Of a stretch of 64,000 bases of DNA, positions 1 through 64,000 are shown one piece after another. The DNA lies in NCBI RefSeq assembly GCF_002369955.1, contig NZ_AP014564.1, positions 556,893 to 620,892 on the forward strand, in the 5' to 3' direction. The notes beneath the pieces were generated by a model. That model was not told the DNA's origin, made no database searches, and saw nothing but the letters and a program-made list of their open reading frames with translations. The position numbers and the translations under genes are program-made. How positions within the stretch are numbered: position 1 is the first letter of the stretch; each line of letters starts with the position of its first letter. The stretch comes from Ichthyobacterium seriolicida (lineage in GTDB: Bacteria; Bacteroidota; Bacteroidia; Flavobacteriales; Ichthyobacteriaceae).

Positions 1-1223
1 CTGTGTCTACTAGTTTTATATTTACAGAGTTATTTGATATCCCAACGATCTCTTTTGGTAAACTTAGATTTAATTTTGCTCAGGTAGGAGCACCAGCTCC
101 ATATGATGTTCTCATAGATAGATATAAGCCTTTAGATAATAACGGAGGTATAGTATCTACTCTTAGTTCTAGAAAAATGAATCCAGATTTAAAGTCTGAA
201 AAAACTACTTCTTACGAGCTTGGACTAAATTTAAAGTTTTTAGAAAACAAATTAGGTTTAGACATAGCTGCTTATCACAATTTATCTAAAGATCAAATTA
301 CTTATCTCCCAGTGAGTCTTTCAACTGGTTATGCTGATAAAGTTATCAATGGTGGAGAAATATTAAATAAGGGATTAGAAGTCTCTCTAAACACCTATAA
401 TGTGAATATGGGTTCTGTCTCATGGTCTTCTTCTATAAATTGGTCTTTGAATAGAAGTCTTGTAGTTTCTCTGGCAGATGGTGTAGATAAAATTACTCTT
501 GGAAGTTATCAAAGTAATGTAACTGTACGAGCTACTCCAGGTGAGCCTTATGGTCTTATATACGGTTCGGATTATGTCTACGATAAAAACGGTCAAAAGA
601 TAGTACACAGTGAAGGTCCTAATAAAGGCAAATATAAAGTCACTAAAACTGTAAACGAGGTGATAGGTGATCAAAATCCTGATTGGTTATTGGGATGGTC
701 TAATACTTTTTCTTACAAAGGGGTCTCATTGTCTTTTTTGTTTGATTATCAACAAGGAGGGGATATTTACTCTTTAGATATGTGGTATGGAATGGGTACT
801 GGGCTGTATGAAGAGACAGACTTCCTTAATGACAAAGGCAATCCTGTTAGAAATAAGATAGCAGACGGAGGGGGGTATATCAACCCTGGGGTAAATGAAG
901 ATGGCGCAAAAAATGAAACTAGGCTTGAAGTTGTAGACGGGACTTTTGGATATGGCGCTTTGCCTCATAAAGCTTTTGTATATGATGCTTCATATATAAA
1001 GTTAAGAGAGGTTTCCCTGTCGTATAAATTACCTGTAGACAACATTAAATTTTTAAAGGGAGTGACATTAGGTATAGTAGGTTCTAACTTGTGGATATTG
1101 CATAAAAACCTACCTCATGCTGACCCTGAATCTGCCTTAGGTGCTGGTAATGTACAAGGTATTAGTATCGGATCATTGCCTGTGTTTAGGGAATTAGCTT
1201 TCAATGTTAAAATTAATTTTTAA
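1..1223 (+). CDS. SusC/RagA-type TonB-dependent receptor, C-terminal part (cut by window edge)
   Basis: The frame is open from the first bases and codes about 406 residues of the C-terminal half of an outer-membrane beta-barrel. It has alternating aromatic/polar strands, the SusC-type stretch KLREVSLSYKLP, and a last strand ending ELAFNVKINF with a terminal Phe, as expected for BamA-inserted barrels. The N-terminal plug and TonB box lie outside the window. In this family the receptor pairs with a SusD lipoprotein to import oligosaccharides or peptides with TonB energy. The next gene is a SusD homologue starting 55 bp after the stop, so the two form one operon. The substrate cannot be told, since no hydrolase genes accompany the pair inside the window. 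Confidence 0.9.
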   Translation, partial: VSTSFIFTELFDIPTISFGKLRFNFAQVGAPAPYDVLIDRYKPLDNNGGIVSTLSSRKMNPDLKSEKTTSYELGLNLKFLENKLGLDIAAYHNLSKDQITYLPVSLSTGYADKVINGGEILNKGLEVSLNTYNVNMGSVSWSSSINWSLNRSLVVSLADGVDKITLGSYQSNVTVRATPGEPYGLIYGSDYVYDKNGQKIVHSEGPNKGKYKVTKTVNEVIGDQNPDWLLGWSNTFSYKGVSLSFLFDYQQGGDIYSLDMWYGMGTGLYEETDFLNDKGNPVRNKIADGGGYINPGVNEDGAKNETRLEVVDGTFGYGALPHKAFVYDASYIKLREVSLSYKLPVDNIKFLKGVTLGIVGSNLWILHKNLPHADPESALGAGNVQGISIGSLPVFRELAFNVKINF

Positions 1224-1278
1224 GAAAAAAAATATGAAAAGTAAAGCGACTATGTCCTACATAAAATTTATAAATAAT

Positions 1279-2718
1279 ATGAAAAATAAAATAATCCTTT
1301 TTTTAGCACTTTTATTTGTGTTTGGATGTAAACACGATTACATGACAGATATAACAGATATGAATAAAAATGACAAGATTTTAGGCAGAACAACTATTAA
1401 TTCTTTGTATTTACGGGCTCAGAATCGTATTGTGAATAATCTTTTGGATATTAGTGACAATACTAATAATAGCAGATTATGGGTTCAGCACTTACAACAA
1501 ACAACCTATATACAGGAGTCTAATTACAACATGTCTAGGAGAAATGTGCCGCATAATACGTATAAAGATCTTTATATGAGAGGATTAAGTAATTTAAATG
1601 AAGCTAAAAAATTATTAAAAGAGGATAAGGGGATAAAAGAATCCGTGAAAAAAGTAAGAGATGCTATTTTGGATATACATATTGTATTTGCTTATAGCAG
1701 GTTAGTAGAAACTTTTGGGAATATTCCATATAAAGAGGCTTTAGATATAGAGAATCTATCTCCTAAGTACGATGACGCTAAAACAGTTTATAAAGACTTA
1801 ATAAGCAAATTAGATAAGGCTATAAAGGCAATATCCGCTAATCCCCAAGCATGCGGCTTCCCTGATGACAATGTTTATACTACAACATTGGGGTGGAAAA
1901 AATTCGCTGCTTTTCTAATGTTTAGAATGGGGTTGGTTATGGCAGATGTAGATGAAACTTATGCTAAAGACATAGTTGTAAAAGCTAATAATTATGGATT
2001 ATTTGAATCTAGTGCTGATAACGCTTACTATAATTACAAGCCTGTACAACCTAATCAAAATAGGATGTATCTAGCTTTGGTAGCTAGTGGGAGGAATGAC
2101 TACGTAATAGCCAAAACATTTATAGATGTTTTGGAGAGCTTAAACGACCCTAGAATATCTAAGCTATGTACTCCGGTTAGTCCTAACAAGTATTTAGGAG
2201 GGGAGATAGGCAAGGGAAGTGCATATTCTGAATATTCTCATGTTACAGATAGGTTTACAAAAGCTGACGCTAAGGGACGTATCTTTGATTACAGTGAAGT
2301 AAAATTATTATTAGCAGAAGCTGTCCAAAGAGGCTTTTTGGCTGGAGATGCAAAGCAACACTATGATGATGGAGTCACTGCTTCAATAGTGTTTTTTGGA
2401 GGTACTGATGCAGAGGCTACAACTTATTTGGCACAACCTGAAGTAGTTTACGATGCTACAAAATGGAAAGAGAGGATAGGTACTCAAATGTGGATAGCTA
2501 TGTACAATAGAGGTAGTTCCGCTTGGTTGCACTGGAGAAGGTTAGATTATCCTGAGTTAGCACCAGCAGCTGAGCCTTTTGGAGGTATCAGTCAACCGCC
2601 GTATAGATATACTTATCCAGTTTCTGAGCAGAATTTGAATAAAAAATCATACGAACAAGCAAGTAGTGCTATAGGTGGAGATAATTTAGACACCAAGTTA
2701 TTTTGGGATAAATATTAG
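1279..2718 (+). CDS. SusD/RagB-family nutrient-binding outer-membrane lipoprotein
   Basis: This protein of 479 residues is the surface lid partner of the preceding SusC receptor. The frame is open back to 1204, inside the susC end, but the ATG at 1279 is preferred because it starts directly with a lipoprotein signal peptide (MKNKIILFLALLFVFGC, lipid Cys17). The helical TPR-like body carries family hallmarks near the C-terminus, including WLHWRRLDYPEL and PYRYTYPVSEQNLN. That arrangement matches the SusD-like_2 branch better than classical starch-binding SusD. Length is normal for the family. Transcription probably stops at the hairpin at 2793, which belongs to the neighbouring IS element. The ligand is unknown. 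Confidence 0.9.
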   Translation: MKNKIILFLALLFVFGCKHDYMTDITDMNKNDKILGRTTINSLYLRAQNRIVNNLLDISDNTNNSRLWVQHLQQTTYIQESNYNMSRRNVPHNTYKDLYMRGLSNLNEAKKLLKEDKGIKESVKKVRDAILDIHIVFAYSRLVETFGNIPYKEALDIENLSPKYDDAKTVYKDLISKLDKAIKAISANPQACGFPDDNVYTTTLGWKKFAAFLMFRMGLVMADVDETYAKDIVVKANNYGLFESSADNAYYNYKPVQPNQNRMYLALVASGRNDYVIAKTFIDVLESLNDPRISKLCTPVSPNKYLGGEIGKGSAYSEYSHVTDRFTKADAKGRIFDYSEVKLLLAEAVQRGFLAGDAKQHYDDGVTASIVFFGGTDAEATTYLAQPEVVYDATKWKERIGTQMWIAMYNRGSSAWLHWRRLDYPELAPAAEPFGGISQPPYRYTYPVSEQNLNKKSYEQASSAIGGDNLDTKLFWDKY

Positions 2719-2792
2719 GCAGTTCTTACCTTGTTTCAACTGTATTAGAGCTGTTTGTTTTAAATTAATCAGCTTATAATTAGCCAAAGAAG

Positions 2793-2823
2793 CCGTCTCA
2801 TTAATGAAATGAGGCGGTTTTTT
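2793..2823 (+). terminator. Intrinsic terminator in the low-coordinate end of the IS1182-like element
   Basis: A 10-bp stem (2793-2802 with 2808-2817, one G-U pair) closes a 5-nt loop and is followed by six T. It lies 75 bp after the susD stop and just inside the IS terminal inverted repeat, so it stops plus-strand transcripts entering the element. It probably serves as the susD terminator. Confidence 0.75.
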
Positions 2824-2877
2824 AATTTTTGGTATGTAGCGCTATATTTTACTTTCCTTTTAAAAGGAAGTTCTTTT

Positions 2878-4321
2878 TTATGATACCTTTTTTCGAAGAT
2901 TGTGTGCTAAAGCATGTAATCCAAATTCTAATTCTGCTTTTTTCATCCTTTTATGTGTAAATCTCTCGAAATTTCGGCTTGATTTGATATATCCGAAGAC
3001 AGGTCCCACATCTGATGTTCTTTTTTTTACGTCTATTTTGACCTTCATTACTCTTGAGCCTATTACGCATTATATTCTTTTGTCTTTCAAGATGATCGTT
3101 ACGTTCTATCCTTCTATTGTACTTTGATTTATGGCAAAGCCCTCGTAGTGAACATTCTTGACAATTTTGTGCCTCATATACGCTCAAGGTTTGATTGTAA
3201 CCTGATTTTGTTGTATTCTCTCGTTCATAGATTTTCTCTATTCTTTGGCCCACATAGGACATATAGTAATCCCCTTGTTCATTATAATGAAGATTATCTC
3301 TATGAAAGTCAACTTTAGAGATTTTCTTTTGATTAGATTTATAAGTCCGTTGCTCTTTATCAAAAGTGTTATACTTGACATAACCACTTATTTCAACATC
3401 TTCTAGGTATTGGCATTTTTTTTCACTCCCATAACCAGCATCTGCACTAAGGTATTTTGGAAATGATTGATTTTGAACATTATACCCTGGTTTTAATTGA
3501 CCATTGAGTATATGATTTTCTTTCATGCGCATAAAGGTAGCGTCAGGATACGTTTTACTATAACTGTTACGCTATGATATCATTTGTTCTTGTTGCTGAT
3601 ACTTTTCAAGGTTGATTGGGAAATTCTTTTCCATATAGCGTGCCTTGGCTTTGGCTTTACTGCTTGCTTTGGTATTACCTTTGAGTATCTTATTGATTTT
3701 AGTAGCCGTCTTTTCTACTTTCTCTTTATCAATCTTGCTAAAGTCTTGAGGAGTAGGATCTAGATCTTCTTCATCTGCGATACTCTGAGCATACTGCCAC
3801 ATATTTTCCAGTTGCTCGGACATTTTCTCTTTACGAGTCTTAATCGCATTACCCCAAACAAAAGTATAACGTCCAGCCATGGATTCAATTTTAGTCCCAT
3901 CTGTAAAGACTTCCTTGAGTGTTAACAAGGCTTCATCTGCCAATAACAAGACCACTTGTTTGAAAATATCTTTAAAAATGGTCTTGAGTTTTTTACTACG
4001 GAAACGAGCAATGGTATTGTGATCTACTACCTGTTGAGCTGAAAGCCACATATAAATGATGTTTTCACGCATTGCTTTCTCAATTTTTCTTGAAGAATAG
4101 GTGTTATCCATGTAGGCATATACCATTACTTTGAGCATCATCTTAGGATGGTAGCTTGGTTTCCCTTCTTTACTGTACTCAGAAATCAACAAATTGAGGT
4201 TTAGTTGTTCAATCACACCATTGACAACTCGCACAGGATGATCTGCAGGAATCAATTCTTCGATACTAGGCGGAAAAAGCCAATTTTGTCATTGGTTGTA
4301 GTCCCTGAAATTTGTATTCAT
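2878..4321 (-). pseudogene. IS1182-family transposase, broken by two stops and a frameshift
   Basis: Reading on the minus strand from ATG 4321, codon 11 is TGA. The same frame then runs through a DUF772-like DNA-binding N-terminus (PADHPVRVVNGVIEQL, SSRKIEKAMREN, VDHNTIARFRSKKL) to a TAG at 3574-3572. It continues in the same frame with a DDE-type C-terminal region (YLSADAGYGSEKKCQYLE, Cys-rich CQECSLRGLC) until a frameshift near 2960-3000. After the shift the family end AELEFGLHALAHNLRKKVS is readable down to the stop at 2878. All the parts are present, so this is recent inactivation. The alternative of recoding is unlikely because TGA, TAG and a frameshift all occur in one gene. Confidence 0.85.
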
Positions 4322-4384
4322 ACTATTTTGATTATCAATCAGTTAGTGAGATAAACTAACGGGTAAAAAACTACACTTTCAAAC

Positions 4385-4411
4385 AAAAAAACTGCCTCGG
4401 TTTTGAGACAG
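4385..4411 (-). terminator. Inward-facing intrinsic terminator at the transposase-5' end of the IS1182-like element
   Basis: On the minus strand CTGTCTC (4411-4405) pairs with GAGGCAG (4398-4392) around an AAAACC loop, followed by seven T. It sits between the terminal inverted repeat and the transposase start at 4321. It would therefore block read-through from outside into the transposase gene. Confidence 0.65.
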
Positions 4412-4415
4412 CTTC

Positions 4416-4487
4416 TTCTATTAACAAAAAAGTTAAGGAAAAAATATCACGTCTAATCTATTTTAATATGACTGTGAATAATCCGGG
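4416..4487 (-). mobile_element. IS1380-family solo end (relic)
   Basis: On the minus strand this segment reads CCCGGATTATTCACAGTCAT from 4487 and matches the low-coordinate ends of the IS1380 copies at 39236 and 63046 for about 70 bp. It is then cut by the IS1182 border. A TTAA, the usual target of these copies, follows at 4488-4491. Confidence 0.7.
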
Positions 4488-4564
4488 TTAAACCTATTTT
4501 TATTTTTTAGTCTTTAGACAGCAATCTTTTATGAAAAAATAGTTGTTTATTTGCACTTCTTTGA

Positions 4565-4604
4565 GGGGCAAGAGCTAAGAAATTTCTTTAGCTTCCCTTT
4601 TTTA
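4565..4604 (+). promoter_or_regulatory. Hairpin with T-run in the leader of the DUF4369 lipoprotein gene
   Basis: An AGCTAAGAAA / TTTCTTTAGCT stem (4573-4582 with 4583-4593), extended by GGG/CCC and followed by seven T, lies 55 bp upstream of the gene. A weak promoter-like TTTATTTG sits just before it. It could be an attenuator or the terminator of a very short transcript. No protein-coding frame is apparent between 4488 and 4659. Confidence 0.35.
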
Positions 4605-4659
4605 GTTTAAAATAAAACTCAATAATATCATATTAAACAATAAATTAAAGTAACTTGAA

Positions 4660-5484
4660 ATGATAAAAAAAGCATGTGTATTCCTAGTTTTACTGGGGTT
4701 ATTTACAAATTGTTCCAACAACAATAATAGTTTTACTATTAAAGGAGAGGTATTAGGGACATTAGATTCTCTCAGTAGAGATGTTCATTTGCTGGAAATG
4801 AAAAAAAATATAGGTAGCGTTATCCTAGATAGCACGAAGATATCAAGTGATAATAAATTTTCCTTTTCAGGAAAAAAAGTTGAACAAGGACTATTATTTA
4901 TAGAGTTACAAGCTCATAAAGGCAGGTATGCGGCAATTTTTATGGGGGCTGATGATGTATCTGTAGTCATACCTATCGACAGTATAGAAAGAGCAAATGT
5001 AAAAGGTTCTGCTACTGATGAACTGTTTAAAAAATTGGTTGAAAAAGTTGAAAGTATAGAACTATCAAGCAGCAAAGAGTTACAAGACAAATATATGGAG
5101 GCTGTAAATCAAAACGACACTCTATTGGCTATGGAGGTAGAGAAAAAAATGATGGAGAAATACAAAGAGATGGAGAGTCAAATTTCTGAGATATCTGTTT
5201 CTTTTATAAAGGAGAATCCTGATAGTCCAGTTTCAGCTTTTATTTTGAAAACATTGAGGGGCATATCTAATTCCGAGTTGAAAGAATACTACGGTATTTT
5301 AAGTGATGATGTAAAGAAAACCAGTTTTGCTCAAGAAGTAAGAGATAGAATAGAGGAATCTGAATCTCAAGAAGATGAGAAAAACGCTGATAACAAAGAT
5401 GAAGACCACACTAAAAATTCTGATTCTAAAGAAGATAACCACGAAAATCATGAGGACCACGATGGTCATAATCATGACAAATAG
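4660..5484 (+). CDS. Lipoprotein with DUF4369 domain and His/Asp-rich C-terminal tail
   Basis: The 274-residue protein starts with a lipoprotein signal peptide (lipid Cys18 in LFTNC). Residues about 24-125 look like DUF4369, the N-terminal domain found before thioredoxin folds in Bacteroidota TlpA/ResA-like proteins (SFTIKGEVLG, VILDSTKISSDNKFSFSG). Here the middle is helical and there is no CxxC thioredoxin domain. The protein instead ends in about 40 acidic and His-rich residues (ENHEDHDGHNHDK), resembling metal-binding tails. It may be a truncated TlpA relative turned into a metal-binding surface lipoprotein; this is inference. It stands alone and is followed by a strong bidirectional terminator shared with waaA. 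Confidence 0.75.
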   Translation: MIKKACVFLVLLGLFTNCSNNNNSFTIKGEVLGTLDSLSRDVHLLEMKKNIGSVILDSTKISSDNKFSFSGKKVEQGLLFIELQAHKGRYAAIFMGADDVSVVIPIDSIERANVKGSATDELFKKLVEKVESIELSSSKELQDKYMEAVNQNDTLLAMEVEKKMMEKYKEMESQISEISVSFIKENPDSPVSAFILKTLRGISNSELKEYYGILSDDVKKTSFAQEVRDRIEESESQEDEKNADNKDEDHTKNSDSKEDNHENHEDHDGHNHDK

Positions 5485-5511
5485 ATTTTAAGATTCTATC
5501 TAAATTTAGAG

Positions 5512-5564
5512 ATAATCCATATTATTGATTTGTATTTTTATCAATAATGTGGATTATTTTTTTT
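5512..5564 (+). terminator. Intrinsic terminator of the DUF4369 lipoprotein gene, overlapping the waaA 3' end
   Basis: An 18-bp stem (5512-5529 with 5540-5557, one G-U pair) with a 10-nt loop is followed by eight T. The hairpin includes the stop codon and last codons of the convergent waaA, so coding and termination share the same bases. Confidence 0.8.
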
Positions 5565-6763
5565 AGGTCACTCCTGTTATTTTCAACAAATTTTAAGGCT
5601 CTTTGTCCAGCTTCCTTCCTAATATCACCATCGAGTAGTTTTTTTATAATATCTCCCAATGAAGTAACGTTATTTTCTATTGGGAAAGCTGCATTTTCCT
5701 CAACCATTTTTACAGCTTCTAAAAAATTATGGTAGTTTTTCCCTATTATTATAGGAAGTCCAAATGCTGCAGGTTCCATTATATTGTGAAGTTCTCTTTT
5801 TTCTAATCCTCCTCCTATATAGCTGATATCACCGTATTTATATACGGCACTTAGCATGCCTACGTTGTCTAATATTAATACATCATAGAGGGATATATCT
5901 TGTCGGTTTATCTCAGAAAAAAGTACATATTTAGATTTTATATTATTTTTTAATTCTTGAATATTTCTTTTTGTTATCTCATGTGGAGCTATTATGAATT
6001 TCATATTACAATTATCATTATTTATAATATGAGTCAGTAATTTTTCACAAGGCTTTGAGGTACTTCCTGCTATTAATAATATTTTTTCACCTTTAAATTT
6101 TTCAATTTCCCCTATATGGGAAGATTTTCTAGCTATCTCTATAACTCTGTCAAAACGAGTATCTCCAGACACTGTTACACTGTCTATTCCTATAGATTCA
6201 AGCAGCTTTTTTGACCCTTCATCTTGAACAAAAAAATGTGTGAATTTTTTTATCCCTTCTCTCATAAAATTTCCATACCACTTAAAAAACATCTGATTTC
6301 TATTAAAAATAGCCGACACTATAAACGTTGGTATTTTCCTACTGTGTAAAGTATTTATAAAGCAAAACCAGAATTCATATTTTATAAAAATAACCGCCTC
6401 GGGATTGGCTATTTCTAGAAATGTATTGACATTTTTTATAGTGTCTAAAGGGAGGTAACATATATAGTCGGCTTTGGAATAAGACTTATGTACTACATCA
6501 TAACCCGAAGGAGAAAAAAAACTCAACAATATTTTATTATTTCCCTTTTTGAAAAGTTCTATGAGAGGTCTGGCTTGTTCAAATTCACCTAAAGAAGCAC
6601 AGTGAAACCAGATTACATTTTTTTTTCTATAAAAATCTCTACGCATTTTTTTATCCCAATCGATTCTTCCCTCTACAAACTTTTTAATTTTCGGGCTGAA
6701 TAACGATAGAATATTTATTAAAATGCCTGAAGTGTTGACAATTATATTATAGATAAAATACAA
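5522..6763 (-). CDS. waaA: 3-deoxy-D-manno-octulosonic acid (Kdo) transferase
   Basis: The 413-residue GT30 enzyme transfers Kdo from CMP-Kdo to lipid IVA in the inner leaflet of the inner membrane, starting the LPS inner core. The sequence has an N-terminal hydrophobic anchor (residues 1-25), the acceptor-side motif FHCASLGEFEQARPLIE, the SFFSPSGYDV stretch, and in the C-terminal Rossmann half GSTSKPCEKLL, the family APHE and the GGGLEKRELHNIMEP sugar-nucleotide site. Length is typical. It is convergent with the lipoprotein gene and shares its terminator. It reads in the same direction as the doxX-like gene upstream but is separated from it by about 50 bp. The cell therefore makes a Kdo-containing lipid A. 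Confidence 0.93.
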   Translation of the reverse strand: MYFIYNIIVNTSGILINILSLFSPKIKKFVEGRIDWDKKMRRDFYRKKNVIWFHCASLGEFEQARPLIELFKKGNNKILLSFFSPSGYDVVHKSYSKADYICYLPLDTIKNVNTFLEIANPEAVIFIKYEFWFCFINTLHSRKIPTFIVSAIFNRNQMFFKWYGNFMREGIKKFTHFFVQDEGSKKLLESIGIDSVTVSGDTRFDRVIEIARKSSHIGEIEKFKGEKILLIAGSTSKPCEKLLTHIINNDNCNMKFIIAPHEITKRNIQELKNNIKSKYVLFSEINRQDISLYDVLILDNVGMLSAVYKYGDISYIGGGLEKRELHNIMEPAAFGLPIIIGKNYHNFLEAVKMVEENAAFPIENNVTSLGDIIKKLLDGDIRKEAGQRALKFVENNRSDLKKIIHIIDKNTNQ

Positions 6764-6814
6764 AGAGATATGTTTTTTTTAGAAAAAAATGTGTGTGAAT
6801 CTCAGAATCTGGGA

Positions 6815-7924
6815 TTACTGTTTTAAAGTTAAATCATAAGCTTTTTTTATATCTCTCAAACTCCATTTTCCTATTATCACACCTTTATTTAAGAGTATTA
6901 CTCCTGGGTTAGCTCTTATTATTGTCTTTAGAGTAGTGTCATCCATATACAGCTCTAGATTATCTAGAGTATAGCTATTTGAGGCTTTACCCATAGTACT
7001 AATGGGCAATAAAAAGTATATTTCCACACCTTGTTTGATAAAATCATCTCTCCATTTGATTAACTCTTTTTGAGTTTCTCCTTCTATCTCAAAAGGTTCA
7101 TAAGAGGTTATTAATATCAGATTTTCTCTTTGTAGTAATTCAGATGTCAGATCTTTATCTTCCTTAGATAATAGGTAGAAGTTTTTTATAGGCGATTCAT
7201 AACCTTTTTTTATTAGAATCCTCTTTCTATCTACGAATTCGGCGCCTTCTATATTCCAAGGCTCTTGTTCTGTAGAAAACACTTTGTCTTTTCCATCTAC
7301 TCTATAGATCCATTTCATCTCGTAAATATCTGGATCTTCTCGCTCAGATCTATCTATTTCTTTTAAAATATCCGTTCCTATGGAATAAGGCCTGAAGTCT
7401 TTTATGGGCAGAAAAGAGATTATGTATATTCCAATTGCTAAGGCACTTATTAAAGTGAATAACACAATCCCTTCAGATACTTTTTTACTAAAAAGCGCTT
7501 TGCAATATTTTATTCCGAAACATATGATCAGTATGAAGAATAAGAGTATAATATCCTTATAAAAGGATTGCCAAGGTGTTAATTTTATAGCATCTCCAAA
7601 GCATCCACAGTCGGTTACTTTGTTGAAGTACGCAGAATAGAAAGTCAAAAAGGCGAAAAATACGGTCAATCCTAAGAGGTTGTATATGGTAATCTTAGGT
7701 CTAAAACCGATGATTAGCAAAGTGCCCAATAATATCTCGTACACTATTAAAGAGAAGGCTATAGGCAGAGTTTTATCTACTAAAAAAGGAATGTCAAAAA
7801 CGCTTGGACTAAAGTATTCATAGAGTTTAAAAGAGAGGCCTAATGGATCATTGAGTTTTATTATTCCTGAAAAGATGAATACGCCTCCGACAAAAAAACG
7901 AGATAGAGTAACTAGTATTTTCAT
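6815..7924 (-). CDS. DoxX/MauE-family membrane protein with C-terminal extracytoplasmic domain (BT_3928-like)
   Basis: The 369-residue protein has four predicted transmembrane helices in residues 1-165, beginning with the DoxX-like segment TLSRFFVGGVFIFSGIIKLNDPLG. The CGCFGD motif lies in the first periplasmic loop region, followed by a soluble C-terminal part of about 190 residues. Proteins of this arrangement are conserved in Bacteroidota. The CxCFGD motif is shared with MauE-type redox proteins, suggesting a role in thiol or quinone redox chemistry, but no function is established. In many flavobacteria the gene sits with biosynthetic housekeeping genes. Here it lies between pyrC and waaA, with 44 bp to pyrC, so the three probably form an operon. 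Confidence 0.8.
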   Translation of the reverse strand: MKILVTLSRFFVGGVFIFSGIIKLNDPLGLSFKLYEYFSPSVFDIPFLVDKTLPIAFSLIVYEILLGTLLIIGFRPKITIYNLLGLTVFFAFLTFYSAYFNKVTDCGCFGDAIKLTPWQSFYKDIILLFFILIICFGIKYCKALFSKKVSEGIVLFTLISALAIGIYIISFLPIKDFRPYSIGTDILKEIDRSEREDPDIYEMKWIYRVDGKDKVFSTEQEPWNIEGAEFVDRKRILIKKGYESPIKNFYLLSKEDKDLTSELLQRENLILITSYEPFEIEGETQKELIKWRDDFIKQGVEIYFLLPISTMGKASNSYTLDNLELYMDDTTLKTIIRANPGVILLNKGVIIGKWSLRDIKKAYDLTLKQ

Positions 7925-7968
7925 TTTATCATGCCTTTAAGAGTTTTGGAGCTTACTTAAAAGATGAG

Positions 7969-9240
7969 CTAAGCATTTAAGAGTAATCGTCCTTTGTTAT
8001 ATATGCCGATGACTTTTCCTTTTAACTCTTTTTTTATAAACATAGAATTCTTAGACTTAGACATTATGTCCTTTTCGGTAAAAATCCACTTAATATCTGG
8101 GTTGAAAAGGGTTAGATTAGCTTTTTCCCCCTCTTCTATTTTAGTATTTTTTATTCCAAAAATGTTTTTAGGATTTGAATTTATCAAGTTTATGATCTCT
8201 TCTATAGAAATATCACCTTCTAATTCTCTGTTGATCACCCCAAAACAGCTTTCTAGGCCTATAGTTCCAGGTTTGGCATATTCGAATTCACATTTTTTAT
8301 CTTCAATATTTATTGGAGTGTGATCCGAAGAAATAGCATCTATGATTCCTTTCTTTATAGCTAATTTAAGAGCTTCTACATCTTTTTTTGAACGAAGAGG
8401 AGGTTTGACTTTAAATAGAGTGTCAAAATCATCTAATTCATCTTCAGTAAGAGATATATGATGTGGAGTCACATGGCAACTTATTTGCATTCCTTCTTTT
8501 TTAGCATTCTCTATTAAGGAAATAGAATTATGAGTAGATATGTTTTGTATATGTAAATTCCCTTTTGTATATCTCATTAATGATATATCTCTAGAGAGTT
8601 GTAATTCTTCTGATAGGGAAGGATTCCCTTTCAATCCCAGCTGAGTAGATTTTATTCCTTCATTGATATGAGCTCCTCCAGAGAGATCTTTTGTATCTGG
8701 AAAAGCGATTACCTTTTTACCTAGCTCCTTATTGTATAAAAGAGCTAATTTCATAGTGTCAGAGTTAGTAACAGTGTTTTTATTATCACTAAATGCTATG
8801 GCACCAGCTTCGACCATATCATAACTTTCGGCTAATTCTTCTCCTTTACATTTCTTGGTTAAAGCCCCTATGGGAAATAAATCTACTATATGTTCTTTAG
8901 ATTTTTCTCTTAAGAAATGTATTCCTGAAGAATTATCTATTGTCGGTTCAGTATTAGGCATAACAGCCACCGAAGTAAAGCCGCCTTTTGCGGCAGCATT
9001 CAATCCAGATTCTATGGTTTCTATGTGTTCATAGCCTGGTTCTCCAAAATTCACATTACAGTCAAACCAACCTGTAGATACGTATAAATTATTATCTTCA
9101 ACAATTTTAGTGTCGTCGGATATTTTTATACTATTCGATATCTCTTTTATTGTATTACCCTCTATTAGGATGTCTTTCTTAAGACCATTATGAGAACTTT
9201 CGGAATCTATTATTATAGCATTTTTTAATAGTATTCTCAT
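7969..9240 (-). CDS. pyrC: Dihydroorotase (flavobacterial type, atypical metal site)
   Basis: The 423-residue amidohydrolase-fold protein is assigned to pyrimidine synthesis (carbamoyl-aspartate to dihydroorotate). It aligns by eye with class I dihydroorotases: WFDCNVNFGEPG (residues 58-69), AVMPNTEPT, PPLRSKKD and SSDHTPI with the catalytic Asp306. The metal-binding HxH is replaced by N62-V-N64. The later metal His positions near 183 (AFPDTKD) and 231 (HIQNIST) are also altered. My recollection is that flavobacterial homologues share this loss, so activity may depend on a partner, or the name may be inherited. A TAATTTTG promoter element lies 45 bp upstream. Confidence 0.82.
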   Translation of the reverse strand: MRILLKNAIIIDSESSHNGLKKDILIEGNTIKEISNSIKISDDTKIVEDNNLYVSTGWFDCNVNFGEPGYEHIETIESGLNAAAKGGFTSVAVMPNTEPTIDNSSGIHFLREKSKEHIVDLFPIGALTKKCKGEELAESYDMVEAGAIAFSDNKNTVTNSDTMKLALLYNKELGKKVIAFPDTKDLSGGAHINEGIKSTQLGLKGNPSLSEELQLSRDISLMRYTKGNLHIQNISTHNSISLIENAKKEGMQISCHVTPHHISLTEDELDDFDTLFKVKPPLRSKKDVEALKLAIKKGIIDAISSDHTPINIEDKKCEFEYAKPGTIGLESCFGVINRELEGDISIEEIINLINSNPKNIFGIKNTKIEEGEKANLTLFNPDIKWIFTEKDIMSKSKNSMFIKKELKGKVIGIYNKGRLLLNA

Positions 9241-9284
9241 AGTGATTTATTTTAAAATAGAGAGCTAAATTTTAATATTGGGGT

Positions 9285-9292
9285 CAAAATTA
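9285..9292 (-). promoter_or_regulatory. -7 promoter element (TAATTTTG) upstream of pyrC
   Basis: Minus-strand TAATTTTG matches the Bacteroidota -7 consensus TAnnTTTG and lies 45 bp before the pyrC start. No clear -33 TTTG is seen. Confidence 0.45.
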
Positions 9293-9315
9293 GCCAATTT
9301 TTAAAATTATTTGTA

Positions 9316-9375
9316 AACCTGAGTTCGATTAATAATTCGCTTGCCAAAAATACTTTAAAGACTTGATTTTACTAA
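9316..9375 (+). repeat. IS982-type MITE end (solo)
   Basis: The segment starts AACCTGAGTTCGATTAATAA-like and then follows the right-end sequence of the 62675 MITE for about 55 bp, read from the outside inward. The rest of that MITE is missing. The remainder of 9241-9468 holds no recognisable gene. Confidence 0.55.
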
Positions 9376-9468
9376 AAAGCTTTTCGTTACTATATCCATT
9401 TGCATAAGTGATGTTTTTTTTTAAAATTAGGGCTGAAAGTTTTAATTCGAACGGTTATTCTTGTCGTC

Positions 9469-9840
9469 ATGAATACTAATCTCTCTCTTCTTTTTGGACT
9501 TATATTTTTCTTGTTCCTAAGTATCGACTCTACTTCCACTAATTTTCCTGATAAATTGAGCTATCAAGTAATAATTCTAAAAGGCAATAAATTGTTGAAA
9601 GAATCAATGGTTAGTATTCGTATTTCCCTGTACACTTTAAATGAAAAAGATTTAGAAGAAGAGGTTGTATTCTAAAGTCCACTTAAATGTTAAAACAAAT
9701 AAGAACGGCTTAGCTTCTCTAAAGAATAGGAGAAGGGATTAAATTTGGAAATTTTGTTATGTCAAAATTATCTGATTTAAAATGGTCAAAAAACTCTTAT
9801 TACATCAAATCAGAGATAGATCTGACTGGCAAAAATAATT
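9469..9840 (+). pseudogene. Remnant of a secreted Bacteroidota protein (tail-fibre/collagen-like N-terminal module)
   Basis: The first 68 codons form an intact frame with a signal peptide followed by DKLSYQVIILKGNKLLKE and VSIRISLYT. This resembles the common N-terminal module of Bacteroidota surface proteins (SYQAVIRD...VxxRISI). After the stop at 9673 the homology continues in other frames: NKNGLASL, then in a third frame IKFGNFVMSKLSDLKW and YYIKSEIDLTG up to 9837. The gene then meets the IS1595 border at 9839. At least two frameshifts and an IS insertion have destroyed it. Family assignment is from motif memory, not from a search. Confidence 0.6.
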
Positions 9841-9883
9841 AGGTTCAAGACAACTTAAGGTAAATTTACATGTGTATAACCCT

Positions 9884-10579
9884 ATGAAAAACAAGTATAT
9901 AATTCGTTTGAGAATTTCTGAGGCAAAATTCAGGTCTATTTTACGGTTATTTTGCCTAGATATAGCAAGCAAAAAAAGTTAGTAAATTGACTGATGTAAG
10001 TCGTTATACTATCAACAAAATTTTTGACAAATTACGTTTGTTAATTGCTCAAAAATGCGAAGAAGAAAGTCTCTTTAATCAAGGGGAAATAGAATTAGAT
10101 GAGAGTTATTTTAGAGCTAAACGAGCTAGGGGAAAAAGGGTACGAGGATCAGGAGGAAAAGTTCCTGTATTTGGTATGTTAAAGAGAGAGGGGAAAGTTT
10201 ATACAAATTGTAAAAAACTGCTCATCATCAGTAATAATGCTTATCATAGAGAGCAGAGCAAGTAAAGAAAGTATAAATTTATACTGATAGATTTAAGTCT
10301 TATGACGGCTTGGTAAATTATGGTTATAAGAGGCATTATAGATTAAAACATAGTGAAAATGAATTTGCTAAAGGAGTAAATCATATTAATGGAATAGAGA
10401 ATTTTTGGGGACTATGTAAAGTTCGATTATCCAGGTTTAGAGGAGTTCATAAGCACAAGTTTTATTATCATCTAAAAGAGTGTGAATGGAGATTTAATTA
10501 TCGCTATGAAAATTTGTATTTATATCTGTTAAAATGGATAAAAAAAATCCCCTTAAGTTATCTTGAACCTAATTTTTAG
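9884..10579 (+). pseudogene. IS1595-family (ISXO2-like) transposase, frameshifted
   Basis: The reading begins at ATG 9884 (KYIIRLRISEAKFRSILRLF) and hits a stop after about 30 codons. It resumes at 9987 in another frame (VSRYTINKIFDKLRLLI, then the DDE segment GEIELDESYFRAKRARGKR and GGKVPVFGMLKREGKVYT). It shifts again near 10265 into the C-terminal part (HYRLKHSENEFAKG, then HINGIENFWGLCKVRL with the catalytic Asn/Glu region). The DESYFGARR-like and NGIENFWG motifs identify the ISXO2/IS1595 family. Part of the middle, about 50 residues, is missing or scrambled. Confidence 0.85.
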
Positions 10580-10595
10580 TTCAAGATAACTTAAG
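10541..10595 (-). terminator. Terminator formed by the IS1595 end, downstream of the symporter gene
   Basis: A perfect 17-bp inverted repeat (10552-10568 with 10579-10595, 10-nt loop) is followed on the minus strand by seven T. It lies about 50 bp after the symporter stop and would end that transcript. The loop contains the stop codon of the IS transposase. Confidence 0.65.
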
Positions 10596-10642
10596 AGGTT
10601 TCTCTTAATATCAGTAAAGGGTTTCTAGATTAGAAACATATT

Positions 10643-12340
10643 TTAATGCATAACAGCCTCTCCTGCTCCACTTGGTATTCTAATGTTCTCTACTATTTCT
10701 TGAACTTTAGCAGGGGGTTCTGGAGTAAAGGCTGAAATTACTATAGAGCAGATGAAATTCACCAACATAGCCACTAAGCCAAAACCTTCTGGAGAAAGAC
10801 CAAACCACCATTCAGATTCATCTGGAACTACCCCTCCATCAAACCAACCTAATTTGTACTTTATCATATAGTAAAGCATCAACATCATACCTATTACCAT
10901 TCCAAATACAGCGCCTTCTTTGTTCATTCGTTTGTAAAATATACCTAAAACTATTGCCGGGAAAAATGAAGATGCTGCTAAGCCAAAAGCTAAAGCTACA
11001 GTTGCTACCACAAAACCAGGTGGATTAACACCAAAATAACCAGCTACAAAAACAGATAATATTATAGATACCCTAGCTGCTATCAATTCTTTTTTTGCCG
11101 ATATATTAGGATTAAATTGTTTTTTTATCAAATCATGTGATATAGCAGAAGAGATTACCAATAATAACCCTGCTGCAGTAGATAACGCAGCTGCTAGAGC
11201 GCCTGATGCCACTAAAGCTATAACCCAATTTGGCAGATTAGCTATTTCAGGACTAGCCAAAACCATTATATCTCTATCTAATGTCAACTCATTACTCTTC
11301 TTATCTGCTAGATACTGTATCTTTCCATCTCCATTTTTATCCTCAAAACTGATCAACTTAGTATTTTCCCATTTATTAAACCATTCAGGCATACTAGAAT
11401 AAGGCTTGTCACTAACAGTCTCGATTAGATTAACCCTAGAAAAAACAGCTACAACAGGAATAGTAGCATATAAAATAGTTATAAATAATAGTGCATATCC
11501 AGCAGATTTACGGGCATCCTTGACCTTTTTAACTGTGAAAAACCTAACTATTACATGAGGAAGTCCAGCAGTACCAGCCATCAAAGTGAATGTTATAGCC
11601 AACATATCTAAAATGGACTTGCTCCCCTTAGTATAATCGTTAAATCCTAATTCTCTGGATAATCCATCTAATTTGTCCAATAAGTAGGTTCCATCTGATA
11701 GCTGACCTCCAAACCCGAGTTGAGGTATAGGGTTCCCAGTCATCTGGAATGATATAAATATAGGAGGAACCATAAATGCAAAAATTAGTATACAGTATTG
11801 TGCTACTTGAGTATATGTAATCCCTTTCATCCCCCCCAACACAGCGTAGAACAAGACCACTATCATACCTATTATAACCCCAGCATCTATAGATACTTCA
11901 AGGAAACGAGAAAATACTATACCTACTCCACGCATCTGACCTGCCACATAAGTGAAAGATACTATAAGAGCACAGAACACAGCTACAGTTCTAGCTATAT
12001 TAGAGTAATATCTATCCCCTATGAAATCTGGAACAGTAAATTTTCCAAATTTTCTCAAATAGGGAGCCAAAAGCAAAGCCAATAAGACATAACCACCTGT
12101 CCATCCCATGAGATATACAGATCCGTCGTATCCCATAAAGGAAATTATACCAGGGGCACTTATAAAGGCAGCAGCAGACATCCAATCTGCAGCTGTGGCC
12201 ATCCCGTTAGATAGAGAGGATATTCCTCCTCCAGCCACATAGAAATCTTCCGTGGATCCTGCCCTAGACCAAATCGCTATACCTATGTATACTATAAATG
12301 TTATAGAGACCAATATATAAGTCCAAATTTGTACATCCAT
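10643..12340 (-). CDS. actP: Sodium/solute symporter, acetate permease (ActP) type
   Basis: The 565-residue inner-membrane SSS-family transporter probably imports acetate or another short carboxylate with a cation. It has about 13 hydrophobic helices. Family sequences include GSTEDFYVAGGGISSLSNGM and ATAADWMSAAAFISAPG near the N-terminus and GLPHVIVRFFTVKKVKDARKS in the middle, as in the VC_2705/ActP branch. The central loop (about 310-345) is longer than in E. coli ActP. It is preceded at 29 bp by a DUF4212 gene, whose product is the usual small membrane partner of this branch. A porin gene precedes that, giving an outer- plus inner-membrane uptake module. The substrate is inferred from family only. 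Confidence 0.85.
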   Translation of the reverse strand: MDVQIWTYILVSITFIVYIGIAIWSRAGSTEDFYVAGGGISSLSNGMATAADWMSAAAFISAPGIISFMGYDGSVYLMGWTGGYVLLALLLAPYLRKFGKFTVPDFIGDRYYSNIARTVAVFCALIVSFTYVAGQMRGVGIVFSRFLEVSIDAGVIIGMIVVLFYAVLGGMKGITYTQVAQYCILIFAFMVPPIFISFQMTGNPIPQLGFGGQLSDGTYLLDKLDGLSRELGFNDYTKGSKSILDMLAITFTLMAGTAGLPHVIVRFFTVKKVKDARKSAGYALLFITILYATIPVVAVFSRVNLIETVSDKPYSSMPEWFNKWENTKLISFEDKNGDGKIQYLADKKSNELTLDRDIMVLASPEIANLPNWVIALVASGALAAALSTAAGLLLVISSAISHDLIKKQFNPNISAKKELIAARVSIILSVFVAGYFGVNPPGFVVATVALAFGLAASSFFPAIVLGIFYKRMNKEGAVFGMVIGMMLMLYYMIKYKLGWFDGGVVPDESEWWFGLSPEGFGLVAMLVNFICSIVISAFTPEPPAKVQEIVENIRIPSGAGEAVMH

Positions 12341-12369
12341 TGCTTTATTATTTTTTAAAGTGTATAATA

Positions 12370-12636
12370 TTATTCATCGTAACCATATTTTTTGTCTAGT
12401 TTATTCATAAGGTACACATATACGAATATTAATATCACATATACGAACATGGACCCTTGTTGAGCAAACCAAAACCCCAATTTAAAACCTCCCATTCTTA
12501 TTTCATCGAGATCCTCCTTTAGGATAATTGATAATACATAAGAGACTAAAAACCACAATCCTAAAAGGACTATCAAGTACTTTAAGTTCTCTTTCCAATA
12601 AGCACTTGCATTTTTTTGTTCATTTAATTTATCCAT
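12370..12636 (-). CDS. DUF4212 small membrane subunit of the sodium/solute symporter
   Basis: The 88-residue protein has two transmembrane helices (about 18-40 and 55-78) and a C-terminal KLDKKYG stretch. The motif AYWKENLKYLIVLLGLWFLVSY and the GFKLGFWFAQQGSMFVYVILIFVYV region are typical of DUF4212. These proteins are nearly always encoded directly before an ActP-like symporter, as here, and are taken to be an accessory subunit. The gene lies 5 bp after the porin stop, so the three genes are one transcript. Confidence 0.88.
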   Translation of the reverse strand: MDKLNEQKNASAYWKENLKYLIVLLGLWFLVSYVLSIILKEDLDEIRMGGFKLGFWFAQQGSMFVYVILIFVYVYLMNKLDKKYGYDE

Positions 12637-12641
12637 AATAT

Positions 12642-13910
12642 TTATATTACAAATTGTACTTGCAAAATCAAACTTTTATTTAAAGAAGTATCTTCAACTG
12701 ATTTATTAATTTTATATTCTAAAGATGCCCTTAAGAATATATCTAGTTTCAAAAGATTAATACCTAATTTCATATCCCATCCAGAATTATATCCATCGAC
12801 CCTAGGATGTAAAAAACTATAAGAAGCATAAGGCTGAAGATTAAAGTCCTCTAAAAAATAACCTAATGTCAATGTAGTATTAGATCCTGTGAATCTATAA
12901 CCTCTTGCATTCTTCCCATAATTAGTGTCTTGAAAAAGCGCATAAGCTGTTAATCCTTTCATATCTAAATAAGCATCTACTGAAAAATGTAAAGCATCTT
13001 GATATTCTATCTGGTTTACGTTTTTTATCTCAGAAATCTTTGTTATAGGAGATAATTTATCCCTTAAAGTAATAGACGCATTGGGATGATACCAAATGCC
13101 TGCTCCAACATTGAAAACATTTCCTTTTTTACTGAAAGTACTCCCAGACTTAAAAGGGAATTTATCGCCTTCTTCATCCAAGAATTGATATTCTAATCTA
13201 GAAGTATAATTCAATCTAGATTTCTCCGAGTTAGAGACCTTAGGTGAGATATATGCCCCAGCATAAGCCGACACATCTTTTGATATAGGAGTGTCATCAT
13301 TTACAACGTATGAATTTTCAGAATCATTTATAGTAAAGGAATACTTCAATTTATCTGAGAGAGATCCTTTGATAAAAACTCCAATTTCTCTTACAGCCTG
13401 TCCTGTTCTACCATAATTTAACCATACTCTATCATTAGGACCGCCCATTGTCATGGCGCTATTGCCAGATCCTACTTGTGCTCTAGATATACCGCACCAA
13501 TAATGTAGTCCTAGTCCTATATACATCTTTTTATCTATGACCATATACTCTCCTGTGGCATCGTTTAAAAACACCATAGCTTTTGACTCTCCATCTACAC
13601 CGGTATTTTGAGCATTAAACGACCGTGAACCTATACTTGTCATTACCATAAATCTAGGAGAAAATTGACCATAAACGAAAATATTTGAACCTTTAAAATC
13701 TAAAAAATTTTTTTGATCTCTGGTTCCAATCTTTTTTATGCCAGCTCGAAAAGTATTCCAAATAGTTAGACTCAAAAATTTAGAGCCCGATTCATTTAAT
13801 TTAAATAAAAGTGGATAACGTTTATCTAATTCATCATCTATTTTATCTTCCTGAGAAAAACCCATTCGAAATGAAAGTAGGAATAGGATTAAAAAATAAT
13901 ATTTTTTCAT
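12642..13910 (-). CDS. Outer-membrane porin-like beta-barrel protein
   Basis: The 422-residue protein has a signal peptide (cleavage near GFSQE, residue 20) and then a series of amphipathic strands with turns rich in Gly, Asn and Asp. It ends KSLILQVQFVI, a C-terminal strand typical of outer-membrane barrels though finishing in Ile. The region YGQFSPRFMVMTSIGSRSFN and the aromatic girdle resemble Bacteroidota porins predicted to serve solute uptake. No closer family could be named with certainty. Being first in an operon with DUF4212 and actP suggests it lets the symporter substrate cross the outer membrane; this is inference. Confidence 0.65.
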   Translation of the reverse strand: MKKYYFLILFLLSFRMGFSQEDKIDDELDKRYPLLFKLNESGSKFLSLTIWNTFRAGIKKIGTRDQKNFLDFKGSNIFVYGQFSPRFMVMTSIGSRSFNAQNTGVDGESKAMVFLNDATGEYMVIDKKMYIGLGLHYWCGISRAQVGSGNSAMTMGGPNDRVWLNYGRTGQAVREIGVFIKGSLSDKLKYSFTINDSENSYVVNDDTPISKDVSAYAGAYISPKVSNSEKSRLNYTSRLEYQFLDEEGDKFPFKSGSTFSKKGNVFNVGAGIWYHPNASITLRDKLSPITKISEIKNVNQIEYQDALHFSVDAYLDMKGLTAYALFQDTNYGKNARGYRFTGSNTTLTLGYFLEDFNLQPYASYSFLHPRVDGYNSGWDMKLGINLLKLDIFLRASLEYKINKSVEDTSLNKSLILQVQFVI

Positions 13911-13968
13911 ATCTAATTATATTTTAAAATTAACTCTGTTTATAAAAAATGACATAACAATAATTGAA

Positions 13969-14391
13969 TCATACGCTTATTTCTGAAACTAATACACCTG
14001 ATTTTTCTAAAAACTCTACTCCAGAGTAGTCTTTATATTTATTATAAAATACCACTCTTTTTATATTCGCTTGTAATATGAGTTTGCTGCACTCCCTGCA
14101 AGGACAAAGAGTTATATAAAGTGTAGCTCCTTTGCAAGATTGGGAAGAGGAAGCTACCTTTGAAATAGCATTAGCCTCTGCATGCAATACGTACCATTTT
14201 GTGTATCCTTCACTGTCTTCACAATCATTTTCAAATCCAAAAGGGGTTCCATTATAACCGTCTGAAATAATAGTTTTATCCTTTACTATAATCGCACCTA
14301 CCTGCCTCCTTTTACAGTGAGATAATTTTGCCCACTCCATAGCTATACGTAAATAAGCCTTGTCGTATTTTAACTGTTTTTCACTTATCAT
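13969..14391 (-). CDS. Deoxycytidylate (dCMP) deaminase
   Basis: The 140-residue zinc enzyme converts dCMP to dUMP for thymidylate synthesis. The zinc ligands and catalytic Glu are visible in VLHAEANAI (HAE motif, residues about 70-72) and LCPCRECSKLI (PCxxC, about 97-101). The N-terminal CKRRQVGAIIVKDKTIISDGYNGTPFG is the usual substrate-side segment, including the GYNGTP motif specific to dCMP deaminases. The protein is short and complete. It lies 58 bp upstream of the porin operon and may be its own unit. Upstream, 14392-14533 holds only AT-rich sequence. Confidence 0.92.
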   Translation of the reverse strand: MISEKQLKYDKAYLRIAMEWAKLSHCKRRQVGAIIVKDKTIISDGYNGTPFGFENDCEDSEGYTKWYVLHAEANAISKVASSSQSCKGATLYITLCPCRECSKLILQANIKRVVFYNKYKDYSGVEFLEKSGVLVSEISV

Positions 14392-14533
14392 GAACCCTAC
14401 TAAAAATTAAACTAGAATCCCCCAAAAAAATATAATCCATCGCATAAATTATATATTAACTATTCCCTTTTTTTTATAATTATTTCAAAATAAGACCTCA
14501 AAAAAATAAACACTTAAGTTTAAATTGAGACAC

Positions 14534-14564
14534 AAAAAAAAGGTATGATCCAAAGATCATACCT
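14534..14564 (-). terminator. Perfect intrinsic terminator, 3' end of the candidate small RNA
   Basis: A perfect 10-bp stem AGGTATGATC/GATCATACCT (14541-14550 with 14555-14564) with a 4-nt loop is followed on the minus strand by seven T. T-rich sequence on the other side makes it potentially bidirectional. It ends the transcript reading down from 14707 and, if there is read-through, the acn transcript. Confidence 0.85.
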
Positions 14565-14707
14565 AATTATTTTTTTTCCCGATCGGAATAATATAAAAAC
14601 TGCTTTAATGCAACCGTATAACTGCGTTCACTCAACACAAAAAGATTGCAAAAGCTCCTATAGTATTCGAACTTAATTTTCACTGTTTTGGCAATTCATA
14701 AAATACA
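14534..14707 (-). ncRNA. Candidate structured small RNA, 6S-like architecture
   Basis: Between acn and the terminator lies about 170 bp with no coding frame but its own promoter-like TACTTTCG (14720-14713). The predicted transcript is about 174 nt. It folds into a long arm: GCTTT and TGCAATC (14655-14644) pair with GGTTGCA and AAAGC (14615-14602), and inside is a GTGTT/AACGC hairpin with a 5-nt loop. AAAAC before the arm and GTTTT after it can also pair, leaving a large asymmetric internal bubble as in 6S RNA. Size, bubble and terminal arm suit 6S RNA, but no covariation could be tested. It could be another Flavobacteria-specific RNA or an acn 3' UTR-derived RNA. Confidence 0.5.
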
Positions 14708-14775
14708 TGCCACGAAAGTAAGTATTAAATATAAATAAAAGGAATAAAAAAAAGAATAAAAAAAAGGCATAAAAC

Positions 14776-17043
14776 CTAGCCTTCATTATTTTTTCTTATC
14801 AAATTAAGAGCTGAACCCGCCTTAAACCATTCAATTTGATTCTCGTTATAAGTATGCTTACATATAATGTCATCAACACTACTATCACTGTGTTTTACCC
14901 TTAGAGTTATAGATTTATTTGGAGAAATACTCTTTAAATCAATAAGATCAAATATATCATCTTCCTGTATTAAATCGTAATCACTCTCATTTTCAAAAGT
15001 GAGAGCCAACATACCCTGTTTTTTTAAATTAGTCTCGTGTATTCTTGCAAAAGATTTTACTAGCACAGCTACTATACCTAAATGCCTAGGTTCCATAGCG
15101 GCGTGTTCTCTTGAAGAACCCTCTCCATAATTGTGATCTCCAACTACTATGGTTTTTACATTATTCGATTTGTAATATCTCTGAACACTAGGAACCTCTC
15201 CAAACTCGCCATTTAACTGGTTTTTTACTTCATTGGTCTTATCATTGAAAAAATTCACAGCACCTATAAGACAGTTATTAGATATATTATCCAAATGCCC
15301 CCTATACTTCAACCATGGACCAGCCATAGAAATATGATCGGTAGTACATTTGCCCTTTGCCTTTATTAACAGTCTAAGTCCAAAGATGTTCTCCCCATCC
15401 CACTCATCAAAAGGAGATAAAATCTGTAACCTGTCAGAAGTCTTTGAAACAACCACTTCCACATTAGATCCGTCTTTTACTGGTTCTTGATATCCTGGAT
15501 CTTCTACAGAAAAACCATTTGGAGGAAGCTCCAATCCAGTTGGGAGATCTAATTTAACTACATCACCATCATCGTTGATAAGAGTATCTTTTATAGGATT
15601 GAAATCTAATCTCCCAGATATAGCTAAAGCCGCTACCATCTCTGGAGATCCAACAAAAGCATAAGTGTTAGGATTACCATCGTTCCTCTTGGCAAAATTT
15701 CTATTGAATGAATGAACTATTGTATTTTTTCTCTCCTTATCTTTTTGAGATCTGTCCCACTGCCCAATACAAGGACCACACGCATTGGCAAATATTATAG
15801 CGTCTAATTCCTTAAACGTATCGATATATCCCTCCTTCTCTATAGTATGTCTAACTTGTTCAGAGCCTGGATTTATGCCAAGTTTCGATTTCATCTTTAA
15901 CTTTTTATCTATAGCCTGTTGAACTATAGAAGCTGCTCTAGAAATATCTTCATAAGAAGAATTAGTACAAGAACCTATAAGACCGTATTCAACATCTAAA
16001 GACCAATCGTTATCCAAGGCTTCTTTCTTCATCTTTGAAATAGGAGTAGCTCTATCAGGAGTAAAAGGACCATTTAAATGTGGTTCTAATTCAGATAGGT
16101 TTATCTCTATAACCCTATCAAAATACTTTTCTGGATTTTCGTATACTTCCCTATCACCTGTTAAATGTTCGGATATCTGATCTGCTAGGGCAGAAACCTC
16201 TTTTCTTCCCGTAGAGTTTAGATACCTCCTCATAGAGTCGTCATAGCCAAAAGTAGAGGTAGTAGCTCCAATTTCAGCTCCCATATTACATATTGTACCT
16301 TTACCAGTACAAGATATATTCTCGGCACCCTCACCAAAATATTCAACTATAGCCCCAGTTCCTCCTTTAACAGTCAGAATGCCAGATACTTTAAGTATTA
16401 CATCTTTAGCCGAAGTCCATCCACTTAATTCTCCTATGAGCTTAATTCCTATCAGCTTAGGAAATTTTAATTCCCAAGGCATATCTGCCATTACATCTAC
16501 AGCATCTGCACCTCCTACACCTATTGCTACCATTCCCAATCCACCTGCATTTACAGTATGAGAATCCGTTCCTATCATCATCCCCCCAGGGAAAGCGTAA
16601 TTCTCTAGTACTACTTGATGTATGATTCCAGATCCAGGTTTCCAAAAGCCTATTCCGTATTTGTTAGATATAGACGCTAGAAAATCAAATACCTCTTGAG
16701 AAGACTCGTTAGCTGCCAATAAATCTTCTTTAGCCCCTTGTTTGGCCTGTATTAAATGATCGCAATGAACAGTAGTTGGCACTGCTACTCTTTTCTTCCC
16801 AGCTTGCATAAATTGCAAAAGAGCCATCTGCGCAGTAGCATCCTGACAAGCTATCCTATCTGGTTTGAAATCTACATAATCTTTTCCCCTTTCATAATCT
16901 TTTAGTGGCAATCCTTCCCATAAGTGCGTGTACAATATCTTTTCAGATAAAGTAAGAGGTCTACCTAATAATTCCCTAGCCATTTTCACCCTCTCAGGAT
17001 ATAGAGAATAAAGAGCTTTTATAACATCTAAATCAAAAACCAT
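14776..17043 (-). CDS. acn: Aconitate hydratase
   Basis: The enzyme (755 residues from the ATG at 17043) interconverts citrate and isocitrate in the TCA cycle. The reading frame is open to a TTG at 17052, but ATG 17043 ([12 protein letters not shown]) fits the family start. The [4Fe-4S] cluster cysteines are in [13 protein letters not shown] and in [12 protein letters not shown]. Substrate-binding segments include [21 protein letters not shown], and [17 protein letters not shown] in the swivelling C-terminal domain. The length and domain order are of the mitochondrial-type aconitase common in Bacteroidota rather than AcnB. It follows sdhCAB on the same strand, but the 148-bp gap holds its own promoter-like TAACTTTG, so it can be transcribed separately. 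Confidence 0.95.
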
Positions 17044-17084
17044 AGTTATCAAATAATAATATTAATTCGCGAGATTACCAATCA

Positions 17085-17092
17085 CAAAGTTA
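17085..17092 (-). promoter_or_regulatory. -7 promoter element (TAACTTTG) upstream of acn
   Basis: Minus-strand TAACTTTG is a full match to TAnnTTTG, 42 bp before the acn ATG. A TTTG lies upstream but closer than the usual 19-20 bp spacing. Confidence 0.5.
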
Positions 17093-17115
17093 GTAAAACA
17101 TTAAACAAACCCTTA

Positions 17116-17205
17116 GACTCCGTAAATTAAAACTCTATAATCAAATTTAATCTTCCTCTAGACTCCGTAAATTAAAACTCTATAATCAAATTTAATCTTC
17201 CTCAG
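17116..17205. repeat. Tandem duplication, 2 x 45 bp, across the sdhB stop codon
   Basis: 17116-17160 and 17161-17205 are identical over the first 43 positions of each 45-bp unit. The unit includes the last codons and stop of sdhB (EED-stop), so a second, non-functional copy of the gene end lies just downstream. This fits a replication slippage event, and its near-perfect identity means it is recent. Confidence 0.9.
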
Positions 17206-17947
17206 AAGAAATAAAGTGCTTTAAGTACTCCCTATTCATTATAGCTATATTTTCTAGAGATATTCCCTTTGGACATTCAATCTCACAAGATCCAGTATTA
17301 GTACAGTTCCCAAATCCTTCTAAATCCATCTTCTCAACCATTTTTAATACCCTTTGCTTAGCTTCTACCTTACCCTGAGGTAAAAGAGAAAATTGAGACA
17401 CTTTAGCCGACACATACAACATAGCAGAAGAGTTCTTACAGGTAGCTACACAAGCTCCACACCCTATACAAGTAGCAGCATCAAAGGCCTTGTCCGCATC
17501 GCTCTTAGGAATAGGTATGGCGTTGGCATCTGAAGTATTACCAGAAGTGTTGACCGAAATAAAACCACCAGATGCCATAATCCTATCAAAAGCTGTCCTG
17601 TCTACTACTAAATCTTTTACCACAGGGAAAGCTCTAGCCCTCCAAGGTTCTATATATATGACGTCACCATCTTTGAATCTCCTCATATGCAATTGACAGG
17701 TGGTGATAAGCTCATCAGGACCATGTGGTCTCCCATTTATATACAGAGAACAAGCTCCACATATTCCCTCTCTACAATCGTGATCAAAAGCTATTGGATC
17801 ATCGCCTTTGTTTACTAATTCTTCATTTAGTACATCTAACATCTCTAGAAAAGACATCTCTGGAGATACATCAGGCATATTGTAATCGACAGACCTGCCT
17901 TTATCCTCAGCGTCTTTCTGCCTCCATATTTTTAATGTTAAATTCAT
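17192..17947 (-). CDS. sdhB: Succinate dehydrogenase/fumarate reductase iron-sulfur subunit
   Basis: The 251-residue subunit passes electrons from FAD to the membrane quinone site. The [2Fe-2S] ligands are in [18 protein letters not shown] (residues about 57-74). The [4Fe-4S] and [3Fe-4S] ligands are in [13 protein letters not shown] and in [11 protein letters not shown]. The length matches the Bacteroidota complex II type (class B). It follows sdhA by 21 bp. Its stop codon lies inside a recent 45-bp tandem duplication that leaves the protein unaltered. Confidence 0.96.
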
Positions 17948-17968
17948 AGTCTCATTCTTAGAAATGAA

Positions 17969-19975
17969 TTATTTGTAACTCCTCTGTTTCAACTCCACAA
18001 ATTCGTAATTCAGTTTTTCTTTGTTTAGTTTTTCATCACTGATATTCTCACCTGTGTATTCCCAAGCCGAGACAAATGCAAATTCCTCATCTTTTCTCAA
18101 AGCTTCTCCATCTTTTGTCTGAGCCTCTTCCCTGAAATGACCTCCACAAGATTCTTCCCTATGAAGAGCATCCATAGCCATGAGTTGTCCCAATTCCATA
18201 AAATCATTCACCCTTAAGGCCTTTTCTAACTCTTGATTCAATCCATATGCACTGCCTGGAACTCTAACGTTTTTAGCGTAATCTTCTTTCAAAATTTTTA
18301 TGCTTTCTATAGCTTTTTTAAGACCTTGTTCATTCCTAGACATGCCCACATAATCCCACATTATTTTTCCTAGTTTTTTATGAAAGTAGTCTACTGTATT
18401 AGATCCATTATTGTTTATTAACCTATCTATAGAATCTCTTACCTCTTTCTCTGCAGCATCAAACTCTGGACTATCTGTAGGAATTTTCCCCGTACGGATA
18501 TCATCAGCTAAATAGTGACCTATGGTATAAGGAATCACAAAATACCCATCTGCTAAACCCTGCATCAGCGCAGATGCACCCAGTCTATTGGCTCCGTGAT
18601 CTGAAAAATTAGCCTCTCCCAAAACAAAACATCCAGGGATGGTAGACATGAGATTATAGTCTACCCAAAGTCCCCCCATAGTGTAGTGTACTGCTGGATA
18701 TATCATCATAGGAGTCTCATAAGGATCCTCGTCTACTATTTTTTCGTACATCTGAAATAAGTTCCCGTATTTGGCCTTAACAACACTTCTGCCAAGTTCT
18801 ATTATTTTATCCTTAGAAGGATTTTTTATTCCCTTAGTCCTAGCGTCTATCTCTCCATAACGCTCTATGGCAAAGGCAAAATCTAAATAAACAGCCTCCC
18901 CAGTAGCATTTACTCCATAGCCTTTATCGCAACGTTCTTTTGCTGCTCTAGAGGCTACATCTCGTGGAACCAGATTACCAAAAGCTGGATACCTCCTCTC
19001 TAAATAATAATCTCGATCCTCTTCAGATATATCATTAGGTCTTAGGGTACCCTCCCTTATTTTCTTAGCATCTTCTTGGTGTTTAGGAACCCATACTCTG
19101 CCGTCATTCCTAAGAGATTCTGACATCAAAGTCAATTTAGATTGATGATCTCCCGATACGGGTATACAAGTAGGATGTATTTGGGTGAAACAAGGATTTG
19201 CAAAATAAGCTCCTTTCTTATGAGCCTTCCAAGCTGCAGAAGCGTTGGACCCCATAGCATTGGTAGAGAGAAAAAAAACGTTGCCATAACCTCCAGATGC
19301 TATTACCACAGCGTGTGAAGAATGTCTTTCAATCTGTCCTGTAATTAAATTTCTAGCTATTATGCCTCTAGCCTTACCATCTACGATAACTAGATCTAAC
19401 ATCTCATGCCTATTGTACATCTCTATTTTTCCCTTGCCTATCTGTCTAGACATAGCTGAATAACAACCTAATAAGAGCTGTTGCCCAGTTTGACCCCTAG
19501 CGTAGAAAGTCCTAGATACCTGTACACCACCAAAAGAACGATTATCTAATAAGCCTCCATAATCCCTAGCAAAGGGAACTCCCTGAGCCACACATTGATC
19601 TATTATCGATGCTGATACCTCTGCCAAACGATAAACGTTAGCTTCTCTAGATCTGTAATCTCCTCCTTTTATAGTGTCGTAAAATAGTCTATATACTGAA
19701 TCTCCATCATTCTGATAATTTTTAGCAGCATTTATACCTCCTTGAGCTGCTATGGAATGAGCCCTTCTAGGAGAATCTTGGAAACAAAAGGCTTTGACAT
19801 TATAACCCATCTCAGCCAAAGAAGCGGCTGCTGAACCACCTGCCAAACCAGTGCCCACAACAATGACATCCATAGACCTCTTGTTTGCGGGGTTTACCAG
19901 ATTTATTTTGTCTTTGTATCTAGTCCATTTGCTGTCTATAGGGCCTTCAGGTATTTTGGAGTCTATTTTATTCAT
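17969..19975 (-). CDS. sdhA: Succinate dehydrogenase/fumarate reductase flavoprotein subunit
   Basis: The 668-residue catalytic subunit oxidises succinate to fumarate. It has the N-terminal dinucleotide fold [20 protein letters not shown], the FAD-attachment segment [15 protein letters not shown], the capping/active site stretch [16 protein letters not shown] and the C-terminal [18 protein letters not shown]. The long form of about 670 residues is typical of Bacteroidota and epsilonproteobacterial B-type complex II. The order sdhC-sdhA-sdhB with 21-bp gaps shows a three-gene operon driven from the promoter at 20717-20745. Confidence 0.96.
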
Positions 19976-19996
19976 AATAACTATTTACAGTTAAAT

Positions 19997-20638
19997 TTAA
20001 TTGAAAAAAAAATAAATTGAAATAGAAGAAAAACCCAGTGTTATAAAAATACTGTACACTTTACCTAAAAATTTTAGAACAGGAGTATATTTTTTATGGT
20101 TTAATCCCACAGATTGAAATGCAGATTGGAAGCCATGATTCAAATGCAGACCTAACATTACAAATGCAGTAACATATATGAGCACATATACTGGATTCTT
20201 AAATAGAGAAACTACTAACTCATAATCTGTCATGCCATTCATCTTCCCAAATTTCATGGGATAGAAATAATCCTTCATATGTATCATAATAAATAACATA
20301 ACGGTCAAACCCGTAAACAACATATTTCTAGAACTCCAAGAGTAATTCTTAAAATATGGATTATATCCATATCTTATAGGCTTAGACCAATTATTTCTTA
20401 TAGTTAAGACAATTCCCAAAATAATATGAATGATAAATCCAGATGCCAACACATATTGCATAAGCTGAATGACAGGGTTTGTAGACATAAAATGACAGGC
20501 TGCATTAAAGGCTTCTTCTCCTAGGAACAAACTGAGATTTACTAGTAAATGTGTAAGGAGAAATACTATTAGAAAAAAACCTGTCAAAGACATCAGAATC
20601 TTTCTTCCAATCGAAGAATTCAAAAATTTATATATCAT
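19997..20638 (-). CDS. sdhC: Succinate dehydrogenase cytochrome b subunit
   Basis: The 213-residue membrane anchor has five predicted helices: starts near residues 12, 58, 105, 148 and 187. Candidate haem-ligand histidines are in FLLTHLLVNLSLF, GFIIHIILGIVL, FIMIHMKDYF and MLGLHLNHGFQSAFQ. A single fused anchor, rather than separate SdhC and SdhD, with this helix number matches the diheme B-type found in Bacteroidota, which reduces menaquinone. It is the first gene of the sdhCAB operon and follows a good promoter match. Confidence 0.92.
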   Translation of the reverse strand: MIYKFLNSSIGRKILMSLTGFFLIVFLLTHLLVNLSLFLGEEAFNAACHFMSTNPVIQLMQYVLASGFIIHIILGIVLTIRNNWSKPIRYGYNPYFKNYSWSSRNMLFTGLTVMLFIMIHMKDYFYPMKFGKMNGMTDYELVVSLFKNPVYVLIYVTAFVMLGLHLNHGFQSAFQSVGLNHKKYTPVLKFLGKVYSIFITLGFSSISIYFFFN

Positions 20639-20716
20639 AATTCTATCTAGAACCCTAATTCAAAACTTGGGAATAACAACTCATTTCGCTTTACAAACAA
20701 AAGAGAATCAGAGGCG

Positions 20717-20745
20717 CGAATGTAATCAAAAAGAATATCCTTCAA
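20717..20745 (-). promoter_or_regulatory. Promoter of the sdhCAB operon
   Basis: Minus-strand TTG (20745-20743), an 18-bp spacer and TACATTCG (20724-20717) closely match the Bacteroidota -33/-7 pattern. Transcription should start near 20710, giving a leader of about 70 nt before sdhC. Confidence 0.6.
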
Positions 20746-20820
20746 GCGCACAAGGTGTAATTTATACTCCTTATAAATAACGGGATGAGTTTAGATATTT
20801 TTAAAAAGGAAATAAAAAAG

Positions 20821-20891
20821 AGGTTCCGAGCGGATTCGAACCGCTGTACATGGTTTTGCAGACCACTGCCTAACCACTCGACCACGGAACC
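20821..20891 (-). tRNA. tRNA-Cys (anticodon GCA)
   Basis: The 71-nt cloverleaf has acceptor stem GGTTCCG/CGGAACC, D arm from GTCGAGTGG, anticodon loop CTGCAAA with GCA, T arm GCGGTTCGAATCCGC and discriminator T. The 3' CCA is not encoded. It stands alone on the minus strand. Confidence 0.96.
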
Positions 20892-20892
20892 A

Positions 20893-21323
20893 ATGATTTG
20901 CACAAAATGTGCTTGCAAAATTACAAATAAAATAGAACTCTTTAACTACGATTGAAATATAATTTTTGATTACTATCAAATCACTATTTGATTTTGTTTA
21001 ACTATGTCTAAAATAGAGTCTGGTTAATATATTATTAAAAATAAATAGGGTTTAGAGTAAGTTGTATCCCTGTCAATCAGATTTTTCATACTAAAATTTA
21101 GTACGTTCTGATTGCAAAATATTGCTAGAATATTCAAAATTACTCAATGAATTCGTTAAAAAAAATATCAAAAGTTTAATAAGTATCTCTGTGGATATCT
21201 ATACGTTGACAAATAATTACAGATAGGATTCTCTTTAGATTTGATTATTTAAAGGGGGGCAGGGGTTAAAGTGTTTTTTATTACACAAATATTAATTGAT
21301 CTCAGATTATTAAAAAGAGAAGC
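20893..21323. other. Gene-free stretch with a long hairpin and a diverged MITE end
   Basis: No coding frame or RNA gene is recognised. CAATCAGA at 21074-21081 pairs with TCTGATTG at 21107-21114, with an inner inverted repeat TACTAAA/TTTAGTA (21089-21103), giving a 41-nt hairpin. At about 21290-21310 the bases ATTAATTGATCTCAGATTA resemble a worn IS982-type MITE end. Confidence 0.4.
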
Positions 21324-21331
21324 TAAATTTG
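21324..21331 (+). promoter_or_regulatory. -7 promoter element (TAAATTTG) of recR
   Basis: TAAATTTG is an exact match to TAnnTTTG, 36 bp before the recR ATG. Because the start of transcription would lie near 21337, it also rules out the upstream TTG at 21329 as the start codon. Confidence 0.55.
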
Positions 21332-21367
21332 TGCGTTTACATCTTTTATCAATACGTTTTATTTAAT

Positions 21368-21973
21368 ATGAACCTTTCATCTAAGTTATTGGAAGACGCT
21401 GTGAATAAAATAAGTTTATTGCCTGGAATAGGAAGTAAAACGGCCACTAGATTAGTATTACATCTACTTCGTAATCCTAAAGAGTTAGGATTAGGAATAT
21501 CATCATCCATAGAAAAATTAGTAGAGAATATAAATTATTGCAAATACTGTCATAATATTTCAGACACAGAGATATGTCTAATATGCAAAAATCCTGACAG
21601 GGATAAATCTGTAGTCTGTGTAGTTGAAGATATAAGAGATGTGATAGCCATAGAATCGACAGAACAGTTCTTGGGGGTATATCACGTTTTAGGAGGGAAG
21701 ATTTCACCTATGGATGGGATAAATGCAGAAGATCTAAAAATAGATAGTTTAGAAAAAAAAGTTAAATCTGGAACTATAAAGGAAGTAATATTTGCTATCA
21801 GCAGTACTGTAGAGGGAGATACTACATCTTTTTACATATACAAAAAGATAAAAGAGGCCTCTGTAAATATTACTGTAATAGCCAGGGGAATCTCCGTTGG
21901 CGATGAACTAGAATACACAGATGAACACACCTTAGCTCGATCTATTCAGGAGAGAGTGCCGTATTGTCTATAG
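21368..21973 (+). CDS. recR: Recombination mediator protein RecR
   Basis: The protein has 201 residues from the ATG at 21368; an upstream TTG in frame lies inside the promoter and is rejected. RecR with RecO loads RecA on gapped DNA. The N-terminal helix-hairpin-helix (LLPGIGSKTATRLVLHLL) is followed by a C4 zinc finger (CKYCHNIS...CLIC). A Toprim domain comes next, starting VCVVEDIRDVIAIE with its acidic GGKISPMDGI and EVIFAISSTVEGDTTSFYI segments. The C-terminal Walker-like ARGISVGDELEYTDEHTL completes the family pattern. The gene is apparently monocistronic. Confidence 0.96.
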   Translation: MNLSSKLLEDAVNKISLLPGIGSKTATRLVLHLLRNPKELGLGISSSIEKLVENINYCKYCHNISDTEICLICKNPDRDKSVVCVVEDIRDVIAIESTEQFLGVYHVLGGKISPMDGINAEDLKIDSLEKKVKSGTIKEVIFAISSTVEGDTTSFYIYKKIKEASVNITVIARGISVGDELEYTDEHTLARSIQERVPYCL

Positions 21974-22195
21974 ATCTAATTTCGGTTATTTTAAATTATT
22001 TCGTAGGACAGTTTGTGAACTCACCTTAGAATATGGATTATTGATTTTTCAGAAAAATAATTCAATCATTAGTAGGATATTAAAACTACATTAGTAGGCT
22101 AAAGGGGATTTTATGGATATTACATATGATCCCTTTGCTGTGTTGAAGTCATTGAGATTTCAATTGTTGAAGTTTAACGTATTAATTATTGAATT

Positions 22196-25135
22196 ATGAA
22201 AAAAAATAATCTAAAAGAGGTATTGTTATTTCTATCGTCCTTTCTTCTTATTGTTTCGTGTGAGAAGAATAAAGTAATTCCTGAAGATGAGAATCTTGAA
22301 AGTGCAATTCCTAAAGAGATAAAGAGTTTTAAACTAGAACCATCTAATAACGAAGAAAAAATAGGAGCTGATGATATAGAGGCTCAAGTCGTTGAATCCA
22401 ATGGACAAAAAGTATATATTTTACTATTGCCTAATGGTGTAAAATCTGAAACTAAAGAATTTACTCCTACGATTACAACATCTGAAAATACTACTATAAG
22501 TCCTGAGAGTGGTTCTCCTCAGCAGTTAGGTAATATTAGTATGGTTGAAGGCGTTTTTGATTTATCTCAATCAGGAATAGAGTACACGGTTAAGTCTGAT
22601 GAAGATCAGTCGATTAAAAAATACAGAGTTATAGCGGTTAGGGCTCCCGATGGTGTTGATTCTGCTGAAACTTCAATTACTGTTGAAAGTAATAATGATA
22701 AACTTTTAACTGATGCTATTCCAACTGTTGATAATTTAAATCAAACAATAACATTTGGTTCTTTAGAAGGTCCAAATCTAAAAAATGACATTGTTGAAGA
22801 TGGTATTACATTGGGTATAAAAGTGAGTTTAACTCGAATAACTACGGAAGAGGGTGAAGATATTTATAATAAAATCCCTTCTCCAACTATTCCAACTAGG
22901 GTTTCTTTTAAGAAGAAGGGAGAAAATGGAGATGATCTAAATACTTATGAATCTATTATTCCAATTACATATGAGATAGAGGGAGAAACTTTTGTAAAAA
23001 ATTATAAAGCAATCATTTATAAAAAGTCTGATGCAAAAGTTAGAGAAGAACTTAAATCTTCTATCACTGAAGCTAAAACTAAAGCTGAGGAAGCTAAGGA
23101 AACCGCTACTGAAGCTAAAGCTACTGCTGCTGCAGCTAAAGCTACTGCTATTGCGGCCAGTGATCAGACTGCTAAAGCAATTGCTGAAAATGCTGAGACT
23201 TCTGCTGACACTGCTATTTCTAATGCTGATGAAGTAGTTAGAAAGGCTGAAACTACTGCTAACAGTGCTGAAACAGCCAGCATTAGTGATCTTAAAGAAA
23301 AGACTACTGAAGCTACTACTAAAGCTGAAAAAGCCAAGCAAGATGCTGATGCCGCTAAGGATCTAGCTGAAAAAGCTAAGCAAGGTGCTGAGAGTTCGAA
23401 AGTTACTGCTGCTCAAAAAGCTGCTACTGATGCCTTAGCTGCTGCTAATACTGCTAAGCAAAAAGCTAATAAAGCTAAATCTGATGCTGATGCTGCTTCT
23501 CAGAAAGCTACAGAAGCTAAAAATAGCGTTGCTATCAATGTAGATGTTAATCCTCTATCTGCTATTCTTGAAGCTGCTGAAAAAGCTAAGCAAGATGCTG
23601 AGACTGCTAAAGGAGAAGCTCAAGCTGCTAAGACTGCTGCTGAGACTGCTAAAAGAGAAGCTGAAGCTGCTAAGAGCGCTGTTGAGGCTATTACTGCTAA
23701 ATCTGGAGAAACTAATACTGCTGCTCAGACCGCAAATGAGGCAGTTTCTAAGGCTAACGAAGCTGTTCAAATTGCTACTGCCGCTGAGTCTACTGCTGAT
23801 GAGGCTAGCAGAGTAGCTGATGAGGCTGTTAAAGTTATTTCTCAGAAAGCTGCTGAGATTGCTGCCGCTAAAGCTCAAGAAGCTCAAACCGCTTTTGCTG
23901 AAGCTGGAAAAGCTAACACTGCTGCTCAAACCGCTTCTACTGAGGCTGGAGAAGCCCAGAAAACAGCTGAAGGGGCCGCTACTAAGGCTAAAGCCTTAGC
24001 TGCCTCTATAACTGACACTACTCTTAAGACTGCTGTTGCTACCGCTACTTCTGAAGCTGCAAAAGCTAAGACTGCTGCTGATAATGCAGCTACTAAGGCT
24101 GGAGAAGCTAAAACCGCTGCTGATAATGCTAATGCGGCTAAAACTGCTGCTGAGGCTGCTCTTGCTAAGGCTGGAGAAGCTAATACTGCTGAAGCTATTG
24201 GATATGCTAAGACCGCCGTTGATGAAGCTGCTAAGGCTGTTGCTGCTCAAAAAGAAGCTGAGGCTGCTAAAGAAGAAGCTGAAGCTGCTAAAACTAAAGC
24301 TGAAACCGCTAAAGCTGCTGCTGAGGCTGCTCTTAAAAAGGTTCTTTTAGCTGTTGCTCAGGCTACGGCTCAGGCTTCTAAGGAAGCTGCTGAAGCTTCT
24401 GTTGAAGAGTCCAAAAAAGTTCAATCTGCTGCTCAATCTTCTGCTGAAGAGTCGAAAAAAGTTCAAGCTGCTGCTGAAGCAGTTAAGGGTGCTGTTGAAT
24501 CTTTAGCTTCTGCTATAAGTGGAGATACTGAAGCTGCTAAGACCAAGGCCACTGATGCTTTGGGTAAAGCTACTACTGCTCAGACTGCTGCTGAAAATGC
24601 TAAGAATCTAGCTGATGCAGCTCAGTCTGCCGCTCAGACTGCTAAGAATTTAGCTGATACTGCTCACATTGCTGCTCAGACTGCTCTTCAAAAGGCTGAA
24701 GCAGCCGTAAATACGGCTACTGAGGCTCAGGCTGCTGTTGATGCCGCTAAGGAAGCTGCTGAGAAAGCTCAGGAAGCTGCTCAGAAAGCTGGATTAGCTC
24801 AGACTGCTGCTCAAACTGCTGTTGATAAAGCTAATGAAGCTAAGCAAGCTGCTGAAGCTGCTAAAACTGCCATTGATGAGGCTAAGGGTGCTATTGAGGC
24901 CATTAACCCTGCTTCTGCTGATGCTACTAAAAGTGCTACTGAAAAAGCTGACGCAGCTGTTCAAGCTGCTAATAATGCTAAAAGTGCTGCTGATGCCGCT
25001 AAGTCAGCTGCTGATAAAGCTTACACTGCTGCTGATGAGGCTCTTAAAAAGGCTAATGAAGCTCAGACTGCTTCTGAGGCTGCCTTTGAAGCAGCCAAAA
25101 AAGCTGCTGATGCTGTCACTAAAGCTGCTGCATAG
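22196..25135 (+). CDS. Giant alanine-rich coiled-coil lipoprotein
   Basis: The 979-residue protein has a lipoprotein signal (MKKNNLKEVLLFLSSFLLIVSC, Cys22). Residues about 40-280 form two beta-rich modules: one resembles DUF5018-like lipoprotein domains (YTVKSDEDQSIKKYRVIAVRA), and a second follows. From about 285 to the end it is almost pure Ala/Lys/Glu/Thr in heptad-like AEAAKxAA periods, an uninterrupted helix of about 690 residues, about 100 nm if fully extended. Nearly all Ala codons are GCT, so the DNA itself is repetitive and prone to length change. A stalk or a periplasm-spanning tether (TolA- or alanine-zipper-like) is plausible, but no function is known. Relatives are at 31047 and, dead, at 62414. 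Confidence 0.75.
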   Translation: MKKNNLKEVLLFLSSFLLIVSCEKNKVIPEDENLESAIPKEIKSFKLEPSNNEEKIGADDIEAQVVESNGQKVYILLLPNGVKSETKEFTPTITTSENTTISPESGSPQQLGNISMVEGVFDLSQSGIEYTVKSDEDQSIKKYRVIAVRAPDGVDSAETSITVESNNDKLLTDAIPTVDNLNQTITFGSLEGPNLKNDIVEDGITLGIKVSLTRITTEEGEDIYNKIPSPTIPTRVSFKKKGENGDDLNTYESIIPITYEIEGETFVKNYKAIIYKKSDAKVREELKSSITEAKTKAEEAKETATEAKATAAAAKATAIAASDQTAKAIAENAETSADTAISNADEVVRKAETTANSAETASISDLKEKTTEATTKAEKAKQDADAAKDLAEKAKQGAESSKVTAAQKAATDALAAANTAKQKANKAKSDADAASQKATEAKNSVAINVDVNPLSAILEAAEKAKQDAETAKGEAQAAKTAAETAKREAEAAKSAVEAITAKSGETNTAAQTANEAVSKANEAVQIATAAESTADEASRVADEAVKVISQKAAEIAAAKAQEAQTAFAEAGKANTAAQTASTEAGEAQKTAEGAATKAKALAASITDTTLKTAVATATSEAAKAKTAADNAATKAGEAKTAADNANAAKTAAEAALAKAGEANTAEAIGYAKTAVDEAAKAVAAQKEAEAAKEEAEAAKTKAETAKAAAEAALKKVLLAVAQATAQASKEAAEASVEESKKVQSAAQSSAEESKKVQAAAEAVKGAVESLASAISGDTEAAKTKATDALGKATTAQTAAENAKNLADAAQSAAQTAKNLADTAHIAAQTALQKAEAAVNTATEAQAAVDAAKEAAEKAQEAAQKAGLAQTAAQTAVDKANEAKQAAEAAKTAIDEAKGAIEAINPASADATKSATEKADAAVQAANNAKSAADAAKSAADKAYTAADEALKKANEAQTASEAAFEAAKKAADAVTKAAA

Positions 25136-25174
25136 TTAAACAAAATAGACTTCTAAACTAGAAAAAACTTTAAA

Positions 25175-25211
25175 AACCCATTACAGTAAAAAACTGTAAC
25201 GGGTTTTTATT
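25175..25211 (+). terminator. Intrinsic terminator of the Ala-rich lipoprotein gene
   Basis: A 13-bp stem (25175-25187 with 25193-25205, one mismatch) with a 5-nt loop is followed by a T-run, 40 bp after the stop codon. Confidence 0.8.
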
Positions 25212-25413
25212 TAAGCTAAAGGTTGTAATTGTTATGATCTAACTGTTTAATTTTTGACTATAATATTGATAGAATTCAGATTTATACAGAATGGTTTCAT
25301 CAGACAAAAAAAACATCCTGTTAAAAAATAAATAATAAATACCTTTGGCCTCCTTATCTAGGGAAAAAGGACAACTACTTAGATAAAATAATCTTACAAC
25401 TTAAATATTAGAT

Positions 25414-26400
25414 ATGGCAAAGAGAGGGGTAATTGTGTTAATATGCATTATTACATTGGAGGGATGTGTGTCTTCTGGAATATACGAAAGTCTTAAGAGC
25501 AAACACAAGTCTTCCGAAAAAGAAAACAGAATGCTTTTAGAGGAAAACAACAACCTCTTAGATCATAAGATGGAACTGACTCATAAATTAGGAGATCTCA
25601 AAAAAAAGTATGAAAACGAAAAAATAGAAGGGGAAAGACTAAAAAACGAATTATCTCTACTAAAGAATAGTAAAAATAAATTACAGCAATCTTATAATCT
25701 GCTTTTTGATAATAATAAGTCTCTTTTGGATCAAGACACCAAAAAGACTAAGAGACTCCTGTCGGAGCTAGAAAAGTTACAACTCAGCCTTAACGACAAG
25801 GAAGCTTCTCTATCTAAAGAAAAGGAAGATATCAAGCAATTGAGATTTAAACTCAAAGATCGTGACAGTAAGGTAGATGAGTTGGAAAGAAAAATAAAGG
25901 AAAAAGAAGCTGCTGTTACCAAACTAAAAAAAGCTGTTTCTGGAGCTCTATCTTTTTTTGAAAATAAGGGACTCAGTGTAGAGGAGAGAAACGGAAGGGT
26001 CTATATTTCTATGGAAAACAAATTATTGTTTAAATCTGGAAGTTCAGATATAGACAGTGCTGGAGAGGTAGCTATATCTAATTTAGCTGAAGTTTTATCA
26101 GAAAATCCAAATATAGAAATAGTAGTAGAAGGGCACACTGATGATGTTCCCTACAGACAGAGTGAAAGTGATTTGATAAAAGATAATTGGGATCTCTCAG
26201 TAATGAGGGCTACTTCTTTTATTAGATCTCTTTTGAAAAACTCAAAAATATCTCCAAGTAAAGTTTCAGCAGCTGGTAGAGGAAAGTACTTGCCTCTAGT
26301 GGAGAACAAGTCTTTGGAAAACAGAGCTAAGAACAGACGTATAGAGATTATCTTAACTCCAGATATGTCTAAACTGGAGGATATTTTAGATAATTTTTAA
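25414..26400 (+). CDS. OmpA-family lipoprotein with coiled-coil stalk
   Basis: The 328-residue protein has a lipoprotein signal (lipid Cys18 in TLEGC). A long coiled coil runs over residues about 28-175 (KSKHKSSEKENRMLLEENNN onward). The C-terminal OmpA-like peptidoglycan-binding domain spans about 195-315. Its hallmarks are LLFKSGSSDIDSAGEVAI, IEIVVEGHTDDVPY and the ligand-binding NRAKNRRIEIIL, with Asp and Arg residues that hold diaminopimelate. Such Pal-like proteins tether the outer membrane to the cell wall. It follows the giant coiled-coil lipoprotein but has a terminator before it, so it is a separate unit. Its exact role is unknown. Confidence 0.88.
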   Translation: MAKRGVIVLICIITLEGCVSSGIYESLKSKHKSSEKENRMLLEENNNLLDHKMELTHKLGDLKKKYENEKIEGERLKNELSLLKNSKNKLQQSYNLLFDNNKSLLDQDTKKTKRLLSELEKLQLSLNDKEASLSKEKEDIKQLRFKLKDRDSKVDELERKIKEKEAAVTKLKKAVSGALSFFENKGLSVEERNGRVYISMENKLLFKSGSSDIDSAGEVAISNLAEVLSENPNIEIVVEGHTDDVPYRQSESDLIKDNWDLSVMRATSFIRSLLKNSKISPSKVSAAGRGKYLPLVENKSLENRAKNRRIEIILTPDMSKLEDILDNF

Positions 26401-26456
26401 TTGATATAATTGAGTGTATTACTCTTTTATTTTAATAATTTCGCACCTGAAACTAA

Positions 26457-26530
26457 GGCGTGGTAGCTCAGCCGGTTAGAGCGTCGGATTCATAATCCGG
26501 AGGTCGAGGGTTCAAGCCCCTCCCACGCTA
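26457..26530 (+). tRNA. tRNA-Met (anticodon CAT), elongator type
   Basis: The 74-nt cloverleaf has acceptor GGCGTGG/CCACGCT with a G-U first pair, D arm GCTCAGCCGGTTAGAGC, anticodon loop TTCATAA and T arm GAGGGTTCAAGCCCCTC. The anticodon stem lacks the three G-C pairs of initiator tRNA. CAT could also be a lysidine-modified tRNA-Ile2, but the body looks like elongator Met. A TAATTTCG promoter-like element lies 16 bp upstream. Confidence 0.92.
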
Positions 26531-26613
26531 CTCTATAAGTTTAGAGTAGAACTAAACAGAGTATACTTTTCTGTATACCGTATTACAACTACACCTTTTT
26601 GAATTAAAAAAAT

Positions 26614-28155
26614 ATGAAAAACGCTGATAATGATCTAAAAGCGATAATATCTCATGCTAAGGAGTACGGATACATTTTTCCTTCTAGTGAAATATATGAT
26701 GGGCTAAATGCCGTTTATGATTATGGACAAAACGGAGTAGAGTTAAAAAAAAATATAGTAGAGTATTGGTGGAAGTCTATGGTGCAAATGCACGAAAATA
26801 TAGTCGGAATAGATTCTGCCATATTTATGAATCCAACTACTTGGGAAGCTTCGGGTCACACAGAAGCTTTTAACGATCCCTTAATAGACAACAGAGATTC
26901 TAAAAAGAGATATAGAGCCGATGTGTTGATAGAGGATTATGTAGAAAAAATAAATTCCAAAATAGAAAAAGAAATATCAAAAGCTAGTAAAAAACTAGGT
27001 GAAGATTTCGATAGATCCCATTTTATCAATAATAATCCCAATGTTCTCAGATATGAGAAAGACAAAGAAGACATTTTAAACAGAATGTCCAAATCTTTAG
27101 AGAAAGAAGACTTAAATGATATAAAACTACTTATAGAAGAGTTGGGAATATCTTGTCCTATATCTGGAACTAAAAATTGGACAGACGTAAGGCAATTTAA
27201 TCTAATGTTTAAAACGGCATTGGGTTCTATCACAGAAGGAGCTACAGATTTATATCTCAGACCAGAAACTGCTCAAGGGATATTTGTAAATTTTCTCAAT
27301 GTGCAAAAAACTGGAAGAATGAAAATCCCTTTTGGGATCGCTCAGGTTGGTAAAGCCTTTAGAAATGAGATTGTAGCTAGACAATTCATATTCAGAATGC
27401 GTGAATTTGAACAGATGGAAATGCAATTTTTTATTCATCCAGACCAATGTGAGAAATGGTTTGAATATTGGAAAGAAAAGAGATTAAAATGGCATACTGC
27501 CTTGGGAATAGATCCAAATAATTACAGGTTTCACGAGCATAAAAAGTTGGCTCATTACTCTAATATGGCCGTAGATATAGAGTTTAAATTCCCTTTTGGA
27601 ACAAAAGAATTGGAAGGAATACACTCTAGGACTAATTTTGATCTTATGGCCCATGAGAGATATTCTGGAAAAAAAATAAAATACTTCGACTCTAAAACTG
27701 AAGAGAGCTATACCCCATTTGTCATAGAGACTTCCATAGGATTAGACAGGATGTTCTTAGCGGTATTTTCAAATTCACTTAAAACAGAACACTTGGAGGA
27801 CAATTCGACTAGAACGGTATTATCCTTGCCTAAGGTCATAGCGCCTATAAAAGTAGCCATATTGCCTTTAGTAAAGTCTAGTGAATTACGTGAGATGGCA
27901 ACTAAGATTGCAAAAGATCTGAAATTACATTTTAATGTCACATACGACGAAAAAGACTCTATAGGTAAGAGATACAGAAGGCAAGATGCTCAAGGGACAC
28001 CTTTATGCATAACTGTAGACCACGATTCTTTAGAAGATGACTCTGTAACTCTAAGATTCAGAGATAGCATGAAACAACAAAGAGTAAGTACTGATAATCT
28101 ACATAAGTTGATATATGAAGAGGTCGATATGACAAATATTTTAAAGAAAATATGA
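26614..28155 (+). CDS. glyS: Glycyl-tRNA synthetase (single-chain alpha2 type)
   Basis: The 513-residue class II enzyme charges tRNA-Gly. Motif 1 region is seen at EYWWKSMVQMHENIVGIDSA, and the glycine-specific insert follows (SGHTEAFNDP). Motif 2 is GKAFRNEIVARQFIFRMREFEQME, and motif 3 is TSIGLDRMFLAVF. The C-terminal anticodon-binding domain contains PLVKSSELREMATKIAKDL and DSIGKRYRRQDAQGTP. This is the dimeric, eukaryote-like type, not the alpha2beta2 GlyQS type, as usual in Bacteroidota. It starts 83 bp after tRNA-Met and may share its transcript. Confidence 0.96.
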   Translation: MKNADNDLKAIISHAKEYGYIFPSSEIYDGLNAVYDYGQNGVELKKNIVEYWWKSMVQMHENIVGIDSAIFMNPTTWEASGHTEAFNDPLIDNRDSKKRYRADVLIEDYVEKINSKIEKEISKASKKLGEDFDRSHFINNNPNVLRYEKDKEDILNRMSKSLEKEDLNDIKLLIEELGISCPISGTKNWTDVRQFNLMFKTALGSITEGATDLYLRPETAQGIFVNFLNVQKTGRMKIPFGIAQVGKAFRNEIVARQFIFRMREFEQMEMQFFIHPDQCEKWFEYWKEKRLKWHTALGIDPNNYRFHEHKKLAHYSNMAVDIEFKFPFGTKELEGIHSRTNFDLMAHERYSGKKIKYFDSKTEESYTPFVIETSIGLDRMFLAVFSNSLKTEHLEDNSTRTVLSLPKVIAPIKVAILPLVKSSELREMATKIAKDLKLHFNVTYDEKDSIGKRYRRQDAQGTPLCITVDHDSLEDDSVTLRFRDSMKQQRVSTDNLHKLIYEEVDMTNILKKI

Positions 28156-28265
28156 TATTGTAGAATTAGTTCATGACTTTTATAAAAAGCGTGTTTGTTT
28201 TGTAAAAAAACTGTTTTACAAGCATGAAGGTGTTAAAATAATTACACTACAATTGATATTCTAAA

Positions 28266-28724
28266 AACCTGAGTTCGATTAATAAACCGAAATAAGAGAG
28301 GCATTACCGACGATTGGGTATTTGATAGAGGTTTTTTTTAGGCGAAAAGCTGTAAGCGATAAGTCCAGAAATAATATCGGTTAGAAAATTAGCAAAACAT
28401 ATATGTCTAGAATACTCTATCTGACAAATATTTTTAATCTGATCATTGATGGTCTATGATTGATCTCTTTCTGAGAAATAGTTTATCAAACATTGGCATG
28501 AGGGCATTTTTCATGTTATTTTTAACTGAGGTAATCAATTCTACGCCTCTTTCAAAGAGATTATTTCTTAAATCTTTGCTTATATCCTTTGTCACCAAAG
28601 AGTTTTCCAAATATTTTAGTCAAAAAACGCTCGTTTTTTAATGGCGTTCTATCATCTTCATTAGTCCTTGTGATGCAGAAATTTATTATTTCTCCTCGGT
28701 CGTTTGTGATGATATGAAGTTTAA
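28266..28724 (-). mobile_element. IS982-family element, relic
   Basis: The low end at 28266 is the inverted repeat AACCTGAGTTCGATTAATAA, followed by the 3' part of an IS982 transposase on the minus strand. The other end is lost where an IS1380 derivative starts at 28725. The same terminal repeat bounds the MITEs at 28938, 33278, 35831 and 62675, linking them to this family. 28156-28265, just before it, has no recognised feature. Confidence 0.75.
28306..28720 (-). pseudogene. IS982-family transposase, C-terminal remnant
   Basis: On the minus strand, KLHIITNDRGEIINFCI, TNEDDRTPLKNERFLTKIF and GKLFGDKGY are readable from 28720, followed in shifted frames by pieces of the family end (NNMKNALMP-like, ISGLIAY-like). 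These motifs are characteristic of IS982 transposases around the second and third catalytic acids. The N-terminal half is absent, and several stops and shifts interrupt the rest. A short plus-strand frame over the same bases (28456-28641) is its antisense shadow. Confidence 0.75.
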
Positions 28725-28935
28725 CCTGGATTATTCATAGTCGTATGAATTTTTTAGATAGAATCTATCGCTTTATCCAGTATTTATAAGTAGTCATTGA
28801 TGAACTCAGAGTTATAAATGGTATATTTTTATTCCTCATTTTTGGGCTATATCTAAAGTGGTTATTTTTGGTTGAAACCCTTTAAAAATAACCACTTTAT
28901 ATTCAAATTGAAATATAAACCATGAATAATCTGGG
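28725..28935 (-). mobile_element. Internally deleted IS1380 element (MITE-like, 211 bp)
   Basis: It begins CCTGGATTATTCATAGTC and ends TGAATAATCTGGG, the two ends of the 39236-40838 element, and is flanked by TTAA on both sides (28721-28724 and 28936-28939). About 100 bp next to the high end match the start of the transposase gene region of the full copy; the rest of the gene is gone. Confidence 0.8.
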
Positions 28936-28937
28936 TT

Positions 28938-29169
28938 AACCTGAAGTCGAGTAATAAAAACGCTTGGACCTTTTGAATTTATTGTAGTTTAAGATATTGC
29001 TGGTGTGGTCATTGGGGTCCTTTCGTATGCTTATGAGGTGATTTGGTGTAAACTTGATACTTTTTGCATAAAAACATCCTATTTATCACAAATATGAGCC
29101 TCTTAAATCTCAGTTAATTCAAGGCTTTTGATTACTTTAAGTAAGCAAATTATTAATCAAACTCAGGTT
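28938..29169. repeat. IS982-type MITE, 232 bp
   Basis: Terminal inverted repeats AACCTGAAGTCGAGTAATAA and, reversed, AACCTGAGTTTGATTAATAA bound a non-coding body resembling those at 35831-36061 and 62675-62905. It abuts the IS1380 derivative, sharing the TTAA. 29170-29258 has no recognised feature. Confidence 0.8.
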
Positions 29170-29258
29170 ATTAAGTTCTTCCATTTCTGTGGTTCTATTG
29201 TGAAATATTTTATTTACATCCATCAAATATTTTTTCCCTTCAAAAAAAACTTTTTTTT

Positions 29259-29405
29259 AAAAAAAATAACATTAATTTAGTTCCCTACTCATGTAGCGAA
29301 TGAGTACTTTGTTAGTTGTTAAATCTAATTAAATTTAAAAAAATGAAAAAAATGTTTAGAAATTTGTTAGCAATCCTAACATCAGGTGTTATTGGTTTCT
29401 CTTGT
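29259..29405 (+). repeat. Leader/signal-peptide cassette shared with 36071-36220
   Basis: The upstream region and first 21 codons of the lipoprotein gene are closely similar to those of the gene at 36158, with only scattered changes and a few short indels. The mature proteins are unrelated. A TAATTTAG near 29273 could be the -7 promoter element within the cassette. Confidence 0.75.
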
Positions 29406-30569
29406 GGAAAAGAGATTAATGAAAATAAAATAGCAGAGATTAAAAGTGTATCTTTCTTAGCAGAGAAAAACAAGGTTACTGTTGAAGGCAAACAAGACGT
29501 TAATGACTTGTTTAAAAGCTTATTCATTATAAAGACTCCTCAGAGAGAAATATCAGCATATACTAAAGAGCAAACAACGCTTAACTCAAAAATTACTATC
29601 GATCAAGGAGGTAATGTCTATGTAAAAATGCCATATAATACATTGTTAAACTTAACAACAGCTGGTACTCTTACTGCTACAATTATTTCTAAAAGTGCTC
29701 CAGGCACTAGTCCTACTACTTTGGATATACCTATTAGTATAGCAGCAAATGAGTTTACTCATCAAAAAATGACTGAAGGTGGTGTAGTAAAAAAACTTCC
29801 TAAGAAAATAGGAGATAAGGATATTGAAAAGGAGTATTCTATTACTTTTAAGTACGATAAAGATGCAGCTACATCAGCATCAGCTAATTGTGATCTTTTT
29901 ACTGGTAAAAATGCAAACGATCCAATTACCACCCTTTCTTTTACTAGAAATTATCGATATAAAAGTATGACGGGAGAGTATGCTATTGTTAATAATAGTT
30001 ATGTGTGTGAAAATGCCAGTGAGGGTTATGGAAAGTGTGCTAGTTTAAGTAAAACTTCTAAAGCTGTTACACCTGTGCTTACTACTGCATTAAATAGTAA
30101 AAATGGAAGTTCAGCACAAAATGCTATAGAAATGCATTTTGAGGGAGGGACCTTGACTAGTGATAAATCTTATGCTAAATCTAGCGATGGTGCTACTACT
30201 ACTATCAGTAACCCAGATAAATCGTTTGATATTGGGGTTGTACATGCTGATTTTAGTAGCGGTGAAGCATCTCAAAAAGTCTCAGAAAAAATCCAACATA
30301 AAAAGTTTACACTGCCGAATTTTGCGTTTATAGCTGATGGAGCTGTGCTTCCTGATGGGGCGTTTTTTAGTATTGAAGGGCTTACGGGAACTGATACTAC
30401 TACAGAAAAAACCACTCCTCTACATCCTAACAGAGGATTTAAGATAGATAATACAATACCTGGTAAAAATAAAGGTATAATCTTTAAAGTAGTAGCTCAG
30501 AATGGAACAAGCCAAAAGTTCTACAAATTAATATTCAAGAATAAGTTTACTTCTAGTACTACTTGGTAA
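29343..30569 (+). CDS. Lipoprotein of unknown function
   Basis: The 408-residue protein starts at ATG 29343 with a lipoprotein signal (MKKMFRNLLAILTSGVIGFSC, Cys21); an in-frame TTG 27 bp upstream is less likely. The mature part is predicted beta-rich. It begins KIAEIKSVSFLAEKNKVTVE, reminiscent of the repeated Ig-like or DUF5018-type modules of Bacteroidota lipoproteins. It ends with a YKLIFKN strand (QKFYKLIFKNKF), like the YRVIAVRA of the 22196 lipoprotein. No enzyme motif is visible. Its leader and signal peptide are shared with the DUF285 protein at 36158. It probably ends in the terminator of the IS1182 derivative at 30609. Confidence 0.7.
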   Translation: MKKMFRNLLAILTSGVIGFSCGKEINENKIAEIKSVSFLAEKNKVTVEGKQDVNDLFKSLFIIKTPQREISAYTKEQTTLNSKITIDQGGNVYVKMPYNTLLNLTTAGTLTATIISKSAPGTSPTTLDIPISIAANEFTHQKMTEGGVVKKLPKKIGDKDIEKEYSITFKYDKDAATSASANCDLFTGKNANDPITTLSFTRNYRYKSMTGEYAIVNNSYVCENASEGYGKCASLSKTSKAVTPVLTTALNSKNGSSAQNAIEMHFEGGTLTSDKSYAKSSDGATTTISNPDKSFDIGVVHADFSSGEASQKVSEKIQHKKFTLPNFAFIADGAVLPDGAFFSIEGLTGTDTTTEKTTPLHPNRGFKIDNTIPGKNKGIIFKVVAQNGTSQKFYKLIFKNKFTSSTTW

Positions 30570-30608
30570 CAAGTAATTTAACCTTTTAATCTTATTTAAA
30601 CCCTTATC

Positions 30609-30778
30609 GAAGCTGTCTCAAAACCGAGGCAGCTTTTTTTTGTTGGATCACATTCTTTGGCACACAATCTTCGAAAAAAGGTATCATAAAAAGTAATTTC
30701 CTTTTAAAAGGAAACAAAAATGTAGCGCTACATAACAAAAATTAAAAAACCGCCTCGTTTAATTAATGAGACGGCTTC
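30609..30778 (+). mobile_element. Internally deleted IS1182-type element (MITE-like, 170 bp)
   Basis: It has the same 12-bp terminal repeats as 2789-4415 (GAAGCTGTCTCA and, reversed, GAAGCCGTCTCA). Both end hairpins are present, as are the last codons of the transposase (AHNLRKKVS-stop near 30660-30690). All the rest of the gene is deleted. Confidence 0.8.
30610..30641 (+). terminator. Intrinsic terminator in the IS1182 derivative, downstream of the lipoprotein gene
   Basis: AAGCTGTCTC (30610-30619) pairs with GAGGCAGCTT (30626-30635) around AAAACC and is followed by a run of eight T. It lies 40 bp after the stop of the 29343 gene and is the inward-facing terminator of the IS end. Confidence 0.85.
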
Positions 30779-30814
30779 TTAAAATTAATTATCAGGCTAT
30801 TTATTGGGGATTTG

Positions 30815-30910
30815 ACATTTTTTGCACAGAAATATTCAATATGATTACAACTTCAATTCTCTTTAACCCCTAGTAAAATCAATGGATCTAGGTATGATTA
30901 ATATCTAATT
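30815..30910. repeat. Diverged IS982-type MITE fragment
   Basis: Two stretches resemble the MITE body: TTTGACATTTTTTGCA near 30815 and CCTAGTAAAATCAATGGATC near 30870, the latter corresponding to the right arm seen at 40843-40892. No gene is recognised in 30779-31046. Confidence 0.35.
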
Positions 30911-31046
30911 TTCTTAAAGAACCATTTTTTAGTTATTCTTATTGAGTTTAAATAAAAATAAATACATTAGCGTCTCATTTTTTGCTTTCATTTTCCTTCT
31001 TAATTCAGGGGAAGGTAACGAGATTAAAATTAAATTTTACAAATAA

Positions 31047-31898
31047 ATGACCATGTATTCAAACTTTAGTAAATTTATTTTAGGAGTGCTTCTTGCAAGT
31101 ATTACATTTTCTTGCATAAAGAAAAAATATATTACCGATAAACCAACCTCTAATAAGAGTTTAAAGGATACATCTTCTCCCCAATCTAAATCTGATTATA
31201 TTCTCGAGAAACTTCGAGCTTTTGTTGACGCCACTATTGAGGCAGATATTAGGGCTACTAAAGCTAGGACTAATGCAACTGTTGCAACTGCTTCAGCTAA
31301 GCCTAATATTTCTGATGCTCCAGCGTTTTCTATTTTTATATATTTCTGTGATAGTTATTCTACTAGAGAGATTACTAATTCTACTAAGGCCACTATCGCT
31401 AAAGTATCTGAGGCTAGAAAAGCTACTGAAATTGCTGAGGATAAAATTAATACTTCTAAAATTGCTATTGCCGCTGCTAAAATTGCTGCATATACCGCTC
31501 ATGATACGTATAAGGTTGAATCTAATACTAAGGAAATAGAGTCTAAAATTGCTATAGCTAAAATTAGCATTGACAAAGCTGCTGTTGCAGTTGATAGCGC
31601 TATTATTGCCGTCAATAATGCCGTTATTACCTCTAAAATTGCTTGTGCTGATGTTGAAACTGCTTTTACTTCTGCTAAAGTTGATATAAACTCCTCTAAA
31701 GCTGACCCTAGCGTTAAGACTACTACAAATGATTATATAAAATCTTACATCAATACAGCCAAGGGTATTATTGTCGCTAACAAAGCCACTCTTCTTACCT
31801 CCGAAGCTACTAAAAGCACCATTAAAAACGCTCAAATTAACATGAGGTATATCCAAAATGCTTTTGCTAAAAAAAAAGCTAGGTTCAAGACAACTTAA
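31047..31898 (+). CDS. Ala/Ile-rich coiled-coil lipoprotein, 3' end replaced by an IS1595 fragment
   Basis: The 283-residue protein has a lipoprotein signal (Cys23 in SITFSC). After about 40 residues it becomes Ala/Ile/Thr/Lys-rich with heptad-like periods (KIAIAAAKIAAYTAHDTYK, KIAIAKISIDKAAVAVDSAI), related in style to the giant lipoprotein at 22196, and ends in NAFAKKKARFKTT. The last codons and the stop (31880-31898) are IS1595 end sequence, so the natural C-terminus has been lost. It is not clear whether the truncated protein is made. Function is unknown. Confidence 0.6.
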   Translation: MTMYSNFSKFILGVLLASITFSCIKKKYITDKPTSNKSLKDTSSPQSKSDYILEKLRAFVDATIEADIRATKARTNATVATASAKPNISDAPAFSIFIYFCDSYSTREITNSTKATIAKVSEARKATEIAEDKINTSKIAIAAAKIAAYTAHDTYKVESNTKEIESKIAIAKISIDKAAVAVDSAIIAVNNAVITSKIACADVETAFTSAKVDINSSKADPSVKTTTNDYIKSYINTAKGIIVANKATLLTSEATKSTIKNAQINMRYIQNAFAKKKARFKTT

Positions 31899-31936
31899 GA
31901 TAAATTTACATATGTGTAAAACCTTAAGTTATCTAA
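31880..31936 (+). mobile_element. IS1595 derivative, about 57 bp (both ends, no gene)
   Basis: It begins AGGTTCAAGACAACTTAAGA like the left end at 9841 and closes with CCTTAAGTTATCT like the right end at 10552, lacking the outermost bases of the right repeat. It supplies the last six codons and stop of the 31047 gene. Confidence 0.7.
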
Positions 31937-32013
31937 GTAGGCAGTTATTTATTTGTAGTAAATGGAATAACATAAAAAATAAATAATGGAAAATAACTTA
32001 ATAATAAAATAAA

Positions 32014-33198
32014 ATGCAAGGTACAAAACACAAAATATTCAGTATAATACCAAATAGCGCTCTATTACTCTTTGCAAGCCTCTTTTTTTTATTTACCTCT
32101 TGTAAAAAGGAACAAACTATAAGTGATACTTCTGATAATACTGGATTAACTGATACTTCTGATAATACTGGATTAAAAAAGTTTATCACAAAATGGGAGA
32201 TTACAGATGGAAATAAGACTATCAAACTACCTATATATTCTGGTGGAACTTATAAATTTGATGTAGATTGGGGAGATGGAATAAAACAAGAAGTTACTTC
32301 TCATGATGACTTGGATGCTTCGCATACATATGCAGTAGCAGGTGAAAAAACTGTAACTATTACAGGAAAAATAGAAGGATTTAACTTCGGAAAGGTTTCA
32401 GATAGCAAGGATAAAATATTAGAGATATCAGATTGGGGTGAGTTGAAGTTAGGGAATAGTGTTGAATATACTGGAAAAGATGGTAATAATAACGATATTA
32501 CTGTGAATTTAGGATGTTTTCAAGAATGTACTAAGTTAGTAACTTTACCTTCAGAATCCCCTAACTTAGAGAAAGTTACTAATATGGTATCGATGTTTGC
32601 AGGGGCTACATCTTTCAACGGTGATATAAGTAAGTGGAATGTATCTAATGTTACTAATATGACATTGATGTTTGCAGGAGCTACATCTTTCAACGGTGAT
32701 ATAAGTAAGTGGAATGTATCTAATGTTACTGATATGACAGGTATGTTTGGAGGTGCTACATCTTTCAACGGTGATATAAGTAAGTGGAATGTATCTAATG
32801 TTACTAATATGGTATCGATGTTTGCAGGAGCTACATCTTTCAACGGTGATATAAGTAAGTGGAATGTATCTAATGTTACTAATATGGCATCGATGTTTGC
32901 AACTACTACATCTTTCAACGGTGATATAAGTAAGTGGAATGTATCTAATGTAACTGGTATGGCAACTATGTTTACAGGCGCTACATCTTTCAATCAAAAT
33001 ATAGGCAGTTGGAATATTTCTAATGTTACGGATACGTTTTTGATGATGTTTCATGAAGCTAGCGCCTTTTGTCAAGATTTAAGCTCTTGGAAAGTGCCAA
33101 GTGGTACTAGCATAGAACTGATGTTTCAAGATTCAGGAATGCCTTATAGTGATTCTCTTTCTGATAAGAGTAAGCATCCTACAGAAAAATCCGAATAG
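32014..33198 (+). CDS. DUF285 (BspA-like) repeat lipoprotein
   Basis: The 394-residue protein has a lipoprotein signal with lipid Cys30 (FFLFTSC), a short duplicated linker (SDTSDNTGLTDTSDNTGL), and a PKD-like domain at about 55-120 (FDVDWGDGIKQ, SHTYAVAGEKTVTITG). A cysteine-containing cap LGCFQECTKLVTLPSE precedes six 25-residue repeats of the pattern MFaGATSFNGDISKWNVSNVT (residues 194-343) and a diverged last one. These repeats are the DUF285 type used by surface proteins of Mycoplasma and Bacteroidota, often in adhesion to host or partner cells. The first five repeats are almost identical in DNA. The paralogue is at 36158. Confidence 0.88.
   Translation: MQGTKHKIFSIIPNSALLLFASLFFLFTSCKKEQTISDTSDNTGLTDTSDNTGLKKFITKWEITDGNKTIKLPIYSGGTYKFDVDWGDGIKQEVTSHDDLDASHTYAVAGEKTVTITGKIEGFNFGKVSDSKDKILEISDWGELKLGNSVEYTGKDGNNNDITVNLGCFQECTKLVTLPSESPNLEKVTNMVSMFAGATSFNGDISKWNVSNVTNMTLMFAGATSFNGDISKWNVSNVTDMTGMFGGATSFNGDISKWNVSNVTNMVSMFAGATSFNGDISKWNVSNVTNMASMFATTTSFNGDISKWNVSNVTGMATMFTGATSFNQNIGSWNISNVTDTFLMMFHEASAFCQDLSSWKVPSGTSIELMFQDSGMPYSDSLSDKSKHPTEKSE
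32593..33042 (+). repeat. Six tandem 75-bp coding repeats (DUF285)
   Basis: Units start at 32593, 32668, 32743, 32818, 32893 and 32968. The first five are nearly identical; the sixth has the NQNIGSWN variant typical of the paralogue at 36158. Units differ mainly in the last three codons. Confidence 0.92.
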
Positions 33199-33216
33199 TA
33201 TAATTAGTATTTGATA

Positions 33217-33250
33217 GCCGCTTGAGGTAAAATCCTCAAGCGGCTTTTTT
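33217..33250 (+). terminator. Intrinsic terminator of the DUF285 lipoprotein gene
   Basis: A perfect 11-bp stem (33217-33227 with 33234-33244), a 6-nt loop and six T lie 18 bp after the stop codon. Confidence 0.92.
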
Positions 33251-33277
33251 GTTTTACTGCTGTATAAACTATTTATT

Positions 33278-33459
33278 AACCTGAGTTTGATTAATAGATT
33301 AGTTAATTAGAGTATTTGAAAGCCTTGTATTAACTAGGAGATAGAGAGATTAATAAACTGCCTCATAAGTACAAAAGTGTTCAAGTAATTATAATAATAA
33401 CTTCTTAACTCCAATAAATTCAGAGGATTCAAACGGTTTTTATTAATCTAATTCAGGTT
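33278..33459. repeat. IS982-type MITE, short form, 182 bp
   Basis: The ends AACCTGAGTTTGATTAATAG and, reversed, AACCTGAATTAGATTAATAA bound a shortened version of the 231-bp body (shares the CTGCCTCATAAGTA and CAAGTAATTATAATAA-like parts with 35831). Confidence 0.75.
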
Positions 33460-33725
33460 ATAAAATAATTCTTTAAATATGCTTTTTAGTATATCTCATC
33501 CACATTCTCCCTATAGAGACTATTTAGAAAAAAACATTTATGGGTGAATTTTCGAATGAAATATCTTTAATAATCTATAAGTTTATTTATATTTTCAATC
33601 TCATTTCGCTCATTTTACCAAAAAAATGACTTATTTGGTTTTTTATCAACTACTCTTTTTTGTTTTTTTATGTTTCTGAATTTTTACATTTTTAAAGCTT
33701 TAAACTTTATAAATAAAATACTTAA
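33460..33725. other. AT-rich gap before comEC
   Basis: No gene, RNA or repeat is recognised. An ATG at 33672 opens a short frame that runs up to 33737 and could encode the missing comEC N-terminus if there is one frameshift. Confidence 0.3.
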
Positions 33726-33908
33726 AGGATTTATTATATAGCATATATATCCATATTTTTTTCCATAGGGATATTTCTAGGCAGTTTCCTAGAAATAGAA
33801 ACTAATTGGGTAGCAGTATCTTTATCTTCAGTTACACTTTTATTTATAGTTTTCTATAAACTATTTAAACATGCTTTTTTAGGTAGAACTTTTAAAACGA
33901 TTACTTAT

Positions 33909-35765
33909 TTGGTAATCATTTTTTTAGGATTTACCCTCTACAACATACACAGAGAATACAATAGTGATTATCATTTTTCAAATGCAGACTCTCATATATT
34001 CGAAGTAGAAATATTGGAGGTGCTAAAGTCCAGTGAAGTTCATACCTCTTATATTGTAAGGGTAAATAAAACTTCAGAAGGCTCTTATACTAAAGGGAGA
34101 ATGTTATTGTACATAAAGGGTGATAGTTCTCAAAATAGATTTTTTATTGGAGATAGATTACTTGTAAGCGGCAAACCTAGAAGTATCAAACCTCCTAAAA
34201 ACCCACATCAGTTTAACTATAAAAATTACTTATCAAATAAGAAGATATATCATCAATTATTCACAGAGGTAGATAAAGTCAGATTTGTATCTAGTTCTAA
34301 AAATATATTTAGGACTATGGAAGATATCAGAAATAGTATAGAAATGCATTTAGAGCGATACAATTTTTCTCAAGATCAGATATCTATGATAAAAGCTATT
34401 TTGTTAGGGCAGAAGAAAGATCTTTCTAAAGATATAATGTCTAATTATTCCGATGCTGGAGTGATACATATTTTGGCTATATCAGGATTGCACGTAGGTA
34501 TTGTATTTTGGATTTTAAGTTTTCTTTTATCTCCATTATCTATGGCAAAAAATGGGGAATTACTAATATTTGTATTCACATTTTTTTTCTTGTTTTCTTT
34601 TGCTTTTATTTCAGGCTTATCTTCATCTGTGTTGAGGGCTGTGATAATGTGTCTTTTTGTGAGCCTAGGGAAGATTGTCAATAGGAGTGTTAATATTTAT
34701 AATTCACTTGCTATTTCAGCTTTATCTCTACTAATATGCGATCCTTATCAGCTTTTTTCTGTAGGATTTCAATTGAGTTATACAGCGGTATTTTTTATAG
34801 TTTGGATACAACCAACTTTATCTAGATTATTTAAACCTAGAAATAAAATTTTGAAGTATCTATGGACTTTGTCTTCTGTTTCTATAGCTGCTCAGTTGGG
34901 TGTTCTTCCTTTTTCGATTTATTATTTTCACAAAATTCCTCTTTTGTTTTTGATTAGCAATGTGGTTTTGATACCATTTATATGGATTATTATTTTCTCT
35001 GGTATTGCTGTAACTATTTTGAGTTTTTTCTATTTGCCTGATTTTTTGGTACAAGGCTATGGATGGATAATATCTGCTATGAATTATTTTGTAAAGTGGG
35101 TTGCTTCATTTGAATATTCTGTTTGGGATAATGTTAAAATAGATGAGTTTGGTTTGGTCTTATTATATATGTTAATAGTTTTTCTTGTATTCTTTCTAAA
35201 GTATAGAAGAGTGAAATACATTTATATCGCCTTGGGTAGCGTATTGGTTTTACAGATCAGAGAAATCTTTAATTCTAGGTTTGATAATAATCTTTTAGAA
35301 TGGATGATTTTTAGTGTAAGAGATGCAAGTATTATGGGTATAAAAGATGGGAGGAAGTTATTATTAATATCAGATAGTATATCTTCTGAAATTTATAAGC
35401 ACACTATAGATCCGTATGTCTTAGGCCTTGGCCTAAGACATACGGAAGTTCGATCATTACAATCTGTGTTTTCTACTAAAGCGATAAAAAAAACCAAGTA
35501 TTTTATATCTGTAAATAGTGAAATTATATTGTCTATAGGTTTAGATTTCCCAAAAAAGATAAAGGAGTTAACCCAAGTGGATTACTTATGGCTTAGAGCT
35601 AAGCCCAATATAAATTTTGATATTCTATTAGAAAAAACTAAACCTAAGTTGGTGTTTTTCGATGGAGGCTATTACAAAAATCAATTTAAAAAACAATGCG
35701 ATGACTTAAACATCGTTTACAGAGATATAGACTCAGAGGGCTTTTTTAGTACAGGACAAAAATAG
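33909..35765 (+). CDS. comEC: ComEC/Rec2-family DNA uptake channel protein
   Basis: The product (618 residues from the TTG at 33909) is an inner-membrane protein for transport of single-stranded DNA in natural transformation. It has an N-terminal OB-like DUF4131 part (residues 25-130), then the Competence domain with SDAGVIHILAISGLHVGIVFW, FISGLSSSVLRAVIMC and SVGFQLSYTAVFFIVW, and about ten helices. The zinc-hydrolase C-terminus of longer homologues is absent, as often in Bacteroidota. The same frame is open and hydrophobic back to 33726 (YISIFFSIGIFLGSFLEI), which looks like the true first helices, but no ATG is there. The real start may be a rare codon or lie behind a frameshift. A large palindrome sits at 35411. 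Confidence 0.85.
   Translation: MVIIFLGFTLYNIHREYNSDYHFSNADSHIFEVEILEVLKSSEVHTSYIVRVNKTSEGSYTKGRMLLYIKGDSSQNRFFIGDRLLVSGKPRSIKPPKNPHQFNYKNYLSNKKIYHQLFTEVDKVRFVSSSKNIFRTMEDIRNSIEMHLERYNFSQDQISMIKAILLGQKKDLSKDIMSNYSDAGVIHILAISGLHVGIVFWILSFLLSPLSMAKNGELLIFVFTFFFLFSFAFISGLSSSVLRAVIMCLFVSLGKIVNRSVNIYNSLAISALSLLICDPYQLFSVGFQLSYTAVFFIVWIQPTLSRLFKPRNKILKYLWTLSSVSIAAQLGVLPFSIYYFHKIPLLFLISNVVLIPFIWIIIFSGIAVTILSFFYLPDFLVQGYGWIISAMNYFVKWVASFEYSVWDNVKIDEFGLVLLYMLIVFLVFFLKYRRVKYIYIALGSVLVLQIREIFNSRFDNNLLEWMIFSVRDASIMGIKDGRKLLLISDSISSEIYKHTIDPYVLGLGLRHTEVRSLQSVFSTKAIKKTKYFISVNSEIILSIGLDFPKKIKELTQVDYLWLRAKPNINFDILLEKTKPKLVFFDGGYYKNQFKKQCDDLNIVYRDIDSEGFFSTGQK
35411..35446. repeat. Perfect 17-bp inverted repeat inside comEC
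   Basis: Arms 35411-35427 and 35430-35446 are perfect reverse complements (TCCGTATGTCTTAGGCC) separated by two T. The bases code for the DPYVLGLGLRHTE stretch. Such a long, GC-richer palindrome is out of line with the surrounding AT-rich gene. Confidence 0.9.
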
Positions 35766-35830
35766 AGCTTATGATATATATGTTTACTAAATGTCAGTAA
35801 TAAAATCTTAAGGTTACTAAGATTTTTTAT

Positions 35831-36061
35831 AACCTGAGTTAGATTAATAATTCGTTTGGTGAAAATGCTTTAAAACTTTGAATTAACTGGTATTAAAGAT
35901 ATTAGTATTTGTGATAAATAGAATGTTTTAGTGCAAAAAGTGTCAAAATTCCATTAAATCACCTCATAAGTATAAAAGAACTCCAATAACTATGTTAGCA
36001 ACTTTTTAAATTACAATAAAATTAAAAAGATTCAAGCGATTTTATTAATGGAACTCAGGTT
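35831..36061. repeat. IS982-type MITE, 231 bp
   Basis: The ends AACCTGAGTTAGATTAATAA and, reversed, AACCTGAGTTCCATTAATAA bound a non-coding body of the common type. It lies directly upstream of the shared lipoprotein leader cassette at 36071. Confidence 0.82.
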
Positions 36062-36070
36062 AGGAGGTTA

Positions 36071-36220
36071 TTAAAAAAATAACATTAATTTAGCTATCTA
36101 CTCAACTCATGTAGTAAAAGAGTATCCTACTTATTGTTGCATTTTAAATCTAAAAAAGTGAAAAAAATGTTTAGAAATTTGTTAGTAATGCTAACATCAG
36201 GTGTTATTGTTTTCTCTTGT
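36071..36220 (+). repeat. Leader/signal-peptide cassette shared with 29259-29405
   Basis: Upstream bases (AACATTAATTTAG onward) and 21 codons are closely similar to those of the 29343 gene. The start codon is GTG (36158) where the other copy has ATG. Confidence 0.75.
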
Positions 36221-37351
36221 GGAAAAGAAACTGATAGTGAAAAAGAGACTGATAAAAATAAAATAAGTGATACCTCTGGAAAAAAGTTTATTTCAAAATG
36301 GAATGTTAATGGAGATACCAAAATAGTATTACCTATATATCAGAGAGGGAAATACGACTTCACTGTAGATTGGGGAGATAATACAGGAAAGCAAAAAGTT
36401 ACTTCTTATAATGACTCTAATGCAAATCACACATATACAACAGGGGGTGAAAAAACTATAACTATTACAGGAAAAATAGAAGGTTTTAACTTCGGAAAGG
36501 TTCCACATAGCAAGGATAAAATATTAGGTATATCAGATTGGGGTGATCTGAAATTAGGGAATAGTGTTCCGTATACTATAAGACATAATAATGAAGATAT
36601 TACCCTAAATTTAGGATGTTTTCAAGGATGTACCAAGTTAGTGACTTTACCTGTAGAAGCACCTAATTTAGAAGGGATTACTAGTATAGCCAGTATGTTT
36701 TTTGGAGCAATAACTTTTAATCAAGACTTAAGTAATTGGGACGTATCTAAGGTTACTGGTATGAATTGGATGTTTTGCTCTGCTACAGATTTCAATAGTG
36801 ATATAAGCAAGTGGATTGTATCTAATGTTACGGATATGAGATTTATGTTTAAAAGTGCTACATCTTTCAACGGTGATATAAGTAATTGGAATGTTTCTAA
36901 GGTTACCAATATGGAATCGATGTTTTATGACGCTAAATCTTTCAATCAAAATATAGGCGATTGGACTGTATCTAATGTAACTGATATGAAAAGTATGTTT
37001 TATGACGCTACAGCTTTCAATCAAAATATAGGCGGTTGGACTGTATCTAATGTAACTGATATGAGAGGTATGTTTTATGGTGCTAACTATTTCGATCAAA
37101 ATATAGGCAGTTGGAATGTTTCTAATGTTACAGATATGAGCTTTATGTTTTTAAACGCTAAATCTTTCAATCAGAATATAGGCAGTTGGAATGTTTCTAA
37201 TGTTACGGATATGAATTCGATGTTTAGAGGTGCTACAAGGTTCAATCAGAATATTAGTGGATGGCAAATACATAACAGTAATGCAATGACTGATATGTTT
37301 CATGGAGCTACATCAATGACCGAAGACTATAAACCTAAATCAGGAAACTAG
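36158..37351 (+). CDS. DUF285 (BspA-like) repeat lipoprotein with borrowed leader
   Basis: The product has 397 residues from GTG 36158, or 394 from ATG 36167. The signal peptide (MFRNLLVMLTSGVIVFSC, lipid Cys21 from the GTG) is that of the unrelated lipoprotein at 29343. The mature part is paralogous to 32014: a PKD-like domain (FTVDWGDN, NHTYTTGGEKTITITG), the KIEGFNFGKV junction, the LGCFQGCTKLVTLP cap, then eight 25-residue DUF285 repeats plus a partial ninth. Repeats here are more diverged than in 32014, mostly the NQNIGSWNVSNVTDM type. It is probably a surface adhesin-like protein. No terminator is evident before the IS256 fragment at 37386. Confidence 0.86.
   Translation: MKKMFRNLLVMLTSGVIVFSCGKETDSEKETDKNKISDTSGKKFISKWNVNGDTKIVLPIYQRGKYDFTVDWGDNTGKQKVTSYNDSNANHTYTTGGEKTITITGKIEGFNFGKVPHSKDKILGISDWGDLKLGNSVPYTIRHNNEDITLNLGCFQGCTKLVTLPVEAPNLEGITSIASMFFGAITFNQDLSNWDVSKVTGMNWMFCSATDFNSDISKWIVSNVTDMRFMFKSATSFNGDISNWNVSKVTNMESMFYDAKSFNQNIGDWTVSNVTDMKSMFYDATAFNQNIGGWTVSNVTDMRGMFYGANYFDQNIGSWNVSNVTDMSFMFLNAKSFNQNIGSWNVSNVTDMNSMFRGATRFNQNISGWQIHNSNAMTDMFHGATSMTEDYKPKSGN
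36695..37294 (+). repeat. Eight 75-bp coding repeats (DUF285), diverged
   Basis: Units begin at the ATG of each MF start: 36695, 36770, 36845, 36920, 36995, 37070, 37145 and 37220, with a partial ninth at 37295. The exact 75-bp period has no indels. Confidence 0.9.
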
Positions 37352-37385
37352 TTAATCTAACATACTTAGTTTTAGGTAACTAGTT

Positions 37386-37754
37386 GACACTATCGCGTAA
37401 AGTGTGTAAAGTTTCTATTTAGGATAAAAATCCTAGATATTTTTTAAAAAAAACTAATTAAAACTTTATACAAATGAAAAAAGAAGATTTGTTAAAAGAT
37501 GAACTCTTAAGACAATTCAAAATAAGAGAAGATCTAATGTCATTTCTAAAAGATATTTAAAGACGAGGTATTGAAAAGATTCCAGAAGGGGGAATTAGAT
37601 TCACATTTGGATTATTCTAAATATGAGCAATCAAAGAATACAAATTTTCGCAATGGATATTCTACAAATAATGTTAGGACATCATTAGAAGAGAGCAAGA
37701 TTAAAGTTCCAAGAGATAGAGATTCTTCTTTTAATCCTATGTTAACCCCTAAAC
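37386..37754 (+). mobile_element. IS256-family element, left fragment (369 bp)
   Basis: It starts with terminal repeat GACACTATCGCGTAAAGTGT and contains the first part of a transposase gene (ATG 37475, stop at 37558, then EGGIRFTFG-type shifted frames). It is cut by the start of a second, longer copy at 37755. The overlapping bases of the two copies are about 93 percent alike by eye. Confidence 0.85.
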
Positions 37755-39097
37755 GACACTATCCTGTAAAGTGTGTAAAGTTTATATTTAGGAAAAAAAA
37801 TCCTAGATATTTTTTAAAAAAAACTAATTAAAACTTTATACAAATGAAAAAAGAAGGATTTATTAAAAGATGAATTCTTAAAACAATTCAAAACAGGAGA
37901 AGATCTCGATGTCATTTCTAAAAGATATTCAGAGACGAGGTATTGAAAAGATTCTAGAAGGGGAATTAGATTCACATTTGGATTATTCTAAATATGAGCA
38001 ATCAAAGAATACAAATTTCCGCAATGGCTATTCTACAAAAAATGTTAGGACATCATTAGGAGAGAGCAAGATTAAAGTTCCAAGAGATAGAGATTCCTCT
38101 TTTAATCCTATGTTAATCCCTAAACGCAAAAATATGGCAGAAGGATTAGAAAATATAATCATCAGTTTTTATGCCAAGGGGATGAATAATTCAGACATAG
38201 AGGATCAAATACAAGAGTTATACAATTTTGATATTTCTACATCTACCATATCCCGTATCACAGATAGAGTGACAAATGATATCATAGCCTGGCAAAATAG
38301 ACCTCTAGAGCCTGTATATTTGATAGTTTGGATGGACGCTATAGTATTCAAGGTTAGGGAGAATTCCAAAGTGATCAACAAGAGTATGTACATCGCTATT
38401 GGCCTTGGTAGAGATGGAAAAAAAGAAGTATTAGGCTTATGGTTAGGGAAGAATGAATCCTCTGCATTTTGGATGAGCGTATTAACAGATCTAAAGGCTC
38501 GAGGAGTTGAGGATATACTTATCACAGCTACGGATAATTTAAATGGCTTTACCCAAACTATAAAAAATGTATTTCCTGAATCTACAAACCAAATATGTGT
38601 AGTACATCAAATCAGGAATTCAAGCAGATATGTAGTATGTAAGGATAAAAAGACGTTTTTTAATGACATGAAATCAAATATACAATTCCCCTACTAAACA
38701 ATCAGCTGAGGCTGCCCTAAATGACTTTGCAAAAACATGGGAATCTAAGTATTCCTATGCTGTTAAAAGCTGGCGAGATAACTGGGAGGAACTGTCTGCT
38801 TTTTATGAGTTTCCCGTAGAAATCAGGAAAATTATTTACACGACCAATTTGATTGAAAACCTCAATGGAAAAATCAGAAAGTATACCAAAAACAAATTGT
38901 CATTCCCAACTGATGATGCTGTTATGAAATCTACTTTTTTAGCTCTGAGGGAGGCTACAAAAAAATGGTCTAAACCCATACCAAATTGGGGAATAATTTT
39001 GAATCAATTTTTAACTATTTTTGACCAAAGAGTTCGACTATGAATAAAAACAAAAAAATATGTCATTTTTTAGTTACACACTTTACGCGATAGTGTC
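37755..39097 (+). mobile_element. IS256-family insertion sequence, degenerate full-length copy
   Basis: The length is 1343 bp. The left terminal repeat GACACTATCCTGTAAAGTGT and right repeat (reversed) GACACTATCGCGTAAAGTGT are complete. The transposase is frameshifted. The right border cuts an IS1595 end. No matching target duplication is seen at the outer borders, consistent with the composite history. Confidence 0.88.
37844..39043 (+). pseudogene. IS256-family (mutator-type) transposase, frameshifted
   Basis: ATG 37844 runs only nine codons before a shift. The main part reads from 37909 (FLKDIQRRGIEKILEGELDS) through the catalytic Asp of PVYLIVWMDAIVFKVRE and the second Asp of ILITATDNLNGFTQTIKNVF to a shift at about 38685. 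The last part ([40 protein letters not shown] with the catalytic Glu) continues in another frame to 39043. All DDE residues are present, so inactivation is by two frameshifts only. Confidence 0.88.
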
Positions 39098-39193
39098 CCT
39101 CAGAAATTCTCAAACGAATTATACATTCATTTTTCATAGATAATATAAGGGTTTACACGTATGCAAATTTACTTTAAGTTGTCTTGAACCTAA
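39098..39193 (-). mobile_element. IS1595-family left end (relic)
   Basis: On the minus strand from 39193 the bases match the left 90 bp of the element at 9839, including TTAGGTTCAAGACAACTTAA and ATAATTCGTTTGAGAATTTC, up to the IS256 border. Confidence 0.78.
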
Positions 39194-39235
39194 CTTTTTA
39201 TGTTTTCTTTTAAACTTAAAAGTTCCAATAATTAA

Positions 39236-40838
39236 CCTGGATTATTCACAGTCATATTAAAATAGATTAAACCTGATATTTTTTTCATTAACTTTTTTAC
39301 TAATCAAAAAAAACTCGTCTTCTTTGTAGTTTTTTTGCACCATTTTTTAACACGACAATGATCTTTTTTAGTGTTTTTACGTGGTTTTTTAACGACAGAA
39401 CGTAACTATCCCAAGGTTATTCATTTCACAAATAAACAACCGCTACTGGGTAATAATTTCCCGAAATAAACCTTGTAAACAAAAGATTTAGATAACTGGT
39501 AATAGATTCGCCTTTTGGTAATTTTAATCGTTGCTCTTACCTTCAAAAGATAAGTTCTAATTGAACTGATTAACCATTTTTTTGCTACTTCAAATCTTGT
39601 TTTCTTTATCTTCTGTTTCAGTAATAAAAACATTTCATAGGCAAGACTACTTATCATAAGTCGAAAAAAATTAGCAAGAAAACTATGATTTGACAAACGA
39701 TCAGAAAAACACATATTTTTAACTTCTTTTATTCTATTTTCACTTGAATCACCTCTTTTAACATAAAAGTCAAAGTAAATTTTTCTAGCATCCTTTTGGG
39801 GAATATTACTAGAAAAATGCCTTATGTTCATACCTAATCCAGTACTCTCAACTTTAGAATAGCACTGTTGAGGCTTGTGCCAACTCTTGGCTTTGTACGT
39901 AAAACTCATAAAATGTTGGTGCTTCTCTCCCTGATCTAAATACATTTTTTTTACAGCATTTTTTGACCGAGATACCTTTCTTTTTAAAACTTTATTGCTC
40001 GCTATGCCTGTAACATATAGTAAATCAAAATCATCTACTAATTGGTAAAAAGCGGCGCAGCTAAAGCCGCTATCACTTCTAATAATTATTTCCATCTCTG
40101 GGTAACTCTCACGTATTTTGATAATTATTCGCTTTAAAATACTCACATACCATTTATTGGAATGACTGTTTCCTGGGCGGAGTACAGGAAGAATAATCTG
40201 TCGTGGTGTCTCCATCATGAAAAAATAGTTCATTGTACATGAATTGACCATAATAACCATTAAACATTGACAATTGTTGACTGCCATGAGTTGGATCATC
40301 GGTTGAATCTACGTCAATAACTATTTTCTTGCGATCAGATAAACTTGAAACATATTTGTATAACCACGCATAACAAAACTTAAAAACAGCCTGTTTGTCA
40401 AAGCTATTCTCAAATCTTGATATAGTAGGTTGAGAGGCCAAATCACCTTGAAGAACATCTTTTAATAAAGGATCATTCTGTAAATGATTAACATCATTGG
40501 CGTCTTCATAGCCTAACATGATCATATAAACCCTTTGTTTTAACTGTTGCTTTCTGGTATAAGTAACAAATCTAGAGTCTCGGGCATCAGGCAAAAGTTT
40601 ACTGTAATAATCAATCAATTTATGATCTCGTTCTAGTTTTTCAAGCATGATTAAGGATCCATCAGAGCTAATTTCTGATGATGAAAAAGTTAACTCAACA
40701 GATTTTCTCCCTCTATAAAATAATGTGTTTTTATTCCTCATTTTTGGGCTATATCTAAAGTGGTGAATTTTTGGTTAAAACCTTCTAAAATTAACACTTT
40801 ATGCCTAATATTAACAATATATCTATGAATAATCTGGG
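39236..40838 (-). mobile_element. IS1380-family insertion sequence, copy 1
   Basis: The length is 1603 bp, with inverted ends CCTGGATTATTCA and, reversed, CCCAGATTATTCA, flanked by TTAA on both sides (39232-39235 and 40839-40842), which looks like a target duplication. It holds one frameshifted transposase gene on the minus strand. Confidence 0.88.
39421..40741 (-). pseudogene. IS1380-family transposase, single frameshift
   Basis: From ATG 40741 the frame gives an N-terminal region (TLFYRGRKSVELTFSSSE), the first catalytic segment KKIVIDVDSTDDPTHGSQQL and FNGYYGQFMYNELFFHDGDT. Near 40190 the frame shifts by one base. The continuation reads ILPVLRPGNSHSNKWYV, IIIRSDSGFSCAAFYQLVDD and KRGDSSENRIKEVKNMCFSD with the catalytic Glu, down to 39421. 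Family motifs DxDxTDDPTHG and LRPGN are clear. Only one lesion is seen, so the copy died recently or uses frameshifting; the former is more likely. Confidence 0.88.
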
Positions 40839-40894
40839 TTAAATCCTAATAAAATCAAAGGGTTTGAGTGATTTATTAATCGAACTCAGGTTAA

Positions 40895-40954
40895 CAGGTA
40901 AAAAACTACACTTTTAAACAAAAAAAGAAGCTGCCTCGGTTTTGAGACAGCTTC
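40895..40954 (-). mobile_element. IS1182-type solo left end
   Basis: On the minus strand from 40954, GAAGCTGTCTCA and the hairpin match the transposase-5' end at 4415, and the following GTGTAGTTTTTTACC matches the region before that transposase. The match stops at the MITE end. Confidence 0.75.
40921..40954 (-). terminator. Terminator of the M16 peptidase gene, in an IS1182 end
   Basis: GAAGCTGTCTC (40954-40944) pairs with GAGGCAGCTTC (40937-40927) around AAAACC and is followed on the minus strand by six T. It lies 36 bp after the peptidase stop. Confidence 0.85.
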
Positions 40955-40989
40955 TTTTTCTCTAAAAGAATACTAAAGTAGATAGATTT

Positions 40990-43944
40990 TTACTCTACAG
41001 ATTTCTCATAATTAAACAAATAATGTGGATCCATCTCCTTTATTTTACCTAGTTTATTTAAATATTTCATATTGAGATCTTTTTTGTTTCCCATTACCAT
41101 AATATTGTAATTACTTCCTTTAATATCACTATTGAAAAAATCTCTCAGATCTTCTATGGTCATATTTTTTATCTTATTATAAACTTGTTGTCTATAATCT
41201 GTATCAATGCCCAATTTTTTTAATCTCTCGTATGTCCAAAATATATTTGATTTAGTTATACGTTCTGAAGCTATGTCCTTTAGCACCGATTCCTTTGCGG
41301 AATTAAATTGTTTTTCAGATTCAGGCATATTATTCATTAAAGACATCATAGCATCTATAGCTTGAGGCATCTTGTTCGCCTGAGTGCCTATATGAGAAAT
41401 TATATGATTGGCTCTGTCTTTGTGTGAAGGGGTATCATATTCAGCCCATGCTGAATAAGCCAAGGATCTAGATTCTCTCATCTCTTGAAATACAATGGAA
41501 GATAATCCAGATCCAAAATAATTGTTGAACATTTTAGAGAAAGCTTTATTTTCTGCCTTGAATTTATCTCCCTTAGCTGTAAATGTTATCATTGCTTGTA
41601 CCATATCATATTGAGCAAAATATACATTTTTACCTGTTTCTAATTCTGGATATTTTTTAGCTTCAGGGTACTCTTTCAAATTATTTACATCTCCTATATT
41701 GTGATATTTGTCTAATGCCGATATTGCATTATCTAAATCTTTTCCATAATAAAATACTCTCTGCTTGTAATTTCTCAAACCTTTGAATAAATCCACCAAT
41801 TCATTAGGGTTGATTTTCTTTAATTCTCCTATACTGAAAATATCCCTCAATCTAGAATTCTCTCCGTATTTTCCATATGTACGTAATCCTGTGTTAATAG
41901 CACGTTTGCTAGTTAACATATCCTTCCTATCCTTATCTATGGACATAACATATTTATCATAGGATTCCCTATCAGATACTGCATTAGCCCATAGATGTTC
42001 TAATAAATCTAATCCTCTATGGATATTCTCTCTCAGGCCACTTAGCTTTAAATAAGATCTATCTTCTGAAGAGCTAATTCCGTAGGTAACTCCCAGTTTA
42101 TAAAACTCTTTTTTAATCTCTTCAGCAGAATATTTATCAGTACCTAAATAGTCTATATAATCAAGAGCTAGCCCTAATTTTTTGTCATTATCTCCTCCCA
42201 TATCGAAAATGATATATAATTCAAACAAATCATTAATCTCATTTTTGATATACGATACTTCTATTCCGCTATTAGTCTTAGTTTTTTGTATAGCAGAAGA
42301 AAAGTCTACAAATTTTGGCTGTATGTCTGGAGATTCCTTTTTGTTAAACTCTTTGAGAAAATCAGAACTCTTATCCCTATTTAAATTTATTGGGGTAATA
42401 TTAGGGTTGTTAACCTTTACTATGGACTTATCTTGACCTTTTCTTTTGAAAACACATACGTAATTATCCCCATAAAACTCATTGGCGAAATCTACTAATT
42501 CTCGTTTAGTAATTTTACTTAACTCATCTAAAAAGCTGACTCTATCCTTCCAATCAGTATCATTTATAAATGCTCTGTAATAAGTCGAAGCTAAAGAAGT
42601 GCTGTTTTCGTATCCCCTTGTTTGATATAATTTAAGGTCATTGACCACAGCTTTTATCATCCAATCTTCAAATTCTCCTTTTTTTAATTTCTCAATTTGT
42701 CCTAGTAATAAATCTCTGACTTGCTCTAATGTCTGTCCTTCTTTGGGCATGCCAAAAAACGATTGATAGCCATAATCTTTAAGAAAAAGAGAATAGCAAC
42801 TCGCGTTTTGAACAAGTTTTTTCTGATTTAAATTCAAATCGATCAACCCAGCTTGGGAATTAGCTAAGATCATATTAGTTAGGGTGATCAGTTTTTCTTG
42901 TTTAGAGTTTGCTCCTTTGGAACGAAAAGCTAAAGTGACGTTTTCAAAACCAGGTCCAAAAACTTCTCTCATGATAGGGGCAGTGATAGGTTTTTCCTTT
43001 GGTAATTCTGGACGTGAAGTCTCCCTAGACTTGAACTTTCCAAAAGTAGCATCTACTTTAGCTATGGTTTTATCAAAATCTAAATCTCCAACTAATACTA
43101 CAGCCATATTGTTGGGAACGTAATACTTATTGAAATACTCATGTATAGCTACCATGGAAGGATTCTTCAAGTGTTCTGCCTTTCCTAGAGTGGTCTGTTG
43201 ACCATAAGGATGAGTCGGGAATAAACCTTCGAGTAAAATATTACGAGCTCTACGTCCTTCACTGTCTTGGGCTCTGTTGAACTCCTCATAGACAGCTTCT
43301 AACTCTGTGTGAAATAACCTCAGTACTAATTGACTGAAACGTTCGCTTTCTAATGATAGCCATTTTTCTAATTCATTGGAAGGAATTTTACTACGATATA
43401 CGGTTTCATCTACCCAAGTATGTGCATTTACATGCTTAGAACCTATAGAACTCGCCATTTTGTCATATTCATTTGCTACGCAATAATTTGATGCTTCTAG
43501 AGATATCTTATCTATTTCTCTATATATCTCTAGTTTCTTTTTGGGATCACTTTCCCTCTTATGCTCTTCGTAGAGATTGGAAATCTTCTCCAATAACAAT
43601 TTCTCTTTTTCCCAGTCTAGGGTTCCTGTTTTGGAAGTTCCTTTAAAGAGCATGTGTTCTAAATAATGAGCTAATCCAGTGTTATCCTTAGGATCATAGC
43701 TAGAACCCGCTTTTACAGCTATAAAGGTTTGTATTTTAGGTTCATCTACATTCCTGCTCAAATACACTTTCAGGCCATTATCCAAAGTATACAAGCGCAA
43801 GCCAGTAGGGTCATTAGTAACTGTTTGATAATTATACCCATTGGCATCTACGTGGTTTTCTGTTTTTAGATTGCCTTGATCTTGTTTGCACGCACAAATA
43901 AGCAAGGCGATTAACAGTGTTAAGAGTAAATTTATTTTTCTCAT
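40990..43944 (-). CDS. M16-family zinc peptidase lipoprotein
   Basis: The product has 984 residues from ATG 43944, where a lipoprotein signal starts (MRKINLLLTLLIALLICAC, Cys19). The frame is open 90 bp further up but without signal-like sequence. The inverted zinc motif HYLEH (residues 93-97) and the downstream LEAVYEEFNRAQD Glu define an active insulinase/pitrilysin N-domain. The second half (QAMITFTAKGDKFKAENKAF, SRSLAYSAWAEYDTPS) is the catalytically inactive partner domain. Four M16 domains in one chain is the usual layout at this length. It probably degrades peptides in the periplasm. It is last in the minus-strand run and ends at an IS-derived terminator. Confidence 0.92.
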   Translation of the reverse strand: MRKINLLLTLLIALLICACKQDQGNLKTENHVDANGYNYQTVTNDPTGLRLYTLDNGLKVYLSRNVDEPKIQTFIAVKAGSSYDPKDNTGLAHYLEHMLFKGTSKTGTLDWEKEKLLLEKISNLYEEHKRESDPKKKLEIYREIDKISLEASNYCVANEYDKMASSIGSKHVNAHTWVDETVYRSKIPSNELEKWLSLESERFSQLVLRLFHTELEAVYEEFNRAQDSEGRRARNILLEGLFPTHPYGQQTTLGKAEHLKNPSMVAIHEYFNKYYVPNNMAVVLVGDLDFDKTIAKVDATFGKFKSRETSRPELPKEKPITAPIMREVFGPGFENVTLAFRSKGANSKQEKLITLTNMILANSQAGLIDLNLNQKKLVQNASCYSLFLKDYGYQSFFGMPKEGQTLEQVRDLLLGQIEKLKKGEFEDWMIKAVVNDLKLYQTRGYENSTSLASTYYRAFINDTDWKDRVSFLDELSKITKRELVDFANEFYGDNYVCVFKRKGQDKSIVKVNNPNITPINLNRDKSSDFLKEFNKKESPDIQPKFVDFSSAIQKTKTNSGIEVSYIKNEINDLFELYIIFDMGGDNDKKLGLALDYIDYLGTDKYSAEEIKKEFYKLGVTYGISSSEDRSYLKLSGLRENIHRGLDLLEHLWANAVSDRESYDKYVMSIDKDRKDMLTSKRAINTGLRTYGKYGENSRLRDIFSIGELKKINPNELVDLFKGLRNYKQRVFYYGKDLDNAISALDKYHNIGDVNNLKEYPEAKKYPELETGKNVYFAQYDMVQAMITFTAKGDKFKAENKAFSKMFNNYFGSGLSSIVFQEMRESRSLAYSAWAEYDTPSHKDRANHIISHIGTQANKMPQAIDAMMSLMNNMPESEKQFNSAKESVLKDIASERITKSNIFWTYERLKKLGIDTDYRQQVYNKIKNMTIEDLRDFFNSDIKGSNYNIMVMGNKKDLNMKYLNKLGKIKEMDPHYLFNYEKSVE

Positions 43945-44034
43945 ATCATTTAAATATTTTGGATTTTGTAAAAAAAACTTCTGCGGGCTAAGGTAACGTT
44001 TTTTGCGAAGACCTTTTTTTTGTGGAAAAGGCAT

Positions 44035-45006
44035 TTAAATGTCACTATTGGAATTCCATTTTATGTAAATAGGAAGATGATCGCTAAAACCAGAATAATT
44101 AAATTTCATTCCTATAAAACTTCTTTTGACTTTTTTGCCCTTATACTTTTGGTCTTTTTCTAATAAAAAAGATTCATCAAAAATAACAGTGTTAGGCTGA
44201 TGTAAGTGCTTTAAAACAGATTTAGATACAAAAAAATGATCTAGTTTACTCCATTTAGCTCTAAACTTATAAGTGCCTTTATCATCGTCTTTATGAATGT
44301 TAAAGAGTTTATTTTCTCTTACTAGGTTTTGAAGACTCAAATCCTTAGGTTCATCATTAAAATCTCCCATGGCAATTATATTGGCTTGGGAATTAATATT
44401 CAGTATGCTATCTATTTTATGCTTGATAATATTAGATACGAACATCCTTTTTGGTTCAGACTTTATCTTGCCTCCCCACCTAGAGGGCCAATGGTTGACA
44501 AAAAAATGTATAGTATCTACACCTTTTAATACACCTCTGCAGTATAAAATATCACGAGTGTATTTGCGCTTATAAGGCAAATCTATTTTATGCCATTGAC
44601 TAAACTGTATTTTGAAAATATCTTTTCTATATATAAGAGCCACATCTATACCTCTTTTATCGGGAGAATCTCTATGCACGATATCGTAGTTAAATTTCTT
44701 TAGTGCAGGATTAGATATGAGTTTTTTTATGACATCTATATTTTCTACTTCACATAACCCTATAATTTCAGGAGATTCAAATCCTCCAATTATCTTTAAT
44801 ACTTTGGCTAGATTCTTAATTTTTTTTTCATACTTCTTTTTATTCCAGTTTTTAAAACCACTGGGAGTAAATTCATCATCTAGAGTATTAGGATTGTTTA
44901 TAGTGTCAAATAAGTTCTCTACGTTGTAAAAAACTATCTGTGTAAAACAGGTTTCAAATGAAAATAAAAAGCAAAAGAGTAACAGAGTTATATTATAGCC
45001 TTTCAT
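44035..45006 (-). CDS. Secreted endonuclease/exonuclease/phosphatase-family protein
   Basis: The 323-residue protein has a signal peptide (cleavage near CFTQI, residue 23). The DNase I-like fold motifs are IVFYNVENLFDT (metal-site Asn and Glu), IIGLCEVEN, RRGID-like DKRGIDVALIYRKD, FVNHWPSRWGG and IAMGDFNDEPKD, with the final SDHLPIYIKW catalytic Asp-His. This set suits a metal-dependent phosphodiesterase. The substrate may be DNA, RNA or a phospholipid headgroup and cannot be told. It lies 27 bp after the SIMPL gene upstream and 90 bp before the peptidase start, so it is likely co-transcribed. Confidence 0.9.
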   Translation of the reverse strand: MKGYNITLLLFCFLFSFETCFTQIVFYNVENLFDTINNPNTLDDEFTPSGFKNWNKKKYEKKIKNLAKVLKIIGGFESPEIIGLCEVENIDVIKKLISNPALKKFNYDIVHRDSPDKRGIDVALIYRKDIFKIQFSQWHKIDLPYKRKYTRDILYCRGVLKGVDTIHFFVNHWPSRWGGKIKSEPKRMFVSNIIKHKIDSILNINSQANIIAMGDFNDEPKDLSLQNLVRENKLFNIHKDDDKGTYKFRAKWSKLDHFFVSKSVLKHLHQPNTVIFDESFLLEKDQKYKGKKVKRSFIGMKFNYSGFSDHLPIYIKWNSNSDI

Positions 45007-45032
45007 TTTAAAGGGAAAAAATTAGTAGATTA

Positions 45033-45749
45033 TTAATCTATCAAATAGAATTCTACAGTAGAGCTCACGCTAGCCTTTTGAAAATTAAGGGTTGAGTTAA
45101 AATCATACCGTTCAACTGAAAGATCCCCTTGATGAACTTTTTTTATTCCACCTATTGTAGAGTTAGAATATACTCCAAATTTTTCAGCGAGTTCTCTGGC
45201 ATTTTTAGTAGCCTCCTCTTTAAGCTCTGTTTCTATACCAGCTAGATTTCTAACCATATAACCAACGTGAGAGGTGTAACTTAGAGTTATATCTTTTGAA
45301 ATCAAAGTATACATATCAGAAATAGATTCTCGTAAAGCATCTACATTATGAGTTTTTACAACTAATTCTACACGAGCGTAATATCTATCAGACTCATATT
45401 GACTGTCAGAATAATCATCGACAGGGAAATTAACCAGAGAAACATAAAAATGACTTTGTTCTATTTCTCTCTTTTCAATCCCCTTTGATTCTAAATAATC
45501 ATATATAAATTGAATCTTGCTATCTAATGCATTTTTCACTTCAGATAGGTCTTGGTCTTTTTCACAGTGACCAATGTTCAGATGTAAAACACCCAAATCA
45601 ACTTCTATATCCCTTTGGGCTGATCCAATTACTGTTACAAAACGATCGACCTTTTCACCTTTGACCAAGGTATTAGCTATTGCAATGCTAGAGAGGATTA
45701 TACCTACAGATAGTATCAGTGAGAGAAGTATAGTTTGTCTGTTTTTCAT
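45033..45749 (-). CDS. SIMPL-domain (DUF541) protein, copy 1
   Basis: The product has 238 residues from ATG 45749 (MKNRQTILLSLILSVGIILS); a TTG 33 bp upstream is in frame but less likely. An N-terminal signal anchor is followed by the SIMPL/DUF541 fold (VTVIGSAQRDIEVDLGVLHL near 40-60, ATKNARELAEKFGVYSNSTI near 180-200). Family members are periplasmic or membrane-anchored and poorly understood; BP26 and YggE belong here, the latter linked to oxidative stress. It is one of three tandem paralogues between prc and the nuclease gene. Identity among the three is moderate, highest in the anchor and the NARE(S/L)AEKF helix. Confidence 0.88.
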   Translation of the reverse strand: MKNRQTILLSLILSVGIILSSIAIANTLVKGEKVDRFVTVIGSAQRDIEVDLGVLHLNIGHCEKDQDLSEVKNALDSKIQFIYDYLESKGIEKREIEQSHFYVSLVNFPVDDYSDSQYESDRYYARVELVVKTHNVDALRESISDMYTLISKDITLSYTSHVGYMVRNLAGIETELKEEATKNARELAEKFGVYSNSTIGGIKKVHQGDLSVERYDFNSTLNFQKASVSSTVEFYLID

Positions 45750-45792
45750 CTTCAAAACACTAAAAAAAACATTTCTTGACAATTATAAATAA

Positions 45793-46506
45793 TCAATCTA
45801 TAAGATAAAATTCAATTGTGGAGACCACTTTTATTTTTTTGATCATTAATCTATCGTCGTATGTATAAGTGTTTTCAAATGAAAAATTACCTTGATTAGC
45901 TCTTTTTATTCTTCCTACTTTAGAGTTAGAATTTAGCGCAAATTTCTCAGCAGATTCTCTCGCGTTTTTAGTAGCTTCTTCTATCATTTCTAGCTTTATA
46001 TCATTTAGTTTTGTAAATAAATATTTAACATGCCAGGGTTCAGTCGTAACGGCTAGACCTTTTGAAATCAAGCTAGATGTATCTAAAATAGCCCGTTGTA
46101 GACCATCTACATTCCTAGTGCTTATTACAAGCTTTAAAGTACTGAAAAATTTTTGTTTTTCAAGTGTGTTTGGGGAGTAAAATTCATTTTTCATAGGGTC
46201 ATATACATAAGTCATATTATGCATTATCTCTGACTTTTTAATCCCTTTTGACTCTAGATATTCGTACATCAGCTTTAATTTTAAGGCTGCCTTTTTTTGT
46301 GTATCTGACAAAGTATCTGAAACATCTTTCATATACAGATACCAAATACCTAAATCAGCCTTTACTTCTCTTTGTACGGATCCCTTTATTACTATAGAAC
46401 GATTAAATTTTCTAGAATTTACTACTACATCACTAATAATTACAGCAGAGATAACTAAACTTATGGAAATTATAAGTAAAGAAAGCGTGATTTTTTTATT
46501 GTTCAT
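45793..46506 (-). CDS. SIMPL-domain (DUF541) protein, copy 2
   Basis: The 237-residue paralogue of its neighbours has an anchor helix (ITLSLLIISISLVISAVIIS) and then the SIMPL fold with VIKGSVQREVKADLGIWYLY and ATKNARESAEKFALNSNSKV. The C-terminal strand VVSTIEFYLID is nearly the same in all three. It differs from the others most in the central residues 85-140, which could set partner or ligand preference. It is separated from copy 1 by 43 bp and from copy 3 by 112 bp. No enzymatic residues are known for the family, so function is open. Confidence 0.88.
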   Translation of the reverse strand: MNNKKITLSLLIISISLVISAVIISDVVVNSRKFNRSIVIKGSVQREVKADLGIWYLYMKDVSDTLSDTQKKAALKLKLMYEYLESKGIKKSEIMHNMTYVYDPMKNEFYSPNTLEKQKFFSTLKLVISTRNVDGLQRAILDTSSLISKGLAVTTEPWHVKYLFTKLNDIKLEMIEEATKNARESAEKFALNSNSKVGRIKRANQGNFSFENTYTYDDRLMIKKIKVVSTIEFYLID

Positions 46507-46618
46507 TTTTTATACAGATAACGATTAAAACAAAATGTACAGAGCGCTTTTTATCTCTTATTATAACTTAAAATGTCAAAACGAAATTTTGACCTAGAAA
46601 AAAAACACAAAACAATCT

Positions 46619-47323
46619 TTAATCTCTCAAATAAAATTCAAGTGTAGATACTATACGGATTTTTTTGATTTGTGGTATATCATCACTGAGATTAGTAATT
46701 GAAAAGATGCCCTGACTAGCGTTTTTTATTTTACCTACCCTAGAGTCAGAATCTTTTGCAAATTTTTCAGCAACTTTTCTAGCATTTTTAGTAGCTTCTT
46801 CCACCATTTCTGGCTTTATATCATTTAGACCAGTAAATAGGTAATTAACATAGTGATTATTCTTGGCTATTGTGATATCCTTAGAAATTAAACCAGATAC
46901 ATTGGTAATAACTGTCTGTAGAAGATCTACATTGCTGGTTCTTATAAGAAATTCTACACTTCCAAAATATCTATTCACATGCTTTTTTGGGGTGGAAAAT
47001 TGATCATTCCAAGAGTCGTGCACAGAAACTATATTTCGTTTTATCTCAGATTCTTCAATACCCCCTGATTTTAAATACTCATATATAGTATTTATCTTAA
47101 ACTCTAACTTCTTTTCTACTTCAGATAAGTTTTTGGCCGAATGAAGGATTTTTAAGGTCCAAACCCCCAAATCTGCTTTTACTTCTCTCTCTGCTAAACC
47201 TTTCACTACCACAGAGCGATCAAATTCCTTAGCATTTACTAGGATTTTACCTATCATCATTCCAGAGACTACTATTCCTACGGAAATGATAAGTGAAAAA
47301 AGTATAATTTTTTTATTGCTCAT
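46619..47323 (-). CDS. SIMPL-domain (DUF541) protein, copy 3
   Basis: The 234-residue protein has anchor IILFSLIISVGIVVSGMMIG, then VVVKGLAEREVKADLGVWTL and ATKNARKVAEKFAKDSDSRV. The start codon ATG 47323 lies inside the end of the tail-specific protease gene, with an 11-bp overlap, so translation is probably coupled to that protease. This makes copy 3 the most likely founder of the tandem array, the other two lying downstream. Function is unknown beyond the periplasmic DUF541 family. Confidence 0.88.
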   Translation of the reverse strand: MSNKKIILFSLIISVGIVVSGMMIGKILVNAKEFDRSVVVKGLAEREVKADLGVWTLKILHSAKNLSEVEKKLEFKINTIYEYLKSGGIEESEIKRNIVSVHDSWNDQFSTPKKHVNRYFGSVEFLIRTSNVDLLQTVITNVSGLISKDITIAKNNHYVNYLFTGLNDIKPEMVEEATKNARKVAEKFAKDSDSRVGKIKNASQGIFSITNLSDDIPQIKKIRIVSTLEFYLRD

Positions 47324-49475
47324 TTTTTAATTTAATTTTATCAAATAACACATTTATAGCCTCTTCTACATAAACATCATTTTTTAGACGTTTGTTCCAG
47401 TCTTTTATTTTGTCTGCAAAGGATTCATCATTTTTGATACGCTTCTGATCACTTTTAGCCAAGTGAAACTCTAGATTATTATCGTATTTATCTAGAAAAT
47501 AGTATTTTTCTCTTTGCTTTTCTAGTTCCTTATTTTCTCTCTGAAAACTCTCTAAATTTAGCATTATTTTCTTGTCATTATTTATTTTTTTTATCCAAAA
47601 ATATTTTTCTTCTAAAAGTTCTAAGTATTTATTTTTTTTTAACCTACTAATGCTATTTTGTTTTATATCCTCTAGATTGTCATATACTTTAGGACTGTAT
47701 TTTGTAGCTTGTATACTGTCCCAAGGCATAGCATTTTTCTGTGATCTTTCGCCTATATTTTCCATATAGCTATACTTGTTTGGAATGAGTATATCCGGAT
47801 TTACTCCTCTCAGTTGTGTTGATCCTCCATTGACTCTGTAAAACTTTTGTATTGTCAGCTTTATAGCTCCGTATATTGGAGAATCTGTATTGCCAATCAT
47901 TTGATCAAAATCGTATATAGTTTGTACTGTGCCTTTACCATATGTCTGTTTTGGACCTATTATTAATGCCCTTCCATAATCCTGCATTGCAGCAGCTAAG
48001 ATTTCAGATGCAGAAGCAGAGGTCTGATCTACTAAAATTATCAATTCACCATTGTATTGCACAGTATTGCTGTCGTCGCTCAACACTTTAGTGCGTCCTC
48101 CCTTTTGTTGTATCTCCACAATAGGGCCATTTTTTATGAAAAAGCCTCCTATTTCGACTGTCTTGTGTAAAGACCCTCCACCATTACCTCTTAAGTCTAA
48201 GATTATACCTTCTACATTTTCTTCTTTTAACTTGTCTATTTCTCTGAGTACATCTTTGGCACAATCAGGAGAATTATCATTTTTGAAGTCTATATAAAAC
48301 TTTGGTAAATCAATAATCCCGAATGTTTTCCCTTTGAATTTTATAATTGAAGATTTAGCAAAAGTCTCTTCTAATTTGACTACCCCTCTGACTATGTTGA
48401 CTGTCTCTATCTTCCCATTTACTCTTTGAACGGTCAACTCTGCTATGGTTCCCTTCTTCCCTTTTATGAATTTTATAGATTCACTTAAACTCACTATAGA
48501 AAAATCTAATTGTTCTCCATTAGGTTTTGTAATTTTAAGCAGCTTATCTCCTACTTCTAATTTTTTTTGTTTCCAAGCAGGTCCTCCTAGAATTATTCTG
48601 GTAATAACCACATAACCATTCTGTTTTGATAATTCAGCCCCAATCCCTTCGAATTGCCCTGACATGCTCATGTCGAATTTATCTTTTGCAACCGGCCTAA
48701 AATACTCAGTATGAGGATCATAAACAGATAGTATAGAATTTATATAACTAGATAAATAATCTTTTTTTTCTACAGACAGAAGTTTTTTGTACTGATTTTC
48801 TAAGGATTTCTTAAACTCTTGCCTAGATTCTTCTTCTAGAGTCTCGAAAGATTTTTTGGAGTCTTTATCGTTTTTCTTATCCGTCGCTTCATCGGAAGAG
48901 ACCTCTAATTTATTTGATAACACTTGCAATACACTAGCCTTTATCAATTTTCTCCATCTCTCATACATCTCTTCTTTACTATCGACATAATCAACCAATG
49001 ATGAAGAACTATCATTTATAGAGTCCTTTACAAAAACCATATTTATAAATTCATCTTTAGAAAAATCAAAAGGCTTTGATAAGACTTCTTCAGAGATAGA
49101 TATAGATTCTTTTATTCTCTCTGTCAACATATTATAAGATAGATTAAAAAAATCCAAAGATCCTTTATCGTATTGATCATCGATCAGATATCTATATTCA
49201 TTTAATATATCGTAATCGCTCTTATACAGATACCTTTTATAATCATCTATATATTTTAGATATTTATCAAATACTTTTTCAGAGAAAGTATCATCTATTT
49301 TTAGATCGATATAGTGATTGTAATCCAAGGCTTGTCTAATCAGCTTTATTAAAGCCACATCGTCATTTCCATAAGACGATTTTCCAATATTATTGGAGCA
49401 GAAAACAAATAGCCCCAAGAATAGAGTAACTATAAATGCTGACCTAAAAAAAGATGTTTTTCTAGTATTGTTCAT
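47313..49475 (-). CDS. prc: Tail-specific (carboxy-terminal processing) protease
   Basis: The 720-residue S41-family periplasmic protease has a signal sequence or lipoprotein-like start (residues 8-26, ending FVFCS). A Prc-type N-terminal helical domain covers about 40-250, and a PDZ domain about 270-365 (GQFEGIGAELSKQNGYVVIT). The catalytic region includes IILDLRGNGGGSL, the Ser488 in DQTSASASEIL and the Lys514 in TYGKGTVQ, the Ser-Lys dyad pattern of E. coli Prc. It ends with a DUF3340-like helical tail. It trims or degrades periplasmic proteins by their C-termini, including in E. coli peptidoglycan enzymes. It overlaps the SIMPL gene by 11 bp and lies 41 bp after dnaN. Confidence 0.93.
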   Translation of the reverse strand: MNNTRKTSFFRSAFIVTLFLGLFVFCSNNIGKSSYGNDDVALIKLIRQALDYNHYIDLKIDDTFSEKVFDKYLKYIDDYKRYLYKSDYDILNEYRYLIDDQYDKGSLDFFNLSYNMLTERIKESISISEEVLSKPFDFSKDEFINMVFVKDSINDSSSSLVDYVDSKEEMYERWRKLIKASVLQVLSNKLEVSSDEATDKKNDKDSKKSFETLEEESRQEFKKSLENQYKKLLSVEKKDYLSSYINSILSVYDPHTEYFRPVAKDKFDMSMSGQFEGIGAELSKQNGYVVITRIILGGPAWKQKKLEVGDKLLKITKPNGEQLDFSIVSLSESIKFIKGKKGTIAELTVQRVNGKIETVNIVRGVVKLEETFAKSSIIKFKGKTFGIIDLPKFYIDFKNDNSPDCAKDVLREIDKLKEENVEGIILDLRGNGGGSLHKTVEIGGFFIKNGPIVEIQQKGGRTKVLSDDSNTVQYNGELIILVDQTSASASEILAAAMQDYGRALIIGPKQTYGKGTVQTIYDFDQMIGNTDSPIYGAIKLTIQKFYRVNGGSTQLRGVNPDILIPNKYSYMENIGERSQKNAMPWDSIQATKYSPKVYDNLEDIKQNSISRLKKNKYLELLEEKYFWIKKINNDKKIMLNLESFQRENKELEKQREKYYFLDKYDNNLEFHLAKSDQKRIKNDESFADKIKDWNKRLKNDVYVEEAINVLFDKIKLKNEQ

Positions 49476-49516
49476 TTACTTTTTTATTTTGTTATTTTTC
49501 TATCACTCAAAGTGAA

Positions 49517-50650
49517 TTAATCTACTCTTATAGGCATAATCAGCATCAATAGACTCTCGGTATCATCGTCGTCTTTTGAATCTTCTACAGGAGTTATCAG
49601 AACAGGATTATACGGCAAGGACATTGCCATGGATATGTTTTCTGATTCTACATTATTCAATATTTCTAACAGATGTCTAGATCCTAATACTATTTTGATA
49701 TCACCACCTGTGTAATCACAAGCCATCGTTTCGGTTCCCTTATTGTAAAAATCTACATCTTCGGCTGATAATTCTAGATTTCCATTGGAAATACAAAACT
49801 TTATTTTACGCATAGACATATCTGCAAACAGCGACAATCTACTTATGGAATTAAGAAACATATTTCTATCTAATGTCAATATATTAGGACTATTAACAGG
49901 AATAAAGTTGTCGTAATCTGGAGGGGTAGCGTCTATCAATTTACAAGTGATGGTGATATTCTCGAAGCAAAATTTAGCATTTATATCGTTGTATTCTATC
50001 CTGACCTCCGTATCAGAATTTATATCGATAATATTTCTAAGGGTGTTAAGAGTTTTTTTAGGAACTATAAAACCTAATTCTTGTTGGGATGTGATGTCTG
50101 ATCTGTGGTATTTTACAAATTTGAAGGTATCACTGGCATAGAAAGTCGTTCCTTTACTATTAGATTTTAGCAATACACCTTTTAATGCATGTCTTAAATC
50201 GTTGTCTTTTAAAGTTGCAAAAATAGTTTTGGATATGGCCTTAGATAACAAGCCACCTCCTATACATAAAGAAGAGGTATTCTCTAAAGAAGGTGGTTTT
50301 TCAAAGCCATCAGCACTCTCGTAACCGATAGAAAAAACTCCCTGATTCGAAGATATGTCCAAAGTGTTTTTATCTTTAGTTACGGTAAATTCTAAGGGTT
50401 GTTCTGGGAACGATTTCAAAGTGTCTAATAACATTTTTGAAGGAACTACTATCTTGAGTTTTTCCTCTAAAACAACATCTAATACCGAAGTTATTGTAGT
50501 GCTAGAATCCGATGCGTAAATAATAGTATTATCGTTGTTAAATTCAAATAAAAATCCACTCAAAATAGGAGTGACATTATTCGAAGGTACTACATTGTTC
50601 AATATGCGCAATTGTTTTAATAAAAATGCGCTAGAAACCGTAAATTTCAT
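49517..50650 (-). CDS. dnaN: DNA polymerase III sliding clamp (beta subunit)
   Basis: The 377-residue ring subunit holds the polymerase on DNA. The three repeated clamp domains are visible, starting MKFTVSSAFLLKQLRILNNV, then CIGGGLLSKAISKTIFATLK, then LTLDRNMFLNSISRLSLFAD. The C-terminal MLIMPIRVD ends like other clamps, in the M-P-(M/I)-R pattern that forms the partner-binding pocket. Length is normal. It is not next to dnaA, as is common in Bacteroidota. A TACTTTTG promoter element lies 30 bp upstream, so it can be transcribed separately from the acyl-CoA reductase gene. Confidence 0.96.
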   Translation of the reverse strand: MKFTVSSAFLLKQLRILNNVVPSNNVTPILSGFLFEFNNDNTIIYASDSSTTITSVLDVVLEEKLKIVVPSKMLLDTLKSFPEQPLEFTVTKDKNTLDISSNQGVFSIGYESADGFEKPPSLENTSSLCIGGGLLSKAISKTIFATLKDNDLRHALKGVLLKSNSKGTTFYASDTFKFVKYHRSDITSQQELGFIVPKKTLNTLRNIIDINSDTEVRIEYNDINAKFCFENITITCKLIDATPPDYDNFIPVNSPNILTLDRNMFLNSISRLSLFADMSMRKIKFCISNGNLELSAEDVDFYNKGTETMACDYTGGDIKIVLGSRHLLEILNNVESENISMAMSLPYNPVLITPVEDSKDDDDTESLLMLIMPIRVD

Positions 50651-50679
50651 TACTATAGTTTTGTTTTTGACCTAAGGTA

Positions 50680-50687
50680 CAAAAGTA
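50680..50687 (-). promoter_or_regulatory. -7 promoter element (TACTTTTG) upstream of dnaN
   Basis: Minus-strand TACTTTTG matches TAnnTTTG, 30 bp before the dnaN ATG. The whole 56-bp gap after the acyl-CoA reductase gene is otherwise featureless. Confidence 0.45.
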
Positions 50688-50706
50688 GTTTTTTATACCT
50701 AACAAT

Positions 50707-51738
50707 TTATACATGTGTTAAGAATTCTAATACATCAACGGTTTTTACATAATCTGAGATTGTGGGATTGTGAGATTGTTTAAAGCTCATGCTATTAAAG
50801 CGATTTTTAATATTGCTTAAAACGTATTCTATAGAATCTTTTTTTGCCTTGATGAGCTTATCCATATCATCTAAGTCTTTGTAATATTGGTAAAACAAAG
50901 TAGAAATGGGACTATGGATATCTATATCTTCCTTTAGAATTAAGAAGCCATTTTCTATTATATCGGCTTTGTTCATGAGATATACAAATCTGTTATACTG
51001 ATAATTATCATAGTATTTTGCGTGATTTATAACATGTTTTTTACAATATACTCCTCTGAAAAATTTATCGAAATCATATCCTTCTGGCACAAATATTTTA
51101 GAGATATTTCTATTGCTCAAACCGAAATAGTCAAACACATGGTCTGATAGTAATTTTAGATCTTCTACAGATTCAGATCCTGTTAATACAGCTACAGCTT
51201 TTTTTTGTGTTTCAATTATAGAAGGTTTATTGCGCAAATAATCATGTAAGGATTTGTTAACCTCCTCTGTTATTATAGCATCAAAGTTTGCAATAGTCTT
51301 TTTTACACTTATTCTTTTGGCAATGCTCAAATCTAGATCACAGATAAAAGACAGTATAACCTTAAATAAATTTTCATTATTGGGCGATAATCTAATTGTG
51401 ATATTGTGATTAGATATTATAGCAGATAAGAGATAATACATTCCATCTAGAGGAGTATTGCTCGGCATAACAAGAGCTAAATTTTTAGGTTTTACATCTG
51501 TAAAACAGTATTTGTTTATCCAGTTTTTTACATATGGGCCTCTTAGTATATCAGCCCATTTACAAATGTCTAAAAGCACATTATCCCTTGTAAACCAGGA
51601 GGTATATATATGAGAGTTATCTATCTCTTTTAGAAAGAGATCAAAATATTTTTTGTCTTGTGGTCGCTTGTGTTGTTTTATTTCTCCAGGAGAGAATTGA
51701 GACAAAAACTGTCCCAATTTCAATAGTATATCTAACAA
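50707..51738 (-). CDS. LuxC-like acyl-CoA reductase
   Basis: The 343-residue protein resembles the flavobacterial acyl-CoA reductase group (PF05893, LuxC-like, distantly aldehyde-dehydrogenase fold). Features are the N-terminal LGQFLSQFSPGEI, the NAD-site-like LALVMPSNTPLDGMYYLLSA, AVAVLTGSESVEDLKLLSDH, GLSNRNISKIFVPEGYD and the terminal PTISDYVKTVDVLEFLT. The Cys expected as acyl carrier cannot be placed with certainty. In other flavobacteria the gene sits beside a ferredoxin and serC; here both are absent and the neighbour is the HU/SPOR gene, whose stop it directly follows. The physiological substrate is unknown. Confidence 0.8.
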   Translation of the reverse strand: MLDILLKLGQFLSQFSPGEIKQHKRPQDKKYFDLFLKEIDNSHIYTSWFTRDNVLLDICKWADILRGPYVKNWINKYCFTDVKPKNLALVMPSNTPLDGMYYLLSAIISNHNITIRLSPNNENLFKVILSFICDLDLSIAKRISVKKTIANFDAIITEEVNKSLHDYLRNKPSIIETQKKAVAVLTGSESVEDLKLLSDHVFDYFGLSNRNISKIFVPEGYDFDKFFRGVYCKKHVINHAKYYDNYQYNRFVYLMNKADIIENGFLILKEDIDIHSPISTLFYQYYKDLDDMDKLIKAKKDSIEYVLSNIKNRFNSMSFKQSHNPTISDYVKTVDVLEFLTHV

Positions 51739-52836
51739 TTAGTACGTGTCTATATCTCTATTTTTAACCTTCAAAATCCACGCTTCAGGATTTATTTCCC
51801 TTATTTTAGATAGCTTTAATTTAGCTGTATCTATATCGTTGAAAGAAGAATAGTAAACTCTAATATTAGAACCTTCTAGTCGTAATAATTTGGAATCAAA
51901 CCCTTTTTTGTTTATCTCTCTTATGCACTTTTGAGCGTTAGCAATTTTTTTAAACGATCCAGAAATTATAAAGAAAGTGTTCTCTTTTTTAGAGATTTCT
52001 CTTTTTTCAGGGATTATAATCTTTTCTACTTTATCAGATGAATAAGTATTGTGGTTGTATTTTTTTTCTTCTGATATTTCTGCATTCTCTTGTTCAACAT
52101 CACTTGCTGCAGAACTAGATTGATTTTTTTTATCAGATGAATAAGTATTGTGGTTGTAATTTTTTTCTTCTGATATTTCTTCACTCTCTTGTTCAATACC
52201 GCTTACTACAGAACTAGATTGATTTTTTTTATGATTACCAATATTTATTACACTGGCAAAATAGGTAATGATATCATTTTGTTGATAGATAAAAGGGCCT
52301 ATTAGCAGGGAGCCCCCAAGGATAAGCCCAGCTACATACCTCATAGGTTTTTTCAGAGAATAGGACAATCTCCTGTTGAGATTATTAGTTTTGAGAGTTA
52401 TTGCTTTTTCTAGATTCCTATTTATTCTAGGAGCGTGTATTGGTCCTAGACCGAATGAGTTAATTAGATAATTAAAGCTATCATCTGGAGTAAAGACTAA
52501 ATTTCCCCCTGTACTCAGTTTAAAAGTTCCAATGTTTTCAATAGAAAGAGATTTAATCTTATCTAGATTGTTTCTCCAATTTTCAACTTCTAAGTTTACA
52601 CCAGCAGAAGCGTCTGAATAGGAGATGCCTCTCTGTCTAGAGATATAATTGATCAACAGGCCGTCGCTCTGTTTAATATTTATGTTAAAGGATATTTTTT
52701 TAGTTGGTGGAGTTATGGTTCCAGATAATTCATCTAAAACGGCTTGGTGTTCTTTAGTTAAGAATCCTCCAAAATTTGGAACTATTACACACTCGTAGGA
52801 GTACAATAACTCCGATATATATTTACCTAAATTCAT
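51739..52836 (-). CDS. HU-domain (CCDC81-like) protein with SPOR domain
   Basis: The 365-residue protein has two N-terminal HU-like domains of the prokaryotic CCDC81 type over residues 1-135 (SYECVIVPNFGGFLTKEHQA, IGTFKLSTGGNLVFTPDD). A transmembrane helix lies at about 165-190 (YVAGLILGGSLLIGPFIY). A low-complexity linker with a 33-residue duplication follows, and then a C-terminal SPOR domain (285-360; FFIISGSFKKIANAQKCI). SPOR domains bind denuded glycan strands at division septa, while the cytoplasmic HU-like part may bind nucleic acid or protein, so it could link the two at the division site; this is inference. It is directly followed by the acyl-CoA reductase gene. Confidence 0.85.
   Translation of the reverse strand: MNLGKYISELLYSYECVIVPNFGGFLTKEHQAVLDELSGTITPPTKKISFNINIKQSDGLLINYISRQRGISYSDASAGVNLEVENWRNNLDKIKSLSIENIGTFKLSTGGNLVFTPDDSFNYLINSFGLGPIHAPRINRNLEKAITLKTNNLNRRLSYSLKKPMRYVAGLILGGSLLIGPFIYQQNDIITYFASVINIGNHKKNQSSSVVSGIEQESEEISEEKNYNHNTYSSDKKNQSSSAASDVEQENAEISEEKKYNHNTYSSDKVEKIIIPEKREISKKENTFFIISGSFKKIANAQKCIREINKKGFDSKLLRLEGSNIRVYYSSFNDIDTAKLKLSKIREINPEAWILKVKNRDIDTY
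52031..52228. repeat. In-frame tandem duplication, 2 x 99 bp, in the HU/SPOR gene linker
   Basis: Units 52031-52129 and 52130-52228 encode two 33-residue versions of a linker with KKNQSSS, EQE, EISEEK and YNHNTYSSDK. They differ at a handful of positions. The repeat lengthens the periplasmic linker between the membrane and SPOR domain. Confidence 0.88.
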
Positions 52837-52986
52837 AACCCTACAAATTTATGTAAGATTTTTGAATCAAACTATAAAATACTGATATTTTAACTCAATA
52901 TTAATTGATCTCATGTTAATGTATTATTTAGTATTATTGCGTTCTAATTAAATTCCTTTCATAGGAAATATCAAAATAAAGACAAT

Positions 52987-53568
52987 ATGGATAGTCTAGA
53001 TAATTTTATTCTATACAGCAAAATAGGGCTTAATCACATATTAGACTTTGATGGATATGACCATATTTTATTTATAATAGCACTGTGCAGTATCTACAGT
53101 TTTAAAGATCTAAAAAAGATACTATACTTAGTGACAGCATTTACAATAGGGCATTCCATAACATTAGCTTTATCAGTTTTAGATATATTCTCCTTAGATG
53201 CGGATTTGGTAGAATTTTTGATTCTTGTGACCATATGTGCGACAGCATGTCACAATATTTTGGTTCCTACTTCCAAAAGAAATAATAGTTTTGCTTATAT
53301 AGCAACGGTTTTATTTGGATTTATACATGGAATGGGATTTTCTAATTACTTAAAAGCTATATTGGGAGGAGTAAAGGATGAATTATTATTACCTCTATTC
53401 GGATTTAATGTAGGTTTGGAAATAGGACAGATAATCGTGGTGATATTGTTACTTATATTCAACATAGTATTTGTATACATAATGAATGTCAAAAAAAAGG
53501 ATTATATATTGGTTACCTCTTCTATAACTCTAGGAATGACTATTCCCATGTTGTTATCTCTCTGTTAG
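52987..53568 (+). CDS. HupE/UreJ-family membrane protein
   Basis: The 193-residue protein has about six helices. Family motifs include HILDFDGYDHILFIIAL in the first helix region (the HxxxFDGxDH metal-site pattern), AFTIGHSITLAL, and FGFIHGMGFSN with FGFNVGLEIGQ, all seen in HupE/UreJ proteins. In other bacteria HupE acts as a nickel or cobalt permease near hydrogenase or urease genes. None is nearby here, and this short form is common in flavobacteria, where its role is not established. It is monocistronic. A MITE-like worn end (TTAATTGATCTCATGTTAA) lies about 70 bp upstream. Confidence 0.82.
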   Translation: MDSLDNFILYSKIGLNHILDFDGYDHILFIIALCSIYSFKDLKKILYLVTAFTIGHSITLALSVLDIFSLDADLVEFLILVTICATACHNILVPTSKRNNSFAYIATVLFGFIHGMGFSNYLKAILGGVKDELLLPLFGFNVGLEIGQIIVVILLLIFNIVFVYIMNVKKKDYILVTSSITLGMTIPMLLSLC

Positions 53569-53686
53569 CGAATTATATATACTATCTAACTGATTATAAA
53601 GTGTTTATGATGCCTAGATTGTATTTCTATGTAGGGTATTCCTCCATCATTGAAATTAAAATATAATATTTTGTGAGTGTCTCATT

Positions 53687-53694
53687 ACATTTGC
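53687..53694 (+). promoter_or_regulatory. -7 promoter element (TACATTTG) of tyrS
   Basis: TACATTTG matches TAnnTTTG exactly, 34 bp before the tyrS ATG. No well-spaced -33 element is seen. Confidence 0.5.
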
Positions 53695-53728
53695 GCCTTA
53701 ATTTTTTCATCGAAAAAAAGTTTTCTAT

Positions 53729-55021
53729 ATGCGTGATTTTATAGAAGAGTTGAGCTGGAGGGGGATGATACAAGACAAGACTCCAGGGGTAGAAGAGCAG
53801 CTCAAAAAAGAGATAACATCGGCCTATCTGGGTATAGATCCTACTTCAGATTCTCTTCACATAGGTCATTTGGTGGGAGTTATAATGTTAAAGCACTTTC
53901 AAAAAGCTGGACATATTCCCATAGCTCTCTTAGGTGGGGCCACTGGAATGATAGGAGATCCCTCTGGAAAATCTAAAGAGCGAAACCTCTTAGACGAGGA
54001 GGTTTTGAGATATAATCAAAATTGCATAAAAGAGCAATTAACCCGTTTTTTAGATTTTTCAGATCAGAGGCCTAATGCGGCACAGTTGGTAAATAATTAC
54101 GATTGGGTGAAAGATATTTCTTTTTTAGACTTTATAAGAGATATAGGCAAACACATTACTGTAAACTATATGATGTCAAAGGAATCTGTAAGAAAACGAA
54201 TATCTTCAGATTCTAGTGAAGGTATGTCTTTTACTGAATTCACATATCAACTGGTTCAGGGATTAGACTTTTTACATCTTTATAAAAACAATAATTGTAA
54301 ACTGCAGATAGGGGGTTCAGATCAATGGGGGAACATAACAACGGGCACAGAATTGATAAGGAGAAAGACAGGAGGAGAAGCATTTGCCATCACCTGTCCT
54401 TTGATAACTAATTCTAACGGCATGAAATTCGGCAAGACAGAAGAGGGAAATATATGGTTGGATAGAAAAAAGACTTCACCTTATAAATTCTATCAATTTT
54501 GGTTGAACATATCTGATCAAGACGCTGAAAAATATCTGAAAATATTCACTTCTTTAAAAGAAGAAGAAGTATTAGATTTGATAAAAGAACATCGAGAGTC
54601 TCCTAATCTTAGTAAGGCTCAAAAAGTATTAGCTGTAGAGTTGACTACAATGGTTCACTCGCGTGAAGATTGCCATATGGCTATAGAAGCTTCAGAGATT
54701 TTATTTGGGAAATCTACTTATGAGAGTTTACAAAACATATCTGAGGAGAGATTATTAGAAGTTTTCCAAGGGGTTCCTCAAGGGGATATATCTAAAGAAA
54801 TAATAAATGACGGCATAGATATTTTATCGCTTATATCTCATACTAGGGGTTTTGTGAATTCTAATTCAGAGGCTAGAAGAGCTATAAAAGAGAACTCCAT
54901 ATCTGTTAATAAAAAAAAGATAGATGAATCTTTTACTGTTACCTCGGAAGACTTTTTGCAGAACAAGTATATTTTGTTACAGAGAGGTAAAAAGAACTAT
55001 TTCGTTTTAAGGATTAAATAA
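53729..55021 (+). CDS. tyrS: Tyrosyl-tRNA synthetase
   Basis: The 430-residue class I enzyme charges tRNA-Tyr. The Rossmann fold carries the HIGH-like motif [11 protein letters not shown] and [18 protein letters not shown]. The tyrosine pocket is [12 protein letters not shown] and [14 protein letters not shown]. The KMSKS counterpart is [11 protein letters not shown]. The C-terminal S4 RNA-binding domain (residues 365-430, [18 protein letters not shown]) is complete. Length is normal. Its start lies 34 bp after a promoter match, and rpe follows after 42 bp. Confidence 0.96.
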
Positions 55022-55063
55022 TTTCTATTTCTTCGAGAAAGTTATTTAAAATATCACAATTTT

Positions 55064-55720
55064 ATGAAGACAAAAATTATCGCTCCCTCTATATTATCTG
55101 CTGATTTTGCCAATTTACAAAAGGATATAGAAATGGTAAATTCTAGTCAGGCAGATTGGTTCCATATAGATGTTATGGATGGTTTGTTTGTGCCTAATAT
55201 ATCCTTTGGGATGCCTGTAATAAAGGCTATAAAAAACCATGCTACAAAAACTTTGGACGTACATTTGATGATAACAAATCCCGATAGATATATATCTTAT
55301 TTCAGAGAGGCGGGAGCTGATGTTTTAACAGTTCATTATGAAGCTTGTAATCATTTACACAGAACTATTCATTCTATAAAGGAGAAGGGCATGCTTTCGG
55401 GAGTAGCTATAAATCCTCATAGCTCTGTAAATCTTTTGGAAGATATAATATGTGATGTAGATTTAGTTCTGATAATGTCTGTAAACCCTGGCTTTGGTGG
55501 ACAAAAATTCATAGAGGGGACTTATGATAAAATCAGAGCTTTAAAAGAGCTTATCGAGAGAAAAAAGAGTAATGCTCTTATAGAGGTAGATGGAGGGGTC
55601 AGTCTGAGTAATTTTGAGAAGTTATTCAATTCTGGGGCAGATGTTTTGGTAGCTGGAAACTCTATTTTTAGTTCTGAAAATCCAGAGCTAACTATAAGTA
55701 AATTAAAGAATTGTTTATAA
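55064..55720 (+). CDS. rpe: Ribulose-phosphate 3-epimerase
   Basis: The 218-residue TIM-barrel enzyme of the pentose phosphate pathway interconverts ribulose-5-P and xylulose-5-P. Visible signatures are IIAPSILSADFANL (strand 1), WFHIDVMDGLFVPNISFG with metal His and Asp, TLDVHLMI with the second metal His, MSVNPGFGGQKFI and the phosphate-binding IEVDGGVS and LVAGNSIF near the end. It is 4 bp before purK and 42 bp after tyrS, so the three genes are probably one transcript. Confidence 0.96.
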   Translation: MKTKIIAPSILSADFANLQKDIEMVNSSQADWFHIDVMDGLFVPNISFGMPVIKAIKNHATKTLDVHLMITNPDRYISYFREAGADVLTVHYEACNHLHRTIHSIKEKGMLSGVAINPHSSVNLLEDIICDVDLVLIMSVNPGFGGQKFIEGTYDKIRALKELIERKKSNALIEVDGGVSLSNFEKLFNSGADVLVAGNSIFSSENPELTISKLKNCL

Positions 55721-55724
55721 CAAA

Positions 55725-56876
55725 ATGTGTTTTTCTTCAGATTTTAAATTAGGCATATTGGGAGGAGGTCAGCTCGGTAAGATGTTGCTAAACGAAACTA
55801 GGAAATTAGATATTTTCACTAAAGTTTTAGATCCATCAGATAGTTCCCCTTGTAAAATTGGCAGTAATGAATTTGTAAAAGGTGATATTACAGACTTCAA
55901 AACGGTATATGAATTTGGCAAAAGTGTAGATGTACTTACTTTTGAGATAGAGAAGGTAAATGTACAAGCCCTCAAAAAATTGAAAAGTGAGGGAATAGGA
56001 GTGTATCCTCCTCCAGAGGAGTTAGAATTAATACAGAATAAGGCTGTACAAAAGAAGTTCTATCTAGAAAACGATATTCCCACATCTCCATTTAGTCTTT
56101 TTGCCAATAAGAGAAGTTTGATAGAGGCGGTAAAAAATTCGGAAATAGATTTTCCTTTTGTATGGAAGTCTACTATGTTTGGATACGATGGAAAAGGGGT
56201 TTGCATAGTCCAAAAAGAAAGTGATTTAGAGGCTTTAACAGATGGAGAATGTATAGCAGAGGATTTAGTTTCTGTAAAAAAGGAGTTATCAATGATAGTT
56301 GCTAAAAATCCTTCTGGAGATTTCAAGGCCTATCCTCTAGTAGAGATGGAATTTGATAAAGAGTCTAATCAGGTGGAATACATCCTTTGTCCTGCTCGTT
56401 TAGATAGGGCATTGTGTGATAAAGCAAGAGATATAGCTATTAGAGTATCTCAAAAGATGAATATAGTAGGGCTTTTGGCCATAGAGATGTTTCAGACTCA
56501 AGACGATGAAATATTGGTAAACGAAGTAGCTCCTCGCCCTCATAACAGTGGTCATTATAGTATAGAGGGATCTTATACTTCTCAATTTGAGCAACATTTG
56601 AGAGCTATTTTAGATTTACCTCTTGGAAGTACAGAGAGTAAAACGCCTGCCGTCATGGTAAATATTGTAGGTAAAGAAGGTCATGAAGGACCAGTCTATT
56701 ATAAGGGCATGACAGATATATTGAAAATAGAGGGAATAACACCTCATATATACGGAAAGAAACAGACTCTACCATTTAGAAAGATGGGACACGTGACAGT
56801 TGTAGATACAGATATTGATAGAGCCAAGGCGAAGGCAGAAAAGATAAAAGACTTATTAGAGGTTATAAGTATTTAA
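55725..56876 (+). CDS. purK: 5-(carboxyamino)imidazole ribonucleotide synthase
   Basis: The 383-residue ATP-grasp enzyme makes N5-CAIR from AIR, ATP and bicarbonate in purine synthesis. It starts LGILGGGQLGKMLLNETRKL (pre-ATP-grasp Rossmann). The central ATP-grasp contains FVWKSTMFGYDGKGV, ALTDGECIAEDLVSVKKELS and EMFQTQDDEILVNEVAPRPHNSGH-type metal and substrate motifs; the last reads NEVAPRPHNSGHY. The C-terminal GHVTVVDTDIDRAKAKAE is also typical. The partner purE is not in the window. It converges with tsaD, whose stop is 5 bp away, so the two transcripts overlap at their ends. Confidence 0.95.
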   Translation: MCFSSDFKLGILGGGQLGKMLLNETRKLDIFTKVLDPSDSSPCKIGSNEFVKGDITDFKTVYEFGKSVDVLTFEIEKVNVQALKKLKSEGIGVYPPPEELELIQNKAVQKKFYLENDIPTSPFSLFANKRSLIEAVKNSEIDFPFVWKSTMFGYDGKGVCIVQKESDLEALTDGECIAEDLVSVKKELSMIVAKNPSGDFKAYPLVEMEFDKESNQVEYILCPARLDRALCDKARDIAIRVSQKMNIVGLLAIEMFQTQDDEILVNEVAPRPHNSGHYSIEGSYTSQFEQHLRAILDLPLGSTESKTPAVMVNIVGKEGHEGPVYYKGMTDILKIEGITPHIYGKKQTLPFRKMGHVTVVDTDIDRAKAKAEKIKDLLEVISI

Positions 56877-56881
56877 ATAGT

Positions 56882-57901
56882 TTAGAATTTCATCCTAGAT
56901 TTTGAGGAGATAGACATATTAGAGAAATCATTTTTTAGGTATTTGAAATAAGCTGTGATTGCTATCATAGCTGCGTTATCGGTGCAGTATTCAAAAGGGA
57001 GAATATGCGTTTTCCATCCGAATTTGTCTCTGTATTTTGTCAATTCTTCTCTTATTCGAGAGTTAGAAGATACTCCTCCAGCTAAGGCTATATTTTTTAT
57101 TCCTCTTTCTAAACTGGCTTTTAGTAGCTTGCTTAAAAGCGTCTCTACTATAGTGTATTGTATAGAAGCACATATATCTTCTATATTGTCTATTATAAAT
57201 TTGTCGTTATCCTTAGTGTTTTTCTTCAAGAAGTACAGTATATTAGTTTTGAGTCCGCTAAAGCTAAAATTCAGACCCTCTACCTTAGGTTGTGTGAATT
57301 TAAAGGATAAAGGGTTACCTGTTTTAGCATATTTATCTATTAACATGCCACCTGGATAAGATAGACCTAACATTCTAGCGCTTTTATCAAATAGTTCTCC
57401 CACGGCGTCGTCTATAGTTTCTCCTATGACTTGCATATCAAAATAATCACGAACTTCTACTATCTGTGTATGTCCTCCAGATATTGTCAGACACAAGAAA
57501 GGGAACTCAGGCTTAGAGTGATTCTCTCTTTCTATGAAATGAGCTAAAATATGGCCTTGCATATGGTTTATTCCTATCAATGGAATCCCTAAAGCCATAC
57601 TCATACTCTTTGCAAATGAAGAGCCTACTAATAAGGATCCTAGCAGCCCTGGACCTTCTGTAAAGGCTATAGCGTTTAGATCTTTTTTTTCTACTTTCGC
57701 GAGATCTAACGCTCGTTGTAAGGTGGGAACGATGTTTTGTAGATGTGACCTCGAGGCTAGCTCGGGGACTACACCCCCGAATTCTTCGTGTACAGATTGA
57801 CTAGCAACTATGTTGGAGAGTATTGCTCTATCTCGAATTACAGCGACACCTGTGTCGTCGCAGGAAGATTCTATGCCTAGAATAGTGATTTCTGTTTTCA
57901 T
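56882..57901 (-). CDS. tsaD: tRNA N6-adenosine threonylcarbamoyltransferase subunit TsaD
   Basis: The 339-residue ASKHA-fold enzyme transfers threonylcarbamoyl to A37 of ANN-reading tRNAs, with TsaB and TsaE. Typical motifs: ILGIESSCDDTGVAV at the N-terminus, ATSQSVHEEFGGVVPELASR-like SVHEEFGGVVPELASR, the metal-binding histidines of GINHMQGHILAH, LTISGGHTQIVEV, and the later IALAGGVSSNSRIREEL and TDNAAMIA. Length is normal. It is divergent from tamB with only 27 bp between start codons, so the promoters must overlap the neighbouring gene ends. Confidence 0.96.
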   Translation of the reverse strand: MKTEITILGIESSCDDTGVAVIRDRAILSNIVASQSVHEEFGGVVPELASRSHLQNIVPTLQRALDLAKVEKKDLNAIAFTEGPGLLGSLLVGSSFAKSMSMALGIPLIGINHMQGHILAHFIERENHSKPEFPFLCLTISGGHTQIVEVRDYFDMQVIGETIDDAVGELFDKSARMLGLSYPGGMLIDKYAKTGNPLSFKFTQPKVEGLNFSFSGLKTNILYFLKKNTKDNDKFIIDNIEDICASIQYTIVETLLSKLLKASLERGIKNIALAGGVSSNSRIREELTKYRDKFGWKTHILPFEYCTDNAAMIAITAYFKYLKNDFSNMSISSKSRMKF

Positions 57902-57928
57902 ATTATTCTAAGCAAAAGTAATATATAG

Positions 57929-60900
57929 ATGACTAAAAAAAAAAAGAGGAGAAAAGGTATAATAATCATAAGTATATTTCTATTTCTTATGGCATTATTT
58001 ATATCCGTACTCAATCTAAAAGCGGTACAGACATCTCTTGTAAAGAGCATAGTTGAGGGTATTTTAAAAAATTCCAATAATAGAGTAGAAATAGGAGAAG
58101 TAGATATTTCATTTTTTGGGGATTGCATTTTTAAGGAGATATTCATACCAGATCATCACAACGATACCCTAGTATATATTCCCTATGCTAAAATAGATTT
58201 TAGAAGTTATGGACTAGTAGATAAGACTATATCTATCAAAGAGGCTGTACTAAGAGAGATATACCTTAAGATGAAGTATTACAAAGGTGAGGATAAGGAT
58301 AACCTCAGAGAATTTTTGTATTCATTATCAGACAGTAACAGAGATAGTATTCCCTCTATCGATAAGAATCTATTTGAGGTAGATAAAATACGATTAATAA
58401 ATTCTAAATACAGTTATATAGACGAAAGTCTTTCTGCTCCTGTAATTATAGCTGATAATATAAATAGCACATTTACAAATGTATTTTTGAGAGACAGCTT
58501 ACATGTAGATATTAAAATAAATTCTTTAGAAGAGGTTAGAGGTGTGAATTGCACTAATCTACAGACAAGTCTCGTAGCGAATTCTGAAAAAATATCTTTT
58601 ACTAATACTAAGTTATCTACTTCTAAGAGTGATTTAAATCTTGCTCATATAGATTTTAATTGGGGCGATAAACCTGTAGATAGCCTGAAAATGGATATTG
58701 TTTTGAATAAGTCAAAGATATCTATGGCAGAAATAGGTCGTTATATACCTAGTGTAAAATCTCATGAAAGTCTTCATGTATCTGGAATATTTAAAGGCCC
58801 TATTTCAGATTTTAAGACAGGGGAAATAAAGATATCTTCAATAGATAATACTGACAGCTCTACTTTAAAAATGCATTTGAAAAAACAAGGGAAAGGGTAC
58901 GGTTTAAAAATAGACCTTTTAGATTTGAATGTGAATTATGATAGATGTATCAAATTAGTTCCTCAGCTCGATAGTTTAATGCCCAATTTAACAGGTACAG
59001 AGCGGTTTAATATAGCCGGATATATGTATTTAAGTAAGGATTCTATCTCTATAAGAGGGGAGGGGACTAGCACCATAGGAGATTTTTCCATAAGAGAATT
59101 ACAACTAATTGATAATCGCAACTACAATGGGAAAATCAACATAAAAAACTTCAATCTAAGCTCTGTTGTAAAGGATATTGATTTACAAAATGTAACTGGA
59201 GAAATAAACCTATACGGCAGTGACTTTGAAAAAGAGAAGGCTTTGATATATCTAAAATCTAATATTCTATCGGCTGATTATAACGGTTATAGTTATAGAA
59301 ACATGCAAATGGAGATGGATGCAAAAAAGGGATTGTATTCTATTTGGACTTCTGTAAATGACCCTAAAGCTAGGATCAGATTGACAGGTATTTTAGATAT
59401 GAGAGGTCTTTTAAACAAATACGATTTAGAAATAAATTTTAATAAGTTTCTGTTATTTCCTGTGAATTTATCTAAAGAAGAGGGAGTAAGTATCAGTTCT
59501 CGTATAAGGGCCAGATTAGAGGGAAATGAAATTAAAAATATGACTGGAAGTGTGGTCTTGAGAAACACTTATTACGGAAAAGAAGGGGTATACGATAATT
59601 TTAATGATCTGTCATTTATTTCTAGTATAAACAATGGGAGACGCTTTTTAAGTGTAAAATCTGGTAATGATTTACAGGGAAGGATTGAGGGAAAGTTTAA
59701 CTATGTTCAGATTTTAGATTTAGTTAAAAATTCCATAGGGAAGATGTACAAAAACTATAGGCCAGTTGAAGTAGATGAGAATCAACAGATATCATTTAAA
59801 TTCAAACTGAATAAATTACACTTAAAATCCCTGCTTCCAAACTTTATAATAGGCAGCGAAATGGAATTCGCTGGAAATATAGATGGAGATAAAAACGATA
59901 TGAAAATATCTCTATATTCTGACAAAGTGAGTTTGGATAATATAAGTTTTGACAATATCGTTTTTAATTTCGACACAAAAAGCAAACATGTAAACACTTA
60001 TCTGTCAGCTGATGGGATGAATATTTACAAATACAGGGCAACCAAATTAGAGTTATTGTCTTCTCATCAAAATGATAGTATATCCATACTCACAACTGTT
60101 AATTTAGATAAGTATAACAAAGGCATTTCTAAAATTATAGCATATCAAACTTTCGATAAAGAAGGTCGCTTTGTTTTGGGATTAAATGAGACGCATCTAT
60201 ATATGGGTGATGAAACATGGATTTTTGACAAAAAAAACAATTCAAATTTTGTGATGGATGTAGACACCTATAAAGGTGTATTGAGCAATACATCTTTTAG
60301 GAGCGATGATAAAAGTGTAAATATAAAAGGTGCTATTAAAAGTAAAAGCGATAAGTATGTGCATTTATCTGCTAAAAATCTGTCGTTAAAGAGTATAAGT
60401 AAATTTTTCTTAGGTACTGAGATAAGTGGAATTATAAATGGAGATATTCGAATTCACACGGATGGGGAAATATATAAACCTCTTATAAATATAGGTATAG
60501 ACCAAATCGTCTGGAACGATATGAAGTACGATAGAATGTCTTTAAACACAAAGTTTAATCACAATACTAAATCCAATTATACAAAGATTGATATTACAGA
60601 TAAAAACAAACGCATTTTAGTAGGTAGGGGGCATTTCTATTATTTAAGGAATAATAAAAATATAAATATGACTCTAATGCTATCAGATATTGACTTATCT
60701 CCTATGAATTACTACACAAAGTTGGCATTAGATAATATTCGAGGAAAAGCATACGGTCATGTCAATATAGGTGGTTCTATTGGCGCCCCTAAGTTTTATG
60801 GAACTTTAAAGTTAAAGAATGCTGGACTTAAACAACCATTTATAGGTGTAGATTTTAGCTTTGAAGAGGATTCAAAAATTTATTTGAAGGATGATAAAAT

Positions 60901-62209
60901 ACATATTGATAAAATCAACTTAGAGGATACCAAGTATAAGACTAAATATCAATTATTAGGTGATTTATCCCACAATTCTTACAGAGACTGGGAATTGTCA
61001 CTAAAAATATTATTCAACAATGGATTACTTCTAAACACCACATATAAAGACAATAAAGATTACAATGGCATTTTATTTGCTTCTGGCAGAGTAAATATTA
61101 CAGGTAAAATTACAGAGCCTTCCATAGATGTAGTTGCTTCTACAAATAATCATACTGTGATAAATATACCTTTGAGATCTAATAGAGAAATTAAAGAGTA
61201 TAATTTTATCAACTTCAAGAAAGATGAAAAGGAAGAAATATCAATCCAAAAAACGGAAACTACTGGAAAGGGTTTAGACTTTAAGTTAGATTTGAAAGTG
61301 ACTCAAGATGCTCTGGCTAAAATTATTTTTAGCCCATCTGTGGGAGATGTTATAAGTGCTCGCGGGGAAGGCGATATGACTTTAGATGTAAATTCTATGG
61401 GTAAATTCAATATTTATGGTAGTTATATAATAAGGGAAGGGCTGTATAAATTTACCCTTGGAAATATTTTAAATGTAGATTTTAAGTTGCAAGAAGATAG
61501 TTCTATATCTTGGAACGGATTAATCGAGGATGCAGATTTAGATATAACAGGAACATATAAGCTAAGTGCTAATACTTCACCAATCACGTTAGAAAATTAT
61601 ACAGAACAATCTAAAAGTGTGAACGTTCAACTAAAACTTGGCCTAAATAAAAAATTAAATAATCCAGAGTTCAAGTTGGATATAGATTTGTTAGATGCAG
61701 GAGATGAATTAAAAAATAGGTTTAATAATCTTATGGAGGATAATCCAAATAATAAGAAAAATCAATTTTTATCACTACTTACTATGAAAACTTTCATTCC
61801 TGTCAGCGATAATATAAATGAAGAGTTTAGAGAGCCATCAAATACTCCTTACAGGGTATTGGCCGATCAGTTTTCTAGTTTTTTGTCTACACTAAGCGAT
61901 GAATTTGATTTCAAACTAGATTACATAGATAATTATAAAACAGACGAGAATAGTTCTAAATTGCTAGAAGTAGGCATATCCACAAGACAGTTTTTTAAAA
62001 ATAGGGTGAAGATAAATTCTCAGTTTAGAATGCCAGTGGGTGCAGATAAAAGCAATAAAATTTTACCTGAATTAGATGCTGAAGTATCTATTAGTAATGA
62101 TGGTAAAATAAAATTAAAGACTTTTAGCAGGCATAATAAATCTATAAACAGTACTCTCCCAAACGGCTTTACAAATGGAGTTGGCATAAGCATAAGAAAA
62201 GATTTTTGA
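57929..62209 (+). CDS. tamB: Translocation and assembly module protein TamB (DUF490)
   Basis: The 1426-residue AsmA-like envelope protein is thought to bridge inner and outer membrane and move phospholipid or help insert barrels. It has a basic N-terminus and one anchor helix (about 10-32, GIIIISIFLFLMALFISVL). A very long repeated beta-strand region forming the lipid groove follows. The C-terminal TamB domain is at about 1080-1426 (GEGDMTLDVNSMGKFNIYGSY, IREGLYKFTLGNILNVDFKL, LLEVGISTRQFFKNRVKINS). Length and order are typical for Bacteroidota, and the divergent tsaD-tamB pairing is common in flavobacteria. The TamA-like partner is not next to it. Confidence 0.93.
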   Translation: MTKKKKRRKGIIIISIFLFLMALFISVLNLKAVQTSLVKSIVEGILKNSNNRVEIGEVDISFFGDCIFKEIFIPDHHNDTLVYIPYAKIDFRSYGLVDKTISIKEAVLREIYLKMKYYKGEDKDNLREFLYSLSDSNRDSIPSIDKNLFEVDKIRLINSKYSYIDESLSAPVIIADNINSTFTNVFLRDSLHVDIKINSLEEVRGVNCTNLQTSLVANSEKISFTNTKLSTSKSDLNLAHIDFNWGDKPVDSLKMDIVLNKSKISMAEIGRYIPSVKSHESLHVSGIFKGPISDFKTGEIKISSIDNTDSSTLKMHLKKQGKGYGLKIDLLDLNVNYDRCIKLVPQLDSLMPNLTGTERFNIAGYMYLSKDSISIRGEGTSTIGDFSIRELQLIDNRNYNGKINIKNFNLSSVVKDIDLQNVTGEINLYGSDFEKEKALIYLKSNILSADYNGYSYRNMQMEMDAKKGLYSIWTSVNDPKARIRLTGILDMRGLLNKYDLEINFNKFLLFPVNLSKEEGVSISSRIRARLEGNEIKNMTGSVVLRNTYYGKEGVYDNFNDLSFISSINNGRRFLSVKSGNDLQGRIEGKFNYVQILDLVKNSIGKMYKNYRPVEVDENQQISFKFKLNKLHLKSLLPNFIIGSEMEFAGNIDGDKNDMKISLYSDKVSLDNISFDNIVFNFDTKSKHVNTYLSADGMNIYKYRATKLELLSSHQNDSISILTTVNLDKYNKGISKIIAYQTFDKEGRFVLGLNETHLYMGDETWIFDKKNNSNFVMDVDTYKGVLSNTSFRSDDKSVNIKGAIKSKSDKYVHLSAKNLSLKSISKFFLGTEISGIINGDIRIHTDGEIYKPLINIGIDQIVWNDMKYDRMSLNTKFNHNTKSNYTKIDITDKNKRILVGRGHFYYLRNNKNINMTLMLSDIDLSPMNYYTKLALDNIRGKAYGHVNIGGSIGAPKFYGTLKLKNAGLKQPFIGVDFSFEEDSKIYLKDDKIHIDKINLEDTKYKTKYQLLGDLSHNSYRDWELSLKILFNNGLLLNTTYKDNKDYNGILFASGRVNITGKITEPSIDVVASTNNHTVINIPLRSNREIKEYNFINFKKDEKEEISIQKTETTGKGLDFKLDLKVTQDALAKIIFSPSVGDVISARGEGDMTLDVNSMGKFNIYGSYIIREGLYKFTLGNILNVDFKLQEDSSISWNGLIEDADLDITGTYKLSANTSPITLENYTEQSKSVNVQLKLGLNKKLNNPEFKLDIDLLDAGDELKNRFNNLMEDNPNNKKNQFLSLLTMKTFIPVSDNINEEFREPSNTPYRVLADQFSSFLSTLSDEFDFKLDYIDNYKTDENSSKLLEVGISTRQFFKNRVKINSQFRMPVGADKSNKILPELDAEVSISNDGKIKLKTFSRHNKSINSTLPNGFTNGVGISIRKDF

Positions 62210-62413
62210 TTCTAGATAATTTATTTAAACCCCTGTGATGTTATTTAGTTAATAGCCCCTTAGTTTACTAAGGAGCTTAGAATCAGGCTTTTAGATTAAA
62301 ATTTAGAGTATTTTGAAATTTTTTGAAAAAAACCGTTCGTTTATAAAAACGGCAAAAACAGGTATAAATAGTAAAGTTTTTTCTTAGAATTAAATCCTCT
62401 TTAACCTACTGGT

Positions 62414-62674
62414 CTAAGTAGTAGTAGCTTGAGCTGTTTCCTTAACAGTCTCAGTAACTTTTTGAGCAGCTTTCTCAACAGCAACAATGACTTTTGTTAA
62501 GATCAGAAATAGCTTCCTGAGCTTTTTCAGCACCTTCAATAGCTCGCCTTATCTGTTTTGAACATCTACAGCTTCTTGAGCAACTTGTTGTAAAGCAATA
62601 AAAGGGTTTGAAGTATTAGAAACTTTAGCAGCAGCTTGATTAGCTAAACCAATAGCAATGCTAGAGAAACTAGT
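62414..62674 (-). pseudogene. Remnant of an Ala-rich coiled-coil lipoprotein
   Basis: On the minus strand, translation in shifting frames gives IAIGLANQAAAKVSN, LQQVAQEAVDVQN, then AIEGAEKAQEAIS and finally VEKAAQKVTETVKETAQATT before a stop at 62414. The style matches the C-terminal helices of the 22196 lipoprotein. At least two frameshifts are present. The 5' part is cut off where a MITE starts at 62675. 62210-62413 shows nothing recognisable. Confidence 0.65.
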
Positions 62675-62905
62675 AACCTGAGTTCGATTAATAAAACCGC
62701 TTGAATCCTTTGATTTTATTTGGATTTTAAGTAAATGCCCTTTTGGTTTTGGGCTCTTTTTATGCTTATGAGGCTGATTTAGTCGGAATTTAAGAATTCT
62801 TACGCTAAAACATTCTATTTATCATAAATATGAGTCTCTTTAATTCTAGTTAATTCAAGCCTTTCAAGCATTTTTACCAAACAAATTATTAATCGAACTC
62901 AGGTT
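62675..62905. repeat. IS982-type MITE, 231 bp
   Basis: The ends are AACCTGAGTTCGATTAATAA and the same sequence reversed, the best-preserved pair in the window. The body holds no frame. It interrupts the Ala-rich lipoprotein remnant. Confidence 0.88.
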
Positions 62906-62913
62906 TTTAATTA

Positions 62914-62938
62914 AGCAAATTATTAATCGAGCTCAGGT
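62914..62938. repeat. IS982-type MITE end (solo)
   Basis: ATTATTAATCGAGCTCAGGTT repeats the right end of the preceding MITE, one base different, 9 bp further on. 62939-63045 is otherwise featureless. Confidence 0.6.
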
Positions 62939-63045
62939 TTATACTTCCAATTCTACCTCTTTTTATATTCAAATTATTTTTATATATTGCGACAGCGTAT
63001 TTTTTTAACTTTTAATATTTTTAATTATGGAAATGAGTAAATTAA

Positions 63046-64000
63046 CCCGCATTATTCATAGTCATACTAAAATAGATTAGACGTGATATTTTTTCCTTAA
63101 CTTTTTTACTAATCGAAGAGAACTCATCTTCTTTGTCGTTTTTTTGCACCTTTTTTTAGGATGACAATGCTCTTTTTTAGTGTTTTTACATGGTTTTTTA
63201 ACGACAAGGCGTAACTATCCCAAGGTTGTTCATTTCACAAATAAACAACCGTTACTGGGTAATAATTTCCCGAAATAAACCCTTGTAAACAAAAGATTTA
63301 GATAGCTGATAATAGATTCGCCTTTTGGTAATTTTAATCGTTGCTCCTACCTTGAGAAGATAGGTTCTAATCGAACTGATTAACCATTTTTTTGCTACTT
63401 CAAATCTTGTTTTCTTTATCTTCTGTTTCAGTAATAAAAACATTTCATAGGCAAGACTACTCATCATAAGTCGAAAAAAATTAGCAAGAAAACTATGATT
63501 TGACAAACGATCAGAAAAACACATATTTTTAACTTCTTTTATTCTATTTTCACTTGAATCACCTCTTTTCACATAAAAGTCAAAGTAAATTTCTCTAGCA
63601 TCCTTTTGGGGAAGATTACTAGAAAAATGCCTTATGTTCATCCCTAATCCTGTACTCTCAACTTTAGAATAGCACTGTTGAGGCTTGTGCCAACTCTTGG
63701 CTTTGTACGTAAAACTCATAAAATGTTGGTGCTTCTCTCCCTGATCTAAATACATTTTTTTTACAGCATTTTTTGACCAAGATACCTTTCTTTTTAAAAC
63801 TTCATTGCTCGCTATGCCTGTCACATATAGTAAATCAAAATCATCTACTAATTGGTAAAAAGGAGCGCAACTAAAGCCGCTATCACTTCTAATAATTATT
63901 TCCATCTCTGGGTGACTCTCACGTATTTTGATAATTATTCGCTTTAAAATACTCACATACCATTTATTAGAATGACTATTTCCTGGGCGGAGTACAGGAA
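63046..64000 (-). mobile_element. IS1380-family insertion sequence, copy 2 (cut by window edge)
   Basis: The low end CCCGCATTATTCATAGTCAT lies after a TTAA (63042-63045). The sequence then follows copy 1 (39236 on) with scattered differences up to the window edge. The transposase 5' part lies beyond the window. Confidence 0.88.
63252..64000 (-). CDS. IS1380-family transposase, C-terminal part (cut by window edge)
   Basis: The minus-strand frame is open to the window edge through LRPGNSHSNKWYVSILK. It continues with IIIRSDSGFSCAPFYQLVDD, KRGDSSENRIKEVKNMCF and LANFFRLMMSSLAYEMFLL. Compared with copy 1 it has one extra C near 63281, so its last residues are GLFREIITQ instead of VYFGKLLPSSGCLFVK; which end is ancestral is not clear. 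Whether this copy also has the mid-gene frameshift cannot be seen, because that point lies at or beyond the edge. Confidence 0.8.
   Translation of the reverse strand, partial: PVLRPGNSHSNKWYVSILKRIIIKIRESHPEMEIIIRSDSGFSCAPFYQLVDDFDLLYVTGIASNEVLKRKVSWSKNAVKKMYLDQGEKHQHFMSFTYKAKSWHKPQQCYSKVESTGLGMNIRHFSSNLPQKDAREIYFDFYVKRGDSSENRIKEVKNMCFSDRLSNHSFLANFFRLMMSSLAYEMFLLLKQKIKKTRFEVAKKWLISSIRTYLLKVGATIKITKRRIYYQLSKSFVYKGLFREIITQ

Follow-up and report, generated by a model that had tools for sequence, protein, structure and literature searches.

A lineage-specific family of very long alanine-rich lipoproteins with predicted coiled-coil tails in Ichthyobacterium seriolicida

What a 979-residue lipoprotein with a tail of alanine-rich heptads is, how it varies and what it may do in a fish pathogen is the question raised by this locus of Ichthyobacterium seriolicida. 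Strain JBKA-6T causes bacterial haemolytic jaundice of yellowtail, and gliding and type IX secretion genes are present in this pathogen (PMC5331501). Published work on antibody-mediated killing of I. seriolicida is cited in a further article (PMC9804302). The stretch of DNA analysed (the window) is 64,000 nucleotides long, and positions prefixed C1 refer to the whole genome, a single contig of 1,921,407 bases.

The gene, its lipid anchor and its beta head

The gene lies between a recR-like gene (21329-21973) and a gene for an OmpA-domain lipoprotein (25414-26400). It is probably monocistronic, and its promoter is probably held in the upstream sequence that it shares with paralogue p232 (Table 1). 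This identity continues from the upstream 203 bp into the ORF for another 319 nt, and a nearly identical terminator sits behind p232. The canonical Bacteroidetes promoter (TTG at -33) was absent from every family copy checked, and a -7-like box at about -42 was seen in some array copies only. Elsewhere in the window, transposase-like ORFs, part of them fragmentary, lie at 2951-4255, 37909-38697, 39421-40741, and 63252-63956, and similar ORFs were found again in other genome stretches read.

Table 1. Features of the alanine-coil lipoprotein gene and positions of its intact paralogues
Feature	Position	Strand	Evidence or detail
Giant Ala-coil lipoprotein gene, 979 aa	22196..25135	+	ORF with ATG start; one of ten intact paralogues
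Upstream sequence identical to paralogue p232	21993..22195	+	203 bp without any difference; abrupt end at 21992/21993
Signal peptide and lipobox, lipidated Cys22	22196..22261	+	MKKNNLKEVLLFLSSFLLIVSC; S21, C22, and K24 invariant in 14 relatives
Beta module 1, residues ~38-150, DUF5018-like	22307..22645	+	AlphaFold strands 42-149; profile match to DUF5018 protein
Beta module 2, residues ~155-278	22658..23029	+	AlphaFold strands 160-276; conserved in head alignment
Ala-heptad tail, residues 279-979	23030..25132	+	Autocorrelation, register fit, AlphaFold helices
Predicted tail helices 1-5	residues 279-320, 324-357, 363-448, 454-503, 508-603		AlphaFold
Predicted tail helices 6-10	residues 609-661, 664-732, 745-838, 844-901, 908-978		AlphaFold
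Intrinsic terminator directly 3' of the stop codon	25175..25213	+	Inverted repeat AACCCATTACAGT/ACTGTAACGGGTT, then T-run
Intact giant copies	C1: 579 (window gene), 232, 658, 1727, 1729, 1733, 1739, 1742, 1745, 1848 kb

The lipid anchor and two beta modules described in an earlier note on this DNA were both recovered, the anchor as the lipobox I19-V20-S21-C22 and the modules as AlphaFold predictions. The signal peptide has the positively charged n-region, hydrophobic stretch, and lipobox Cys of a signal peptidase II substrate. Cys22 is followed by E-K-N-K; its Lys at +3 is invariant and agrees with the export signal C-X-K-(D/E)2 of Capnocytophaga, but there is no acidic pair at +4/+5. The S-D-D type was the other signal used for comparison. 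No C-terminal type IX secretion sorting domain was matched in NCBIfam or Pfam, and the C-terminus is Ala coil. C-termini in the family read AITIPQS or variants of it, and KAAA in the window protein.

Two beta modules are predicted in the AlphaFold model of the head (mean pLDDT 77.5). Searched alone, the head matched no Pfam or NCBIfam family over the cut-off, and PF16410 (DUF5018) was not reached. The same genome encodes a sister family of ~1,100-aa lipoproteins (C1:792-833 kb) that matches PF16410 at E 2e-17, and in a DUF5018 protein from this sister family the first module aligns with the head profile at E 5.7e-8. Through these paralogous proteins, the kinship of the head with DUF5018 is remote but real, as judged by sequence profiles. 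With Foldseek, the head model matched chain G in a structure of the levan utilisome from Bacteroides (E 2.5e-7, prob 1.00), a chain which we take to be probably a surface glycan-binding protein; the Bacteroides lipoprotein structures 3hbz and 4ftd were also matched, with TM-scores for these head matches of only 0.2-0.3. The window protein shares with DUF5018 lipoproteins of Bacteroidota the plan of a lipoprotein with beta modules, but it falls below PF16410, has only two modules, and carries an Ala-coil tail in addition. Across the 1.92 Mb genome, 122 DUF5018 module matches were found at E <= 0.001, a remarkable lipoprotein expansion. These modules often lie in tandem arrays of lipoprotein ORFs of ~900-1,500 aa (for example at C1:120-142, 193-210, 483-500, 790-833, 910-965, and 1004-1040 kb).

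Searches covering over 700 other Bacteroidota genomes yielded no full homologue. Searches of 60 relatives, 396 phylum genomes, and 398 order genomes returned only signal-peptide or first-module matches (E 1e-5 to 1e-2), and the head had no match in genome contigs of other organisms or in plasmids. A profile of the tail, run on 198 phylum genomes, matched this genome only. PDB sequences gave no significant match and PHROGs gave none. The earlier note had recognised no known family of this length, and no characterised family with this architecture turned up in Pfam, NCBIfam, PHROGs, or PDB sequences. We call the family lineage-specific, the lineage being Ichthyobacteriaceae, from which one genome is known.

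The alanine-heptad tail

Residues 286-979 (~694 in all) are 36% Ala, 12% Lys, 10.5% Glu, and 10% Thr, with two Pro and neither Cys nor Trp. Autocorrelation of the tail is dominated by lags 7 and 14 (0.32 vs. a mean of 0.18). A hendecad (11-residue) periodicity as in LEA proteins was weak, and 7 was preferred. The Viterbi register score was -1477, compared to -1609 +/- 7 for shuffles (about 19 SD above); shuffles are the proper control because the register itself is fitted to Ala. In the fitted register, Ala occupies 67% of a positions, 77% of d positions, and 10-15% of b, e, and f positions. The fit contains 12 breaks, with a mean segment of 53 residues.

The full-length AlphaFold model (pTM 0.40, mean pLDDT 66.6, tail mostly 60-90) divides the tail into ten helices of 34-96 residues with short turns between them. 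Turn-like islands (SLTSSE, AITDTSSDA, AALTS) recur at similar positions in the array copies described below. The model thus speaks less for one straight ~100-nm rod than for segmented helices, possibly packed side by side; it describes a single chain and gives no oligomeric state. The earlier note had proposed ~690 residues of near-continuous Ala heptads. The register fit bears out the heptads, but the breaks and the ten helices contradict their continuity, and the segmented prediction does not agree with an unbroken rod that would cross the periplasm several times. Projection from the cell surface, the note's other suggestion, is still plausible. Trypanosome helical-bundle receptors (ISG65, factor H receptor, HpHbR) were among the top Foldseek matches of the full model (prob up to 0.99), at E values of 0.5-1.4 that are not significant, and we read them as generic antiparallel helical bundles. 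The window also encodes a 283-aa lipoprotein with an Ala-rich coil and without the beta head (31047-31898), whose signal peptide is close to that of a 471-aa relative of the giant proteins at C1:1241 kb.

Codon usage in the tail is biased, as had been noticed earlier. GCT makes up 86% of Ala codons in the tail, compared to 54% in window housekeeping genes and 71% in the ribosomal/fusA cluster, the genome stretches on which this comparison rests; the head has 56% GCT, but only nine Ala codons. ACT, GTT, and TCT are also raised in the tail, in the same direction as in ribosomal genes, and its Lys and Glu codons are not ribosomal-like. Both efficient translation and descent from repeated heptads fit the GCT bias. 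No internal exact repeat of at least 45 nt was found in the window gene, so its DNA holds no ready slippage tract, and Tandem Repeats Finder reported only imperfect arrays of 2-5 copies. The proposal that the DNA is itself a slippage-prone repeat was not upheld, as there is no long perfect tract and GCT is also the favored ribosomal codon.

Other repeats were seen in this genome. Within the family, only the gene at C1:1848261-1851575 has a long exact DNA repeat inside it (offset 88 codons), and no other member of the set has a tail as divergent. Two lipoproteins in the window (32014-33198 and 36134-37351) consist of DUF285 (PF03382) repeats of 25 residues each (E 2.6e-76 and 1.2e-98), and their coding DNA is made of 75-bp tandem repeats. 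A perfect 45-bp tandem duplication lies at 17114-17203, beside an sdhB-like gene (17192-17947).

Paralogues with similar heads and divergent tails

Ten intact genes encoding 828-1108 aa (window gene included) and one frameshifted copy form the giant family. These eleven paralogues were missed in the earlier note because the whole genome is needed to see them. The ORFs are 2.5-3.3 kb long; the frameshifted full-length copy (C1:1736586-1739487) loses its frame at about codon 131, within beta module 1, and its remaining frame is open. Six intact copies and the broken one, followed by a short 426-aa copy, form a tandem array in which each unit has its own upstream sequence and its own terminator. 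The same head occurs with shorter coils in proteins of 505 and 471 aa, and in a 482-aa protein (C1:1710640-1712088) a low-complexity tail rich in Ser, Thr, Gln, and Gly takes the place of the Ala coil; thus, the head is a module joined to various tails.

Heads of close pairs are 91-92% identical, compared to 60-71% for their tails, and in array copies identity falls abruptly at the head-tail border (codon ~280). Exact shared tracts of 319, 308, and 240 nt occur in the heads. Between p1733 and p1739, head dS was 0.056 and tail dS 0.305, the latter a value that may be too high if repeats are misaligned; the low head dS is as expected if heads are converted. From the exact tracts and the low head dS, we infer gene conversion of the heads. 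Length differences between relatives come in heptads, in keeping with the expansion and contraction suggested earlier: against its nearest relative, a paralogue whose head is 91% identical, the window gene shows three gaps, of 7, 7, and 14 residues.

Overall tail dN/dS is about 0.8-1.0, a value that is inflated by repeat misalignment and also fits relaxed constraint. In well-aligned tail blocks, pN/pS was 0.28-0.56 at a/d positions vs. 0.69-1.08 at b/c/f positions in four of five pairs (the constraint was not seen in the fifth, p658/p1729), which means that the core is conserved, whereas the outward faces are almost unconstrained. Trees built from heads and from tails are not the same, yet the head clade is not rejected on the tail data (AU p 0.24-0.31), and the trees are thus no proof that heads and tails have been shuffled.

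Possible roles of the family

The protein's anatomy, the number of copies, the conserved head with a variable tail, and the constrained core are established at the level of sequence. Conserved heads with varying coils suggest a family of variable surface antigens, and the multiple copies, the conserved and variable parts, and the recombination tracts found here are those by which such antigens are recognized. Variable coiled-coil surface proteins of the streptococcal M protein type have a conserved anchor-proximal part, a variable coil, and heptad indels. This likeness is an analogy in how the proteins work, with no homology; M protein is anchored at its C-terminus, the opposite polarity, whereas the proteins described here are Gram-negative lipoproteins with an Ala core. 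The reading that we favor, at about an even chance, is that of a lineage-specific, probably surface-exposed, variable coiled-coil lipoprotein family serving as variable antigen, adhesin, or coat protein. The resemblance of the heads to Bacteroides lipoproteins, the self-contained array units, and the fish-pathogenic habit speak for it; the lack of an acidic pair after Cys22, a tail dN/dS that also fits relaxed constraint, the unproven head-tail shuffling, the exceptional pair p658/p1729, and the low TM-scores of the head matches count against it.

In such a family, the N-terminal Cys would anchor the protein to the outer membrane, the two DUF5018-like beta modules would form a conserved base beside the membrane, and the long Ala-core coiled-coil tail would stand beyond this base as the variable part. 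Copies would have arisen through duplication of self-contained units (upstream sequence, ORF, and terminator). Gene conversion would homogenize heads together with signal peptides and upstream sequences, and the tail would drift through heptad gains and losses and substitutions at outward positions, with the a/d core constrained. Contact with the fish host as a surface-exposed variable antigen, adhesin, or coat protein would be the most likely role. Whether the proteins form a Gram-negative coat or fringe for antigenic variation, with converted heads and upstream sequences and with tails that diversify as a library around an unchanging Ala core, is more doubtful, and we propose it only tentatively.

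The lipid anchor and the Ala-core helix are also the plan of Braun lipoprotein (Lpp) and the Alanine_zipper family (PF11839, Lpp/OprI type), which have an N-terminal lipid anchor and Ala at a/d. The proteins might accordingly sit in the inner leaflet of the outer membrane as periplasmic spacers, with the Ala coil crossing the periplasm like Lpp or the Ala-rich helical domain of TolA. The missing canonical surface export signal and the adjoining OmpA-domain lipoprotein gene are consistent with a spacer, as is the trimer formation of Lpp-type Ala-zipper lipoproteins (PMC4137666). Licanantase of Acidithiobacillus thiooxidans, a small lipoprotein with a large alanine-zipper region, forms a trimer by cross-linking (PMC4137666); it is compared here by description and not homology, and unlike the window protein it is short and without beta modules. 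However, the Alanine_zipper match reached only E 0.27 and 12 bits (cut-off 23.1), family C-termini lack the Lpp-like terminal Lys-Arg, and the tail is more than ten times longer than Lpp, which has ~58 residues (PMC4137666). The beta head, register breaks, and turns of a 979-aa protein further separate it from Lpp, ten divergent copies would be unexpected of a spacer, and the heads resemble surface lipoproteins, which together make this role unlikely.

A surface lipoprotein whose beta head binds glycan or another ligand like Bacteroides proteins, with the coil as a stalk or brush, would account for the head matches to the levan utilisome chain and Bacteroides lipoproteins. DUF5018 is found beside the levan-binding DUF4960 domain, but the levan binding is ascribed to DUF4960 and not to DUF5018 (PMC10076258). 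The head also adjoins the membrane anchor instead of standing at the tip, and no array unit lies within a SusC/SusD locus; we consider glycan binding quite improbable. Finally, the tails might be tolerated Ala-rich sequences that grow and shrink with no specific role in a relaxed, largely dispensable repeat family, as the overall tail dN/dS, the frameshifted copy, and the short-tailed copies would allow. Against this, 10 of the 11 long ORFs are intact, the a/d positions are under constraint, array copies share turn motifs at comparable places, and the GCT share of Ala codons exceeds that of ribosomal genes, which speaks for efficient translation. Dispensability is likewise quite improbable in our view.

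The variable surface family that we favor would be of a known kind as a Bacteroidota lipoprotein, and new as a variable multigene family with a very long Ala coil on a DUF5018-like base. If antigenic variation is its purpose, it would represent an M-protein-like strategy of inverted polarity built from that base. Engineered all-Ala variants of Lpp were reported to be unstable (PMC4137666), and the family would offer a natural test of how very long Ala-core coiled coils stay folded. Surface variation in a Gram-negative fish pathogen would be open to the same kind of natural test, and the family is a concrete candidate for the target of fish antibodies in bacterial haemolytic jaundice of yellowtail.

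Follow-up and report, generated by a model that had tools for sequence, protein, structure and literature searches.

The lipoprotein gene at position 36158 of the window (the whole 64,000-nucleotide stretch of the Ichthyobacterium seriolicida genome analyzed here) is a chimera, in which the 5' end of one lipoprotein family is joined in the tether to the body of another, the DUF285 family. We consider it probable that this gene is a within-genome recombinant and one visible case of a general exchange of segments among DUF285 genes and the genes of a paralogous family without a Pfam name, for which BODY is our working name. We propose that the 5' end of a BODY gene (leader, signal peptide, and tether codons) would have been joined to a DUF285 body in the tether just past the lipobox, as part of a process in which BODY and DUF285 genes would swap segments along their whole length through gene conversion and unequal crossing-over. 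An occasional crossover at the signal peptide or tether would then pair the expression and export signals of one family with the exposed domain of the other. The genes named 29343, 32014, and 36158 carry their window positions.

The chimeric gene and its junction

The features on which the comparison rests are the following:

36070 to 36266, forward strand: transferred cassette with leader, start codon (GTG at 36158 or ATG at 36167), signal peptide, and ~15 mature codons (genome search and alignments)
36263 to 36280, forward strand: junction zone between the cassette and the DUF285 body, with few bases common to both sides (alignments and direct reading)
36280 to 37351, forward strand: DUF285 body of the chimeric gene (Pfam, profiles, and alignment)
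32014 to 33198, forward strand: DUF285 lipoprotein gene with its own, different 5' end, whose DNA matches the 36158 body better than that of any other gene compared (Pfam and alignments)
29150 to 29342, forward strand: leader, the putative promoter region, of the 29343 gene, of which only about 29259 to 29342 is common to 36158 (alignments)
29343 to 29405, forward strand: signal peptide with the lipobox FSC of the 29343 lipoprotein (reading and translation)
29406 to 30569, forward strand: mature part of the 29343 lipoprotein, BODY family, without a Pfam family above cut-off (Pfam and profile searches)

An earlier reading of the sequence alone had proposed that the bases before and through the signal peptide of the 29343 gene are repeated before the DUF285 gene 36158. 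Pairwise DNA alignment bears this out, with 83.1% identity across 160 nt (-83/-85 to +71 relative to the start codon), and an independent search of the genome recovered the same likeness at 82% (E value of 1.3e-35). Both ends of this match are sharp. It does not end before the leader, as it includes ~85 nt of non-coding DNA in which the promoter presumably lies. The DNA shared through the signal peptide is therefore real, but its right edge had been set too short: the lipobox Cys of 36158 is encoded at 36218 to 36220, and the cassette likeness continues for ~15 codons beyond it, to about 36266. Two further cassette genes resemble 36158 over a longer distance, namely 1885941- (84.3% over 172 nt, reaching +79) and 43655+ (78% over 193 nt, reaching +109). 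Signal peptides are constrained in composition, which could favor an explanation of the common leader and signal peptide by shared regulation or convergence, without any recombination. Such an explanation would have to account for a 160-nt match at 83% identity that ends sharply on either side, and convergence of the signal peptides is impossible because the ~85 nt of non-coding leader is common to 36158 and 29343 as well; we give it practically no weight.

Downstream of the junction, the mature part of 36158 is a DUF285 protein (Pfam PF03382, E value of 1.1e-98, 325.8 bits against a curated cut-off of 25). Its body matches 32014 at 77% over 717 nt from window position 36280, as the sequence-only reading had noticed, and 1354616- at 81% over 223 nt, likewise from 36280; a stretch of ~16 bases common to 36158 and 32014, read by eye, begins at 36263. 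Since the cassette likeness stops at ~36266 and the DUF285 likeness starts at 36263 or 36280, the junction is placed at 36263 to 36280, in the tether. The 32014 protein itself scores 253.5 bits with PF03382, above the cut-off of 25. Its 5' end differs from that of 36158 and is weakly common to 1354616- (79.7% over 59 nt), in a pairwise comparison that disregarded the uninformative pairs with three truncated genes (1572130-, 1475919-, and 994893-). The proposed chimera is thereby upheld, with a sharp junction and a cassette found on 12 BODY genes and on this one DUF285 gene.

We infer that the join is illegitimate because there is little common sequence at the junction. In a tree of nine cassettes, 36158 stands beside 43655+ (support of 82/88) inside a BODY clade, while a DUF285 tree left the positions of 36158 and 32014 unsettled and thus did not identify the nearest body, or donor, of 36158. 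With a cassette that differs by about 16 to 17% from the most similar cassettes, the event is not recent, and 36158 is too diverged from both of its relatives to be an assembly error.

A special form of the recombination proposed above would be a fusion by deletion, in which a BODY gene followed by a DUF285 gene, arranged like 29343 and 32014, would have been duplicated and the copies subsequently have lost the DNA from tether to tether. 29343 and 32014 follow each other in this order on one strand, separated by 1.4 kb and a single gene, one deletion would yield the arrangement of 36158, and the junction has few bases in common with either side. However, the 3' flank of 36158 does not resemble that of 32014, and the nearest cassette in the tree is that of 43655+, not that of 29343. 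We regard this particular route as possible but rather doubtful.

The surroundings of these genes contain further elements. A Mutator-type element (Pfam Transposase_mut) at window positions 37386 to 39097, its gene split in two frames, begins ~35 nt past the stop codon of 36158; its 24-nt end repeat stands at 37386 and recurs in reverse at 39097, and 37755 to 37850 holds a partial duplicate. Between the BODY gene 29343 and the DUF285 gene 32014, a low-complexity lipoprotein-like gene without a Pfam match occupies 31047 to 31898. Strong terminator-like stem-loops follow 32014 (33216 to 33245) and 29343 (30609 to 30636). The 3' flank of 32014 has matches in five other sampled stretches with DUF285 genes, and 3' ends may therefore be common too.

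Distribution of the cassette

A search of the genome, a single contig of 1,921,407 bases, with window positions 29259 to 29405 as the query found the cassette at 13 places rather than two, all of them heading open lipoprotein genes. Twelve of the 13 encoded proteins are related to each other over most of their length (about 25 to 82% identity) and belong to the BODY family; the 36158 protein matches the other 12 only over 26 to 54 N-terminal residues. Hence, two mature families stand behind the cassette, BODY in 12 cases and DUF285 in one. The view that the DUF285 gene was the recipient of the cassette, already held in the sequence-only reading, is supported because the cassette heads 12 BODY genes and only one of 35 DUF285 open reading frames (ORFs), 36158 itself.

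The best Pfam match of the 29343 protein (E value of 0.027) is below cut-off, the fold model of BODY is of moderate confidence (pLDDT of 66.9), and a search of the PDB with this model gave no match at an E value of ≤0.001. Among 39 other genomes of the order, none had a convincing cassette; 18 of the 39 gave just AT-rich matches of 21 to 54 nt around the ribosome site and start codon, which we take as chance. A BODY profile hit one of 296 genomes of the order, its own (0 of 295 others), and a search of genome_contigs confirmed no BODY relative. In that collection, the best match of the genome's GlyRS, a protein from Flavobacteriaceae, is 71% identical, which speaks against a near relative there.

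The leader and its inverted repeat

Nine of the 13 cassette copies have the leader, with a mean column identity of 74% across the nine aligned leaders. In the remaining four (248516-, 249791-, 251083-, and 244017-), the match starts at the ribosome site; these copies are all inside a minus-strand tandem array whose first cassette gene, 252384-, has the leader. Because the leader is absent from the four internal genes and present on the first, this distribution suggests that it acts as a promoter, which at 252384- would serve the array. The leader likeness reaches about -150 to -193 in six copies (from -193 between 29343 and 1885941-) and ends at -80 to -88 in 36158, 43655+, and 252384-, where a miniature element (MITE) abuts.

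One short motif of the leader is conserved:

29286 to 29306, no strand assigned: inverted repeat of the TACTCAT-N7-ATGAGTA type (genome pattern search and leader alignment)

The core pattern of this repeat has eight exact matches in the genome, all of them in cassette leaders; in the ninth leader it occurs with one mismatch. Its arms pair in 87.5% of cells, compared with 22 to 44% when slid against each other, and no covariation was found in the arms of the nine leaders, in which changes tend to break pairing. The absence of compensatory changes, together with the pair-breaking ones, speaks against an RNA hairpin in the leader. As the arms pair without covarying, the repeat would fit a DNA operator better, and an operator is possible. 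Matches to sigma-70-like sites were not in excess (45 versus 47.7 in shuffled sequences), and an Rfam search of the window returned two tRNAs only.

MITEs at the left edge of the cassette

The sequence-only reading had placed a MITE before both copies of the cassette in the window, and the repeat analysis agrees:

35830 to 36062, forward strand: MITE-A, bounded by 21-nt terminal inverted repeats and placed immediately to the left of the 36158 cassette (repeat analysis)
28937 to 29170, reverse strand: copy of MITE-A before the 29343 leader (repeat search)
28718 to 28942, no strand assigned: MITE-B with 24-nt terminal inverted repeats, adjoining the MITE-A copy at 28937 to 29170 (repeat analysis)

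Both elements (233 nt for MITE-A and 225 nt for MITE-B) are short, with inverted ends and many copies, as expected of MITEs: MITE-A occurs at at least 42 places in the genome (40 of the 143 first candidates scored) and MITE-B at at least 45 (40 of 194 scored). By eye, no target-site duplication was evident at the MITE-A copy at 35830 to 36062.

It had also been suggested that these repeats may drive the exchange, and the leader cassette could have been brought to the DUF285 body by transposition of a MITE or an insertion sequence (IS), or through recombination between MITEs. A MITE abuts the leader in three of the nine leader-bearing copies (36158, 43655+, and 252384-), and seven of the nine leader-bearing genes have one ≤260 bp upstream, whereas only 31 of the 173 genes called in the sample do. 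However, these copies are not independent: MITE-A has a like position in 29343, 1885941-, 1137918+, and 686208+, which points to one old insertion copied along with the gene. Moreover, MITEs are common in this genome, and direct reading of the body junction of 36158 revealed neither a MITE end nor an IS end. Movement by such elements is thus an improbable origin of the chimera; MITEs mark the left edge of the cassette and do not explain the join.

Two observations concern the elements themselves. At window positions 39232 to 40842, a transposase-like gene in two overlapping minus-strand frames (39421 to 40299 and 40154 to 40741) sits between two MITE-B end matches (39232 to 39260 and 40728 to 40842), and for this reason MITE-B is probably a deleted form of the IS at this place. 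Two oppositely oriented MITE-A copies flank the BODY gene 1137918+ (genome positions 1137491 to 1139463), possibly a composite mobile unit.

Recombination along the genes

A jumping alignment of the 88 genes with a recognized lipobox, the set to which the scan for discordant neighbors described below was also restricted, gave 289 parent switches in 81 genes. Near the lipobox Cys (≤60 nt away), switches occurred at 0.071 per gene per 30 nt, and elsewhere at 0.070. Mosaic structure was also analyzed in 54 aligned BODY genes of >1,000 nt without Ig-like repeats, in which 133 switches were found at a jump cost J of -24 versus 18 after one column shuffle per gene, and 66 versus 1 at the stricter cost of -40; with five shuffles per gene, the null was 0.30 switches per gene, and since column shuffling also erases regional rate differences, part of the excess may not be recombination. 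At jump costs of -16, -24, -40, and -60, the rates per kb were 2.78, 2.31, 1.39, and 0.77 near the Cys versus 3.53, 1.90, 0.92, and 0.47 elsewhere. The mild excess near the Cys at the two strictest costs, which rests on 9 and 5 events, is not counted as a hotspot, and the switches are not concentrated at the signal peptide. Recombination is pervasive along these genes, and the cassette is one outcome among many.

These data bear on the suggestion of the sequence-only reading that surface proteins could be exchanged behind a common expression signal. In its strong form, a dedicated cassette-swapping or phase-variation system would move a promoter-signal peptide unit before alternative surface proteins. 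The several leader-bearing copies, the repeated reassortment of 5' ends and bodies, and the conserved inverted repeat in the leader would all be in keeping with such a system. Nevertheless, (i) the switch density at the lipobox Cys is about equal to that elsewhere, with at most the mild excess given above, (ii) 12 of the 13 cassette copies keep the BODY family, (iii) nine separate leaders each precede their own gene, in place of one expression site, and no silent bodies were identified, and (iv) the 36158 cassette is not a recent acquisition, given its divergence. We find such a system very improbable. The cassette is no dedicated swapping unit because the parent switches are not concentrated at the signal peptide, and a dedicated swapping cassette was rejected on the spread of breakpoints over whole genes. 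What stands of the idea is that 5' ends and bodies have repeatedly been reassorted in the past, as an occasional outcome of general recombination; neither a dedicated mechanism nor a switching one is supported.

Other chimeras in the lipoprotein repertoire

The wider repertoire was sampled in 29 targeted stretches and the window (288,527 bases in total), to which two more stretches were added later. The first sample held 67 BODY and 35 DUF285 ORFs, fragments included, none of them with both domains, and the later stretches added two BODY genes. Overall, the genome carries some 70 BODY genes and some 35 DUF285 ORFs, and many of these form tandem arrays. Profiles built for this study distinguish three modules: BODY, DUF285, and an Ig-like repeat.

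A signal peptide class beginning with MKSKILLFYLF heads genes that end in DUF285, e.g., 1423232+, 1772137+, 1774271+, and 1892289+. Three genes located inside a BODY array (21273-, 24558-, and 28860-) are chimeras of the reverse kind, with a signal peptide of this class and two Ig-like repeats as in DUF285 genes, followed by BODY. The DNA before the start of 21273- is of the type of the neighboring BODY array (94% over 79 nt to 22529-). With 36158 joining a BODY 5' end to DUF285 and these three joining DUF285-type 5' ends to BODY, exchange between the two families has gone in both directions. Truncated remnants of the MKSKILLF signal peptide class were also seen at 841139+ and 844017+, the first closely followed by a transposase gene.

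Within the DUF285 genes, 1041959+ resembles 1030796+ at 92% over -147 to +78 and 1021944+ at 93% over +51 to +900, the two segments overlapping at the lipobox. It lies in a duplicated DUF285 lipoprotein cluster (genome positions 1014000 to 1044500) with near-identical copies and several fragments, and such near-identical tandem copies at 1014 to 1044 kb could contain assembly errors. This gene is a fresher chimera of two DUF285 classes, which we infer to have formed through homologous crossover at the common lipobox. Likewise, 1486610- and 1477057- share 35 to 41% identity at -210 to -91 and 96 to 100% at +30 to +509; their identity is down to 63 and 58% at +570 to +689, and a further similar patch lies beyond. 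In the scan of the 88 genes for neighbors that disagree between the 5' end and the body, many such cases were found.

Comparison with known systems and significance

The nearest described system is that of the erp genes (ospE/ospF/elp) of Borrelia burgdorferi. According to the passages cited, conserved promoter/operator DNA, a leader peptide, and the first mature residues precede mature parts of independent origin, with frequent recombination, and the genes occupy one allelic locus on cp32 prophage plasmids with several unrelated body families (PMC10016077, PMC12018966, PMC9060444). The lipoprotein genes studied here resemble them, as far as those passages describe them, in the conserved non-coding upstream DNA and leader peptide (nine leaders and 13 signal peptide regions), but differ in lying at 13 places on one contig and in heading one family with a single cross-family exception.

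DUF285 domains have been described as PARCEL elements that are found in surface lipoproteins, for which recombination between ORFs was proposed (PMC2996958). Both 36158 and 32014 carry PF03382 like these proteins, whereas the passages cited of that account do not mention that 5' ends are traded with a lipoprotein family of another kind (PMC2996958). In the Bacteroidota symbiont Cardinium cCpun, the cited passages report expanded DUF1703 paralogues with pervasive intragenic recombination (PMC6387759), similarly an expanded and recombining paralogous family; it is, however, another family, and those passages describe neither lipoproteins nor a re-pairing of leaders and bodies. Rearrangement of surface-protein domains is known from Porphyromonas, as stated in the passage cited (PMC5266723). 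Chimeric surface lipoprotein genes within one family, with switching, are described in passages on Vpma of Mycoplasma agalactiae (PMC5634654) and MBA/UU172 of Ureaplasma (PMC3047005). As these passages have it, Vpma and MBA switch by site-specific inversion, Vpma around one promoter, and no such arrangement was seen here; in place of a single promoter with silent bodies, as in Vpma, this genome has nine leader copies, every one followed by a gene of its own. A literature search of titles and the first parts of abstracts found no description of the present case, which is no proof of absence.

Altogether, the pairing principle is already known from the Borrelia erp genes, and recombining surface antigens are known from mycoplasmas. 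Our best reading is an expanded lipoprotein repertoire shaped by ordinary recombination and gene conversion, comparable in kind to the Borrelia erp genes, with BODY and DUF285 lipoproteins that would lie on the cell surface. A bolder view would be that the ~100 genes serve as one shared reservoir, where gene conversion keeps forming new pairs of leader-signal peptide units and exposed domains and thereby varies the expressed surface between cells or strains; we hold this to be unlikely. One genome shows how expression and export signals can come to precede other exposed domains, with two large lipoprotein families each having acted as giver and as receiver. Such re-pairing needs no dedicated mechanism, and the junctions reported here are concrete places at which current exchange may be tested.
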